Assembly (NCBI GenBank): GCA_902765595.1
Contig: CACXAQ010000006.1
Location: 1 to 52,331 of the forward strand
Length of the DNA stretch: 52,331 nt
From: Oscillospiraceae bacterium
GTDB taxonomy: Bacteria > Bacillota > Clostridia > Oscillospirales > Oscillospiraceae
Direction of reading: 5' to 3'
Part shown: positions 1 through 52,331 of the stretch, one piece after another
How the letters are laid out: the number at the start of each line of letters is the position of its first letter
How positions within the stretch are numbered: position 1 is the stretch's first letter
Program-made: the position numbers and the translations under genes
The notes under the pieces: model-generated
The model's database searches: none
The model's input: the letters and a program-made list of their open reading frames with translations, nothing else
What the model was told of the DNA's origin: nothing

Positions 1-158
1 AAAATCTTATTGAAGCTTTCTTAGCTCTCAAAAGAATTTTTAACGACTTTTCGTCGTTTTAAAGAACCCTTCTCTGGTGCTTATTTAGCATAAGCTTTTC
101 TTCACATTGTTCAATTTTCAAGGTACACTCGCTGCCCGCCCTCTCGGCGTCAGCCCGA
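1..158 (-). promoter_or_regulatory. rRNA operon leader (upstream of 16S)
   Basis: On the minus strand this transcribed stretch contains ACCTTGAAAATTGAACAATG (about 103-122), the phrase commonly found in the leader before 16S rRNA in Firmicutes, followed by a small hairpin (AACGAC/GTCGTT near 42-57). No mature rRNA sequence is visible before the window ends, so only the leader is called. That 16S follows leftward is inference. Confidence 0.65.
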
Positions 159-160
159 TT

Positions 161-189
161 ATAATAGCACAGGCCGGAACCGTTGTCAA
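161..189 (-). promoter_or_regulatory. strong sigma-A promoter of an rRNA operon
   Basis: Reading leftward, TTGACA (184-189) and TATTAT (161-166) are separated by exactly 17 bases. The next 50 bases upstream (190-240) are A/T tracts resembling an UP element. With the leader that follows, this is the architecture of an rRNA operon promoter. The rRNA genes themselves would lie beyond position 1. Confidence 0.85.
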
Positions 190-370
190 GAAAAATTTTT
201 CGTTTTTTCAAACTTTTTTTATTTTTCTTTTTGGCGTTTGCAGGCCGCCCTCACAGGCGCTTGGCTAATATAGCACCCTTTTCGCCCTTTGTCAACAACT
301 TTTTTGCTTTTTTTGCAGGAATTTTCTACCTACTACATATAGTTTGTGTTTGTGGGAAAGACTACAAGTT

Positions 371-1840
371 ATGGATAAAATGGGTGAAAAACAAATCGCG
401 CTCCAGGCCCTGGAGGACGCCTTCTCCGGCTGCGGAGATTTTACGCTGCGGCGGGCCGCCTTCGGTCTCAACGATGCTTTGGAGCTGCCGGTGTGCTGGC
501 TGGACGGCACCGTTTCCGGCAGCGCTGTGAGCCTGGAGATCCTGCGGCCGCTGACGGAGCTGCTGCGGGCGGCGAAGGTCGCCGACGAGGGGGAAGCCCT
601 GCGCCGGATCGAGGCCGGGATGGTCTATCGCTGCGGCGTGACTCGCCGGGAGACGCTGAAGGACGCGGCGGAGGACCTCTGCCGGGGCTGCTGTGTGATC
701 CTGTTTGAGGGTCAGGGTATCGCGCTGAGCTTCGAGATCCGCAGCGAGCAGCGGCGGAGTGTGGCGGAGCCCACCCTGGAAAAGTCCCTGAAGGGCGGCA
801 AGGATTCCTTTACGGAGACCCTGCGGGTGAACACCGCCCTGGTGCGCCAGCGGCTTGCAACGCCGGAGCTGAAGCTGGCGGAGAGCACCGTGGGCCGGCG
901 CAGCCGCACCACCGTGGCGCTGCTTTATATGGAAGGCATCGCGTCCCCGGATCTGGTCCGGGAGACGGCGCGGCGGCTGGACGCCATGGATCTGGACGCG
1001 CTGCTGGCCGTAGGGCCCCTGGAGGAGGCCCTGGCGGACGCGCCTCTGTCCCCCTTCCCCCAGCTGCTGCACACCGAGCGGCCGGACCGCTTCGCCATGC
1101 ATCTGGCGGACGGCCGGGTGGGGCTGCTGATCGACGGGCTTCCGGTGGGTCTGGTGCTGCCCTGCACACTGGCGGAGTTCATGAAGGTCACCGGCGACAG
1201 CAGCATGCATTTTCTGGTTGCCAGCGCCCTGAGCGCCCTGCGGTGGCTGGCGCTGCTGGTGGGGGCCTATCTCCCGGCGCTCTATACGGCGGTGGCCATG
1301 TACCACCAGGAGATGATCCCCACGCGGCTGCTGCTGTCCATCATCGAGGCGGAGCAGGACGTGCCCTTTTCCTCGGCGCTGGAGGTGCTGGGGATGCTGG
1401 CGGCCTTCAGTCTGCTGCAGGAGGCGGGCCTCCGGATGCCGAACCCCATCGGCGATACCGTGTCCATCATCGGCGCGCTGATCGTGGGCCAGGCGGCGGT
1501 GGAAGCCAAGGTGGTCTCGCCCATCGCCATCATTGTGGTGGCGGCGTCCGGCATCGCCTGCTATACGCTGCCCAGCCAGGATCTGGGCTTCGCCGTGCGG
1601 CTGAGCCGGCTGGCGCTGTTTTTGGGTGCGGCGTTTGCGGGGCTCTACGGCGTGGGGCTGGTGAGCTGTCTGCTGCTGCTGCACCTGGCGGATCTGGACA
1701 GCTTCGGCGTGGATTACACCGCGCCGTTGTCCTCCGGGCGGCCCGGCGGCGCGGCGCGGCTGCTGCTGCGGCTGCCCCGCTTTTGGGACAAATGGCGGGA
1801 CCCGCTGCTGCGGCCCCTGGATCGAAGGAGGCAGAAATGA
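371..1840 (+). CDS. gerAA: GerA-family spore germination protein (A subunit)
   Basis: This is the large subunit of a nutrient germinant receptor in the spore inner membrane. The 489-residue product has the family layout: a soluble N-terminal half and a C-terminal membrane half of about five hydrophobic segments (residues ~290-460) with the conserved MPNPIGDTVSIIG stretch. I chose ATG 371, preceded by GGGAAAG 10 bases upstream; a TTG 27 bases earlier is possible but weaker. The stop overlaps the next start (ATGA), so A and C subunits are translationally coupled. The operon order is A-C-B rather than the more usual A-B-C. The germinant cannot be predicted from sequence. Confidence 0.9.
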   Translation: MDKMGEKQIALQALEDAFSGCGDFTLRRAAFGLNDALELPVCWLDGTVSGSAVSLEILRPLTELLRAAKVADEGEALRRIEAGMVYRCGVTRRETLKDAAEDLCRGCCVILFEGQGIALSFEIRSEQRRSVAEPTLEKSLKGGKDSFTETLRVNTALVRQRLATPELKLAESTVGRRSRTTVALLYMEGIASPDLVRETARRLDAMDLDALLAVGPLEEALADAPLSPFPQLLHTERPDRFAMHLADGRVGLLIDGLPVGLVLPCTLAEFMKVTGDSSMHFLVASALSALRWLALLVGAYLPALYTAVAMYHQEMIPTRLLLSIIEAEQDVPFSSALEVLGMLAAFSLLQEAGLRMPNPIGDTVSIIGALIVGQAAVEAKVVSPIAIIVVAASGIACYTLPSQDLGFAVRLSRLALFLGAAFAGLYGVGLVSCLLLLHLADLDSFGVDYTAPLSSGRPGGAARLLLRLPRFWDKWRDPLLRPLDRRRQK

Positions 1841-2961
1841 AAAAGACCCTGCTGTTTCTGTTTTTGCTGCTGCTGGCGCCGCTGCTGATCGGCTGCGGCG
1901 CCCTCTACGCCCAGCGGCGGGAGGTGGAGCAGCTGCAGGTGATGGAGACCCTGGGCCTGGACCCGGCCCCCGGGGGCGTGGTGCTGAGCCTGGCAAGCTC
2001 CTCCGGCGTGGGAGAGGGGAAGGCCCTGTGCTACAGCGCGGCGGGCGCCTCGTGCTCCGACGCCATGGACCGGCTGCGCAGCCGCTCTCTGGAGGAGCTG
2101 CTCTTCTGCGGGCATCTGCAGCATATTCTCATCGGCGAGGAGGCCGCCCGGCAGGGACTGGACGGCTTCCTGGCCTTTGTGTGCCGCTCCTCCGACCTGA
2201 GGCTGGATATGCCCATGTACCTGGTGCTGGATACAAGCGCGGAGGACACGATGCGCACCACCGGCGCCGGAGAAAAGAACATTGCCGACGCCCTGACCGC
2301 CATGGAGGAGGACCGGGACAAGGATTCCCGTCTTTCCACCGCGGGCACGGTCCTGCGGGACCTGGAACGGCAGGGAAGCAGCCTGGTACGGACCCTGCGC
2401 GTACAGGACGCGGCGGAGGAGGACCCGGAAGGGGCCAGAACCGTAGTCCCGGAAGGCTTTGGGGTGCTGGTCGACGGGAAACTGACGGCCACGATCTCCC
2501 CGGAGGACGCGTTGGCCGTCCAGCTGTTGACCGGCGCCCTCAGCCCCTATCCCCTGGTGGTCTACGACGATGAGGGCCGGGCCGTGACCCTGGAGCTGCA
2601 GGAGGGCAGCGCCCGGCTGCGGCCGGTCTGGGGTGAGGACGGGGCCCTGTCCGGGCTGGACGCAGCCGTGGAGGTCCGGGCGGTGGTGCTGGAGATCGAC
2701 GGCTTTGAACAGGTGGCGGATGAGCAGGTCCTGGGAGATCTGAACGCCCGGATGGAGACGGAGATCTCCCGGCGGCTGGGGAACGTGCTGCGGCTGTCCC
2801 GGCGGCTGGAGGCGGATTTTCTGGGGCTGGGCCGGCAGCTGGAGCAGCAGGCGCCCAAGCGCTGCCGCGGGCTGGATCAGGAGCTTGGCCCCCTGCTGCC
2901 CGCGCTGAGTCTGAGCGTCTCCGTCCGGGGCGAGATCAGCCACAGCCACGATATTACCTGA
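1837..2961 (+). CDS. gerAC: Ger(x)C-family germination lipoprotein
   Basis: This 374-residue C subunit of the germinant receptor has a lipoprotein signal with lipobox LLIGCG, placing the modified cysteine near residue 19. The start at 1837 overlaps the previous stop and follows a clear AAGGAGG (1825-1831). Length and the C-terminal region rich in predicted helix (EISRRLGNVLRL onward) match the Ger(x)C family. It probably forms a receptor complex with its two neighbours at the outer face of the inner spore membrane. Sequence conservation in this family is low, so assignment relies partly on the operon. Confidence 0.85.
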   Translation: MKKTLLFLFLLLLAPLLIGCGALYAQRREVEQLQVMETLGLDPAPGGVVLSLASSSGVGEGKALCYSAAGASCSDAMDRLRSRSLEELLFCGHLQHILIGEEAARQGLDGFLAFVCRSSDLRLDMPMYLVLDTSAEDTMRTTGAGEKNIADALTAMEEDRDKDSRLSTAGTVLRDLERQGSSLVRTLRVQDAAEEDPEGARTVVPEGFGVLVDGKLTATISPEDALAVQLLTGALSPYPLVVYDDEGRAVTLELQEGSARLRPVWGEDGALSGLDAAVEVRAVVLEIDGFEQVADEQVLGDLNARMETEISRRLGNVLRLSRRLEADFLGLGRQLEQQAPKRCRGLDQELGPLLPALSLSVSVRGEISHSHDIT

Positions 2962-2971
2962 GCGAGGCGAG

Positions 2972-4096
2972 ATGATGAATCACAGCGATTCCTTCCCCCA
3001 GCGGCAGCTGCGCAGCCTGTGTACCGCAGCGCTGCTGTCCCCCATCCTTCGGCTGATCCCCGGCTCCGCCGCGCCCCTTGCCGGGCGGGCGGCCTGGGCA
3101 GGCCCGCTGGCAGCGCTGCCGCTGCTGCTTGCCTACGGCTGGCTGCTGGGCCGGGTCCGGCGCGATATGCTCCCCGGCGAGGCTTTGCCGGAGCTGTGCC
3201 TGCGGGCGCTGGGAAAGCCCCTGGGCAGGCTGATACTGCTGGGTCTTTCCGCCTGGCTGCTGCTTTACGGGGGCTTCGTGCTGCGCTCCGGGGCCGAACG
3301 CTTTCTGGTGACGGTCTATCCCCGGGCGACGGCCCCCTTTTTCGTGGTCAGCATGGGCCTGCTGGGTCTGCTCGCGGCCCTGGGGCCGCTGCAAAGCCTG
3401 CTGCGGGCGGCCCGGATGGCGGTACCGGTGCTGCTGGGCGTGCTGCTGCTGATCCTGCTGGCCGCCCTGGGCAGTCTGGACAAGACGGAGCTGCTGCCCC
3501 TGACGATGTCCGACGCGGGCGCCCTGCTCCGGGGCGCCTTTCCCGCACTGGACCTCCTGACCTTCGGCCTGGCGGCCTTCTGCTTTTTCCGCCCCGGCGG
3601 GGAGGAAGCGCCCGGGCTCTTTGGCCGGACAGCGCTGTGGATCGGGGAGATGGCGCTGCTCCTCACGGCGGTGGGCGCGGCGGTGCAGGGTCGCTTCGGC
3701 GCGGCCCTCAGCGCAAGGCTTTCGGCGCCCTTCTTCGCCCTGGTGCGGAATCTGGTGTTTTTCCGCAGTCTGGAGCGGATGGAGGCGCTGGTGGTGGGCC
3801 TCTGGATCGTGCCGGACTATCTGCTGACGGGATTGGTGCTCCACGGGGCCCAGCGCTGCCTGCGCCAGGCCGTGGGGCTGCCCCCCAAACCCGGGGAGCG
3901 GCGGCTGGAGCTCTCCGGCGGTCGCTGGCTCATCGGACTCTGCGGGGCGATCGTCATCTGTCTCGGCCTGCTGCTGGGGCCGGATCCGGCCTCCCTGCAG
4001 CTCTGGTCCCGCGCGATCATCCCCTTGCTGAACCTGTTCGCGGCAGCCCTGATCCCGGCGATCTGGCTCATCGGCAGGCTGCAAAAAAAGCTGTGA
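2972..4096 (+). CDS. gerAB: GerAB-type spore germination permease
   Basis: This 374-residue polytopic protein has about ten hydrophobic segments across its length, as expected for the B subunit of germinant receptors (APC transporter fold), which carries the germinant-binding pocket. It begins 10 bases after the C-subunit stop; ATG 2972 is followed by a second ATG, and GAGGCGA provides the ribosome site. An intrinsic terminator begins within the last codons. Position as third gene of the operon supports the call, since sequence motifs are weak. Confidence 0.82.
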   Translation: MMNHSDSFPQRQLRSLCTAALLSPILRLIPGSAAPLAGRAAWAGPLAALPLLLAYGWLLGRVRRDMLPGEALPELCLRALGKPLGRLILLGLSAWLLLYGGFVLRSGAERFLVTVYPRATAPFFVVSMGLLGLLAALGPLQSLLRAARMAVPVLLGVLLLILLAALGSLDKTELLPLTMSDAGALLRGAFPALDLLTFGLAAFCFFRPGGEEAPGLFGRTALWIGEMALLLTAVGAAVQGRFGAALSARLSAPFFALVRNLVFFRSLERMEALVVGLWIVPDYLLTGLVLHGAQRCLRQAVGLPPKPGERRLELSGGRWLIGLCGAIVICLGLLLGPDPASLQLWSRAIIPLLNLFAAALIPAIWLIGRLQKKL

Positions 4097-4118
4097 TTGC
4101 AACAATCACAGCTTTTTT
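4084..4118. terminator. bidirectional terminator between gerAB and prsA
   Basis: A 16-bp perfect stem (AAAAAAGCTGTGATTG, loop CAA, then its complement) ends in T-runs on both strands. It overlaps the gerAB stop codon and serves the convergent prsA-like gene as well. Confidence 0.9.
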
Positions 4119-4142
4119 GCTATTCACAGGATGAACTTGTGT

Positions 4143-5378
4143 TTACTTTTCCGAAGTGTCGGATGGCAGATAGGCAGCCAGGTCCGGGGCGGTAAAGCCC
4201 TCGGCGTAGACCACCTGCTGACTCTCGATCTTCCCGTCCATCAGGGCGCTGAAGCGCTCGCTGGCCGCCATGACGCGGGCGGTGGAATTGCTGTAGCCGC
4301 CGGTAAAGATCTCATCCTCCGCGTGCAGGGGGCGGCGCAGGATGATGTGATACCCGAACTGGGACTCCACCGGATCGGAGACCTGGTTCTCCTCCAGGGC
4401 CTGGGTGCCGTCATAGAATTCCTGGACCATCACGCCGGGGCCGAACACATAGCCCTTTTCCACCGTACCGGGGTCCTCGTTATACTGCTCCTGCAGCTCC
4501 AGGAAGCGGGCGATCCGCTCCTCCACGTCCTCGATGGCCTGCAGCTCTTCCGCGATCTGCCGGGCCAGGGCGCTCTTCTCCGCCTTGGCGCTCTCGTCCA
4601 GGTCGGTGGTGGAGATCAGGATGTGATTGGCGGAGAGAATGCCGTTCTTTTCCATCCAGTCCAGCACTTCCTGCTCATCCAGCAACTCCCCGTCCTTGCC
4701 GCACACTTCCCGCATGCAGGCGTCCAGGAGGTACGAGTAGCTGTTGATGCGCCAGTAGAGCTCCGGCGACACATGGAGGCTGTCCAGGAACTCGTAGAGC
4801 TGCTCCTCGGTCCCCTCCTCGCCAAAGCGGGCGGTGATCAGGTCCCGGTGATTCTGCTGCATCTCGGCCTGCTCTTCCTCGGTGAGCTGGACGTTCAAAT
4901 CCTTGGCCAGGGCCTCAACCCCCAGGATCTGGCGCATGGTATTCTCGACCTCAGTGCCCACCAGCTCGGCATAGGTGTGGCCTTCCTCGTCGGCGGGGCT
5001 GTTCCAGCCAAGGGCATAGCCATAGGCCTGGTACATCTGGAACTGCTGCTCCAGCTGGGCCACATGGCTCTGATAGAAATAGAAATAATCCCGCCAGGGG
5101 ATCTCCTCCCCGTCGATGGTCATGACGATCTCGTCCGGATCGTGCAGGGCGTAGAGCGCCTCCAGATCCAGGGACTGGGTCTCTTCCGCGCCCGTGGGCG
5201 CCGCGTCCTCGACAGGCTCCGTGTCCGCGGTCTCCGCCGCGTCCTCAACGGGCTCCGCCGCATCCGCCGGAGTCTCGACCTCGGCAGCAGGCGCCGCCGG
5301 GGCCTTGCCGACGGTGCAGGCCACCACTGTCACGCCTGCCAGGCACAGGATGGCCAGCAGGATGATCAATTTTTTCAT
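4143..5378 (-). CDS. prsA: PrsA/SurA-like peptidyl-prolyl isomerase (foldase)
   Basis: This is a predicted exported foldase of 411 residues. An N-terminal signal (MKKLIILLAILCLAGVTVVAC) carries a possible lipobox VVAC. An acidic A/E/D/T-rich linker (~25-60), a helical SurA_N-like region (~90-230) and a parvulin rotamase domain follow (~245-385; ANHILIST, GYVFGPGVM, QFGYHII). ATG 5378 follows AGAAGGAAAC. It lies 98 bases downstream of mfd and has its own promoter there. It probably assists folding of secreted proteins. It is longer than Bacillus PrsA (about 290 residues), as is common in Clostridia. Confidence 0.85.
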   Translation of the reverse strand: MKKLIILLAILCLAGVTVVACTVGKAPAAPAAEVETPADAAEPVEDAAETADTEPVEDAAPTGAEETQSLDLEALYALHDPDEIVMTIDGEEIPWRDYFYFYQSHVAQLEQQFQMYQAYGYALGWNSPADEEGHTYAELVGTEVENTMRQILGVEALAKDLNVQLTEEEQAEMQQNHRDLITARFGEEGTEEQLYEFLDSLHVSPELYWRINSYSYLLDACMREVCGKDGELLDEQEVLDWMEKNGILSANHILISTTDLDESAKAEKSALARQIAEELQAIEDVEERIARFLELQEQYNEDPGTVEKGYVFGPGVMVQEFYDGTQALEENQVSDPVESQFGYHIILRRPLHAEDEIFTGGYSNSTARVMAASERFSALMDGKIESQQVVYAEGFTAPDLAAYLPSDTSEK

Positions 5379-5439
5379 AGCTGTTTCCTTCTTTCTCGTG
5401 GATTCTTCTGCATCAGAATGATTTTCGCATTGTGAAAAC

Positions 5440-5468
5440 ACTATAGCACCGGCAGGCGCCGATCACAA
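5440..5468 (-). promoter_or_regulatory. sigma-A-like promoter of the prsA-like gene
   Basis: TTGTGA (5463-5468) and TATAGT (5440-5445) are separated by 17 bases on the minus strand, in the spacer after mfd. Confidence 0.65.
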
Positions 5469-5476
5469 GGGACAAT

Positions 5477-8400
5477 TTATGAATTTTCGGCGCCGCCCGC
5501 CCAGTCGGCCGCGAACCGCCGTGCCTCTTCGATGACCCGGCCCTTGGCCTTGATCTTCAGGCTCAGGCAGGGCTTGGAGCCCGCCTCCACCCGGAGCCGG
5601 CCCTTGTATTCGGGGCGGGCGTAGAGGGCGGAGACCTTCTCCATGTCGAAATCCTTTACCGTAAAGCGCAGACAGCCCTGCTTCTGGGCGATGTCCGTGA
5701 TGCCAGCCTTGCCCGCCTCGCCCCGCAGCAGCGCCACATGGATCAGGGCGTTGACCCCCGGCGGCGGATCGCCGAAGCGGTCGATCAGCTCGTCGGTCAG
5801 GTCGTCGGCCTCCTCCTCGCTGCGGATGGCGGCGATGCGCCGGTACAGGTCCATGCGCTGCTCCGAGGAGGGAACGTAGCGCTCGGGGATGTTGGCGGCC
5901 ACCGCCAGGTCCGCCGAGCACTCGGCCCGCTTGGGCACCTCGATGCCTCGGGCCTCCAGCACGGCCTCGCTCAGCAGCTTCATGTACATATCGTAGCCCA
6001 CGTCGATCATGTGGCCCGACTGCTCGGCCCCCAGGAGATTGCCCGCGCCCCGGATCTCCAGGTCGCGCATGGCGATCTTGAAGCCGGAGCCGAAGGCGGC
6101 AAAATCCCGGATGGCGGAGAGGCGCTTTTCCGCGATCTCGGTGAGGACCTTGTCCCGCCGGAAGGTCAGATAGGCGCTGGCCCTGCGGGTGGAGCGGCCC
6201 ACCCGGCCCCGGATCTGGTGGAGCTGGGCCAGGCCCAGCTTATCCGCGTCCTCGATGATGAGGGTGTTGACGTTGGGGATGTCGATGCCGGTCTCGATGA
6301 TGGTGGTGCAGACCAGCACCTGGACCTGGCCGCTGGCCACGCTCTCCATCACGTTTGCCAGCATGGTTTTGTCCATCTGCCCGTGGGCAACCGCCACGGT
6401 CACGTCCTCTTCCAGGAGCTGGCGCAGCCGGACGGCGGTGCGGTCGATGTCCTCGATGCGGTTGTGCAGGTAATAGACCTGCCCGCCCCGCTGCAGCTCC
6501 CGGCGGATGGCGTCGGCCAGCACGTTCCAGTCGTGCTCCATCACGAAGGTCTGCACCGGCAGCCGATCCTCCGGCGGCTCCTCGATGGTGGACATGTCCC
6601 GGATGCCGGACATGGCCATGTTCAGCGTCCGGGGGATGGGGGTGGCCGAGAGGGTCAGCACGTCCACACCCCGGGAGAGCTCCTTGATGTGCTCCTTGTG
6701 GGTCACGCCGAAGCGCTGCTCCTCGTCCACCACCAGCAGCCCCAGGTCCTTGAACTTCACGTCCTTGGACAGGAGCCTGTGGGTACCGATGACCAGGTCG
6801 CAGCGGCCGGAGGCCAGATCCTGCAGGACCTTGGCGGACTGGCCGCCGGTCTTGAAGCGGCTGAGCACCGCGATGTTCACCGGGAAGCCGAAGAATCGCT
6901 GCAGCGCCGTCTGATAATGCTGCTGGGCCAGCACCGTGGTGGGCACCAGGATGGCGGCCTGCTTGCCGTCCAGCACGCACTTCATCACCGCCCGCAGGGC
7001 CACCTCCGTCTTGCCGAAGCCCACATCGCCGCAGAGCAGCCGGTCCATGGGTACGGAGGACTCCATGTCCGCCTTGATCTCCGCCGTGCAGCGGAGCTGA
7101 TCGTCCGTCTCCGTGTAGCCGAAGTTTTCCTCAAACTCCGTCTGCCACTCGCTGTCCGGCGAAAAGGCATAGCCCGGGAGCCGCTGCCGCTCGGCGTAGA
7201 GGGCGATGAGCTTTTTGGCCATGTCCTTGGCCGCGCTCTTGGCCCGGGAGCGGGTCTTGGCCCACTCGGCCCCGCCCATTTTGGAGAGCCGCACGGGCTT
7301 CTCCTCGCCGCCGCCGGTGTACTTGGTCACCAGGTCCAGCTGGGTGGCCGGGACGTAGAGACAGTCGGTGCCGGCGTAGGCGATCTTCACATAGTCCTTT
7401 TCAAAGCCGTCCACCTGCATCTTGACGATGCCGGCAAAGCGGCCGATGCCGTGGTTTTCATGCACCACGAAGTCGCCCACGGAGAGATCCGCATAGCTCT
7501 CGATCCGCTGGCGGGTGGAGGGCAGCTTCTTTTTGGCTGCCTGCTTTTTGTTCCGGCTGCGGAGGAGCTGGGCGTCGGTCAGGACCGCCAGCTTGATATT
7601 GGGGTATTCCAGCCCCGCGGAGAGGGCGCCGATGCCGATGCGGCACTCCCCGTTCCGGGGAAGCTGCTTCAGCTCCGGGTCGATAAGCGCGGGGATGTCG
7701 TGATCCTTGAAAAATTCCTGCAGCACTTTGGCCCGGCGCTCGTCCCCGGCCAGGACCACCACCCGGTAGTCCTGCTTCCGGTAGGCCTTTACGTCATCGG
7801 CCGCGGCCTGGGCGCTGCCGGCATAGGTGGGCAGCTGCTTGGCCGGGATGCTGGTGAGGGTCTTGGGCGGCAGGGGGGTACGGCCTACGGTAAAGGCGTC
7901 GGTCATGTACAGGGGATAGTCCTGCAGGCGCCTCACCAGCGCGTCCCAGCCGAGGGCAAAGGCCTCGGCGCCAAGGGCCACCTGGCCCCGCTTCTGCAGC
8001 TCCCGCAGGTCCTCCTGCAGCTGCTTCTGGTAGTCCCGGGCACGCTCGGCGCAGCGGGCGGGCTGGTCCATAACCAGAAGGGCCTCCGCCGGGAGATAAT
8101 CCATGCCGCTGGCCTCGGGGTAGACCAGGGGGAGGTAGCGGTCCGCGTCGGAGAGGACCACCCCGCCCCGCAGCCGTTCCGCGTCGGCCCGCAGGGTGGC
8201 CGCCAGGGTGGCGGCGTTCTCACTGCTGCGCTTGCGGGCAAAACGCTCCGCATAGCGCTCGATCTCCCCTGCCAGTGCCTCCACGCCCCCGACGGTGAGC
8301 CCCGGCAGGGTCTCGGCGGCGGGCAGGATCACGCAGCGGCGGATGGGCTCGCTGCGGCGCTGGGAGGCCACGTCAAAGTGGCCCATGGAGTCGATCTCAT

Positions 8401-8992
8401 CCCCCCAGAACTCGATGCGCACCGGCTCCGCGTCCGCGGGGGAGAAAAAGTCCAGGATGCCGCCCCGGCGGGCGAACTGGCCCGGGCCCTCCACCTGCTC
8501 GGCCCGGCTGTAGCCGCAGCGGAGCAGCGCGTCCTCCACGTCCTCGATGGCGTAGCTGCCCCCGTCTTCCAGGGCGAAGGCGGCCTTTTCCAGGGTCTCC
8601 GGCGGGAGGGTCCGCTGCATAAGGCCCGAGACGGAGGCGGTGAGTACCGGGGTGCTCCCCGTCTGCAGGGCGTAGAGCGCGGCGATACGCTTTTGCTCCG
8701 CCTGGCGGGAGGCGGCCTCCGCCGGGTAAAAGGTGAAGTCCCGCATCCCCAGGGTGGCGACCTCGGCGCCCAGCATGGCCCGCAGGTCGTTTGCCATGTT
8801 TTCTGCCGCGGTGTCGTCCGGGCAGAGGACCACCAGGGGAAGCCCGGTTTCCAGGCGCAGCGCCGCGGCCAAATTGGCCCGGTGCACCGCCGAAAGGCCG
8901 GAAACGAGCGCAGGAAGCCCTCCGCTCTCCAACAGGGAGGGGAGGGCGGCGGCTTCCTTGTTTGCAAAGATTTGCTTGATGAGCAGTTCCAT
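5477..8992 (-). CDS. mfd: transcription-repair coupling factor Mfd
   Basis: This DNA translocase of 1171 residues removes stalled RNA polymerase and recruits UvrA. Visible in order are the UvrB-like N-terminal module, the RNA-polymerase-interaction domain (DLSVGDFVVHENHGIGRF), and the RecG-like helicase with Walker A GDVGFGKTEVALRA, the DEEQ box (LLVVDEEQRFGV) and motif III LSATPIPRTLNMAM. The C-terminal TRCF domain follows. Length matches the family. ATG 8992 is chosen by homology; it has no Shine-Dalgarno and sits 9 bases after a consensus -10, implying a leaderless or near-leaderless mRNA. The prsA-like gene follows, a common clostridial arrangement. Confidence 0.97.
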   Translation of the reverse strand: MELLIKQIFANKEAAALPSLLESGGLPALVSGLSAVHRANLAAALRLETGLPLVVLCPDDTAAENMANDLRAMLGAEVATLGMRDFTFYPAEAASRQAEQKRIAALYALQTGSTPVLTASVSGLMQRTLPPETLEKAAFALEDGGSYAIEDVEDALLRCGYSRAEQVEGPGQFARRGGILDFFSPADAEPVRIEFWGDEIDSMGHFDVASQRRSEPIRRCVILPAAETLPGLTVGGVEALAGEIERYAERFARKRSSENAATLAATLRADAERLRGGVVLSDADRYLPLVYPEASGMDYLPAEALLVMDQPARCAERARDYQKQLQEDLRELQKRGQVALGAEAFALGWDALVRRLQDYPLYMTDAFTVGRTPLPPKTLTSIPAKQLPTYAGSAQAAADDVKAYRKQDYRVVVLAGDERRAKVLQEFFKDHDIPALIDPELKQLPRNGECRIGIGALSAGLEYPNIKLAVLTDAQLLRSRNKKQAAKKKLPSTRQRIESYADLSVGDFVVHENHGIGRFAGIVKMQVDGFEKDYVKIAYAGTDCLYVPATQLDLVTKYTGGGEEKPVRLSKMGGAEWAKTRSRAKSAAKDMAKKLIALYAERQRLPGYAFSPDSEWQTEFEENFGYTETDDQLRCTAEIKADMESSVPMDRLLCGDVGFGKTEVALRAVMKCVLDGKQAAILVPTTVLAQQHYQTALQRFFGFPVNIAVLSRFKTGGQSAKVLQDLASGRCDLVIGTHRLLSKDVKFKDLGLLVVDEEQRFGVTHKEHIKELSRGVDVLTLSATPIPRTLNMAMSGIRDMSTIEEPPEDRLPVQTFVMEHDWNVLADAIRRELQRGGQVYYLHNRIEDIDRTAVRLRQLLEEDVTVAVAHGQMDKTMLANVMESVASGQVQVLVCTTIIETGIDIPNVNTLIIEDADKLGLAQLHQIRGRVGRSTRRASAYLTFRRDKVLTEIAEKRLSAIRDFAAFGSGFKIAMRDLEIRGAGNLLGAEQSGHMIDVGYDMYMKLLSEAVLEARGIEVPKRAECSADLAVAANIPERYVPSSEQRMDLYRRIAAIRSEEEADDLTDELIDRFGDPPPGVNALIHVALLRGEAGKAGITDIAQKQGCLRFTVKDFDMEKVSALYARPEYKGRLRVEAGSKPCLSLKIKAKGRVIEEARRFAADWAGGAENS

Positions 8993-9001
8993 AACGGCGG
9001 T

Positions 9002-9030
9002 ATTATAGCAGAAATGCGGCGCGGAAGCAA
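9002..9030 (-). promoter_or_regulatory. mfd promoter directly abutting the start codon
   Basis: TTGCTT (9025-9030), 17 bases, TATAAT (9002-9007). Only nine bases separate the -10 box from the mfd ATG, so the usual transcription start would fall within about three bases of the start codon. Confidence 0.75.
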
Positions 9031-9128
9031 CGGGAATCTGCGGCCCGGACTGCGCAAAAAGCGCCCGCGCCTTCCCCCTGAGGGGAGGGATTATTTCCTC
9101 AAGGGTCGGAGTTCGGGCGAAAAGCAGC

Positions 9129-9153
9129 AGGGGCGGCTGCTCGCCGCCCCTGG
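9129..9153 (-). terminator. probable terminator of the sigma-factor operon
   Basis: A perfect 10-bp GC-rich stem (CAGGGGCGGC/GCCGCCCCTG, 5-base loop) lies 20 bases after the lipoprotein stop, followed on the minus strand by CTGCTTTT. The T-run is short. Confidence 0.6.
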
Positions 9154-9173
9154 ATCGATTGTGATTCTGTTTC

Positions 9174-10619
9174 TCAGCGCCGCACGGGATGATCCTCCGC
9201 GTCCTCCTTCGGGCCGCCGACGAGGTTGCCGTTCTGATCCACGCCGTAGCTATGGCGCAGGCCCTGCTCGTCGTACCAGAAGTAGCTGTTTCCGCTGGGC
9301 AAACCTTCCCGCCCGTCACGATAGTGATAAATAATGGCAGTCAGACGGTTCTGTTCGTCGTAGTGATAATCGTAATACATGCCCCGGGTCTCATCGTTCA
9401 AGTCGTTGGAGGAATAGCGAATGAGTAGTGCTTGCTCATTATAGGTATAGGTTTCGCGTTTGTCAAAGCCGCCGTTCCGGGCGCTTTCTCCGTGAATCTC
9501 AATATAGTCCGGCTTCCCATCCGGGCGGTAGTAGTAGGTTCTGGTCTCGCTCTCGTCGAAATCGTTGTCCTCTCGATGAAAATCGTGATCGTAACGGATC
9601 AGATGTGCCTCGGCGTCAAAGACGTATACAAACCGGTGACGATTCTTGAGTTGGAGGGTGCCGCCAGTTCCCTCCACTACCTCTTCGATGGTAGTGGTGC
9701 CATCCTCGTTGTGGGTATAGCCCGGGGACGGCAGCGGCACGCCGAAACGCTCAAAGAGGCTCACCGGGCCAAATACACTGAAATCGCTGTCCCAGACGTT
9801 GCAGCAGTCGGATCCGTCTCCTGGGGCAAAGGCCAGGGAGCTGCTCCCGTCGGCGTAGTGGAGATACAGCGGAAGGAAGCCGTCCTGCTTCTGTATCCAA
9901 TCCATCGCAGGCTGCTCCTGCACAAGCAGGTTCTCAAATTCCGGCTTGCTGAGCACCTTTTCCAGCCCCCGCAGGGAATCGGGGTCCGTGAGGACAAAGC
10001 TCTGGCCAAGCTGGGGGACGTAGAGTTCCACGCTGGAGAGCTCTGGGAGCTGTTTGGGCAGGATGAGCAGCTCGCCTGTCTCCTCCACGAACTCCATCCC
10101 TTTCAGTCGTTTGATCGGCTCCATGGCAATGGTCTTGCTCACTGTATACTGCCCCTTGCCGTCGTTCTCGTCACAGCGGAGGAAGAAGCCGCGGCAGAAG
10201 CAGGGCTTCCCTTCAAACTCCGTTGTTTTCCATCCAAGCTCCTGTTTCGGTGTGCCGCTGAAACAAACCCAGCCAAAGGTCACGCAGTCGATCCCCATGA
10301 ACTCGGAGTCCAGGATCTCGCCGCCGTCCACCCAGCGGTTCACATAGGCCGGCAGTTCCTCGCGGATAAAATGTTCGTAGCCTCCGTCGCAGTCGCAGCT
10401 GACCCGCCATTCAAATTGGAAGCGAAAGCTGTCGTCTACGGCGTTGGGCTCGGCCCAGTCATGAGCCGCTGTTTGTGTGGTTTCCGGCGCATCAGGCTGA
10501 ATACTCGCCGGGGCGGCAGCTTGTACAGGTCTCTCCGCCCGCTCCGGCGCCTGTCCGCAGCCGGTCAGGAGCGTCAGCGCCATGGTCAGCAGAAGCAGTA
10601 TCGTTATCGTTCGTTTCAT
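9174..10619 (-). CDS. uncharacterised exported lipoprotein, third gene of ECF sigma operon
   Basis: No named family was recognised with certainty. The 481-residue product has a lipoprotein signal with lipobox LLTGC (Cys near residue 21) and a proline/alanine linker. The C-terminal third is rich in short Tyr/Asp/Arg repeats (TRTYYYRPDGKPDYIEIHGE, then GMYYDYHYDEQNRL), reminiscent of YD/toxin-WG-like beta repeats seen in secreted proteins. ATG 10619 follows GGAGGG and begins 15 bases after the anti-sigma-like gene, so it belongs to that operon. An envelope role under sigma-factor control is inferred. Confidence 0.7.
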   Translation of the reverse strand: MKRTITILLLLTMALTLLTGCGQAPERAERPVQAAAPASIQPDAPETTQTAAHDWAEPNAVDDSFRFQFEWRVSCDCDGGYEHFIREELPAYVNRWVDGGEILDSEFMGIDCVTFGWVCFSGTPKQELGWKTTEFEGKPCFCRGFFLRCDENDGKGQYTVSKTIAMEPIKRLKGMEFVEETGELLILPKQLPELSSVELYVPQLGQSFVLTDPDSLRGLEKVLSKPEFENLLVQEQPAMDWIQKQDGFLPLYLHYADGSSSLAFAPGDGSDCCNVWDSDFSVFGPVSLFERFGVPLPSPGYTHNEDGTTTIEEVVEGTGGTLQLKNRHRFVYVFDAEAHLIRYDHDFHREDNDFDESETRTYYYRPDGKPDYIEIHGESARNGGFDKRETYTYNEQALLIRYSSNDLNDETRGMYYDYHYDEQNRLTAIIYHYRDGREGLPSGNSYFWYDEQGLRHSYGVDQNGNLVGGPKEDAEDHPVRR

Positions 10620-10634
10620 CGCTCGTCCCTCCTG

Positions 10635-12134
10635 TCAAGAAAAGCGCGTCCAGTCGATGCGCTCGGCGGTCTCCTCGATCACGGCGACGTCGTTCCAGCC
10701 GAGGCTCACCAGCACGTAGCTCTTCTCCGTCTCGTAAAACAGATACACGCCGCTGATCTTCTCCGGCCCGTCGGTAAAGCAGACGATCTGCTGGCCCTCC
10801 TCGGTCTGGTAAATCCAGATCCGCTGATACTCACTGGGGGCCACGTAGTGGATCATGCCGGTATAGAGCGCGTCCTTGGGGATGCAATAGGTCTTGAGGA
10901 TCTTGCTCTCCGGCTCTCTGTCCCAGACCTCCGCGCCGTTGTCGTAGACCGTGTGTTCGTCCTGTGTGGTCTTGGATGTGGCATAGCGCAATCCGTACTG
11001 CTCTGCCAGGCGTGCAAGCTCCGCGTCGATATCCTCGTAGCTCTCCTGGCCGTAGACGCCGGTATAGCTTGACCCGTAGAAGGTGGCGGTAAAGAACTTC
11101 TGAAATTCCCGGGCAGCGCTGAACATCGGGCTGTTGTAGAAGTCCTCCAGTCGCTGGGCTGCTTCCCGGTTATCCTCCGCGCCACGAGGCGTGCTGACGA
11201 TCTGCTCCACGGCATCATTCTTTTCACAGAGGGCGGCGAAGTCGATCCGGTCCGCTGCAAATTCCACCAGGGCGTCCCGATCCTTGAGCCCTGCTCGCTC
11301 CAGGCTTGCCTGGCCCGGCAAATTTCTAAGCTGCAGCGCTACGAAGGTCTCCCCGTCGGCGGAGAGATACCAGAGCTCCATCCGATTGGGAAAGCTCACA
11401 ATGTTGACCGTCTGTCCCATGGCGGTCTCGTAAGCCCGCTCGCTATAGTCCTGCAGTCGGGTGACGCCGCCGTAGGGATACAGCGCTCCGGTGGAAAACC
11501 GGCTCAGCACATAGTCGAGGGATAATTGGTTCATATTCAGAAATCCCTCTGCCTTAAAGGAGCCGTCAGCGAACACGTAGCCGCCGGTGAACGCAACTTT
11601 CCCTTCTGTCAGGAAGGGCTGGATGCCTGTGAGAGCCGTCAGGCGCTCCATGCTGTCTGCGGTCACGCTCTCGGAATAGAGTTCCAGGTCGTAGGTCTCC
11701 GCGATTTCATAGAGCTTGTCCGCCGCTTCCGGCGTCAAGGCCCAATACAGCTGGCAGGTCTTGCGCTTTTGGTCGTTCCCCTGCAGGAAAGAGAGACTAT
11801 AGTCCCCCGGGTCGTTTCGATGCTCGTCCTGCCAAATCCACCATTCGCCGGTGCCCTCATAGGTTTTGGTTCCCTTGAGGCCGTTGGGCACCACAACGAC
11901 CTTTTCCGTCCCCTCCACGGGGAAGATGCGCTCCCTTAGCCCCAGCAGGCCCATGGCATAGGCTGTAACGCCCATGAGCGCCGCGATCACCGCCGCGATC
12001 AGCACCGTGCGCCAGAGCTTTTTCCCGGCGCGGCGTTTTTTCCGCCCGCTCAGGCCAAGGGCGGCATCCGCCTCCAGGACGTATCGGTCCGGTATCCGGC
12101 CCAGGTTATCAAACAGATACAGGCTGCCGTTCAT
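10635..12134 (-). CDS. membrane-anchored anti-sigma-factor-like protein
   Basis: This 499-residue protein has a short cytoplasmic N-terminus (~1-45; LGRIPDRYVLEADAAL then KKRRAGKK), one transmembrane helix (~45-66) and a large extracytoplasmic domain. Its start lies inside the upstream sigma gene (26-base overlap), so the two are translationally coupled. An N-terminus of this kind followed by one helix is characteristic of clostridial anti-sigma proteins encoded next to ECF factors. The exterior domain was not recognised and may sense an envelope signal. The anti-sigma role rests on context and topology. Confidence 0.72.
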   Translation of the reverse strand: MNGSLYLFDNLGRIPDRYVLEADAALGLSGRKKRRAGKKLWRTVLIAAVIAALMGVTAYAMGLLGLRERIFPVEGTEKVVVVPNGLKGTKTYEGTGEWWIWQDEHRNDPGDYSLSFLQGNDQKRKTCQLYWALTPEAADKLYEIAETYDLELYSESVTADSMERLTALTGIQPFLTEGKVAFTGGYVFADGSFKAEGFLNMNQLSLDYVLSRFSTGALYPYGGVTRLQDYSERAYETAMGQTVNIVSFPNRMELWYLSADGETFVALQLRNLPGQASLERAGLKDRDALVEFAADRIDFAALCEKNDAVEQIVSTPRGAEDNREAAQRLEDFYNSPMFSAAREFQKFFTATFYGSSYTGVYGQESYEDIDAELARLAEQYGLRYATSKTTQDEHTVYDNGAEVWDREPESKILKTYCIPKDALYTGMIHYVAPSEYQRIWIYQTEEGQQIVCFTDGPEKISGVYLFYETEKSYVLVSLGWNDVAVIEETAERIDWTRFS

Positions 12135-12690
12135 CCAGTTCTCCCTCCTTTTCCAATTCCTTCAGCAGACGTTTCCGAGCCCGGTAGAGCGCCGTTTTTA
12201 CCGCAGCGGGCTTCATGCGCAGCCGCTCCGCGATCTCCTCCACACTGAGCACGTAGAAGTAGCGCCCGGTGAAGATCACCCGCTCCCGCTCCGGAAGGCT
12301 CTCCAGAAAGCGGTCAATGCAGCGGCAAAGCTCCCGGGCCTCCACGGTCCGCTCCAGATCGAAGCTCCCGGGCAGGCATTCAGAGAGTTCCTCCAGCGCC
12401 AGGGCCATCATCCCGCCACCCCGCTTGAGACTGCTCCGCCTGCACAGCCGGGTCACGGCGATGTTCCGGGTGAGCTTGCCCAGAAAGGCTTTGAGGCTGT
12501 TGGGTCGGGCGGGCGGTATAGCGTTCCAGGCGGCAAGCCAGGTGTCGTTGACGCTCTCCTCTGCATCCTCCGCGCTGCGCAGCAGGTTGTAGGCCACGGT
12601 GTGACAGTAGGGTCCGTAGACCCGCTGGGTCTCCGGGATAGCCTCCTCTGACCGCTGCCAGTACAGATTGACGATGTCTTGGTCTTTCAC
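12109..12690 (-). CDS. ECF-type RNA polymerase sigma factor
   Basis: This 193-residue sigma-70-family protein has region 2 (AEDAEESVNDTWLAAW) and region 4 with a helix-turn-helix (VEEIAERLRMKPAAVKTALY). GTG 12690 is chosen because a perfect AAGGAGGT (12698-12705) lies seven bases upstream; an in-frame upstream extension to 12744 would overlap the preceding terminator. It overlaps the anti-sigma-like gene by 26 bases. An ECF-type promoter just upstream suggests autoregulation. Confidence 0.9.
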   Translation of the reverse strand: MKDQDIVNLYWQRSEEAIPETQRVYGPYCHTVAYNLLRSAEDAEESVNDTWLAAWNAIPPARPNSLKAFLGKLTRNIAVTRLCRRSSLKRGGGMMALALEELSECLPGSFDLERTVEARELCRCIDRFLESLPERERVIFTGRYFYVLSVEEIAERLRMKPAAVKTALYRARKRLLKELEKEGELDERQPVSV

Positions 12691-12714
12691 GTTCTCGACC
12701 TCCTTACACCCCCA

Positions 12715-12743
12715 AAGTCGCAAAAAACGGAAAAAGCGTTTCA
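12715..12743 (-). promoter_or_regulatory. candidate ECF autoregulatory promoter
   Basis: TGAAAC (12738-12743), 17 bases, CGACTT (12715-12720), then the ribosome site at 12705-12698. TGAAAC is the common -35 element of ECF sigma factors, while the -10 fits only loosely (CGTA/CGTC expected). The -35 overlaps the T-run of the preceding terminator. Confidence 0.4.
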
Positions 12744-12770
12744 AAAAATCCCAACGATCTCGTTGGGATT
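12743..12770 (-). terminator. terminator of the rnhA-ABC-GNAT-HAD operon
   Basis: On the minus strand AATCCCAACG, loop AGAT, CGTTGGGATT is followed by TTTTTT. It starts inside the HAD stop codon. Confidence 0.9.
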
Positions 12771-13427
12771 TTAGAACACATTTATAATATACCGCTTTGC
12801 GGCGGCAAGGTCCGGGAGGATCGCCTCGGCCAGCCGCTCCATCTCCCCGTCCGGGGGAAGCAGATCCGGCACCATGACGGGGCGCATCCCCGCCGCGGCT
12901 GCGGCCCGGACGCCGTTGAAGCTGTCCTCGATCACAAAGCAGCGCGCCGGCTCCGTTTTCAGCAGCGATGCCGCGGTGAGAAAGATCTCCGGATCGGGCT
13001 TGGAGCGCTTCACCTGGTCGCCGCCCACCACCGCGTCAAAATATTCCAGCAGCCCCGCCTCGTCCAGCTCCTGCCGGACAACGCTGCTGTCGGTGGAGGA
13101 AGCCAGGGCCAGGGGGACGCCCCGGGCCTTGAAAGACGCCAGGGTCTCCCGCGCGCCGGGCTTCACCGGCAGGCGGCCGCCGCCGTAGCGGGCCTGGAAG
13201 CGCGCCCGGCAGAGCCGGTCAAAGGCGCTGAAGTCCTGTTCGGGATAGGCCTGGAGAAAGATACCCCGGGTCCGGTCCTTGTTGGTGCCGATGCAGCGGC
13301 GAAAAACCGCCTCGATCTCCCTCAGCCCCAGCTCCGCCGCCAGCTCCTGCCAGACGGCCAGCACCGCCCGCTCGGAATCAAAGATCACGCCGTCCATATC
13401 AAAGAGGACGGCAAAGCCCTCATTCAT
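12771..13427 (-). CDS. HAD-superfamily phosphatase (beta-phosphoglucomutase-like)
   Basis: This 218-residue HAD hydrolase of subfamily IA shows all four motifs: nucleophile FDMDGV (Asp10, Asp12), motif II LASSTD, motif III lysine in RSKPDPEIF and motif IV FVIEDSFNGV. The helical cap lies between motifs I and II (~18-85). Small sugar phosphates or phosphoglycolate are typical substrates for this subfamily; the actual one cannot be deduced. Its start overlaps the GNAT gene by 8 bases, and it is the last gene of a four-gene operon ending in a strong terminator. Confidence 0.85.
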   Translation of the reverse strand: MNEGFAVLFDMDGVIFDSERAVLAVWQELAAELGLREIEAVFRRCIGTNKDRTRGIFLQAYPEQDFSAFDRLCRARFQARYGGGRLPVKPGARETLASFKARGVPLALASSTDSSVVRQELDEAGLLEYFDAVVGGDQVKRSKPDPEIFLTAASLLKTEPARCFVIEDSFNGVRAAAAAGMRPVMVPDLLPPDGEMERLAEAILPDLAAAKRYIINVF

Positions 13428-13992
13428 GGCGGCGGATGTCCACCATCCTGTCCAGCCTGACGGGGCCCAGGACCCGGGAGTAGAAGTCCCGGATCATCCG
13501 GTGGGCCACCGGCGCGATCTCCGCCGTGCCTTGGATGGGCTTGGCCATCAGGGTGACCTCCGCGCCGCCCAGGCGGTAGTCGCTGGGGACCTCCTCATAG
13601 CCGAAGCGGGAGAAGAACTTCCGGAGCTTGCGCAGGGTGTCCTGATCGTCCGGGTCGAAGACCGTCAGCTCCGCCAGGATGCCCTGCCGCTGGGCGTAGT
13701 ACTTGTTGATGAGGCGCATGGCCTGCACACCCACGCCCTTGCCCCGGTACCAGGGCAGGATGCCGAAATACTTGAGCAGCACATAGCCGTAGACCCCCCG
13801 GCAGAAGCACAGGGCATAGCCCAGCTCCAGCTTGCTCTCCTCTTCATAGACGATGAGCAGCTCCATATCGCCCTTGGTGATGGCCATGTGGATGGAGAGC
13901 TTGGGCAGCAGCTCCTTCTCGTCGAAATCCACTTCAAACATGCTGTAAAAGCGCTCCAGATCCCGGTGGCCGCCTTTTCGTATCTGCAGCAT
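13420..13992 (-). CDS. GNAT-family N-acetyltransferase
   Basis: The 190-residue product has the GNAT acetyl-CoA-binding segment LPWYRGKGVGVQAMRLI (~80-96). The preceding strand GYVLLKYFGI and following ELTVFDPDDQDT fit motifs A and B. The C-terminal ~40 residues extend beyond a minimal GNAT domain. It starts four bases after the ABC exporter and overlaps the HAD gene. The acyl acceptor is unknown. Confidence 0.78.
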   Translation of the reverse strand: MLQIRKGGHRDLERFYSMFEVDFDEKELLPKLSIHMAITKGDMELLIVYEEESKLELGYALCFCRGVYGYVLLKYFGILPWYRGKGVGVQAMRLINKYYAQRQGILAELTVFDPDDQDTLRKLRKFFSRFGYEEVPSDYRLGGAEVTLMAKPIQGTAEIAPVAHRMIRDFYSRVLGPVRLDRMVDIRRHE

Positions 13993-13996
13993 GGTC

Positions 13997-15742
13997 CTAT
14001 CCCTCCAGATTCTGGGCCTTGCACAGCGCCGCGTAGGCGCCGTCCTTCGCCATCAGCTCCTGATGGCTGCCCTGTTCGATGATATGTTCTCCCTCCACCA
14101 CGGCGATACAGTCGGCATGCTTGACGGTGGAGAGCCGGTGGGCGATGATGATGGTGGTTCGGCCCACGCTCAGCTCGTCCAGGGACTTCTGGATCCGCTG
14201 CTCGGTGACCGTGTCCAGGGCCGAGGTGGCCTCGTCCAGGATCAGCACCTTGGGGTTTTTCAGAAAGACCCGGGCGATGGAAAGCCGCTGCTTCTGCCCG
14301 CCGGAGAGCATCACGCCCCGCTCGCCGATGTAGCTGTCGTAGCCGTCGGGCATGGCCAGAATCTCCTGGTGGATCTCCGCGCGCTTGGCCGCCTCCACGA
14401 TCTCCTCGTCGGTGGCGTCGGGCCGGCCGTAGCGGATGTTCTCCCGGATGGTGCCGGCGAACATGAACACGTCCTGCTGCAGGATGCCGATGTTCCGCCG
14501 GAGGCTGTGCTGGGTGACGGTGCGGATGTCGGTTCCGTCCACGGTGATGCTGCCGCCGCACACGTCGTAAAAGCGGGGGATCAGCTGGCACATGGTGGTC
14601 TTGCCGCCGCCGGAGGGGCCCACCACCGCCAGACACTCGCCCGGCTCGATGTGCAGGTCGATATGGCTCAGCACCGGCACGCCGTTATCATAGTGGAAGC
14701 TCACGTCGTTCAGGTCGATCTGGCCGCGGATCTCGCCCAGTTCCTTTGCGTCCGGCGCGTCCCGGATTTCCGGCTCGGTGCGCATGATCTCCAGGAAGCG
14801 GGCCAGGCCCGCGCTGCCCTGCATGTACTGCTCGGCAAACATCACAAGCTTCCGCAGGGGCGTCACAAAGGTGGAGACGTAGAGGGTGAAGGTGACCAGG
14901 TCCACATAGTCCATCTTCCCGCGCATGATGAGAAAGCCGCCCACGGTGATGACCAGCACCTGCATGACGCCGGTGGTGAACTCCATCCCGCTCATGTACA
15001 GGCCCATGCTCTTGTAATACTCCACCTTGGCGCCTTTGAAGACGTCATTGGCCGAGTCGAATTTTTCGATCTCCCGGTCCTCGTTGGCAAAGGCCTTGGC
15101 GGTGCGCACGCCGGAGATGCTGCTCTCGATGGCGGCGGTGATCTCGGCGGTCTTGCGCTTGACTTCGATATTGGCCCGCTTCATGCGGAAGCGCTGGCTC
15201 AGGGTGAACCACAATGTCAGCGGCAGCACGATGGCCAGCACCAGCGCCAGCTGCCAGCGGAGTGCGAACATGATCACCAGGGCGCCCACGATGGTGAGCG
15301 AGCAGATGACGATGTTCTCCGGCCCGTGGTGGGCCAGCTCCGTCACCTCGAAGAGGTCGCTGACCACCCGGCTCAGCAGCACGCCCGTGCGGTTCTTGTC
15401 AAAGAAGCTGCAGGACAGGTCCTGCATGTGGGTGAAGAGGTCCCGGCGCATATCCGCCTCGGTGAGTACGCCCATCTTGTGCCCCAGCACGGTGATAATA
15501 TAGTAGAGCACCGACTTGAGCAGATAGGCCCCGATCATGATGCCCATGACCACAAAGAAGGCGTTAAAGAGCTTCTGGGGCAGCAGGCGGTTCATGGACA
15601 TGCGGGACACATAGGGAAACACCAGGTCGATGACCGCTACCGTCAGGGCGCAGACCATGTCGATGGTGAAGAGCTTTTTGTGCCCGGCAATGTAGCGGAT
15701 AAAGATCTTCAGAGGCTTGTCGTTGTAGTTGATCGGTCTCAT
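13997..15742 (-). CDS. ABC exporter, fused permease and ATPase
   Basis: This 581-residue type IV ABC half-transporter has six transmembrane helices in the first ~310 residues and a C-terminal nucleotide-binding domain. It carries Walker [11 protein letters not shown]-loop LQQDVF, signature [10 protein letters not shown], Walker [13 protein letters not shown] and the H-loop [10 protein letters not shown]. Such exporters act as homo- or heterodimers; no second half is encoded here, so a homodimer is more likely. The start overlaps the rnhA stop. Substrate is unknown, and lipids, peptides or drugs are the usual possibilities. Confidence 0.92.
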
Positions 15743-16182
15743 ACGAACTGCTCTCTTTCCGCGACGGCAAGTCGGTCGCAGCGATTGTTGAATTCGTTCT
15801 CCGCGTGGCCCTTAACCCAGTGATAGTGCATCTCATGCTGAGAGCACAGGTCCAGCAGCATGGTCCAGAGGTCCGGGTTCAGGGCCGGTTTCTTGTCGGA
15901 TTTGACCCAGCCCTTTTTTCGCCATCCCCAGGCCCAGCCCTTTTCCAGGGCGTCGATCACGTACTTGGAGTCGGAATAGAGCTCCACCACACAGCTCTCC
16001 CGGAGGGCAAGCAGCCCCTGGATCACGGCGGTGAGCTCCATGCGGTTGTTGGTGGTCTGCGCTTCGCCGCCGGAGAGCTCCCGCTCGTGGCCGTTGTAGC
16101 GCAGGATGGCCCCCCAACCCCCGGGTCCGGGATTGCCGCTGCAGGCGCCGTCGGTATAAAGTTCTACGGTTTTCTTTGTCAT
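15739..16182 (-). CDS. rnhA: ribonuclease HI
   Basis: This 147-residue RNase H degrades the RNA strand of RNA-DNA hybrids. Catalytic residues are visible: Asp in [11 protein letters not shown], Glu in NNRMELTA, Asp in YSDSKYV and Asp in NRCDRLA. The basic handle region [11 protein letters not shown] is present, so it is an HI-type enzyme. ATG 16182 follows GGGAGC; the in-frame sequence further upstream is not RNase H-like. It leads the ABC-GNAT-HAD operon. A degenerate second copy of its 5' end lies at about 16308-16337. Confidence 0.95.
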
Positions 16183-16305
16183 GCAGTATTTGCTCCCTGT
16201 GTGGTTTACACCTGTCTTCTCCCGGCGGCGCCTGCGTTCCATGTCCGGCGGTTGCCGCGCAAGCGGCGAGCCGGACGGTTTTAAATCCTCGAGCCTGCGA
16301 AGCAG

Positions 16306-16337
16306 GCTTCGCCGTCGGGATATAGTTCTACGGTTTT
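16306..16337 (-). pseudogene. relict of an rnhA 5' end
   Basis: Minus-strand bases here match codons 3-12 of rnhA almost exactly: a 15-base identical run GAAAACCGTAGAACT, then two mismatches and an AA insertion before GCCTGC. One change would convert Thr of the YTDG motif to Pro, so the copy is dead. It lies about 125 bases upstream of the intact start and 23 bases from the DUF559 unit. Confidence 0.55.
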
Positions 16338-16340
16338 CAT

Positions 16341-16768
16341 TCAATCAGTCTTCCTTTTTGGCTCCCCTGTGCAAGGGGAGCTGTCAGCCCTAAGGCTGAC
16401 TGAGGGGTTGTTATTCTGCCGTTGTTTGACGATCATGTCAATGTAGCTGCAGACGCTTTCAAAATGATTCATTACCTCGTTATTGGGGATCCGAAGCACT
16501 TCCAGATCGTATCTGTTCAGAAAAGCACTTCTCTCTGCGTCTTTTTTCTGTCCTTTTCCAAAAAGCGCCGGGAGCCGTCAAGCTCGATAACCAGCTTGGC
16601 GGCGGCGCAATAAAAATCCGCTATGTACTTTCCCAACACCTTCTGTCGGTAAAATCGGATGGGATATTGACGGAGGAAGTCATACCAAAGGTGCCTTTCT
16701 TCCTTGGTCATTTCCCTTCTCAGTTTTCTAGCCATGGGAACAAGATCGCTGTTCTTTTTTCTTTCCAC
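16341..16768 (-). CDS. DUF559 (Vsr-like endonuclease fold) protein split by a -1 frame change
   Basis: DUF559 proteins carry a PD-(D/E)XK-type nuclease fold related to Vsr. The first frame (GTG 16768 to a stop at 16517) encodes [18 protein letters not shown] and VIELDG, including the expected acidic residues, then ends early. The family's C-terminal part ([19 protein letters not shown]) continues in the -1 frame. The switch falls exactly at A AAA AAG (16547-16541). A -1 slip there gives a 142-residue protein ending at 16341, with a tail encoded by the adjacent repeat. GGAGGGG from the other repeat is its ribosome site. The usual His after ELDGS is Arg. It may instead be a simple frameshift pseudogene. 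Confidence 0.7.
16360..16411 (+). repeat. composite-hairpin repeat, copy 1 (left boundary of DUF559 unit)
   Basis: Hairpin 1 GCTCCCCT/AGGGGAGC (16361-16368 with 16374-16381), then hairpin 2 GTCAGCC/GGCTGAC (16383-16389 with 16394-16400), then the tail TGAGGGGTTGT. In reverse orientation it encodes the C-terminal tail of the frameshifted DUF559 product. Confidence 0.85.
16541..16547 (-). other. -1 slippery heptamer AAAAAAG
   Basis: The zero-frame codons are AGA AAA AAG, giving the canonical X XXY YYZ heptamer of the type used in dnaX. Re-reading one base back resumes at GAC GCA GAG, which is exactly the frame that completes the DUF559 domain. A one-base loss from a former A7 run would look the same. 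Confidence 0.55.
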
Positions 16769-16773
16769 GGCAG

Positions 16774-16829
16774 ACAACCCCTCCGCCCCAGTGTACGTAC
16801 TGGGGCGCCTCCCCTTGCACAGGGGAGGC
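16774..16829 (-). repeat. composite-hairpin repeat, copy 2 (right boundary, inverted)
   Basis: The same modules occur in inverted order to copy 1: tail ACAACCCCTC, hairpin 2 CGCCCCAGT/ACTGGGGCG (16784-16792 with 16799-16807), hairpin 1 GCCTCCCCT/AGGGGAGGC with the same TGCAC loop as copy 1. Its inner edge supplies the GGAGGGG ribosome site of the DUF559 gene. Confidence 0.85.
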
Positions 16830-16840
16830 TTTCGCGGCGG

Positions 16841-17491
16841 TCAGGTCTCTTCGTCCCGCCGGCTCAGATACTGGTTTCGCAGCTTCCGGTATTCCTTGTC
16901 GTCGATCATGCCGGAGCGCTGCCATTCCTCCAGACGCTCCAGCCGCTGCTGCAGCGCGCGGACCCGGACGTCGGCTGCCGCCTCGTGGTCGTAGTTCATA
17001 TTGACCTCCGGCGCGGGGTATTTTGTCGGATCGGTCTCTTCCCCGCGCTTGCGGCGGAGAAGCACGTCGATCAGGAGGGCCAGCAGCCCCAGCGCACAGA
17101 GACTCATGACCAGGATACCCCGCCAGAGGAGCACTTGTTCAGAAAAACAGGTGAGCGCCAATGTGCCTGCCAGAACAAACGACAAGGCAAACACGATCGC
17201 TCCATTTCGAAACGCCCTGTCCTCGTACAGACGTTTGCTCCAGTACCAAAAGTTTAATTCTTCTTCGTAGTGCTCCTGCGGACTTTTTGGATCGAAAACC
17301 GTTGCCTTCCTGTTATCAAAATTGGGATGTACGGGCGGCTTCATTTCCGGTCCGGCGGCATACCAGCAGACAATAAACATCAGCGTCACAAACAGGGCGC
17401 TGCGGAGCCCGGGCGTGCTCCCCACTAAAAATTCAGCGATAATTCCGAAGATGCCCAACAGGACGGGAAAGGGAAACATTTTATTCTTCAT
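16841..17491 (-). CDS. uncharacterised membrane protein with SHOCT-like C-terminus
   Basis: The 216-residue protein has two hydrophobic segments near the N-terminus (~5-45), a soluble stretch (EEELNFWYWSKRLYEDRAF) and two further transmembrane helices (~105-155). It ends in a coiled tail LERLEEWQRSGMIDDKEYRKL resembling the short SHOCT motif (oligomerisation/targeting). The gene 46 bases upstream encodes a similar tail (LDDWLKIGLIDRNEYRVM), suggesting the two products interact. No enzymatic motif was seen. Confidence 0.65.
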   Translation of the reverse strand: MKNKMFPFPVLLGIFGIIAEFLVGSTPGLRSALFVTLMFIVCWYAAGPEMKPPVHPNFDNRKATVFDPKSPQEHYEEELNFWYWSKRLYEDRAFRNGAIVFALSFVLAGTLALTCFSEQVLLWRGILVMSLCALGLLALLIDVLLRRKRGEETDPTKYPAPEVNMNYDHEAAADVRVRALQQRLERLEEWQRSGMIDDKEYRKLRNQYLSRRDEET

Positions 17492-17537
17492 GCAGCCCCT
17501 CCTTCCAGCAGGGATCGTTCCGTTCTCCGAATTTGGA

Positions 17538-17915
17538 TCAGATCCCCCGCTCGTAGCGGTCCCGCATCACCCGGTATTCGTTCCGGTCGATAAGGCCGAT
17601 CTTGAGCCAGTCGTCCAACTGGGCAAGGCGCCGGGCCTTATCCCGCTGGAAATGGTCCTCCCCGGTCTGCTCGCAGACGATGCAGGGGGCATCCGGCGCG
17701 GAGAAATCCCGGTGTGCGGAGTGGGCGACGCCGGGCGTCTGCCGCTTCATGGCCGGGGCAGGCCGGTTCATCTGGACGCTGGGCGTCTGCCGCGGAGCCG
17801 CTGCGGGCCGGGAGGCGGACTGGGCCTGCTTCCCGCTCTTTCCCGCCTTTTTGACTGCATTGATCAGCTTGGGGATCAGCCATGCAATGATGACCAAAAC
17901 GATTACGCCTTCCAT
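17538..17915 (-). CDS. small membrane protein with SHOCT-like C-terminus
   Basis: This 125-residue product has one N-terminal membrane helix (MEGVIVLVIIAWLIPKLI), a Lys/Ala/Pro/Gln-rich linker, an isolated CIVC pair near residue 79, and a C-terminal tail LAQLDDWLKIGLIDRNEYRV like that of the downstream gene. Its stop is 46 bases before that gene and its start lies 34 bases after gyrA, so it may be read through from gyrA. Function is unknown. Confidence 0.62.
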   Translation of the reverse strand: MEGVIVLVIIAWLIPKLINAVKKAGKSGKQAQSASRPAAAPRQTPSVQMNRPAPAMKRQTPGVAHSAHRDFSAPDAPCIVCEQTGEDHFQRDKARRLAQLDDWLKIGLIDRNEYRVMRDRYERGI

Positions 17916-17949
17916 GCTATCTCCTCCTCAGCTTGATTATGGATCCGGT

Positions 17950-20469
<2,520 letters not shown>

Positions 20470-20491
20470 AATTCCAATTTCCTTCCTTATC

Positions 20492-20532
20492 GGCTCCCCC
20501 TGCTGGGGAGTTCAGAGGGGATCACCCCTCTG
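20492..20532. repeat. degenerate composite-hairpin repeat, copy 3
   Basis: GGCTCCCCCTGCTGGGGAG followed by CAGAGGGG/CCCCTCTG has the same two-hairpin plan as the copies at 16.4 and 16.8 kb, but its tail is diverged. It starts the palindrome-rich gyrB-gyrA spacer. Confidence 0.5.
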
Positions 20533-20701
20533 ATTTCGCTGTTCGCAAACAGCGAAAGAAGTTCTATCCGTTTTTTCCGGGGGCGTGTACCTCGGAAAAA
20601 ACACCGCTCAGCCTGCAAGTGTGCGAGCGTCCCCCGCAAGCGAGTGCGCGCGGCAGGCTGCATTCTCCTTTGCTTTCAAAGGCAGTCGGCCTTTGAAAGC
20701 A
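20492..20701. repeat. series of palindromes in the gyrB-gyrA spacer
   Basis: In order: CTCCCC/GGGGAG; CAGAGGGG/CCCCTCTG (20513-20532); TTCGCTGTT/AACAGCGAA (about 20535-20556); GTTTTTTCCG/CGGAAAAAAC (about 20570-20602); GCCTGC/GCAGGC enclosing a GC-rich interior (20611-20658); and GCTTTCAAAGGC/GCCTTTGAAAGC (20671-20700). None carries a strong terminal T-run on the minus strand except the GTTTTTTCCG one, so they may act in mRNA processing or as partial terminators. Confidence 0.75.
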
Positions 20702-20702
20702 G

Positions 20703-22634
20703 TCAGATATCCAGATTCACCACATATTTGGCGTTCTGCTCGATCCAGTCCCGCCGGGGCTCCACCTCTTCGCCCATGAGCACGGTGAAGACCTGGTCGG
20801 CCAGGATGGCGTCGTTGAGGGTGATGCGCCGCAAGGAGCGCTTTTCCGGGTCCATGGTGGTCTCCCACAGCTCGTGGGGGTCCATCTCGCCCAGGCCCTT
20901 GAAGCGGGAGATGTCGATCTTCACGTTGGGGTTGTCGCCCCGCATCTCGGCGCTGATCTGATCCCGCTGCTCGTCGGAGTAGGCCACCCGCTGGGTCTTT
21001 CCCCGCTGGAGCTTGTAGAGCGGCGGCACCGCCGAGTACACATAACCGTTTTCGATGAGCGGGCGCATGTAGCGGAAGAAGAAGGTCAGCAGGAGGGTGC
21101 GGATATGGCTGCCGTCCACATCGGCATCGGCCATGATGATGATCTTGTGGTAGCGGAGCTTGTCCATATTGAACTCGTCCCCGATGCCGGCGCCCAGGGC
21201 CACGATCAGGGGATAGAGCTTGTCGTTGCCGTAGATCTTGTCCGCCCGGGCCTTCTCTACGTTCAGCATCTTGCCCCACATGGCCAGGATCGCCTGGAAG
21301 CGGCTGTCCCGGCCCTGGATGGCGGAGCCGGCGGCGGAGTCGCCCTCCACGATGTAGATCTCGCACAGGGAGGGGTCCCGCTCGTTGCAGTCCTGGAGCT
21401 TGTCGGGCATCTGCCCGCTCTCCAGCCCCGTCTTGCGCCGGACGGATTCCCGGGCCTTCCTCGCAGCCTCCCGGGCCCGGTTGGCCATCATGGCCTTTTC
21501 CAGAATGGCCTTGGCCACCTGGGGGTGCTCCTCGAAATACACGGAGAGCTGGTCGTTCACCAGGCCGTCCACCAGGGTGCGGATATAGGCGTTGCCCAGC
21601 TTCTGCTTGGTCTGACCCTCGAACTGGGCCTCGGGGAGCTTGACGGAGATGACCGCCGCGATACCCTCCCGCACATCCTCGCCGGAGACCTTGTCGTCCC
21701 CCTTGATGATGTTGTTTTTCTGTCCGTAGGCGTTGATGACGCGGGTCAGGGCCGTCTTGAAGCCCGTCTCGTGCATGCCGCCCTCGGGGGTGTGGATATC
21801 GTTTGCAAAAGATACCAGGGTCTCGTTGAAGCCGTCGTTATACTGCAGGGCGATCTCGGCGATGGCGTCGCCCTTCTGGCCGGAGAGATAGATGACCTCC
21901 TCGTGGATGGGGGTCTTGTGCTTGTTGAGGTAGCTCACGAACTCCCGGATGCCGCCCTCGTAGCACATGGTCTCCTTCTGTTCCCGGCCCTCCCGCTGAT
22001 CCTCCAGGGTAATGGTGAGGCCGCCGTTGAGGAAGGCCTGCTCCCGCATGCGGGTGTGCAGGATCTCATAGTCGTAGACCGTGTCGTCGAACATCTCCGG
22101 GTCCGGCTTGAAGCGGACCACGGTGCCGGTCCGGTCCGTCTCGCCCACCACGGTGATGGGCTGGATGATGTCGCCCCGGCTGAATTTCATCTCATGGATC
22201 TTGCCGTCCTTATGGACCCGGACCTCCAGCCACTCGGAGAGGGCGTTGACCACGCTGGCGCCCACGCCGTGGAGGCCGCCGGAGACCTTATAGCCCCCGC
22301 CGCCGAACTTGCCGCCGGCGTGCAGAACGGTGAAAACCACCTCCAGGGCGCTCTTGCCGGTCTGCTCCTGGGTGTCCACGGGGATGCCGCGGCCGTTGTC
22401 GGAGACGCGGATCACGTCGCCCTCTTCAATGGTCACCTCGATATGGGTGCAGAAGCCCGCCAGGGCTTCGTCGATGGAGTTGTCCACGATCTCATACACC
22501 AGGTGGTGCAGGCCCGAGGAGGAGGTGGAGCCGATGTACATGCCCGGCCGCTTCCGCACTGCCTCCAGTCCCTCCAGCACCTGGATCTGGGATGCGTCAT
22601 ATTCCTGCGTTACTTTTTCAATGATGTCTGCCAT
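20703..22634 (-). CDS. gyrB: DNA gyrase subunit B
   Basis: The 643-residue ATPase subunit has the GHKL ATP-binding motifs ([36 protein letters not shown]) and the TOPRIM domain EGDSAAGSA with Mg-binding [12 protein letters not shown] 22634 follows GGAGGAACT; upstream in-frame sequence is not GyrB-like. The segment [12 protein letters not shown] replaces the common PLRGKILNVEKA, a variant seen in clostridial GyrB. It sits 32 bases after remB, and gyrA follows. Confidence 0.98.
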
Positions 22635-22666
22635 AGTTCCTCCGAAATTCCTTTTCGGTTTATTTT

Positions 22667-22939
22667 TTATGAATCGCTGAGCTGTCCGCGCTCCTCCGCC
22701 CGGCGCAGCAGGGTGGACGAAGCCATCTGGCTCAGATAGACCCGGGTCTGTCCGTCCCTCCTGCACAGCACAAAGGACTTGGGCAGGTCCTCCGCGGCAT
22801 TGACGACCTGGCCGGCCTTCTCCGCCATGGAGAGAAACTTTCGGGTCAGGTGGGATTGGGAGGTGATGTCCAGGTCAAAGATGCCCAGGATCTCATCGTC
22901 CCGCACCAGGGTCCCTTTTCCCAAATGCAGATATTTCAA
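22667..22939 (-). CDS. remB: RemB/YaaB-family DUF370 protein
   Basis: A 90-residue member of the DUF370 family (extracellular matrix regulator RemA/RemB). [24 protein letters not shown] aligns with Bacillus YaaB (MYIHLG...IVGIFDF), and the C-terminal [14 protein letters not shown] matches its YYSPLSSSTLKKRA. It lies between recF (4-base overlap) and gyrB, the same place as in Bacillus. A regulatory role is inferred from family membership only. Confidence 0.88.
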
Positions 22940-24036
22940 CGGATCTTCCCCTTTTCCACCAACAGCACCTTGCCGCCGGTGCGCCGGGAGATTTCCGCGT
23001 CCTCGCAGCAGGTGATGAGGGTCTGGCCCCCGCCGATGCGGTTGAGCACGAACTCCTGCCGCTTCTGGTCCAGCTCCGAGAGCACGTCGTCCAGCAGCAG
23101 GATGGGCATTTCTCCGCTCTCCGCCTGCAGGATCTCCCGCTCGGCCAGCTTCAGGGACAAGGCCGCGGTCCTGGTCTGCCCCTGGGAGGCAAAGCTCCTG
23201 GCGGAGCGGCCGTTGATTTCGATCTCCAGGTCGTCCTTATGGGCGCCGGTGAGGCACTGTGCGCTTTCCAGCTCCGCCTGCCGGTGCCGCTCCTGATGAT
23301 CGCAGATGTCGTAGTAGATCTCTTTCGCGGAAGCATAGGGGTCCCGCACGGTGCTGACCGTCTGATACCGGAGGGACAGCTCCTCCCCCTTGCCGGAGAA
23401 TTCCCGATGGATGGGGGGTGCGGTCTGGTTCAGCCGGGCCGCGTAGGCCGCCCGGTAGCGGATCAGCTGGGCCGAGGCCCGGGCCATCCCGTCGGAAAAC
23501 TCATCCAGGGTCTCCAGCAGGGAGGGCTTTTCCCGCCAGTCCTTCAGGATCCGGGTCTTATGCTCGTAGAGACGGTTGAATTCCGTCAAAATCTCGGCGT
23601 AGCGGGGCCGGATCTGGCTGATGGCGTTATCCATCAGACGCCGCCGCACCGCCGCGCCCTCTTTGATCAGGTTCAGATCATCCGGGCAGAAGAGCACGGT
23701 GTTGACCACGGCGGCAAGCTCCCCCGCGGTCTTTTTCACGCCGTTTACCGTGATGCGCTTGGGCTGCCCAACACGGAAGCGGAGATCCACCGTCTGCTGG
23801 CGCTCATGGCTCCAGACCTCCGCCAGGATCTCCCCCTCGCTGAAGCCGAAGCCCACCAGCTCCTTATCGAATCGGGTGCGAAAGCTGCGGCCGCAGGAGA
23901 GCATGTACACCGCTTCCAACAGATTGGTCTTGCCCTGGGCGTTGGGGCCGCAGATCACGTTGGTGCCGGGAGAAAACTCCGTGGTCTCCCATTCGTAATT
24001 GCGAAAGCCGTTCAGGGCGATCTTCTGTACGTTCAT
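22936..24036 (-). CDS. recF: recombination mediator RecF
   Basis: This 366-residue SMC-like ATPase helps load RecA at gaps and stalled forks. Walker [18 protein letters not shown] (~32-48), the signature-like LSLKLAER and Walker [13 protein letters not shown] near the C-terminus are clear. It is joined by 4-base overlaps to the S4 protein gene upstream and to remB downstream. Confidence 0.97.
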
Positions 24037-24245
24037 GCCTGTTCCACCAGAAGGGTAAAGCGGTCAAATTCCACCGTATCTCCGGGACGGATCTTTTTCC
24101 CGCGCATGGTGCACACCTGGCCGTTGACCTTGACCATGCCGTCTGCGATGGCCATCTTGGCCTCGCCGCCGGTCCCGGTCAGGGCGGCAAACTTCAAAAG
24201 TGCGTCCAGCTTGATAAAATCGGTATTGATAGCTATTTTTTCCAT
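24033..24245 (-). CDS. yaaA: S4-domain RNA-binding protein (YaaA/YlxM-type)
   Basis: The 70-residue product is an S4-domain protein: [13 protein letters not shown], then [18 protein letters not shown] and [12 protein letters not shown]. It occupies the conserved slot between dnaN and recF and probably binds structured RNA or the ribosome. ATG 24245 is preferred over a TTG at 24260, and its stop overlaps the recF start. Confidence 0.9.
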
Positions 24246-24279
24246 TGTTTTCGCTCTCAAATCCTATTGTATAAAGAAA

Positions 24280-25392
24280 TCAGTCTCCGGCGCGCAGACG
24301 GACCGGCAGGATCATATAGGTGAAGGCGTCGCTGCCGTCGGCGGCGCGGATCACGCAGGGAGAGGAGGCAGTATTCAGGCAGAAGGACAGCTCCTCCACG
24401 CCGGAAGCCTTCAGCGCGTCCATCAGATAGCGGTCGTTGAAGCCGATCTCCAGACCGTTGCCGTTTCCCTCGGAGGTACAGACGTCCTCCGCCTTGCCGA
24501 AGGGAGTCACGCAGTAGCAGTCGATGCTGCCGTCTCCGAAGGACATGCGCACGGGGCTGCTGTTTTTCTCGCTGATGATGAGGGACACACGGTCGATGAC
24601 GGACATGATCTCCGCCCGGTCCACCTGGATAACGGTGCGGAACATCTCGGGAATGGAGCGGCGATAGTTGAGAAACTCGCCTTCCAGCCGGCGGGTGATC
24701 ACCACGGTATCCCCGATGAAGAAGGAAATGTGCTTGGCGCCCACGGTGATCTGCACCGCGTCGTCCGTATCGCCGCAGATCCGCTCAATATCCGAAAGGG
24801 CGGAGCCGGGGACCACGAAGCTGCAATTCTCCATCCGGGCGTTCTCCAGCTTCTCGCTGCGCTTGGCCAGGCGGTAGCCGTCCACGGAAACCAGGGTCAG
24901 CTCCTCATCCTGCACCTCAAAGAGGGTACCGGTGTAGATGGGGCGCACGTCGTTATCCGCCACGGCGAAGATGGTCTGGTTGATCATGCTGCGCAGGATC
25001 TTCTGGGGCAGGGATACGGTATTGAGCACGTCCATCATCGGCATTTCCGGATAGTCCTCCGCGCTGATGCCCATGAAGTTATATTCGCTCTTTCCGCACT
25101 TTACCTTGACGCTGTTGTTATCGTCCACGGCAATGGTCACGATCCCGTCGGGCATACGGCGGATCATCTCGCCGAAGAAACGGGCGCCGACCACGATGGA
25201 GCCGGCCTGGACCACGTCCGCCTGCAAATTGGTATAGATCCCTTTTTTCAGGTCGTAGCCGGTGATCTTCACGTCGTCCTTGGCTTCGATCAGCAGCCCT
25301 TCCAGCGCGGGAATGGGGCTCTTGGACGCCGTCGCGCGGGAGGCAATGGTGCAGGCCGCCTGCAGCAGACTCTTTTCACAGGAAAATTTCAT
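24280..25392 (-). CDS. dnaN: DNA polymerase III beta sliding clamp
   Basis: The 370-residue clamp forms a dimeric ring that tethers the polymerase. It has the expected three-domain length, begins MKFSCEKSLLQAACTIAS and ends with the conserved YMILPVRLR. ATG 25392 follows TAGGAGGAAAG. It has its own promoter in the oriC spacer and leads the dnaN-S4-recF-remB-gyrB run. Confidence 0.98.
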   Translation of the reverse strand: MKFSCEKSLLQAACTIASRATASKSPIPALEGLLIEAKDDVKITGYDLKKGIYTNLQADVVQAGSIVVGARFFGEMIRRMPDGIVTIAVDDNNSVKVKCGKSEYNFMGISAEDYPEMPMMDVLNTVSLPQKILRSMINQTIFAVADNDVRPIYTGTLFEVQDEELTLVSVDGYRLAKRSEKLENARMENCSFVVPGSALSDIERICGDTDDAVQITVGAKHISFFIGDTVVITRRLEGEFLNYRRSIPEMFRTVIQVDRAEIMSVIDRVSLIISEKNSSPVRMSFGDGSIDCYCVTPFGKAEDVCTSEGNGNGLEIGFNDRYLMDALKASGVEELSFCLNTASSPCVIRAADGSDAFTYMILPVRLRAGD

Positions 25393-25438
25393 ATTCTTTC
25401 CTCCTAACATTCATGAGCTATCTATCAGGTATCTTTAT

Positions 25439-25467
25439 ATTTTATTTATAATTGTTGTATAGGTCAA
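25439..25467 (-). promoter_or_regulatory. dnaN promoter
   Basis: TTGACC (25462-25467), 17 bases, TAAAAT (25439-25444), inside the AT-rich stretch next to the DnaA boxes. Confidence 0.6.
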
Positions 25468-25471
25468 AAAT

Positions 25472-25480
25472 TGTGGAAAA
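25472..25480 (-). promoter_or_regulatory. DnaA box (TTTTCCACA)
   Basis: One mismatch from TTATCCACA; nearest box to the AT-rich stretch. Confidence 0.6.
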
Positions 25481-25526
25481 GCGGAAAAAACACAGAAGCG
25501 GCGCGGGTTTGGGCTGTTTATCCCTT

Positions 25527-25535
25527 TGTGGAAAA
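25527..25535 (-). promoter_or_regulatory. DnaA box (TTTTCCACA)
   Basis: One mismatch from TTATCCACA, same orientation as its neighbours. Confidence 0.6.
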
Positions 25536-25608
25536 GAAAGGGCTTTTCAAAGGAAACGGAAACGGCTTTTTCCCCTCCACAGAGAGTTTTCCACTTTGCA
25601 CAGCTTTT

Positions 25609-25617
25609 TGTGGATAA
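25609..25617 (-). promoter_or_regulatory. DnaA box (TTATCCACA)
   Basis: Perfect consensus on the minus strand, 11 bases beyond the dnaA stop codon. Confidence 0.85.
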
Positions 25618-25628
25618 GCTTTGAGTAA

Positions 25629-26939
25629 TCAGGTATTGGTGGTGATGTTGGACGTGATGTCCCGGATCACTCCGGCCATATTGGGGTCGGATTTCAGCAG
25701 CTCTTCCACCTTCCGGATCGAGGAGAGAACAGTGGCGTGGTTGCGGCCGCCGTGCTGCTCGCCGATGGCCTGCAGGGAGAGATTGGTCAGTGTCCGCATC
25801 AGGTGCATGGACACCTGCCGGGCCATGACGGTGTTTTTCGAGCGGCTCTGGCCGGTCAGCTCATCCTCTTTGATGTTATAGTATTTGGAGGTCTCCCGGA
25901 TGATCTTCTCCGGTGTGGGGATATAATCCCCATCCCGGATCACGTCGCCGATGGCGCGCTTGGCGGTTTCAATGGTGATTTCATCTCCCAGCAGCTCCTT
26001 ATAGGCGGTCAGGCGCTTGATGACGCCCTCCAGCTGGCGGACGTTGGCGGTGATGACGGTGGCGATATAGTTCACCGCTTCGTCGGAAAGGATCAAACCC
26101 AATTGGGCCGCCTTGTTGCGGGCGATAGCCATGCGGGTCTCCAGATCGGGGGGCTGGATATCCGCCATCAGGCCCCCTTCAAAGCGGGTGCGCAGACGAT
26201 CGTCCAAAGTGGCCATTTCCAGCGGGGGACGGTCCGAGGTGATGACGATCTGGTGGCCGGCCTCATAGAGATTGTTGAAGGTGTGAAAAAACTCCTCCTG
26301 GGTGGCGCGCTTGCCGGAAATGAACTGAATATCATCCACCAGCAGCAGATCCACATCCCGGTAGCGGGTGTGAAAATCGTCTACGGAGCCGTCCTTGATG
26401 GCCTTGACCATCTGGATGGTGAACTCGTCTCCTTTTACATAGACGATCTTGGCGCCGGGCGTATGGGAATGGATATACTGGCCGATGGCCAGCAGCAGAT
26501 GGGTCTTTCCCAAGCCGGAATTGCCGTAGATAAAGAGAGGGTTGTAGTTCTTTCCCGGCTTCTCCGCCACGGCCAGCGCCGCCGCGTGGGCAAATTCGTT
26601 GGATTTTCCCACGATAAAGCGGTCAAAGGTATAGCCCTCCATCTCCGGCAGGTCGTTGTCGGCATCCCTGGGGGAGACATAGTCGTTGATCTCATCTCCG
26701 GCCAGGACCGTCAGGTCAAAGTCCGCGGAGAACAGATCCGACAGAGCCGCCTTGATGGTATCCCCAAAGCGGTCGGTGATGATGCTGCGCTTAAAGTCGT
26801 TGGACGTGTGGATCACCAGGCGGCAATCTTCCATGTCCACGGGCTTGCAGTCGGAAAACCAGGTATTGATGGCGGTGGGCGTCAACTGACGGGAGAGAAT
26901 CTTCAATACTTCCTGCCAGATATCGTCAATGGAACTCAT
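25629..26939 (-). CDS. dnaA: chromosomal replication initiator DnaA
   Basis: The 436-residue initiator has an N-terminal domain I (~1-75), a short linker, the AAA+ domain with Walker A GNSGLGKTHLL and Walker B LLLVDDIQFI, and the C-terminal DNA-binding domain with GGRNHATVLSS, which reads DnaA boxes. ATG 26939 follows AGAGGTG. It is transcribed toward the DnaA boxes that lie just beyond its stop. Confidence 0.98.
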   Translation of the reverse strand: MSSIDDIWQEVLKILSRQLTPTAINTWFSDCKPVDMEDCRLVIHTSNDFKRSIITDRFGDTIKAALSDLFSADFDLTVLAGDEINDYVSPRDADNDLPEMEGYTFDRFIVGKSNEFAHAAALAVAEKPGKNYNPLFIYGNSGLGKTHLLLAIGQYIHSHTPGAKIVYVKGDEFTIQMVKAIKDGSVDDFHTRYRDVDLLLVDDIQFISGKRATQEEFFHTFNNLYEAGHQIVITSDRPPLEMATLDDRLRTRFEGGLMADIQPPDLETRMAIARNKAAQLGLILSDEAVNYIATVITANVRQLEGVIKRLTAYKELLGDEITIETAKRAIGDVIRDGDYIPTPEKIIRETSKYYNIKEDELTGQSRSKNTVMARQVSMHLMRTLTNLSLQAIGEQHGGRNHATVLSSIRKVEELLKSDPNMAGVIRDITSNITTNT

Positions 26940-26979
26940 GAATTTCACCTCTTCTGAACATACCATTCCTAACTCTACC

Positions 26980-27008
26980 ATTATACCAAAAGATGCGGTT
27001 TTTTACAA
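26980..27008 (-). promoter_or_regulatory. dnaA promoter
   Basis: TTGTAA (27003-27008), 17 bases, TATAAT (26980-26985). No DnaA box overlaps it. Confidence 0.75.
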
Positions 27009-27060
27009 GAACTAAATATATATAATGTAGGAGAGGGAGAGTCTTTCCGCTTGTTTTTCC

Positions 27061-27088
27061 TTGACTTTTGCGCTATAGTGAATATAAT
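27061..27088 (+). promoter_or_regulatory. psuG promoter
   Basis: TTGACT (27061-27066), 16 bases, TATAAT (27083-27088), divergent from the dnaA promoter. Confidence 0.75.
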
Positions 27089-27118
27089 GAATTTTCAATA
27101 AAAACAGTGGAGGTTGTT

Positions 27119-28030
27119 ATGAACACTTATTTGGATATATCCCCGGAAGTGAAGAAGGCACTTGATGAGGGAAAGCCTGTGGTGGCGCTGGAGAGCACCA
27201 TCATCTCCCACGGCATGCCTTATCCCAAAAATGTGGAGACCGCCCTGCTGGTGGAGCAGACCATCCGGGAAAACGGCGCCGTGCCCGCTACCATCGCCGT
27301 CATCGGCGGGAGACTGAAGGCCGGTCTCAGCAGGGAAGAGATCGAATATCTGGGCAAGACCGGCCGCAGCGTGGCCAAGGCCAGCCGCCGGGATCTGCCC
27401 GCCCTGGTGGCCCGGAAGGCGGACGGCGCCACCACCGTCGCCACCACCATGATCATCGCCCACATGGCCGGGATCAATATCTTTGCTACCGGCGGCATCG
27501 GCGGCGTGCACCGGGGCGCGGAGGTCACCATGGACATCTCCGCAGATCTGGAGGAATTGGCCCAGACGCCCGTTATGGTGGTCTGCGCCGGCGCCAAGAG
27601 TATTCTGGACCTGGGGCTGACGCTGGAGTATCTGGAGACCAAGGGCGTGCCCGTGATCGGCTACGGCACCGAGGAGCTGCCCGCCTTCTACACCCGCAGA
27701 TCCGGCTTCGGCGTGGATTACCGGGTGGATTCTCCCGAGGAACTGGCGGGCTTCTTCCGCGCGCAGCGTGGGCTTGGCTACAAGGGCGGCATGCTGGTGA
27801 CCAATCCCATCCCCGAGCAGTACGCCATGGAGAAGGAAGTCATCGACGCCGCCATCGAAAAGGCTCTGGCGGAGGCCAAAGAACAGGGCATCCACGGCAA
27901 GGAGACCACGCCCTTCCTGCTGGCCAAGGTGGTGGAACTCACCGGCGGCGAGAGCCTGGAGAGCAATATTCAGCTGGTGCTCAATAACGCCCGCCTGGCC
28001 GCCCGCACCGCGGCGGAGCTGGCAAAGTAA
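27119..28030 (+). CDS. psuG: pseudouridine-5'-phosphate glycosidase
   Basis: This 303-residue enzyme reversibly cleaves pseudouridine 5'-phosphate to uracil and ribose 5-phosphate. The family's N-terminal segment [16 protein letters not shown] and the metal/active-site region [13 protein letters not shown] are clear, as are [12 protein letters not shown] and [13 protein letters not shown] 27119 follows GTGGAGG. No pseudouridine kinase (psuK) lies next to it, so the kinase must be elsewhere. It fits the nucleoside salvage theme of the window. Confidence 0.95.
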
Positions 28031-28064
28031 GCGCAAAGACCAAAAATTGAAGATTTGAAAAAAT

Positions 28065-28096
28065 GAGAAGGACGCTGCTTTTGCAGCGTCCTTCTC
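28065..28096. terminator. terminator between psuG and the convergent glycosidase-like gene
   Basis: A perfect 14-bp stem (GAGAAGGACGCTGC and complement, loop TTTT). On the minus strand it is followed by ATTTTTTC, so it mainly serves the leftward gene. Confidence 0.8.
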
Positions 28097-28173
28097 ACTT
28101 AGCATGTCCCGGTTCTGTCATTGCAAACCGGACCGCAGTCTGCTGTGGCAATCCGTTTTCACATAATAGAATT

Positions 28174-29733
28174 CTATTCCTCCGGCACCGCCGTAGCAAA
28201 GTAGATCACATCGCTGATGTTCTTTTCCTTGCCGAACTGCACGGGGTTGATGAGCTCATAGTGGAAGGCTGTGGTAGCGGTTTGACCGCCGTCCAGGGTA
28301 TAGGCCTTCCAGCAGCCCCGGCGCACCATGGCGTCCGCCGCGTCCCGCAGGGATGGCAGGTGATCGTACTCGGTGCCGCGCTTGCCGCAGTTGATGTTCA
28401 TGGTGAGATAGTGGTGCCGGCCCAGCAGACCCAGGGAGCTGCGGGCATAGTAGTCCTTCACCTCGCCCCAGAGGTAGTCCTCCGGCGTCACGTCCACGCC
28501 GTCATCGATCAGCACCGGGCCGAAGGCCAGAGAAAAGAGAACGTCGTTATCCCGGAGAAACTCCTTGGTGTCCTCATAGTCGGTGTCGTCCCCCAGATAG
28601 CGGAAAAGCATGTCCCCGTCCGCGGTGATAAAGCAGGTATCGGCGTTGTCGGGCCGGAAGCGGATGATCTCCCGCTGATAAACGGAGATGCCGCAATTTC
28701 GCCCGTGGTAGTAAAAATCTCCGCCCACCGCCAGCACCGCGTTGGCATTGCGGGCAAAGCTGCTGGTCCGTTCAAACCCATAGCTAAAGGGCTCGTCACT
28801 GGAGATTTTCCGACGAAGCTGGGAGCCGTCGGCAATAAAGATCTCCGAGAAGGTACCTACTGCCCGGGCTTCCTCCTCCTGCCAAACGATGCAGAGAATG
28901 CTCTCGTCCAGATAGCAGCGGAGAAGACTGCCGGGGATCAGCGTCAGATCCGGATTCCAGAGCAGAGTCTCGTCCCCAATCAGCGCCTTGGCCTCCGGGC
29001 GCTCCAGAAGCGCGGAGATGACGGCGGGGTCGTCGGTGACGATAAAGTTCTCCTCCCTGGGGACCGGCCCGCAGAGGGCGTTTTCCTCAATGGTATAGTG
29101 GAGCGGCTGATAGGGAAGATCCCCGGCCGCGGCGGCATAGAGGGACTCCGCGTTGGGCTGGAGGGGATAGAAGACCTCCGGATTCTGCAGCACCCAGCCG
29201 TCGTCCTCATAGACGTAGCGCAAGGTCACACTCTGCTGCTGGCAAAAATCCCCCGCATGGCTCCCTCGCTCCTGCAGCAGGCTCAGATAATCCTCCCGCA
29301 CCAGCTCCGGCAGATATTGAAACTGCGCGTCGTAGACCTCGGAAGCGCGCTGGGCCCGTTCCACCCGCTGAGACAGGCGGCCGATCAGCTCCTCCCGCAG
29401 GCCGGAGCCGGCAAAGCGGTCCGCATCCAGCACGGTCAGCGTCAGCTTCTGCTGAGCGGTCTTCCCATCGGTCTCACACTCCCCGTCCGGTGTATAAGAC
29501 CAGACGGCGGCATAGGCCTGGTCCAGGAGCTTTTCCTCTGCCGTGGCAGGCTGCAAAGCGAGCTTGGGCAGGGTATCCCCCGAGGGCAGCGGAGGCGGCG
29601 CCGGCGCCAGCAGCGGCAGCTGAGGCGCGGAAAGCTGCAGCTCCAGCCCACTCATCCGCAGGACCACATAGGCGCCGAAAACCAGGATCAGCAGGATCAG
29701 AAAGAGCAGCAGGGTGATTTTAAAGGCTTTCAT
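28174..29733 (-). CDS. phosphodiester glycosidase-family (NAGPA-like) membrane protein
   Basis: The 519-residue protein has an N-terminal membrane anchor (~5-28), a Pro/Leu-rich linker and a long exported region. The C-terminal ~200 residues (FSYGFERTSSFARNANAV, LAFGPVLIDDG, LDGGQTATTAFHYELINP) resemble the phosphodiester glycosidase domain, which removes sugar from phosphodiester-linked glycans. The Arg-Asn-Ala and Gly-Pro-Val-Leu segments are the features used. The substrate is unknown; a cell-wall or spore-coat glycan is possible. Assigned from motifs only. Confidence 0.6.
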   Translation of the reverse strand: MKAFKITLLLFLILLILVFGAYVVLRMSGLELQLSAPQLPLLAPAPPPLPSGDTLPKLALQPATAEEKLLDQAYAAVWSYTPDGECETDGKTAQQKLTLTVLDADRFAGSGLREELIGRLSQRVERAQRASEVYDAQFQYLPELVREDYLSLLQERGSHAGDFCQQQSVTLRYVYEDDGWVLQNPEVFYPLQPNAESLYAAAAGDLPYQPLHYTIEENALCGPVPREENFIVTDDPAVISALLERPEAKALIGDETLLWNPDLTLIPGSLLRCYLDESILCIVWQEEEARAVGTFSEIFIADGSQLRRKISSDEPFSYGFERTSSFARNANAVLAVGGDFYYHGRNCGISVYQREIIRFRPDNADTCFITADGDMLFRYLGDDTDYEDTKEFLRDNDVLFSLAFGPVLIDDGVDVTPEDYLWGEVKDYYARSSLGLLGRHHYLTMNINCGKRGTEYDHLPSLRDAADAMVRRGCWKAYTLDGGQTATTAFHYELINPVQFGKEKNISDVIYFATAVPEE

Positions 29734-29745
29734 GGCAGGTACTCC

Positions 29746-29780
29746 GAAAAAAGAGGGCGCCGAAGGCGCCCAGCTTTTTT
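29746..29780 (-). terminator. asnS terminator
   Basis: Stem GGGCGCC/GGCGCCC (29755-29761 with 29765-29771), followed on the minus strand by TCTTTTTT. T-rich sequence also lies on the plus side. Confidence 0.85.
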
Positions 29781-29801
29781 GCTTTTTTTATCAGAGGCTC
29801 C

Positions 29802-31199
<1,398 letters not shown>

Positions 31200-31251
31200 G
31201 AAACAGACATCCTCTCCTGGTTTTTCGCGTGTTTTATCAAGATACCCAACC

Positions 31252-31280
31252 ATTATATCCACATGAGGGCTCTTTTTCAA
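31252..31280 (-). promoter_or_regulatory. asnS promoter
   Basis: TTGAAA (31275-31280), 17 bases, TATAAT (31252-31257). The -35 box directly abuts the lipid kinase stop codon. Confidence 0.7.
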
Positions 31281-32171
31281 TCAAAAGATCAACCGGATGG
31301 GAGCCTTGTAGTTATATAGGGTGATCTCCTGATGACTCCCGCCATCTTCGCCGTCCCGGGTCCAGGCGACGGGGGTGTCAAAGGTGAAGTGGGCCTTTTT
31401 GGTGTGCAGGATCAGGAGCTTGTCGCTGTCAAAGCGGCGGGAGAGCACGCTGTCCGCCAGCTCTGCCAGGTCCAGCACGCTGCCGGGATCCTTCACCAGT
31501 ACCAGCTCCGACATGCCGTCTCCCAGGGAGACCATCTCTTCCGGCAGCTTGACGATGCCGGCTACGGAGGTGGAGTTGGACATGCTGCCGTAAACCAGGT
31601 CTGCCTCGATGACGCCGTCGTCGTATTCCACGCGGGTGTGGCAGGCTTCGATCTTCGGCAGGGCCATCGCCCCCTGAAGCACGTAAGCCAGGTGGCCCAG
31701 GACCTTTTTCTGGTTCTGGGGCGTGGCGTAGCTGACCTCGGTGAAGGCGCCGAAGGCCGCGATATAGGCAAAATACTCGTTTTCCCCAAAGCCGCCCACG
31801 TCGAAGGGCCGGGGCGTTCCGCCCAGGATGCGCTGGGCGGCGGCAACGGTGTTGTTTTTGGGGATGCCCAGGGTGGTGGCCACGTCGTTGGCCGTGCCCA
31901 TGGGGATATAGCCAAGCGCAGGAGGATCCTGATGCTGCATCAGGCCCGCCATAACCTCACTGAGGGTGCCGTCGCCGCCGATGCAGGCGGCCAGGTCATA
32001 GTCCTTGGCATGGTCCCGGGCCAGGACCGTGGCGTCGCCCCGGCCTTCGGTGAAATAGACCGTGGTGTCACAGCCCCCCTGGGAAAGGGTGTAGAGGGCG
32101 TCTGCAAAGCCCTGTTTATAGGCGCCGCGTCCCGCGGCGGGATTGACGATCAGCAAGAGCTTGCGTTTCAC
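31281..32171 (-). CDS. diacylglycerol/lipid kinase family protein
   Basis: This 296-residue kinase is of the DgkB/YegS type. It has the nucleotide-binding motif IGGDGTLSEV (~62-71), LGYIPMGTANDVATTLGIP and an N-terminal LLIVNPAAGRG. Such enzymes phosphorylate diacylglycerol or related lipids at the membrane. It lies between rpsT and asnS on the same strand. The exact lipid cannot be told from sequence. Confidence 0.88.
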   Translation of the reverse strand: MKRKLLLIVNPAAGRGAYKQGFADALYTLSQGGCDTTVYFTEGRGDATVLARDHAKDYDLAACIGGDGTLSEVMAGLMQHQDPPALGYIPMGTANDVATTLGIPKNNTVAAAQRILGGTPRPFDVGGFGENEYFAYIAAFGAFTEVSYATPQNQKKVLGHLAYVLQGAMALPKIEACHTRVEYDDGVIEADLVYGSMSNSTSVAGIVKLPEEMVSLGDGMSELVLVKDPGSVLDLAELADSVLSRRFDSDKLLILHTKKAHFTFDTPVAWTRDGEDGGSHQEITLYNYKAPIRLIF

Positions 32172-32256
32172 GGCTCCGCCTCCCTTTTTTGATGTGTCCT
32201 CTGATTATATCCTCTGCCGGATGACGCGTCAAGCTTCGGATGCTGTAAAAATGCCA

Positions 32257-32291
32257 AAGGGACGCAGAAACTTGCGTTTCTCACGTCCCTT
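32257..32291 (-). terminator. rpsT terminator
   Basis: Stem AAGGGACG/CGTCCCTT with an interrupted inner stem (GTTTCT/AGAAAC), followed on the minus strand by CATTTTTAC. Confidence 0.75.
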
Positions 32292-32309
32292 ATGCTGCAC
32301 GGCGGAGGA

Positions 32310-32573
32310 TCACTCCATCTCGTTGAGCTTCGTAGCCATTGCGGACTTCTTGTGCGCTGCATTGTTCTTATGCAGCAGGCCCTTACCGGCTGCGCGGTCA
32401 ACAGTCTTAACAGCAACTTTATAGGCACTGACGGCTGTATCGCGGTTGCCTTCAGCAACGGCTGCGTCAAACTTTTTGATCATGGTCTTGAGCTCGGTCT
32501 TGTCCGCGCGGTTCTTGGCTCTGAGCTGCTTGGACTTCTCGTCTCTCTTGGCAGAAGACTTGATGTTGGCCAT
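32310..32573 (-). CDS. rpsT: 30S ribosomal protein S20
   Basis: The 87-residue basic protein MANIKSSAKRDEKSKQLRAK... with KGLLHKNNAAHKKS at the end is S20, a 16S rRNA-binding protein of the small subunit. ATG follows GGAGGAGGTGGCG. It is monocistronic, with promoter and terminator, and diverges from gpr, a pairing often seen in Clostridia. Confidence 0.98.
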   Translation of the reverse strand: MANIKSSAKRDEKSKQLRAKNRADKTELKTMIKKFDAAVAEGNRDTAVSAYKVAVKTVDRAAGKGLLHKNNAAHKKSAMATKLNEME

Positions 32574-32630
32574 GTTTTGATCGCCACCTCCTCCTACAAA
32601 ATTGAGTTAATACATAACCCGCGTTTTGTG

Positions 32631-32659
32631 ATTATAGCAGAGAACATCAGGAAAAGCAA
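32631..32659 (-). promoter_or_regulatory. rpsT promoter
   Basis: TTGCTT (32654-32659), 17 bases, TATAAT (32631-32636). Confidence 0.7.
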
Positions 32660-32776
32660 GCATTTTTTCACAAAATCTTTTACTTTTTTTCTCTTGTTGT
32701 CCGGTATCTTTTTTTCGTTTTTTTACCACAATATATTGATATTCTTGCACGGGGAAAACCGGAAGGGAGAGAAGAA

Positions 32777-33628
32777 ATGGTAATTAATGGAAGAACAGAC
32801 ATGGCCAGCGAGCTGCACCGGCGTCTGTGCGACGGAAGCTCGGTGACGGAGCTGCCCGGTGTCCGGGCGACGGAAGAGCAGATCACCGGGTTTTCCGTCA
32901 CCACGGTGGAGATCCTGGACAGCCGGGGGGAGCAGGCGTTGGGGAAGCCCGTGGGCTGTTATATTACCCTGGAACTCCCCTCCCGGATCTCGGATCACTT
33001 TTCCGAGGCTGCGGCGACCCTCGCCGTCCTGATCCGCCGCTGTGCCGGGCCGGAGCCCCTGCCCCAGCGGGTTTTTCTTGCTGCGCTGGGGAATCCCGAC
33101 ATCACCCCGGACGCCATCGGCTCTCTTGCCGCCGGGCATCTGCTGGTGACCCGGCACCTGAAGCAGAGCAATGCCTCCGATTTTTCCGCTTTCCGCAGCA
33201 CAACGCTGTGCCGCCCCGGTGTCCTGGGGACCTCCGGCATGGAGAGTGCCCAGCAGATCCGGGCTTTGTGCCGGGATTTTCAGCCGGAGATGGTCATCGC
33301 CATCGATGCCCTGGCTGGGGCGGACCTGGGGCGGCTTTGCCGCTCCATTCAGATCTGCAATACCGGGATCGCACCGGGCTCCGGCGTGGGCAACAGCCGG
33401 GAAGCACTGAACCGGGAGGCGCTCGGCGTCCCGGTGCTGGCCATTGGCGTTCCCACGGTGGTGGACGCCGCAGCTTTTTCTCCGGATCCGGCGTTGAAGG
33501 GGATGTTCGTTACGCCCCGATCCATCGACAGCCTTGTTCGGAGCTGTGCCAAGCTCATCGGCTATGGGATCGATCTGGCCCTCCATGACGGTCTGCAGGT
33601 GGAGGAGATCGAGATGCTCCTGGGCTAG
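32777..33628 (+). CDS. gpr: GPR germination protease
   Basis: The 283-residue protease cleaves small acid-soluble spore proteins during germination. RTDMASEL near the N-terminus resembles its own propeptide cleavage site, like the (T/S)(E/D)xAxE sites in its substrates. The conserved GNPDITPDAIG and LCRPGVLGTSGMES segments and the Asp of IAIDALA are typical of the family. It should be made in the forespore; a CACAATA resembling a sigma-G -10 lies at 32727, but its -35 is poor. Shine-Dalgarno GGGAGAG precedes ATG 32777. Confidence 0.93.
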   Translation: MVINGRTDMASELHRRLCDGSSVTELPGVRATEEQITGFSVTTVEILDSRGEQALGKPVGCYITLELPSRISDHFSEAAATLAVLIRRCAGPEPLPQRVFLAALGNPDITPDAIGSLAAGHLLVTRHLKQSNASDFSAFRSTTLCRPGVLGTSGMESAQQIRALCRDFQPEMVIAIDALAGADLGRLCRSIQICNTGIAPGSGVGNSREALNREALGVPVLAIGVPTVVDAAAFSPDPALKGMFVTPRSIDSLVRSCAKLIGYGIDLALHDGLQVEEIEMLLG

Positions 33629-33632
33629 AGAC

Positions 33633-33648
33633 TGTTTCACGTGAAACA
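33633..33648. promoter_or_regulatory. parS site 1 (TGTTTCACGTGAAACA)
   Basis: A perfect 16-base match to the Firmicutes parS consensus bound by ParB, five bases after the gpr stop codon. Confidence 0.97.
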
Positions 33649-33649
33649 T

Positions 33650-33684
33650 CTGGCCGGTGCGCCCCAAATGGGCGCGCCGGCCAG
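33650..33684. terminator. long hairpin between the two parS sites (gpr terminator candidate)
   Basis: A 15-bp stem (CTGGCCGGTGCGCCC with GGGCGCGCCGGCCAG, one G-T pair) and 5-base loop. No strong T-run follows, so it may end gpr transcription weakly or act as a DNA structure between the ParB sites. Confidence 0.6.
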
Positions 33685-33695
33685 GTCTAACAAAA

Positions 33696-33711
33696 AGTTT
33701 CACGTGAAACA
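33696..33711. promoter_or_regulatory. parS site 2 (AGTTTCACGTGAAACA)
   Basis: Fifteen of 16 bases match parS. It directly abuts the -35 box of the parA promoter. Confidence 0.93.
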
Positions 33712-33740
33712 TTGAAATACAGGCCCGATCCTGCTATAAT
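33712..33740 (+). promoter_or_regulatory. parAB promoter
   Basis: TTGAAA (33712-33717), 17 bases, TATAAT (33735-33740). The adjoining parS suggests autoregulation by ParB. Confidence 0.85.
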
Positions 33741-33767
33741 GACCCCATTAGAAACAGGAGAACTGTC

Positions 33768-34523
33768 ATGGCCAGAATTGTTGCGATCGCAAATCAAAAA
33801 GGCGGCGTGGGGAAGACCACCACCTGCGTGAACCTCGGCGCCGCGCTGCACTGCCTGGGTTACCGGGTCCTGTTGGTGGACTGTGACCCCCAGGGAAACG
33901 GCAGCTCCGGGATGGGCGTGAAGAAAAGCAGCCGGCCCAATACCTATGACCTGCTTATCAACCACGCCGAGCCGGAGGACTGCATCGTACATACCAACTA
34001 CGGAGACGTGATCCCCACGGGAAAAGAGCTGGCGGCGGCTTCGATCGAGCTGATCGGCGTGCCGAACCGGGAATATGTGCTGAAAACCGCTCTGCAGAAG
34101 CTGTATACGGACTACGATTATATCCTGATCGACTGCCCGCCCTCCCTGGAGCTGCTGACGGTAGACGCCCTGGTGGCGGCCGACAGCGTGCTGATCCCCA
34201 TGCAGTGCGAATATTACGCCCTGGAGGGCATTGCCGACCTGATGACCAGCATCAAAATGTGCAGCAAGCGCATGAACAAGCGCCTGAAGGTGGAGGGCAT
34301 TGTCCTGACCATGTACGACGCCAGGGCGAATCTGACCACGCAGGTAGCCAACGAGCTGCGCAAGCACCTGGGGGACAAGGTCTACAGCACCGTGATCCCC
34401 CGCAGCATCCGCCTTTCCGAGGCCCCCAGCCACGGGATCCCCGGGGTGCTGTACGATAAGGCCAACAAGGGCAGCAAGGCATACATGGCCCTGGCGGAGG
34501 AATTCTCGGCCAGGTGTAAGTAG
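33768..34523 (+). CDS. parA: chromosome-partitioning ATPase ParA/Soj
   Basis: The 251-residue ATPase has a deviant Walker A (KGGVGKTTTCVNLG, starting near residue 10), a Walker A' DCDPQGN and a Walker B ILIDCPPSL. It binds DNA as an ATP dimer and works with ParB to separate origins, and in sporulating bacteria also affects Spo0A and DnaA. ATG 33768 follows CAGGAGAAC. It is followed eight bases later by parB. Confidence 0.96.
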   Translation: MARIVAIANQKGGVGKTTTCVNLGAALHCLGYRVLLVDCDPQGNGSSGMGVKKSSRPNTYDLLINHAEPEDCIVHTNYGDVIPTGKELAAASIELIGVPNREYVLKTALQKLYTDYDYILIDCPPSLELLTVDALVAADSVLIPMQCEYYALEGIADLMTSIKMCSKRMNKRLKVEGIVLTMYDARANLTTQVANELRKHLGDKVYSTVIPRSIRLSEAPSHGIPGVLYDKANKGSKAYMALAEEFSARCK

Positions 34524-34531
34524 GAGGAAGC

Positions 34532-35416
34532 ATGGCAGCAAAAGAGAAAAAGGGGCTTGGGATCGGCCTGGACGCGCTGTTTGCCGCAAATGATCTGCAG
34601 GAGGAGCCGGAAGGCGAGCTGCTGACCCTGCCCATCGGCAAGGTGGAGCCCCGGGAGGCCCAGCCCAGAAAGACCTTTGACGAGCAGGCCCTGCAGGATC
34701 TGGCGGATTCCATCGCCCAATACGGCCTGATCCAGCCCATTGTGGCCCGTCGGCTGGAGGGCGGTTACTATCAGATCATCGCCGGTGAACGCCGCTGGCG
34801 GGCGTCCCGCATGGCGGGACTCACCGAGGTGCCGGTCCGGGTGCTGGAGGCGGACGACCGCCGCACCGCGGAGCTGGCGCTGGTGGAGAACCTGCAGCGG
34901 GAGGATCTGAACCCCATTGAAGAGGCCAAGGGCTACCGGACCCTGATGGAGGAATACGGACTGACCCAGGAGGAGACCGCCCGGAGCGTGGGACGCTCCC
35001 GGCCCGCGGTGGCCAACGCCCTGCGGCTGCTGAGCCTCTCCCCCCAGGTCATGGAGCTGGTGGAGAAAAAAGAGCTTTCCGCCGGCCATGCCCGCGCACT
35101 GCTGCCCCTGAGCAGCGATCAGCTCCAGCTGGAGGCCGCCAGGGAGGTTTTGAAGAAGGCCCTCTCCGTGCGCCGCACCGAGCAGCTCGCCGCCAAATGG
35201 AGCAGGGACCCCAAGCCGGCCAGATCGGAGGATCCCATGGCGGTGGATTACGCCGCCGAGGCCGCGGAGGAGCTGTCCCGTCTGCTGGGCCGGAAGGTCC
35301 GTCTGCAGGAGGGCAAGCGCGGCGGCAGGATCGAGCTGGACTATTACGACCCCCAGGACCGGGAGGTCCTGATCGAATCGCTCCGCAGATTGGGAAAGCG
35401 GAAGGAAGAGGAGTAA
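34532..35416 (+). CDS. parB: chromosome-partitioning protein ParB/Spo0J
   Basis: The 294-residue CTPase has the N-terminal ParB box (IIAGERRWRASRMAGL) carrying CTP-binding residues, a central helix-turn-helix (QEETARSVGRSRPAVANALRLL) that reads parS, and a C-terminal dimerisation tail. ATG 34532 follows TAGGAGGAAG. The cognate parS sites lie upstream of parA. serS follows after three bases. Confidence 0.96.
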   Translation: MAAKEKKGLGIGLDALFAANDLQEEPEGELLTLPIGKVEPREAQPRKTFDEQALQDLADSIAQYGLIQPIVARRLEGGYYQIIAGERRWRASRMAGLTEVPVRVLEADDRRTAELALVENLQREDLNPIEEAKGYRTLMEEYGLTQEETARSVGRSRPAVANALRLLSLSPQVMELVEKKELSAGHARALLPLSSDQLQLEAAREVLKKALSVRRTEQLAAKWSRDPKPARSEDPMAVDYAAEAAEELSRLLGRKVRLQEGKRGGRIELDYYDPQDREVLIESLRRLGKRKEEE

Positions 35417-35419
35417 ACT

Positions 35420-36739
35420 ATGCTGGATATTCGTTTTATTCGTGAAAATCCCGAAATTGTCCGGGAAAACATCCGGAAAAAGTTCCAGGATGCCAAGCTC
35501 CCCCTGGTGGATGAGCTGCTGGAGCTGGACGGTAAAAATCGCGCGGCCATCACCGAGGCCAGCGACCTGCGCGCCCAGCGCAACGCCCTGAGCAAGGCCA
35601 ACGGCCCTCTGTTCGGCAAGCTGAAAAAGGCGGACGAGCTGGAAAAGATTTCCATTCAGGCCCAGATCGACGAGAACATGGCCAAGGTCAAGGCCAACGA
35701 CGCCCGCCGGGAGGAGCTGGAAAAGCAGGAGGAGGTCTTTGCCGCCCGGATCCATGAGATCCTGCTGCAGATCCCCAACATCATCGACCCCTCCGTGCCC
35801 ATCGGCCCGGACGACAGCTGCAATGTGGAGGTCCAGCGCTTTGGCGAGCCTCTGACGCCCGATTTCCCCATCCCCTACCACACGGAGATCATGGAGCGCT
35901 TTAACGGCGTGGACATGGATGCGGCGGGCCGGGTCTCCGGCAACGGTTTTTACTACCTGATGGGCGATATTGCCCGCCTCCATTCCGCGGTGCTGGCCTA
36001 TGCCCGGGATTTCATGATCGACAAGGGCTTTATCTACTGCATCCCGCCCTTTATGATCCACGGCAACGTGGTGGAGGGCGTCATGAGCCAGACGGACATG
36101 GACGCCATGATGTACAAGATCGAGGGCGAGGATCTGTACCTGATCGGAACCAGCGAGCACTCCATGATCGGCAAGTTCATCGACCAGATCCTGCCGGAGG
36201 CGAGCCTGCCCCAGACGCTGACCAGCTATTCCCCCTGCTTCCGCAAGGAAAAGGGAGCCCACGGCATCGAGGAACGGGGCGTCTACCGGATCCACCAGTT
36301 TGAAAAGCAGGAGATGATCGTGGTCTGCAGGCCCGAGGACTCCATGGCCTGGTACGAAAAGATGTGGCGCTACTCGGTGGAGCTGTTCCGTTCTCTGGAG
36401 ATCCCCGTGCGGCAGCTTGAGTGCTGCTCCGGCGACCTGGCGGACCTGAAGGTGAAGTCCTGCGACATCGAGGCCTGGTCTCCCCGGCAGCAGAAGTACT
36501 TTGAGGTCTGCTCCTGCTCCAACCTGGGCGACGCCCAGGCCCGGCGCCTGAAGATCCGCGTCAAGGGCGAGGATGGCAGGACCTATCTGCCCCACACCCT
36601 GAACAACACCGTGGTGGCGCCGCCGCGGATGCTGATCGCGTTTCTGGAGAACCACCTCCAGGCTGACGGCAGCGTGACCATTCCTGCCGTCCTGACCCCG
36701 TATATGGGCGGGAAGACCCTTCTCGTTCCCAATAAATAA
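35420..36739 (+). CDS. serS: seryl-tRNA synthetase
   Basis: The 439-residue class II synthetase has a long N-terminal coiled-coil arm (~1-110) that holds the tRNA-Ser variable arm. The catalytic core shows TSEHSM, FRKEKGAHGIEERGVYRIHQF (motif 2 region) and LNNTVVAPPRMLIAFLEN (motif 3). ATG 35420 lies three bases after the parB stop, with GAGGAG inside parB as ribosome site, so it is read from the parAB promoter and has no T-box. Confidence 0.96.
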   Translation: MLDIRFIRENPEIVRENIRKKFQDAKLPLVDELLELDGKNRAAITEASDLRAQRNALSKANGPLFGKLKKADELEKISIQAQIDENMAKVKANDARREELEKQEEVFAARIHEILLQIPNIIDPSVPIGPDDSCNVEVQRFGEPLTPDFPIPYHTEIMERFNGVDMDAAGRVSGNGFYYLMGDIARLHSAVLAYARDFMIDKGFIYCIPPFMIHGNVVEGVMSQTDMDAMMYKIEGEDLYLIGTSEHSMIGKFIDQILPEASLPQTLTSYSPCFRKEKGAHGIEERGVYRIHQFEKQEMIVVCRPEDSMAWYEKMWRYSVELFRSLEIPVRQLECCSGDLADLKVKSCDIEAWSPRQQKYFEVCSCSNLGDAQARRLKIRVKGEDGRTYLPHTLNNTVVAPPRMLIAFLENHLQADGSVTIPAVLTPYMGGKTLLVPNK

Positions 36740-36756
36740 TGTAAGGAGGACCTATC

Positions 36757-37200
36757 ATGAAAAAGTTCTTGGAAGAGTTCAAAACCTTCATCACCAAGGG
36801 CAATGTTCTGGACATGGCCGTCGGCGTGATCGTGGGCGGCGCTTTCGGCGCCATCACCAGCTCTCTGGTGGCAAATGTCATCACCCCGCTGCTGGCCTGG
36901 CTTTTCGGCACCCCCAACACCGATGCCCTGAACATCACCCTGCGCGCGGCGGATGAGGCCGCCGGCACCGAGGCGCTGGTTCTGGGACTTGGCACCTTTG
37001 TGGGCGCCATCATCAACTTCCTGGTGATCGCCCTGGTCCTGTTCTCCGTCATCAAGGCCTTCAACAAGGCCCGCGAGCTGGCCGAGGCCAAGAAGAAAGC
37101 CGAGGAGGAAGCCGCCGCTGCCGCTGCCGAGCCGGAGGAGCCCAAGCCCACCACCGAGGAGCTGCTTACCGCCATCCTCGAAGAGATGAAGAAGAAGTAA
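36757..37200 (+). CDS. mscL: large-conductance mechanosensitive channel MscL
   Basis: The 147-residue channel protects against osmotic downshock. TM1 contains GNVLDMAVGVIVGGAFGAI, TM2 is LGTFVGAIINFLVIALVLFSVI, and the C-terminal bundle is basic/acidic (AEAKKKAEEEAAAAAAE). A strong AAGGAGG precedes ATG 36757. It ends the parAB-serS run before a terminator. Confidence 0.97.
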   Translation: MKKFLEEFKTFITKGNVLDMAVGVIVGGAFGAITSSLVANVITPLLAWLFGTPNTDALNITLRAADEAAGTEALVLGLGTFVGAIINFLVIALVLFSVIKAFNKARELAEAKKKAEEEAAAAAAEPEEPKPTTEELLTAILEEMKKK

Positions 37201-37212
37201 AGCATACATAAG

Positions 37213-37239
37213 AAAAGACCGGCATCAAGCCGGTCTTTT
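37213..37239 (+). terminator. terminator of the parA-mscL operon
   Basis: AAAAGACCGGC, loop, GCCGGTCTTTT followed by CTGTT. Confidence 0.85.
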
Positions 37240-37253
37240 CTGTTGCGTGGAAC

Positions 37254-37285
37254 AAAAAGCACGGGAGACTTCTCCCGTGCTTTTT
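37254..37285. terminator. terminator of the nup operon (bidirectional)
   Basis: AAAAAGCACGGGAGA paired with TCTCCCGTGCTTTTT, U-rich on both strands. Confidence 0.9.
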
Positions 37286-37308
37286 CTGTGCTTGTACGTT
37301 CTGCGATT

Positions 37309-38301
37309 TTACCGCATGCCCTTGTCGTAGGGGATGCCTTCCGCCTTGGGCGCCCGGGACTTCTTGGAAGTCAGGATCAGCAGGATCATGGTGATGATGT
37401 AGGGGAGCATCGGGTACAGGTAAGTGCTGACGCCCTCCAGACCCTTGAACTGAGGCATGAACGGGATGCTGGAAGCGTAGGCGCCGATGACCTTGAACAG
37501 GGCGAAGAACAGAGACGCGCCCAGGATGCTCCAGGGTTTCCAGTTACCGAAGATCATAACGGCCAGGGCCAGGAAGCCGTAGCCGGCGACGGAGGACTGG
37601 AAGCCGGAGCCTGCCGCCAGGGTGAAGGCCAGACCGCCGATGCCGCCCAGGAAACCGGAGATCATCACGCCCGCCCAGCGCATCTTGAACACGTTGATGC
37701 CCACGGAGGCCGCGGCCTGAGGATGCTCGCCGCAGGCCATCAGCCGCAGACCGAACTTGGTCTTGTAGAGCAGGATGACGCCGGCGATGAAGAGCAGGAC
37801 GGTGATGAAGGTGGTCAGATAGGAATTCTTAAACAGCAGGTTCTGGAGGAAGGGGTTGGCGACCGTGATCCCGAAGGTCTCCTGGGTGATGCGGGACCAG
37901 GTGGGGATCAGGATGGTGGTCTGGCCCTGGCCCTGGACGACCCAGGTCAGCACGATGGCCAGCGCGGGAGCCAGCATGTTCAGCGCCGTGCCGCCGATGG
38001 TCTGGTCCGCCTTCAGGTTGATGGAGGCGAAGGCCAGCAGCACCGAGAACACGATGCCGCAGACCCCGGCGAACAGGGTGGCGATCAGCATGGCCAGCTG
38101 CGCGCCAAGCTGACCGGCGACGACGGCCGCATCCAGCCAGCGCATCATCAGGCAGCCCATCAGGGCGCCGATGATCATGATACCTTCCAGGGCGATGTTG
38201 ATGATGCCGCTTCGCTCGGAAAACATGCCGCCCATGGCGACCAGAAGCAGCGGGACCGCAAATACGATGGTCGCGCTGATAACGTCTGCCAATACGATCA
38301 T
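37309..38301 (-). CDS. nupQ: nucleoside ABC transporter permease (NupQ/BmpC-like)
   Basis: This 330-residue permease of the BMP-type importer family has about eight to ten hydrophobic segments and the family's N-terminal stretch MGGMFSERSGIINIALEGIM. The C-terminal LTSKKSRAPKAEGIPYDKG is charged and cytoplasmic. It overlaps the preceding permease by 4 bases and ends the operon. The pair forms the membrane channel for the ATPase encoded upstream. Confidence 0.88.
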   Translation of the reverse strand: MIVLADVISATIVFAVPLLLVAMGGMFSERSGIINIALEGIMIIGALMGCLMMRWLDAAVVAGQLGAQLAMLIATLFAGVCGIVFSVLLAFASINLKADQTIGGTALNMLAPALAIVLTWVVQGQGQTTILIPTWSRITQETFGITVANPFLQNLLFKNSYLTTFITVLLFIAGVILLYKTKFGLRLMACGEHPQAAASVGINVFKMRWAGVMISGFLGGIGGLAFTLAAGSGFQSSVAGYGFLALAVMIFGNWKPWSILGASLFFALFKVIGAYASSIPFMPQFKGLEGVSTYLYPMLPYIITMILLILTSKKSRAPKAEGIPYDKGMR

Positions 38302-39509
38302 TTCTCTACGCCCTCACTTTCTTCCGTAGTTTTTTTTGCCGTGTCGGGCAGGAGCCCGGCGCCGTCCTCCGCGTTGCCTGTGACGGCGGCCGGGACCGGC
38401 GCCGCCTTGCTCTCTTCGTTCACGTTGGACTTATCGGTGCGGATGTACTTGGAGATGATCGTCTTGGTCAGCAGCGCGAACGCGCTCAGGTAGATGATGA
38501 CCGCGATGATGATGTCGATCATTTCCTTGGCGTAGACGGGCTGCAGGGACTCGCCGCCCACCTGGATGTAGGAAATGAACAGGGCGCTGAAGATCGAGCC
38601 GATGGGGTTGGAGGTGGCAAGCAGGGCAACGGAGATGCCGTTGAAGCCCATGGGCAGCAGCACTTTCTGGATGGTGTACTCAGCGGTGCCGGACAGGTAG
38701 TAGAGACCGCCGCCCAGACCGGCCATGGCGCCGGAGATCATCATGGACAGCACGATGTTCCGCTTGGCGTTGATGCCGGCGTAGATGCTGGCGTTCTTGT
38801 TGTAGCCGCAGGCCTTCAGCTCATAGCCGAAGGTGGTGCGGTTCAGGACCACCCACAGCAGGATCGCAATGGCGATGGCGATGAAAATGCTGATGTTCAT
38901 GTAGTTGGAGTTAAAGAGCTTGTCCAGCCCGGCCTTGGGGATGATGGCGTTGGGGTTTGCGTAGGAGAGGGCGGCCGTGCGGTCCTTGATGGGGCTGGAG
39001 ACCCAGGCGATGGGCAGCATCACCAGCTTGCCGTCGGCGTTCTTCAGGTTCATGCACAGGAGGTTCACCGCCATCATGCCGATCCAGTTGAACATGATGG
39101 AGGTTATGACCTCGTTGACGTTGAATAAAGCCTTGAACAGGCCGGGGAAGAAGCCCCAGATGGCGCCGGCCACAAAGGAAGCCAGCAGGCAGACCCACCA
39201 GGGGAGCTGGAAAACGATGGCGCAAAGCAGCGCGCAGAAGGCGCCGACCGTGTACTGGCCGGAAGCGCCGATGTTGAACAGGCCCGTCTTGAAGGCGAAG
39301 GCTACCGCGAGACCGGTCATAATGAGCGGGGCCGCCTGGTACAGGACCTTGGCCAGCTTGGGCAGGTTGGAAACGCCCGCCGTCAGCAGCTCGCCGAACT
39401 TGGGAAAGGCCTGAGAGGAGTTGACCAGGATCAAAAGCAGCAGGCCGAACAGCAGGCCGACGAGGATGGAAATGACGGAAGCGAGAACGCTGATGATTCC
39501 TTTTTTCAT
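38298..39509 (-). CDS. nupP: nucleoside ABC transporter permease (NupP-like)
   Basis: The 403-residue partner permease has about nine hydrophobic segments, with FKTGLFNIGASGQYTVGAF as the family motif, and a charged Ala/Pro/Glu-rich C-terminal tail longer than in the other permease. 4-base overlaps join it to the ATPase upstream and to the second permease downstream. Confidence 0.88.
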   Translation of the reverse strand: MKKGIISVLASVISILVGLLFGLLLLILVNSSQAFPKFGELLTAGVSNLPKLAKVLYQAAPLIMTGLAVAFAFKTGLFNIGASGQYTVGAFCALLCAIVFQLPWWVCLLASFVAGAIWGFFPGLFKALFNVNEVITSIMFNWIGMMAVNLLCMNLKNADGKLVMLPIAWVSSPIKDRTAALSYANPNAIIPKAGLDKLFNSNYMNISIFIAIAIAILLWVVLNRTTFGYELKACGYNKNASIYAGINAKRNIVLSMMISGAMAGLGGGLYYLSGTAEYTIQKVLLPMGFNGISVALLATSNPIGSIFSALFISYIQVGGESLQPVYAKEMIDIIIAVIIYLSAFALLTKTIISKYIRTDKSNVNEESKAAPVPAAVTGNAEDGAGLLPDTAKKTTEESEGVEK

Positions 39510-41080
39510 GCTTCATTGCCCTCCTTTTCCGGAACCTGGGTGCCTACGCCTACCTCACGGTACATATTCTTGGCGCCGGCCATATACAGGCCAAGCTCCT
39601 CCACCGTGACGTGCTTGGGATCGAATTCGCCCACGATCTCGCCCTCATACATGACGAGGATGCGATCGGGCACGCTCATGACTTCCTCCAGCTCCAGGGA
39701 GACCAGCAGTACCGCCTTGCCGGCGTCGCGCTGGGCTACCAGCTGCTTGTGGACGTTCTCGATGGCGCCCACATCCAGACCGCGGGTGGGCTGCACCGCC
39801 ACCAGCAGCTCGGGATTCTTATCGATCTCGCGGGCGATGATGGCCTTCTGCTGGTTGCCGCCGGACATGGCCCGCGCCGCGGTGATGGGCCCCTGGCCGG
39901 AGCGGATGTCGTACTGCTGAATCAGCTTTTCGGCGTATTTGCGGACCTCCTGGCTGCGGATGAAGCCGGACTTCTGGAACTCCGGCTGCCAGTAACGCTG
40001 CAGGACAAGGTTCTCCTCCAGGGAGAAGTCCAGCACCAGGCCGTGTTTATGACGGTCCTCGGGAATGTGGCTCATGCCCAGTTTGGAGCGATCGCGGATT
40101 TTGGCCTTGGTGATGTCATGGCCGCAGAGGCTGATGGAGCCGGCGGACATCTTGTCAAGACCCGTCAGGGCATACACGAACTGGGTCTGGCCATTGCCCT
40201 CGATGCCTGCGAGACACACGATCTCGCCGGCGCGGACCTGGAAGCTCACGTCCTTGACGGCGTTGTTGGAGTGGAGCTTGGAGGGGACGGTGACGCCCTT
40301 CACGTCCAGCACCACGTCGCCCAGGTTCTGGGCGCCCTTTTCCACTTCCAGCTGTACGGTGCGGCCCACCATCATGCGGGAGAGTTCTTCCTTGGTGGTG
40401 TTCTTGATCTCTACGGTGCCGATGCACTTGCCCTTGCGCAGGACGGTGCAGCGGTCTGCCACGGCCATGATCTCGTTGAGCTTATGCGTGATAAACAGGA
40501 TGGATTTGCCTTCCTTGGTGAAGTTGCGCATGATCTCCATCAGCTCATCGATCTCCTGAGGGGTAAGGACTGCAGTGGGCTCGTCGAAGATCAGGATATC
40601 GTTGTCGCGGTACAGCATCTTCAGGATCTCGACCCTCTGCTGCATACCAACGGAAATGTCTTCGATTTTTGCGTCCGGGTCCACCTGAAGGCCGTATTTC
40701 TCGGAAAGGGCGACGACCTTTTTCCGGGCTTCTGCCTTCTGGAGGAAACCCATTTTGTTCGGCTCTGCGCCGAGGATGATATTGTCCAGCACGGAGAAAA
40801 TCTCCACCAGCTTGAAGTGCTGGTGCACCATGCCGATGTGCAATGCGTTGGCGTCGTTCGGGTTGTTGATCTGAACGACCTGGCCGTCTTTTTTGATGGT
40901 GCCCTGCTCCGCCTGGTACAGGCCGAACAGAACGCTCATCAGCGTGGATTTACCGGCTCCGTTTTCCCCCAACAGAGCGTGGACCTCTCCGCGCTTGAGC
41001 TGCAGCGTGATGTTGTCGTTTGCCTTGATACCGGGGAACTCTTTTGTGATGTTTAACATCTCAATTACGTATTCGCTCAT
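39506..41080 (-). CDS. nupO: nucleoside ABC transporter ATPase, two ABC domains (NupO-like)
   Basis: The 524-residue tandem ATPase resembles sugar/nucleoside importer ATPases. The first domain has an intact Walker A GENGAGKSTLM and a signature ISVGMQQRVE followed by LIFDEPTAVL. The second is degenerate: GIEGNGQTQFVYAL lacks the GK(S/T), its signature is MSGGNQQKA, and the Walker B Glu is replaced (VAVQPTRGLD). One active and one degenerate site is normal in this family. Confidence 0.93.
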   Translation of the reverse strand: MSEYVIEMLNITKEFPGIKANDNITLQLKRGEVHALLGENGAGKSTLMSVLFGLYQAEQGTIKKDGQVVQINNPNDANALHIGMVHQHFKLVEIFSVLDNIILGAEPNKMGFLQKAEARKKVVALSEKYGLQVDPDAKIEDISVGMQQRVEILKMLYRDNDILIFDEPTAVLTPQEIDELMEIMRNFTKEGKSILFITHKLNEIMAVADRCTVLRKGKCIGTVEIKNTTKEELSRMMVGRTVQLEVEKGAQNLGDVVLDVKGVTVPSKLHSNNAVKDVSFQVRAGEIVCLAGIEGNGQTQFVYALTGLDKMSAGSISLCGHDITKAKIRDRSKLGMSHIPEDRHKHGLVLDFSLEENLVLQRYWQPEFQKSGFIRSQEVRKYAEKLIQQYDIRSGQGPITAARAMSGGNQQKAIIAREIDKNPELLVAVQPTRGLDVGAIENVHKQLVAQRDAGKAVLLVSLELEEVMSVPDRILVMYEGEIVGEFDPKHVTVEELGLYMAGAKNMYREVGVGTQVPEKEGNEA

Positions 41081-41119
41081 GCCACGCCCCCTGATAAAAT
41101 GAAGATAAAATGTTCGAAA

Positions 41120-41146
41120 AAGGGCTGGGCTTTAGGCCCAGCCCTT
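41120..41146 (-). terminator. partial terminator between the BMP lipoprotein and ATPase genes
   Basis: AAGGGCTGGGC/GCCCAGCCCTT, 5-base loop, then TTTTTC on the minus strand. It sits between the first and second genes of the operon and would make the binding protein more abundant than the transporter. Confidence 0.85.
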
Positions 41147-41176
41147 CAAGCACATAGTGAACTTGCCAGGTATGGA

Positions 41177-42361
41177 TTAGGCGTTGTAGTCAACCGCGAT
41201 CGAGACGGTGGGCTCAACAGTGGTGTCGTTGGAGATGGTGATCTCGCCGTTCTTGACCTGCTCGAACAGAGCGGTGTACTCATCAACGGTGAAGGTGTTC
41301 AGTCTCCAGGAACCCTCGGCGGTGGGCAGGCCAACGCAGTCGTCAGCAACACCCAGAACGGCGGTCTGGCCGGCATAAGCCTCGGACCACTTGCCGTTGT
41401 TGTTCCACAGATCCTCGAGAGCCAGGACGACGGAGTTGCTCAGGCCCTTCATGGCGGAGGTGACGATGCACTCGGACTCGGCGCTCTGGTCGACGTCGAC
41501 GCCGATGACCTTGCCGTCAGCAGCGGTAGCAGCAGCAACAGCGCTCAGGTAGATGCCGCCGCCGCAGGCGAAGACGATCTCAGTGCCGTCGGTGAACCAG
41601 CCGGCCATCTTGATCTGGATGTCGTCGGTGGGAGCGAAGCCGCCGCAGTACCAGTACTTCACGGAAACTTCCTCAGCAATGCCCATCTCTTCGGCAGCAG
41701 CGTTGGCGCCCTGCACGAAGCCGTAGCCGTAGCGAACGACAGCGGGAACAGCCATGCCGCCCAGGAAGCCCAGGTTCTTGTAGCCGTCCTTCACAGCAGC
41801 GTAACCAGCGAAGAAGCCGGCCTGCTCTTCCTGATAAAGGATGTTGTGGGTGTTGGCAGCGGTCTCGTAGGTGGCGTAGTCAGCGGAGTGGGGCTCGCCG
41901 TCCAGCAGAAGGAACATCACGTCGGGGTTGTCGTTCTGCACGGTGAAGATGGCATCCTCGAACAGGTAGCCGGGGCAGACAACGACGTTGGCACCGTTCT
42001 TGATGGCGGTGTTGATGGTCTCAACACGGGCCTCGGTGGAGTCCTCGGAGGGACGGTAGTAGTCGTAGCCTTCACCCTGCTTCAGGCCCTTGGCCTCGCA
42101 GAAAGCAACAACGCCTTCCCAGGCGCCCTGGTTGAAGGACTTGTCGTCGATGTTGCCGACGTCGGTCACCAGAGCGACGTTCATGGCAGCCTCGGTGGTC
42201 TCCTCAGCGGGAGCAGCTTCCTCAGCGGGAGTGGTCTCTTCGGTGGTCTCTTCGGCGGGGGTGGTGTCCTCGGCCTTGGGCTCTTCGGTCTTGGCTTCGC
42301 CGCAGGCGGCCAGAGCGAAGATCATGCACAGAGCCAGAAGCAGCGCAAGAATCTTTTTCAT
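41177..42361 (-). CDS. nupN: BMP-family nucleoside-binding lipoprotein
   Basis: The 394-residue substrate-binding protein has the lipobox LAAC (Cys near residue 20), a Glu/Thr/Pro-rich linker (~23-58) and the BMP domain from ALVTDVGNIDDKSFNQGAWEG. Related proteins bind purine and pyrimidine nucleosides (PnrA, NupN). ATG 42361 follows GGAGGAAAAAAG. It leads the operon with its own promoter. Confidence 0.93.
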   Translation of the reverse strand: MKKILALLLALCMIFALAACGEAKTEEPKAEDTTPAEETTEETTPAEEAAPAEETTEAAMNVALVTDVGNIDDKSFNQGAWEGVVAFCEAKGLKQGEGYDYYRPSEDSTEARVETINTAIKNGANVVVCPGYLFEDAIFTVQNDNPDVMFLLLDGEPHSADYATYETAANTHNILYQEEQAGFFAGYAAVKDGYKNLGFLGGMAVPAVVRYGYGFVQGANAAAEEMGIAEEVSVKYWYCGGFAPTDDIQIKMAGWFTDGTEIVFACGGGIYLSAVAAATAADGKVIGVDVDQSAESECIVTSAMKGLSNSVVLALEDLWNNNGKWSEAYAGQTAVLGVADDCVGLPTAEGSWRLNTFTVDEYTALFEQVKNGEITISNDTTVEPTVSIAVDYNA

Positions 42362-42427
42362 CTTTTTTCCTCCATAAAAAATTTTTGGACAGATTCATCC
42401 GGCACAGCTTTCGCCGCACCTCACGGT

Positions 42428-42457
42428 ATTATAGCATGACCGCATGGGGTAAATCAA
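42428..42457 (-). promoter_or_regulatory. promoter of the BMP nucleoside transporter operon
   Basis: TTGATT (42452-42457), 18 bases, TATAAT (42428-42433). The leader is only about 60 bases, too short for a purine riboswitch. Confidence 0.7.
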
Positions 42458-42581
42458 GGAAAATATTCAACAAAATAAGCAGATTTGACACGGCCCTTTT
42501 CTTGCAGGCCATCCACTTTTTTCCGCTGATTCCGAAAAAAGGGAACAAGGGGGAAAACCCCGCTTTTTTCCTGCCGTATAC

Positions 42582-42612
42582 AAAAAAGAGAAGCCCGGTG
42601 GGCTTCTCTTTT
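42582..42612 (-). terminator. terminator after the deoD relict
   Basis: AAAAGAGAAGCCC, loop GGT, GGGCTTCTCTTTT, then TTTT on the minus strand. It lies about 14 bases beyond the relict stop codon, as expected for a gene's own terminator. Confidence 0.85.
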
Positions 42613-42625
42613 ATAGGACAGGCGG

Positions 42626-42674
42626 CTCAGAGCTCCGCCATCTTCACCGCCGTATCCAGGGCAATCTCCATCTC
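42626..42674 (-). pseudogene. relict 3' end of a second deoD
   Basis: This reads in phase as MEIALDTAVKMAEL and stop, the same as the end of the intact deoD. The three differing bases (ATT/ATC, GCC/GCT, GCG/GCA) are all silent. No deoD sequence remains upstream of it. Confidence 0.8.
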
Positions 42675-42678
42675 GTCA

Positions 42679-42740
42679 GAAGAACACCATAAGGTCATGC
42701 GTCCTCGCAGGCTCAGACGCATCGACCGATGGTATTCTTC
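42679..42740. repeat. long imperfect hairpin between deoD and its relict
   Basis: GAAGAAcACCAT...ATGCGTC pairs with GACGCAT...ATGGTaTTCTTC across a 12-base centre (arms about 25 bases). No T-run follows; role unknown. Confidence 0.6.
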
Positions 42741-42748
42741 TTCCTCTC

Positions 42749-42781
42749 AAAACCGAAACCGCGTCGCCGGGTTTCGGTTTT
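42749..42781 (-). terminator. deoD terminator
   Basis: AAAACCGAAACC paired with GGTTTCGGTTTT, 9-base loop, 12 bases beyond the deoD stop. Confidence 0.7.
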
Positions 42782-42792
42782 GGAAGGGAGGC

Positions 42793-43530
42793 TCAGAGCT
42801 CCGCCATCTTCACTGCCGTATCCAGAGCGATCTCCATCATTTGCGTAAAGCTGCTCTGGCGCTCTTCGGCGGTCAGGTTGTCCTGGGGCCGGTAGATGTG
42901 GTCGGAGATGGTGCAGATGGCCAGGGCCCGCTTGCCGGCGTAGGCGGCGTTGGCGTAGAGGCCGGCGGCCTCCATCTCCACGGCCAGCACGCCCATGCGC
43001 TTCCACTCGTCGTTCTTGCTGTGGCCCTCGGGGGCATAGAAGGGGTCGGAGGAGAGGATGTTGCCCACATGGGCCTGGATGCCGTGCTCCCTGGAGGCTT
43101 CCACCGCCTTGGAGAGCAGCGTAAAGTCCGCGATGGGGGCGTAGGTGGCAAGCTCGCCCAGGCCGAAGCTCTTGACGTAGCTGGAATTGGTGCAGGCGCC
43201 CTGGGCGATGACGATGTCCCGGAGCTTGATGTCGTCCTGCAGGGCCCCGGCGGAGCCGATGCGGATGATGTTGTCCACGTCGTAGAAGTTGAACAGCTCC
43301 CAGCTGTAGATGCCGATGGACGGAATGCCCATGCCGGAGGCCATGACCGTCACGGGCACGCCCTTCCAGGTGCCGGTGTGGCCCTGGACGCCGCGGACGT
43401 TATTCACAAGGACGGGATCGGTCAGAAAGGTCTCGGCGATGAACTTGGCCCGCAGGGGGTCGCCGGGCATGAGAACGGTCTTGGCGAAGTCTTCCTTCTT
43501 GGCATTGATATGGGGCGTGGGGATCGGCAT
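42793..43530 (-). CDS. deoD: purine nucleoside phosphorylase, DeoD type
   Basis: The 245-residue trimeric/hexameric-type phosphorylase cleaves purine nucleosides with phosphate. Family motifs: TVLMPGDPLRAKFIAETFL (phosphate site), MGIPSIGIYSWELF, RIGSAGALQ, and VEMEAAGLYANAA with the nucleoside-binding Glu. ATG 43530 follows AAGGAGGAATTG. It has its own promoter back-to-back with that of udk. The nucleosides imported by the adjacent Nup transporter are plausible substrates. Confidence 0.97.
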   Translation of the reverse strand: MPIPTPHINAKKEDFAKTVLMPGDPLRAKFIAETFLTDPVLVNNVRGVQGHTGTWKGVPVTVMASGMGIPSIGIYSWELFNFYDVDNIIRIGSAGALQDDIKLRDIVIAQGACTNSSYVKSFGLGELATYAPIADFTLLSKAVEASREHGIQAHVGNILSSDPFYAPEGHSKNDEWKRMGVLAVEMEAAGLYANAAYAGKRALAICTISDHIYRPQDNLTAEERQSSFTQMMEIALDTAVKMAEL

Positions 43531-43579
43531 AATCAATTCCTCCTTAATCGTAGTTTTTGCGGTCTTTCTGTTTGCCCTC

Positions 43580-43608
43580 AGTATATAAAAGAAAAAGTAA
43601 AAAGTCAA
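43580..43608 (-). promoter_or_regulatory. deoD promoter
   Basis: TTGACT (43603-43608), 17 bases, TATACT (43580-43585). Confidence 0.8.
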
Positions 43609-43609
43609 A

Positions 43610-43638
43610 TTGAAACAGGGCGCGAACTATGATATGAT
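43610..43638 (+). promoter_or_regulatory. udk promoter
   Basis: TTGAAA (43610-43615), 17 bases, TATGAT (43633-43638). Its -35 is one base away from that of deoD, facing the opposite way. Confidence 0.7.
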
Positions 43639-43690
43639 AAGCGGGAAACAGGCGAACGACGCCGAAACAGCACGCGACGGAGGACGAGCT

Positions 43691-44308
43691 ATGCAGGACA
43701 TCATGGTAATCGGGATCGCCGGCGGCACCGGCAGCGGCAAAACCACCATCACCCGCAGACTGATCCAGGCCTTTGGCGAGGACGTGTCCGTGGTCCACCA
43801 CGACAACTACTACAAGGCCCATCACGACATGCCCTATGAGGAGCGGGCCAAGCTGAACTACGACCACCCCAACGCCTTCGACACGGACCTGATGCTGGAG
43901 CATATCCGCCAGCTCAAGCAGGGCAAGAGCATCCTGTGCCCGGTCTATGACTATTCCATCCACGACCGGACGGACAAGACCGTTCTCATCCGCCCCACCC
44001 GGGTCATCATCGTGGAGGGCATCCTGATCTACGAGAGCCTGGAGCTATGCAGGGAGATGGACATCAAGATCTATGTGGACACCGACGCGGACGTGCGCAT
44101 CCTGCGCCGCATCGTGCGGGACGTGCGGGATCGGGGACGCAGCCTGGACAGCGTCATCGATCAGTATCTCAACACCGTCAAGCCCATGCACGAGCAGTTT
44201 GTGGAGCCCTCCAAGCGCCGGGCCGACGTGATCATCCCCCAGGGCGGCCACAACCAGGTGGCCCTGGAAATGGTCATCGAGCGGGTGCGGGCCCATCTGG
44301 CGAAGTAG
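43691..44308 (+). CDS. udk: uridine kinase
   Basis: The 205-residue enzyme phosphorylates uridine and cytidine for salvage. P-loop GGTGSGKTTITRRL (~9-22), the HHDNYYKAHHDMPYEERAKLNYDHPNAFD substrate region (quoted in parts: HHDNYYK, NYDHPNAFD) and IIVEGILIY are standard. ATG 43691 follows GGAGGACG. tdk and a CAT-like gene follow on the same strand after a terminator-like hairpin. Confidence 0.96.
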   Translation: MQDIMVIGIAGGTGSGKTTITRRLIQAFGEDVSVVHHDNYYKAHHDMPYEERAKLNYDHPNAFDTDLMLEHIRQLKQGKSILCPVYDYSIHDRTDKTVLIRPTRVIIVEGILIYESLELCREMDIKIYVDTDADVRILRRIVRDVRDRGRSLDSVIDQYLNTVKPMHEQFVEPSKRRADVIIPQGGHNQVALEMVIERVRAHLAK

Positions 44309-44358
44309 TCTTTAGGCTTTCGTTTTCAGGAGACGGGAGACGCGCAGACGTTTCCCGC

Positions 44359-44384
44359 AGGGGCCGCCTTCGGCGGCCCGCTTT
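44359..44384 (+). terminator. hairpin between udk and tdk
   Basis: GGGCCGCC, TTC, GGCGGCCC followed by GCTTTTAC. The T-run is weak, so partial read-through into tdk is likely. Confidence 0.6.
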
Positions 44385-44405
44385 TACAGGAAGGAATACG
44401 TTATT

Positions 44406-44993
44406 ATGGCCAAGCTTTATTTCAAATACGGCGCGATGGGCTCCTCCAAGTCCGCCCAGGCGCTGATCACCAAGTTCAATTACGAGGAGCTGGGCATGTC
44501 CGTCTGGCTCATCAAGCCCAGCATCGACACCCGGGACGGGGCGGACGTGATCCGCAGCCGCATCGGCCTGGAGGCCAAGGCCCAGGTCATCACCCCCGAG
44601 CAGGACGTGACCGAGGCCTACCGGGCGGCGGGCAGGCATGACGTCATCATCGCCGATGAGGCCCAGTTCTTTACCCCCCAGCAGATCGACCAGCTCCGCG
44701 CCCTGGTGGACGAGGAGAACCTGCCGGTGCTGTGCTTCGGCCTGCGGACGGACTTCTTGACCCACTTTTTCCCCGGCGCCCGTCGGCTCATGGAGCTGGC
44801 GGACTCCCTCACGGAGATCAAGACCGTCTGCGCCTGCGGCCGCAAGGCCACCGTCAACGCCCGCATCGACGCGTCCGGCCGGGTCATCACCCATGGCGAC
44901 CAGGTCATGCTGGGCGGCAACGACAGCTACGTGGCCATGTGCCACCAGTGCTGGAAGCGGAAGATCCGGGAGCAGCAGGATGCAGACCGTTGA
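44406..44993 (+). CDS. tdk: thymidine kinase (type II)
   Basis: The 195-residue enzyme phosphorylates thymidine. The P-loop reads YGAMGSSKSAQAL, with Ser where the consensus GKT/GKS has Gly. The lasso domain retains four zinc-binding cysteines (CACG and CHQC) and the active-site Glu lies in IIADEAQFF. An AGGAAGG site precedes ATG 44406. Its last codons overlap the start of the CAT-like gene. Confidence 0.93.
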   Translation: MAKLYFKYGAMGSSKSAQALITKFNYEELGMSVWLIKPSIDTRDGADVIRSRIGLEAKAQVITPEQDVTEAYRAAGRHDVIIADEAQFFTPQQIDQLRALVDEENLPVLCFGLRTDFLTHFFPGARRLMELADSLTEIKTVCACGRKATVNARIDASGRVITHGDQVMLGGNDSYVAMCHQCWKRKIREQQDADR

Positions 44994-45600
44994 CCTGGCC
45001 TCCTGGCCCCGGCGGGAGCTCTTCGAGTTCTTCTCCGGCATCTCCAATCCTTTCTACTCCGTCGCCTTCCGCCTGGACGTGACGGAGCTGTACCGCTATA
45101 CCAGGGAGCGGGGCCTGTCCTTTTACCACAGCCTGATCTGGCTGTGCACCCGGGCGCTGGCACGGGTGGACGCCTTCTCCTACGCGGTCAAAGACGGACG
45201 GGTAGTGCGCCTGGAGAGCCGCCGCCCCAGCTTCACCCACCTGAAAGAGGGCAGCGAGGCCTTTCAGATCGTCACCATGCCCTGCGAGGGCGAGCTTGAG
45301 GCGTTCTGCGCCGCGGCAAAGGAAAAATGCGAGCGGCAGGACTATTTCATCGACTACGCCGGCGAGGGGATCGACATGATCTTCTTCTCCTGCCTGCCCT
45401 GGCTGGACGTGACCGCCCTTACCAACGAGCGGGACCTGGACGTGGACGACGCCATCCCCCGCATCGCCTGGGGCAAGTTCGTGGAGGAAAACGGCCGCAA
45501 GACCCTGGGCCTCTCCGTCGAGGTGAACCACCGCTTCATCGACGGGCTCCACATCGGGCAATTCGCCCGGGAGCTGGAGCGGATGATGGCGGAGCTGTGA
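44980..45600 (+). CDS. CatA-like O-acyltransferase (chloramphenicol acetyltransferase family)
   Basis: The 206-residue protein has the CAT fold length and the catalytic motif at the C-terminus, VNHRFIDGLHIGQFA, in place of HHAVCDGYH. The catalytic His and the Asp four residues later are kept, but the first His of HH is Asn. YHSLIWLCTRAL and DMIFFSCLPWLDVT also fit the family. Many relatives do not act on chloramphenicol, so resistance should not be assumed. Its start overlaps tdk by 14 bases. Confidence 0.85.
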   Translation: MQTVDLASWPRRELFEFFSGISNPFYSVAFRLDVTELYRYTRERGLSFYHSLIWLCTRALARVDAFSYAVKDGRVVRLESRRPSFTHLKEGSEAFQIVTMPCEGELEAFCAAAKEKCERQDYFIDYAGEGIDMIFFSCLPWLDVTALTNERDLDVDDAIPRIAWGKFVEENGRKTLGLSVEVNHRFIDGLHIGQFARELERMMAEL

Positions 45601-45613
45601 ACTCCATATAAGT

Positions 45614-45657
45614 GCAAAGGGCAAGGACGCGGGGAAAACCGCGTCCTTGCCCTTTGC
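45614..45657. terminator. long perfect hairpin after the CAT-like gene
   Basis: A perfect 19-bp stem beginning GCAAAGGGCAAGGACGCGG with a GGAAAA loop. No T-run follows, so it is a terminator candidate or RNA-stabilising structure. Confidence 0.6.
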
Positions 45658-45740
45658 AGAGGCAAGCCGCCGGGTTAAGAATAATTAAGAGACAGACAGG
45701 GTGGCTTCTGTGGTATACTCTTGCCGGAAGGAGCGAGCGT

Positions 45741-46691
45741 ATGAAGCGTTTTTCGATAAAGCTGATCGCCTGCCTGGCCGCCCTGTCGCTGGCGGCCTGC
45801 GGGCAGGCCGGCGAGGCGGCCCCTCCGGCGGAGGAAGGGCCCGGAGAGACCCCGGCGGTTATCCTCCCGGAGGAGACGCCGGAGCCGACGCCGGACCCGG
45901 CCCCGGAGCTGTCCGCGCCCGAACCCTACAAGCCGGAGGACAGCGAGCTCGTCTGCGTGACGGACTATCTCCCCGATCTGTTCGTGGAGCTGCGATATGC
46001 CACAGATGACAATTTCACGGGACAGGCGATCTATGATTTTTCCGACGCGTGGCTGCGCTACGGCACGGTCAAAAAACTGCAGACAGCCCGGGGCATTTTG
46101 GAGGAAAGCGGCTACAGCATGAAGATCTGGGACGCCTACCGGCCCGCCGCGGCGCAGTTTTCTCTCTGGGAGGCCATGCCGGACGCAAGATTTGTGGCGA
46201 ACCCGGAATTCGGCTACTCCACCCATTCCAGCGGCGGCACGGTGGACCTGACCGTGGTGAGCCGGGACGGATCGCCCCTGGAGCTTCCCTCCGATTTTGA
46301 CGAGTTCTCCCTGCGGGCGGACCGGGACTACCGGGATGTTTCCGAGACGGCGGCGCGGAACGCACAGATCCTGGAGCAGGCGATGCAGGCGGCGGGCTTT
46401 GTGCCCTATGCCGGGGAGTGGTGGCATTTTGCGGACGCGGACGCCTATCCCTACGAGGATCTGGAGCAGCTGCGCTTCCCGCTGGATCGGCAGGCCGTAT
46501 TCGAACCGCTGTGTGAGGAATACATCTCTCTTCGCGCGGCCCCGGCGCATGATGCCGAGGTCCTGGCCCGGATCCCCCGGGGCAGCGTGTTTTGCGTGGC
46601 CGGCTGGGCAGGAGACTTTGCCCGGATCCCGTTTCAGGGACAGTGGGGCTATGTGGCGGCGGATTACATCCAACTGAAAAACGGAGACTGA
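45741..46691 (+). CDS. VanX-like D-Ala-D-Ala dipeptidase lipoprotein with SH3 domain
   Basis: The 316-residue exported lipoprotein (lipobox LAAC, Cys near 20) has a Pro/Glu-rich linker (~22-70), an M15D VanX/DdpX-type peptidase domain and a C-terminal SH3b-like domain (~255-313; SLRAAP, GQWGYVAADYI). Zinc ligands fit: THSSGGTVDLTV (His, Asp) and EWWHF (His), with Arg in AYRPAAAQ. VanX is usually a bare cytoplasmic domain, so the lipid anchor and wall-binding domain point to peptidoglycan turnover rather than vancomycin resistance. Start: GGAGCGAG before ATG 45741. Confidence 0.83.
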   Translation: MKRFSIKLIACLAALSLAACGQAGEAAPPAEEGPGETPAVILPEETPEPTPDPAPELSAPEPYKPEDSELVCVTDYLPDLFVELRYATDDNFTGQAIYDFSDAWLRYGTVKKLQTARGILEESGYSMKIWDAYRPAAAQFSLWEAMPDARFVANPEFGYSTHSSGGTVDLTVVSRDGSPLELPSDFDEFSLRADRDYRDVSETAARNAQILEQAMQAAGFVPYAGEWWHFADADAYPYEDLEQLRFPLDRQAVFEPLCEEYISLRAAPAHDAEVLARIPRGSVFCVAGWAGDFARIPFQGQWGYVAADYIQLKNGD

Positions 46692-46715
46692 CTTTGCGGC
46701 TCTGCGGCCGGACCG

Positions 46716-46763
46716 AAAAAAGCACGCCCTTTCTTCCCCAAGGAAGAAAGGGCGTGCTTTTTG
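46716..46763. terminator. bidirectional terminator between the VanX-like and M32 genes
   Basis: AAAAAAGCACGCCC... pairs perfectly with GGGCGTGCTTTTT over about 21 bp with a CCAA loop, U-rich on both strands. Confidence 0.93.
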
Positions 46764-46772
46764 TTTCGGGAC

Positions 46773-48281
46773 TTATTTCAGCTCATACAGCCGGGTGAAC
46801 TTGTCTTCCAGGTAATCCAGGTAGTAGTTCACGTTCAGGCTCTCGCCGGTGATGGCGCGGATCCACTCGTCGGGGGTGGTGAGGGAGGCGATGGAGAACA
46901 CGTGCTCGATGAGCCAGTCGCGGATCTTGAGCAGGTCTCCGGCGGCGATGGCGGCGTCCACGTCGAAGTCCTTCCGCATGGTGTGCAGGATCTGGGCGCC
47001 GTAGGCGTTGCCGAGGGCGTAGGAGGGGAAGTAGCCGTAGGACCAGCCGGACCAGTGCACATCCTGCAGGCAGCCCTGGGTGTCGTTGGGCACGTCGATG
47101 CCCAGGTATTCCTTGTATTTCGCGTTCCAGAGCGCCGGGATCTCATCGACGGTGATGTCCCCGTTGACGAAGGCCTTCTCCAGCTCATAGCGGATCATGA
47201 TGTGCAGGCAGTAGGTCAGCTCGTCCGCCTCGGTGCGGATCAGGCTGGGCCGGGCCACGTTCACGGCCTCAAAGAGCTCCCGATCGGTGATGTCGTCGAA
47301 CACGCCCTCGCTCAGCTCCCGGATCTTGGGGGCCACCAGCGTGATGAAGGCCTCGCTCCGGCCGATCAGGTTCTCATAGAAGCGGGAAATGGTCTCGTGC
47401 ATGGCGCTGGTCATGTTGTTGGCGCAGTGGTTGTCGTGCAGCTCCTGGGGCTCGTTCTGCATAAACAGCGCGTGGCCGCCCTCGTGCAGGGTGGTGAAGA
47501 CGTTGGAAATGAAGCTGTCCTCGTGGTAGTGGGTGGTGACGCGCACGTCGTGTTTGCCGAAATTGGTGGTGAAGGGGTGCTCGGTGGTCATCAGCACCAG
47601 GGCAGATTTGCGAAGCCCCTCCAGCGCCAGCAGGTATTTGCTCATGGCCTCCTGCCGGGGGATGGGCACCGGGCGGGACATGAAATCCTCCCGGATGGGC
47701 TTGCCTTCCTTGACGATCCGGTTCATCAGCGGCACGATGCGCTCTTTCAGCGCGGCGAAGAAAGCGTCCAGCTGCGCGATGCTGCCGCCCTTTTCGTAGT
47801 CGTCCAGGCAGGTGTTGTAGTAGCTGTCCTTCTTCTCGTCCCGCAGATCGATGCTGATGCGGTTATACTTGATCAGCTCGGCCAGCGCGTCGCGGAAGAG
47901 GGAGAAATCGTTGGCCTTCTTGGCGCTGAGCCAGGCGCCGAAAGCCTTGTTGGAGGCCAGGTCCATCTCGTAGGAGAGCTTGGCGGAGATGTTTTTCGAC
48001 ATGGAGTAGGAGCGGTAGAGGTGCTCCACGGCCTTTTTCTGCACCGGCGTCAGCCCCTCGCTGTCCGCGTGCAGCTCGCAGATCAGGGCCTGGAAACGCT
48101 TGTCGTGGGTCAGCTTGTGGATCTGCTTGCCCAGGATGGCCATGTCCTCGCCGGCGGGCTCGATGCCCTCCTCCGGGGCGCAGCACTCCATGTCAAAGCT
48201 CAGCTTGCCCAGGCTGCGGCCGTAGGCGTCGATCTCGTCCAGCCGCGCAAAGAGTTTCTTCAGTTTCTGCTGGTTGGTCAT
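46773..48281 (-). CDS. M32-family metallocarboxypeptidase
   Basis: This 502-residue zinc carboxypeptidase (Taq/Pfu carboxypeptidase family) removes C-terminal residues from peptides in the cytoplasm. The zinc motif HEGGHALF (~265-272), the family's DVRVTTHYHEDSF just upstream and the downstream HETISRFYENLIGRS with the third ligand Glu are clear. ATG 48281 follows AAGGAG; in-frame sequence further upstream lies in repeats and is not homologous. It is convergent with the VanX-like gene. Confidence 0.93.
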   Translation of the reverse strand: MTNQQKLKKLFARLDEIDAYGRSLGKLSFDMECCAPEEGIEPAGEDMAILGKQIHKLTHDKRFQALICELHADSEGLTPVQKKAVEHLYRSYSMSKNISAKLSYEMDLASNKAFGAWLSAKKANDFSLFRDALAELIKYNRISIDLRDEKKDSYYNTCLDDYEKGGSIAQLDAFFAALKERIVPLMNRIVKEGKPIREDFMSRPVPIPRQEAMSKYLLALEGLRKSALVLMTTEHPFTTNFGKHDVRVTTHYHEDSFISNVFTTLHEGGHALFMQNEPQELHDNHCANNMTSAMHETISRFYENLIGRSEAFITLVAPKIRELSEGVFDDITDRELFEAVNVARPSLIRTEADELTYCLHIMIRYELEKAFVNGDITVDEIPALWNAKYKEYLGIDVPNDTQGCLQDVHWSGWSYGYFPSYALGNAYGAQILHTMRKDFDVDAAIAAGDLLKIRDWLIEHVFSIASLTTPDEWIRAITGESLNVNYYLDYLEDKFTRLYELK

Positions 48282-48303
48282 GTTCCAATCTCCTTTCCGT
48301 ATA

Positions 48304-48354
48304 GGCGCCCCCTCCGGGGGAGCTGGCTGCCCGAAGGGCAGACTGAAGGGGTGT
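48304..48354 (+). repeat. composite-hairpin repeat, copy 4
   Basis: Hairpin 1 CCCCC/GGGGG (48308-48320), hairpin 2 CTGCCC/GGGCAG (48327-48341) and tail ACTGAAGGGGTGT follow the same plan and orientation as the copy at 16360. The rest of the spacer to 48470 holds further GC-rich hairpins (GCCCCC/GGGGGC; TTTTGC/GCAAAA; GCCCCTCCGGGGAGGC) but no gene. Confidence 0.8.
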
Positions 48355-48470
48355 ACGTAGACAGAGCGGCGGAACAGCGAGCGGTTATGAGGAAAGCCCC
48401 CGTCCGCCCCTGGGGGCATTGGTCGCTTCGCGCCTCTTTTGCAGGCAAAAGCCCCTCCGGGGAGGCAAGC

Positions 48471-49106
48471 TCAGCCCGAAAAGTGCTGGCACAGGTGCTT
48501 GACGCAGCAGGCCTCGCAGTTGGGCTTTCTGGCGTCGCAGACCGCCCGGCCGTGCAGCACGATGCAGTGGCAGAAGTCCGAGGACTTTTCCGGCGGCAGG
48601 ATCTTCCGCAGGGCGGCCTCGATCTTCGGGGGGTCCTTCAGATCATCTACCAGGCCCATCCGATTGGAGAGCCGGATGCAGTGGGTGTCCACCACCACCG
48701 AGCCGGGCACCCGGAACACATCCCCCAGGATCAGGTTTGCGGTCTTGCGGCCCACGCCGGGCAGCGCCGTCAGCTCCTCCATGGTCCGGGGGACTTCGCC
48801 GCCGTGCTTTTCCAGCAGCATCTGTGCGCAGGCGACGATGTCCCGGGCCTTGGCCCGGAAAAAGCCGCAGGAGTGGACGTAGCGCTCCACCTCCTCCACG
48901 TCCGCCTCCGCAAAGCTCTCCAGCGTGGGAAAGCGGGCGAAGAGGGCGGGGGTGATCTGGTTCACCCGCTCGTCGGTGCATTGGGCGGCCAGCCGCACGG
49001 AAAACAGCAGCTCATAGGCCTTGCCGTAGTCCAGGGTGCAGCTCGCCTCCGGATATTCCGCCAGCAACAGCCGGACGATCTCGTTTACCTGTTCCTGGGT
49101 GCGCAT
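48471..49106 (-). CDS. nth: endonuclease III
   Basis: This 211-residue bifunctional DNA glycosylase/AP lyase removes oxidised pyrimidines. It has a helix-hairpin-helix with catalytic Lys (LPGVGRKTAN), catalytic Asp in VVVDTHCIRL and a C-terminal 4Fe-4S cluster with C-x6-C-x2-C-x5-C spacing (CDARKPNCEACCVKHLC). It lies between the M32 peptidase and the proline-rich exported protein, all on the minus strand. Confidence 0.96.
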   Translation of the reverse strand: MRTQEQVNEIVRLLLAEYPEASCTLDYGKAYELLFSVRLAAQCTDERVNQITPALFARFPTLESFAEADVEEVERYVHSCGFFRAKARDIVACAQMLLEKHGGEVPRTMEELTALPGVGRKTANLILGDVFRVPGSVVVDTHCIRLSNRMGLVDDLKDPPKIEAALRKILPPEKSSDFCHCIVLHGRAVCDARKPNCEACCVKHLCQHFSG

Positions 49107-49144
49107 GGCGGCGCCTCCTTTTTCTCTGTCAGGATCCTAAAAAA

Positions 49145-49178
49145 ATCGGCAAGCTCATTGTACGCTGAGCTTGCCGAT
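49145..49178 (-). terminator. terminator of the proline-rich protein gene
   Basis: ATCGGCAAGCTCA paired with TGAGCTTGCCGAT, 8-base loop, then TTTTTTT on the minus strand. Confidence 0.9.
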
Positions 49179-49254
49179 TCGTCAATTCCAAATCGCGTTC
49201 CGGATAACCTTCCCCCACCGGGGAAGACGGAGCGGTGCCGGATGAAAGGGTCTC

Positions 49255-50043
49255 TTACCGGGAGAGGGTGATGGTGCCGCCGCACTCCAGGGAGTCCAGC
49301 TGGACCTGGCCCCAGGGGCTGCCGTAAGAGCCGCCGTAACCCCATTCCGCCTGCACCGGAATGCTGCGGGACTGACCGTCCGCCAGGTCGATGGTGAAGG
49401 TCTTGCTGGCCAGCTGGGTGCTGCGGGGGGTGTTGTCGTCCTGCTCCAGGGCCGGGGAATCCAGCGTGGCATACTGATTGTCCACCAGGATGTTCACGGC
49501 TCCGGGCAGAGCGGAGGAATAGATGCTCTGGTGATCGCAGTACACGGTGACGGTGACCTCCGCCTGGGTCGGGCTCACGGTGACGGCGCTCCACTCCAGG
49601 TGGATGTCCAGGTAAGTGGCGGTGTCGCTGTCAAAACGGCCGCTGCCGAGGCTCTTCGGGGTAAAGACAGGCGCGGGCGTGGGAGCCGGCGTGGGCGCCG
49701 GGGTCGGCGCCGGGGTCGGCGCAGGAGCCTGGGTAGGTGCGGGAGCCTGGGTGGGCGCGGGGGCCTGGGTCGGTGCGGGCGCCTTGGTGGGCGCGGGGGC
49801 CTGGGTGGGCGCCGAAGGCAGGCCGTTGGCCGGAGTATAGATCGGGGTGGGGGGAGTGTCGATGATCACGTTGGCGCCCGGATCCTCCACCGGGATCTGG
49901 TCGATGGGGGCCGCCTGCTGCTTCTGGGCCTCTTTCTTGTTGCTCACGCCCAGCAGCGTCACCACGACGATGGCCACCGCCAGTAAAAACACGATTATAA
50001 ACAGGATCGCGGAGATCCGGTCTTTTTCGGTACGGTTGTTCAT
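49255..50043 (-). CDS. membrane-anchored exported protein with PAPTQA/PTPA repeats
   Basis: The 262-residue protein has one transmembrane helix (~10-32) with an outward C-terminus. A linker (~65-125) follows, made of repeats: PAPTKA, four PAPTQA, then (PTPA)n. The C-terminal ~130-residue domain has beta-rich sequence (YLDIHLEWSAVTVSPTQAEVTV) and was not recognised. The repeats should form a wall-spanning spacer. ATG 50043 follows AAGGAGC. Function unknown. Confidence 0.75.
   Translation of the reverse strand: MNNRTEKDRISAILFIIVFLLAVAIVVVTLLGVSNKKEAQKQQAAPIDQIPVEDPGANVIIDTPPTPIYTPANGLPSAPTQAPAPTKAPAPTQAPAPTQAPAPTQAPAPTPAPTPAPTPAPTPAPVFTPKSLGSGRFDSDTATYLDIHLEWSAVTVSPTQAEVTVTVYCDHQSIYSSALPGAVNILVDNQYATLDSPALEQDDNTPRSTQLASKTFTIDLADGQSRSIPVQAEWGYGGSYGSPWGQVQLDSLECGGTITLSR
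49679..49820 (-). repeat. coding tandem repeats (PAPTQA and PTPA units)
   Basis: Successive 18-base and 12-base units lie inside the exported-protein gene, making it prone to length change between strains. Confidence 0.85.
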
Positions 50044-50075
50044 AAGACATGCTCCTTTCCAGAGGTATCGCTGAG

Positions 50076-50104
50076 AGTATAACATAAAGAATTCAAATTG
50101 TCTA
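50076..50104 (-). promoter_or_regulatory. promoter of the proline-rich protein gene
   Basis: TAGACA (50099-50104), 17 bases, TATACT (50076-50081). Confidence 0.65.
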
Positions 50105-50174
50105 CAAAATCGTTACAAACTTAAGAGCAATTAAGATTTTTGCCTTCCGGGCGGCGGCGGGCGCGAGTCCGCAC

Positions 50175-50204
50175 TTGACGCGAAAGCCGGGGCGGCGCTA
50201 TACT
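50175..50204 (+). promoter_or_regulatory. promoter of the membrane protein gene at 50278
   Basis: TTGACG (50175-50180), 18 bases, TATACT (50199-50204). Confidence 0.65.
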
Positions 50205-50277
50205 TTGAGCGAGGCTTCTTTCTCCCTGTTGTATGGAAAGGCCGCCTCCACAGAACAAAGAAACAGGAGGGCTCCAA

Positions 50278-51282
50278 ATGGCAACGGAAATGGACGTGCT
50301 TTCGGCGATCAATCAGCTTGGCTTTGAAGGGCTCGGCAACCTATTTTACGGCACCTGGAAGGGGTATGCTGTCACTCTGCGCAAGATCAGCGCCAAAACT
50401 TTTTATCTGGATGTTGCGGTGCGCATGGAAAAGGTCCCTGCCGGGCTTCGCAGGGCGCTGGCGCGCGGGATCAAGGAGAAGGGCGTGCGGCTCGGAGGGA
50501 TCGAGCTGATCAACAAGAAGCGGGTAGTCTTTTCCGTCTCCTTCAAAGGCAGCGATCAGGCGCTGCCCCGGCTGCAGGAGCGGCTGGACGCCGCCGCCGC
50601 GGCGCTGCGGGAAAACGGGATCTCCCCTGCGGACACCTGCGCCATCTCGGGCGCTGCCAGGCCGGACAGCCTGTGCCTGGTGAATGTGAACGGGGCCCTT
50701 TGCTATCAGCCGGTCTGCGCCGCTGCCGTCCGGGAGCAGGGCACCCAGGTCCGGGCCAAGGCGGAGGAGAACGAGGTCAACGGCAGCTATGCCATGGGCG
50801 TTCTGGGCGCGGCGCTGGGCATGCTGGTGGGCCTGATCCCGAACCTTTTGACCATCATTTATGCGGAAATGATCTCGGCCTGGCTCTTTGCCCTGGTGCC
50901 CATCTGCGCCATGTTCGGCTATAAGCTGTTTAAGGGCAAGATGAGCCGGGGCTCCATCGTCATCGTCATCGTGATGAGCTTGCTTGGCGTGGTGCTGATC
51001 CCCTACCTGGAGCTGGTGATCTTCCTTGTGAAGGATTCCGGCTTTACGCTGGGGCAGGCCTTTGAAATCGCCTGGCTGTATATGACCCAGCCGGAGTTCC
51101 TTCGCGAGATCAGCGGGGATCTTCTGCAGCTGCTGCTGTTTATGGGCCTGGGCATCCTGGTGGCCTGGCGCTTTATGAGCAATCAGACCAACGGCAGCGC
51201 CATGCAGAATTCCGAGGCGCAGCTTGCCAGCCTCCGGCCCAATCCGGCCTACCAGGAGAACGACGCATATCGGCAGGTCTGA
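50278..51282 (+). CDS. uncharacterised membrane protein
   Basis: I do not recognise this 334-residue protein. The N-terminal ~180 residues are soluble (alpha/beta, no obvious motif). Four hydrophobic segments follow (about 187-205, 207-225, 235-258 and 280-303), with a hydrophilic C-terminus. ATG 50278 is chosen because AGGAGGG precedes it; in-frame sequence upstream falls inside the leader. It is monocistronic, with a promoter and a terminator. Confidence 0.7.
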   Translation: MATEMDVLSAINQLGFEGLGNLFYGTWKGYAVTLRKISAKTFYLDVAVRMEKVPAGLRRALARGIKEKGVRLGGIELINKKRVVFSVSFKGSDQALPRLQERLDAAAAALRENGISPADTCAISGAARPDSLCLVNVNGALCYQPVCAAAVREQGTQVRAKAEENEVNGSYAMGVLGAALGMLVGLIPNLLTIIYAEMISAWLFALVPICAMFGYKLFKGKMSRGSIVIVIVMSLLGVVLIPYLELVIFLVKDSGFTLGQAFEIAWLYMTQPEFLREISGDLLQLLLFMGLGILVAWRFMSNQTNGSAMQNSEAQLASLRPNPAYQENDAYRQV

Positions 51283-51296
51283 ACCCGGAGCCGACG

Positions 51297-51331
51297 AAAA
51301 AATCCCGTACCGAAACAGTACGGGATTTTTT
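51297..51331. terminator. bidirectional terminator between the membrane protein and rplA
   Basis: AAAAAATCCCGTAC paired with GTACGGGATTTTTT, 7-base loop. It serves the rplK-rplA operon and the convergent membrane protein gene. Confidence 0.93.
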
Positions 51332-51347
51332 ACGCGAAAAGCGCTTC

Positions 51348-51951
51348 TTACAGCTGCTTCTGGGCGTTGATCTTGACGCCGGGGCCCATGGTGGAGGCGG
51401 TGACGCAAGAACGGATATACTGGCCCTTGGCGGCGGCGGGCTTGGCCTTGTTGATGGCGGTGATGAGAGCCACGTAGTTCTCATACAGCTTCTCCGGCCT
51501 GGGCCACGTTGGGAGTGACGGTACCGGCCTTGGGGGAGGGCATCAGGCCCTTGGGTCCCAGGATCTTACCGAGACGGCCGACAGTGCCCATCATCTTGGG
51601 GTTGGCGATGACGGTGTCGAACTCGAACCAGGCTTCCTTCTGGATCTTTTCCACGTATTCCATGCCGCCGGCATAGTCGGCGCCGGCAGCCAGGGCCTCG
51701 TCCACCTGCTCGGGCGGGCAGAAGACCAGCACGCGGACGGTCTTGCCGGTGCCGTTGGGCAGCACGATGGCGCCGCGGACCTGCTGGTCAGCGTGACGGC
51801 CGTCCACACCCAGCTTCACGTGCAGCTCGACGGTCTCGTCGAACTTGGCCTTGCTGGCGTTGATGACCAGCTGCAGGGCTTCCTGGGGGTCGTACAGGGC
51901 CTGCTTATCAATGAGCTTTGCGCTCTCTTTATAATTTTTACCTCTAAACAA
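51348..51951 (-). pseudogene. rplA: 50S ribosomal protein L1, disrupted by an internal deletion
   Basis: The N-terminal part ([20 protein letters not shown] to TVTPNVAQA, ~150 residues) is a normal L1, but it runs into a stop at 51481. The normal C-terminus ([18 protein letters not shown] to VKINAQKQL, stop 51348) continues in another frame just past the junction at about 51500. Roughly 86-89 bases (about 29 codons, the conserved EAKAGKIEYR...GK region) are missing. L1 binds 23S rRNA at the stalk and represses its own operon, and the lost part belongs to the rRNA-binding domain I. Assembly or sequencing error is a real alternative. Confidence 0.8.
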
Positions 51952-52013
51952 TTTTGTTTCCTCCTAAATAGTGGTGTAATGGATGGATAGATCCTCCCAC
52001 GTAGGGTGGCCGC

Positions 52014-52331
52014 TTACTCGCCGACGATGACGCCCATGGAACGGCAGGTGCCCTTGATCATGCTGATGGCGGAGTCCAGATCGGTGCAGTTGAGGTCGGG
52101 CATCTTCTGCTCGGCGATCTTGCGGACGTCTTCCATGCTGATGGTGGCAACCTTGTCGCGCTGGGGAACACCGGACGCGGTCTCAATGCCGCAGGCCTTC
52201 TTGATCAGGAGAGCGGCAGGAGGAGTCTTGGTAACGAAGGTGAAGCTGCGGTCGGAGTACACGGTGATGACAACGGGGATCATCAGGCCCATGTCGGCCT
52301 TGGTGCGCTCGTTGAAATCCTTGGTGAACAG
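52014..52331 (-). CDS. rplK: 50S ribosomal protein L11, partial (5' end outside window)
   Basis: The last 105 residues of L11 are present ([20 protein letters not shown] through [11 protein letters not shown]). The conserved [15 protein letters not shown] and [19 protein letters not shown] are intact, so this gene is open as far as can be seen. The beginning lies beyond the right edge. rplA follows 62 bases later. Confidence 0.95.

Follow-up and report, generated by a model that had tools for sequence, protein, structure and literature searches.

The window, by which we mean the whole stretch of 52,331 nucleotides that was analysed, comes from an Oscillospiraceae genome assembly of 2.14 Mb in 61 contigs. 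Between rnhA, which encodes RNase H (15739-16182, minus strand; PF00075, E 8.3e-42), and a hypothetical gene it carries a 470-bp unit in which two inverted composite elements surround a frame-broken DUF559 gene. Both elements were detected by an element finder that looks for a hairpin, a second hairpin and a purine tail, and their layout is the same, namely a first hairpin (H1), a 1-nt linker, a second hairpin (H2) and, facing the gene, a purine tail of 8 nt. In the left element (16361-16408, plus strand) H1 is at 16361-16381 with an 8-bp stem and a 5-nt loop, the linker is a T at 16382, H2 is at 16383-16400 and the tail, TGAGGGGT, is at 16401-16408. The right element (16777-16828) is on the minus strand, with H1 at 16828-16808, the linker at 16807, H2 at 16806-16785 and the tail, GGAGGGGT, at 16784-16777. 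An exact 19-bp inverted core (16362-16380 and 16809-16827) lies within H1 of both, and when the elements were folded as single-stranded DNA each of them beat all 200 shuffles, with z values of -4.67 for the left and -5.63 for the right element. The exact inverted core, the fold scores and the PF04480 match (E 1.1e-18; 67.5 bits compared to a curated cut-off of 20.6) confirm the sequence-only reading, in which inverted composite-hairpin flanks around a DUF559 gene had been described. The same reading took the two-hairpin repeats at the two ends to be the same, which is true of the H1 core, whereas H2 is in the same place but differs in sequence. When the core was searched for as a loose pattern with up to 2 mismatches, the window gave both elements and one imperfect match at 8426-8444; this count is uninformative as to rarity, as 28 of 100 shuffles equalled it, and what sets the unit apart is its exactness, pairing and structure. 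An Rfam search of 16000-17200 gave no match.

The DUF559 gene, which belongs to a Vsr/PD-(D/E)XK-like nuclease family, lies in two frames at 16437-16777 on the minus strand. The open reading frame 16517-16777 (minus strand) contains the first portion of the broken gene, the domain pieces being at 16529-16738 and 16437-16553, and the open reading frame 16341-16499 (minus strand) contains the C-terminal end of the domain, its IPNNEV...VCSYID stretch matching the family alignment at its C-terminus. This second frame continues into the left element and takes its final residues from there, just as had been read from the sequence for the -1-frame product. Because the domain is split over two frames, the copy in the window is either a decayed gene or pseudogene or the product of an assembly error. 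The GGAGGGG at 16778-16784 (16784-16778 on the minus strand), which had been proposed as the ribosome site, is indeed just upstream of the start region, where the start would be a GTG or TTG, and a Shine-Dalgarno role is plausible, but it is at the same time part of the right element's 8-nt tail, which is conserved. Some DUF559 open frames elsewhere have 300-470 codons, and where these were inspected they read through neighbouring repeats and thus have repeat-encoded tails.

When the window gene was compared to Pfam, DUF559 alone was found, and in five DUF559 members of 113-134 amino acids no extra DNA-binding domain was found in Pfam, the other matches being weak and none of HUH type. The Vsr model TIGR00632, scanned on four proteins, gave at best 22.6 bits compared to a cut-off of 97.85 (a Deinococcus member, E 9.8e-5), the Vsr model PF03852 gave 12.9, which is below its threshold of 27, and the PADLOC matches were weak. 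A search of the PDB with a 29-member profile matched 3hrl at E 9e-19 and, weakly, the mobile-intron protein 3r3p, which we take to be I-Bth0305I, at E 0.005; matches at E 0.04 and above were at chance level and were ignored. In the 29 DUF559 sequences E62, D64, H68 and D77 are invariant (E-x-D-G..H and D), and these are candidate catalytic residues. The set of E, D, H and D resembles the name of the EDxHD family, which is described in part of PMC3943268 as a family of homing endonucleases. Passages of PMC1189080 assign DUF559 to the PD-(D/E)XK type, close to Vsr, and report that a profile of YcjD detects Vsr, and according to sections of PMC12907096 the Caulobacter DUF559 protein VsrA drives the SOS response when a methyltransferase is mutated and has been proposed as a VSP or mismatch enzyme. 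These family relationships would suit an enzyme that nicks structured or mismatched DNA.

A search of the genus gave 99 places with DUF559 that correspond to 97 genes, of which 94 were examined. The window's genome has three DUF559 genes, each adjoining hairpin repeats of its own type. Two of these three and 23 of 36 C-type cores are concentrated on one 116-kb contig, for which reason this contig may be contaminating or otherwise foreign DNA. When the element finder was run on 1.05 Mb from 80 DUF559 loci of the genus it found 267 elements, whereas the reversed sequence gave 18. In the first 150 bp from the domain the density was 5.08 per kb upstream and 4.92 per kb downstream, at 150-300 bp it was about 2 per kb, and beyond 600 bp it fell to about 0.1 per kb. 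Within the same 150 bp the upstream elements were on the same and the opposite strand in a ratio of 46:17, and the downstream elements were on the opposite and the same strand in a ratio of 35:26. Among the 78 of 83 genes that had enough flank for counting, 55 had an element upstream, 46 downstream, 35 on both sides, 66 on at least one side and 12 on neither, and of 11 further genes 6 had an element and 5 had no detectable one. DUF559 genes lacking flanking repeats therefore do occur in relatives (12 of 78 and 5 of 11), but they are a minority and flanked genes are the rule.

The association extends well beyond the genus. Relatives with names that were found by protein were mostly Oscillospiraceae and other Clostridia; 79 loci from named genomes were collected by protein similarity (Gemmiger formicilis, Butyricicoccus and many MAGs) and in the 72 counted an element was on at least one side in 56, upstream in 49 and downstream in 22. 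Upstream within 150 bp there were 51 same-strand elements and 2 on the opposite strand, and the reversed control gave 0. Of 291 genomes of the class 79 matched DUF559, and in the 29 loci of other clostridial genera, taken as the best matches, a triplex-type element was within 300 bp of DUF559 in 28 with at most 1 mismatch, the density being 4.60 per kb near and 0.12 per kb far from the gene (reversed control 4). Outside Clostridia 13 loci were chosen by hand, 1-2 per genus, from 12 of 38 records plus E. coli ycjD; the plasmid loci were from Azospirillum, Sphingomonas, Sinorhizobium, Methylobacterium, Photobacterium, Lelliottia, Deinococcus (2), Synechocystis (2), Pseudanabaena and Picosynechococcus. 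With up to 2 mismatches 12 of these 13 loci had an element, at 5.26 per kb near and 0.56 per kb far (reversed control 2), where 17 of the 18 far matches were from a single Photobacterium array, and with up to 1 mismatch 10 of 13 had one, at 3.72 compared to 0.44 per kb (reversed control 0). The exception for the finder was Picosynechococcus, in which shorter hairpin-and-purine repeats are visible by eye. The pairing was thus found in Bacillota, Pseudomonadota, Cyanobacteriota and Deinococcota, so that it spans at least four bacterial phyla, and the orientation of the tail relative to the gene varies among the lineages. In three cyanobacterial plasmids the DUF559 gene adjoins DUF1156 or PglX-type methyltransferase genes, and two unverified gut phage scaffolds contain DUF559 genes with the same kind of element nearby.

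The neighbour rnhA is conserved and defines a junction that could be compared between species, and 30 such loci, out of 99 genomes with a match, were compared. Elements were present at this junction in 9 of 9 species that have DUF559 there and in 2 of 21 that do not, one of the unoccupied loci having just 341 bp of sequence. The gene and the elements thus appear together at a recurrent spot, and this spot is clearly a hot spot, with three or more core types represented among the units at occupied junctions. One of the two unoccupied exceptions has a gene-less inward doublet. These data bear on whether DUF559 could be a host nuclease, either VSP-like or structure-processing, that clears hairpins, triplexes or T:G mismatches, with the flanking elements serving as operators or attenuators of the gene and the dispersed copies as its substrates. 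Such a role would agree with the proposal for VsrA, with the plausible ribosome site offered by the right element and with the weak TIGR00632 match of the Deinococcus member, far below the cut-off as it is. We nevertheless consider it unlikely since elements are on both sides of many genes and also in arrays, the gene is patchy, being present in 48 of the 101 genomes of the genus, and elements are absent from 19 of the 21 rnhA junctions that lack DUF559, as expected if the unit arrives whole. Members of the genus were compared at rnhA, gyrA and further loci in search of precise empty sites and none was found, nor was any target duplication readable, because the intergenic DNA is too diverged. 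At 16182-16345 of the window there is also a second, partial copy of the 5' end of rnhA, upstream of rnhA and behind a G/C-rich hairpin, which is marked by a direct repeat (16146-16177 and 16310-16341). A similar rnhA-end segment is present in the loci of three other species, in one of them twice in tandem, and it may be another small repeat element.

When the two ends of the same unit were compared, an inverted left-right match with a score of at least 20 was found in 48 of 79 units (79 of the 83 genes were used) compared to 12 of 515 control open reading frames from the same loci. For mixed pairs such a match was found in 122 of 790 across genomes and in 36 of 116 when the ends came from other units of the same genome. 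The protein distance correlated with the H1-core distance (rho 0.386, reached in 0 of 1000 permutations) in the 73 of 83 genes that had an element, same-genome pairs and 142 pairs with homologous flanks being excluded. The core was identical in 23 of 27 pairs at a protein distance below 0.2 and in none of the 1962 pairs whose distance was at least 0.4. This shows that the gene and its ends move and diverge together, and both the association and the matching of subtypes are firm. The matching of subtypes alone is no proof of recognition because the unit inherits the gene and the ends together. It may be asked whether the two are simply guests of the same permissive intergenic spots, that is, independent MITE-like repeats and an unrelated accessory DUF559 gene sharing a safe haven. 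Both are patchy and the rnhA junction is a hot spot, as would be expected from such sharing. However, elements are about 50-fold denser near DUF559 than beyond 600 bp in the same loci, species that lack DUF559 at rnhA mostly lack the elements too, the ends match each other in units and rarely in control frames, and the pairing recurs in several phyla. This explanation is hard to square with the density, multi-phylum and rnhA data and we regard it as very improbable.

In 102 genomes of the genus we counted the exact cores of three subtypes, B', A and C, of which B' is the type of the window, the control with reversed letters giving 0, 1 and 0 matches, and copies away from DUF559 genes were counted in the 101 genomes that were also searched for DUF559. 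In genomes that have the cognate protein clade there were 26, 23, 16, 14, 1 and 1 such copies of B' (the last two including the window's genome), 60, 38, 17, 13, 8, 8, 6, 5, 3 and 1 copies of A, and 105, 34, 25, 14, 13, 13, 13 and 10 copies of C. The mean copy numbers of B', A and C were 1.2, 3.8 and 3.1, respectively, in genomes with only other DUF559 genes and 0.1, 1.7 and 0.6 in the 53 genomes without DUF559. The enrichment in cognate-clade genomes relative to those with other DUF559 genes had p values of 3e-5, 2e-4 and 8e-6 for the three subtypes. Genomes with other DUF559 genes in turn had more copies than those with none (p 0.003, 0.013 and 0.053), and therefore part of the enrichment is not subtype-specific. 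Repeats do stand apart from DUF559 in some genomes, outliers without a known cognate gene having up to 41 copies, but this is not the rule. Of the 291 genomes of the class, 42 have a strong DUF559 match (E <1e-10), and 32 of these have at least 3 copies of one core pattern. Among the remaining 249 genomes, 37 of which have weak DUF559 matches only, just 5 have as many (Fisher 1.2e-28). Strong DUF559 was found in 18 families, 16 of which have a genome with at least 3 copies, and in the families that have both states at least 3 copies were found in 21 of 30 genomes with strong DUF559 compared to 4 of 43 others. The dispersed cores of the genus include regular pairs of a plus-strand followed by a minus-strand core; among gene-less pairs of close neighbours far from DUF559 only 10 of 22 were inward.

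A unit with a gene has the geometry of such a doublet with the gene inside, and this is what would be seen if a selfish DUF559 endonuclease gene cut gene-less doublets and were copied into them by repair, in the manner of homing, while the elements spread by some other means. The weak kinship to 3r3p, a mobile-intron protein, also fits homing, EDxHD being a family of homing endonucleases. The likeness to I-Bth0305I and other EDxHD homing endonucleases is that the domains are possibly related and that the gene is thought to drive its own spread, whereas here no intron or split target gene was seen and the gene is flanked by its own repeats. Homing by itself explains neither how the elements spread nor why they depend on the presence of DUF559, and we hold it to be improbable. 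As for the Vsr and VSP enzymes, including Caulobacter VsrA, they share a nuclease superfamily with DUF559 but the DUF559 genes here carry repeat ends.

The reading that we prefer is that of a system which works like a REPtron. It had been suggested from the sequence alone that a nuclease paired with its own hairpin ends recalls REP/RAYT, and this is supported in good part, in that matched flanks are the rule, dispersed gene-less copies and inward doublets exist, the subtype follows the protein clade and most unoccupied rnhA junctions are free of repeats. What the two have in common is a small nuclease gene that adjoins its cognate palindromic repeats, lies between matched copies of them and is accompanied by many dispersed copies, often as inverted pairs, though the inverted pairs are a weaker trait here. 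REPtrons (TnpA-REP with REP and BIME) are described in parts of PMC8266576 as reading a guide tetranucleotide together with a hairpin on single-stranded DNA, and conserved nucleotides next to the hairpin matter for this recognition, GTAG in REPtrons, to which the purine tail would be the counterpart here. The enzyme differs, being a DUF559 protein of Vsr/PD-(D/E)XK type and not an HUH/Y1 transposase, and so do the repeats, which consist of two hairpins and an 8-nt purine tail that obeys a triplex code. The GTAG (or CGTC) tag is absent, the listed elements beginning with a pyrimidine arm and carrying a 3' purine tail, and in the window no GTAG is found at H1. Since both the HUH/Y1 transposase and the GTAG tag are missing, the system is not a member of the REPtron family, and because neither its enzyme nor the logic of its repeats belongs to that family we count it as a new class; on a looser definition, which admits any nuclease with its repeats, it would be a REPtron variant. 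That it is a REPtron work-alike is likely, and we lean towards a REPtron-like system in which a Vsr-type DUF559 nuclease takes the place of the HUH transposase and of which the unit in the window is an apparently decayed autonomous member.

Two results, the tail-to-arm code and the connection to the triplex repeats of E. coli, were absent from the sequence-only reading and alter the picture most. For the code, 38 recurrent H1 types were each paired with their commonest tail, the tail being unconstrained, which gave 20 distinct arm-tail pairs; 5-6 of the 38 hairpins are plainly not elements and were retained in the test. When the tail is read parallel to the 5' arm, C in the arm mostly corresponds to G in the tail, T to A, with the second T of a run corresponding to T, and the outermost G to T. 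The mean fit to this code was 5.95 of 8 positions compared to 3.91 in shuffled pairs, and 0 of 5000 shuffles reached it. Antiparallel Watson-Crick pairing of tail and arm was far weaker (3.45 compared to 2.79, reached by 16 of 5000 shuffles) and was rejected. In the window all 8 positions of the left tail obey the code of its 5' arm GCTCCCCT and all 8 of the right tail obey that of its arm CCTCCCCT. The triplets of the antiparallel purine-motif triplex are G.GC, A.AT, T.AT and T.CG, and the pairings found between arm and tail are triplets of this motif, from which we infer that the clostridial elements may fold as triplexes. In several elements identical H2 hairpins, such as GCCCCAGTGNGCACACTGGGGC, are paired with quite different H1 types, as if modules were exchanged.

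Triplex-forming repeats have been known in E. coli since about 2000. Holder et al. 2015 (PMC4666352) describe intrastrand triplex repeats of this species, the PIT elements or TM-ECO, and the parts of that paper drawn on here report triplex formation in vitro for E. coli oligonucleotides only and negative footprinting in vivo, and give neither a protein partner nor an agreed function. The clostridial elements resemble these repeats in the order of pyrimidine arm, loop, purine arm, spacer and purine tail, in being dispersed and intergenic, and in a third strand that fits the purine triplex code on a pyrimidine-purine hairpin. They differ in having a hairpin instead of the 3-nt second loop and in having many other arm and loop types, and because the second loop is a hairpin they fail the 1-6 nt loop rule of ITxF.

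The DUF559 gene of K-12 is ycjD, and TM-ECO no. 9 (1,351,239-1,351,204) is only 167 bp away from it and fits the TM-ECO pattern, whereas by a rough estimate from 18 sites, a 954-bp target and 4.64 Mb about 0.004 sites would be expected as close. Table 1 of PMC4666352 contains five MG1655 doublets, always of mixed type, and by their coordinates the tails are inward in 4 of the 5. The gene is present in 3365 of 5426 E. coli genomes. In 60 genomes sampled at even steps through the ranked matches to a joint query, the median number of TM-like places was 19 (12-27) in 37 with ycjD and 4 (1-16) in 23 without it (p 3e-10). As ycjD tracks phylogroup, according to sections of PMC12817139, and the copy counts follow phylogroup as well, this difference stands for few independent events. 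The fabI-sapF interval was rejected as a simple empty site because the three ycjD-negative strains that were opened carry a TetR-RND efflux operon there, as excerpts of PMC12817139 also indicate, so that the difference is that of a whole operon, ycjD with TM elements in one case and the efflux operon in the other. At hrpB-mrcB the allele with a doublet spans about 117 bp, compared to about 15 in the shorter alleles, the direction of change not being polarisable, and no clean empty site or target duplication was found in this or the other comparisons. In one O111:H8 strain the TM doublet at hrpB-mrcB has lost its middle and become a single hairpin, and single-hairpin remnants of TM doublets have been described in print for other sites. 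No cytosine methyltransferase was found among the annotated genes in the 12 kb around ycjD.

These data suggest that the orphan DUF559 enzyme is the partner which an orphan class of bacterial repeats has so far lacked. Whether the DUF559 proteins, YcjD included, are the dedicated enzymes of intrastrand-triplex repeats, forming a class of repeat-spreading systems in which the nuclease reads a single-stranded hairpin-triplex, we judge to be evenly balanced. No link between DUF559 and repeats was found in the open-licence PMC literature, which was surveyed mostly at the level of its listings. A probable course of events, read by analogy with REPtrons, can be proposed. The DUF559 nuclease, with its Vsr/EDxHD-type site, would be the cognate enzyme of G/C-rich repeats made of a hairpin and a purine tail. 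On one strand, for example the lagging strand, H1 would fold and the tail would lie along the purine arm of H1 to make up the third strand, the turn between them being formed by H2 or a short loop. The nuclease would recognise this hairpin-triplex by the type of its H1 and introduce a nick next to it, after which the element, or the gene between inward-facing elements, would be copied to a new site by repair or replication, the gene-less inward doublets being the non-autonomous form. The nicking or cutting, the copying, the mobility and the preference for a strand are all predictions of this scheme.

If it is correct, a function would be given to an orphan nuclease family and to an orphan class of repeats, triple-helix DNA would be a natural recognition signal, and REPtron-like systems would also have arisen with an unrelated nuclease. 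Joining DUF559 to the triplex repeats would also offer a mechanism for the genome instability that has been reported around the triplex repeats of E. coli. As E. coli K-12 itself has a member of this unnamed nuclease family, both the enzyme and its repeats can be tested there. In a column-wise information test, uncontrolled for phylogeny, the residue before a conserved RQ covaried most with the type of H1.
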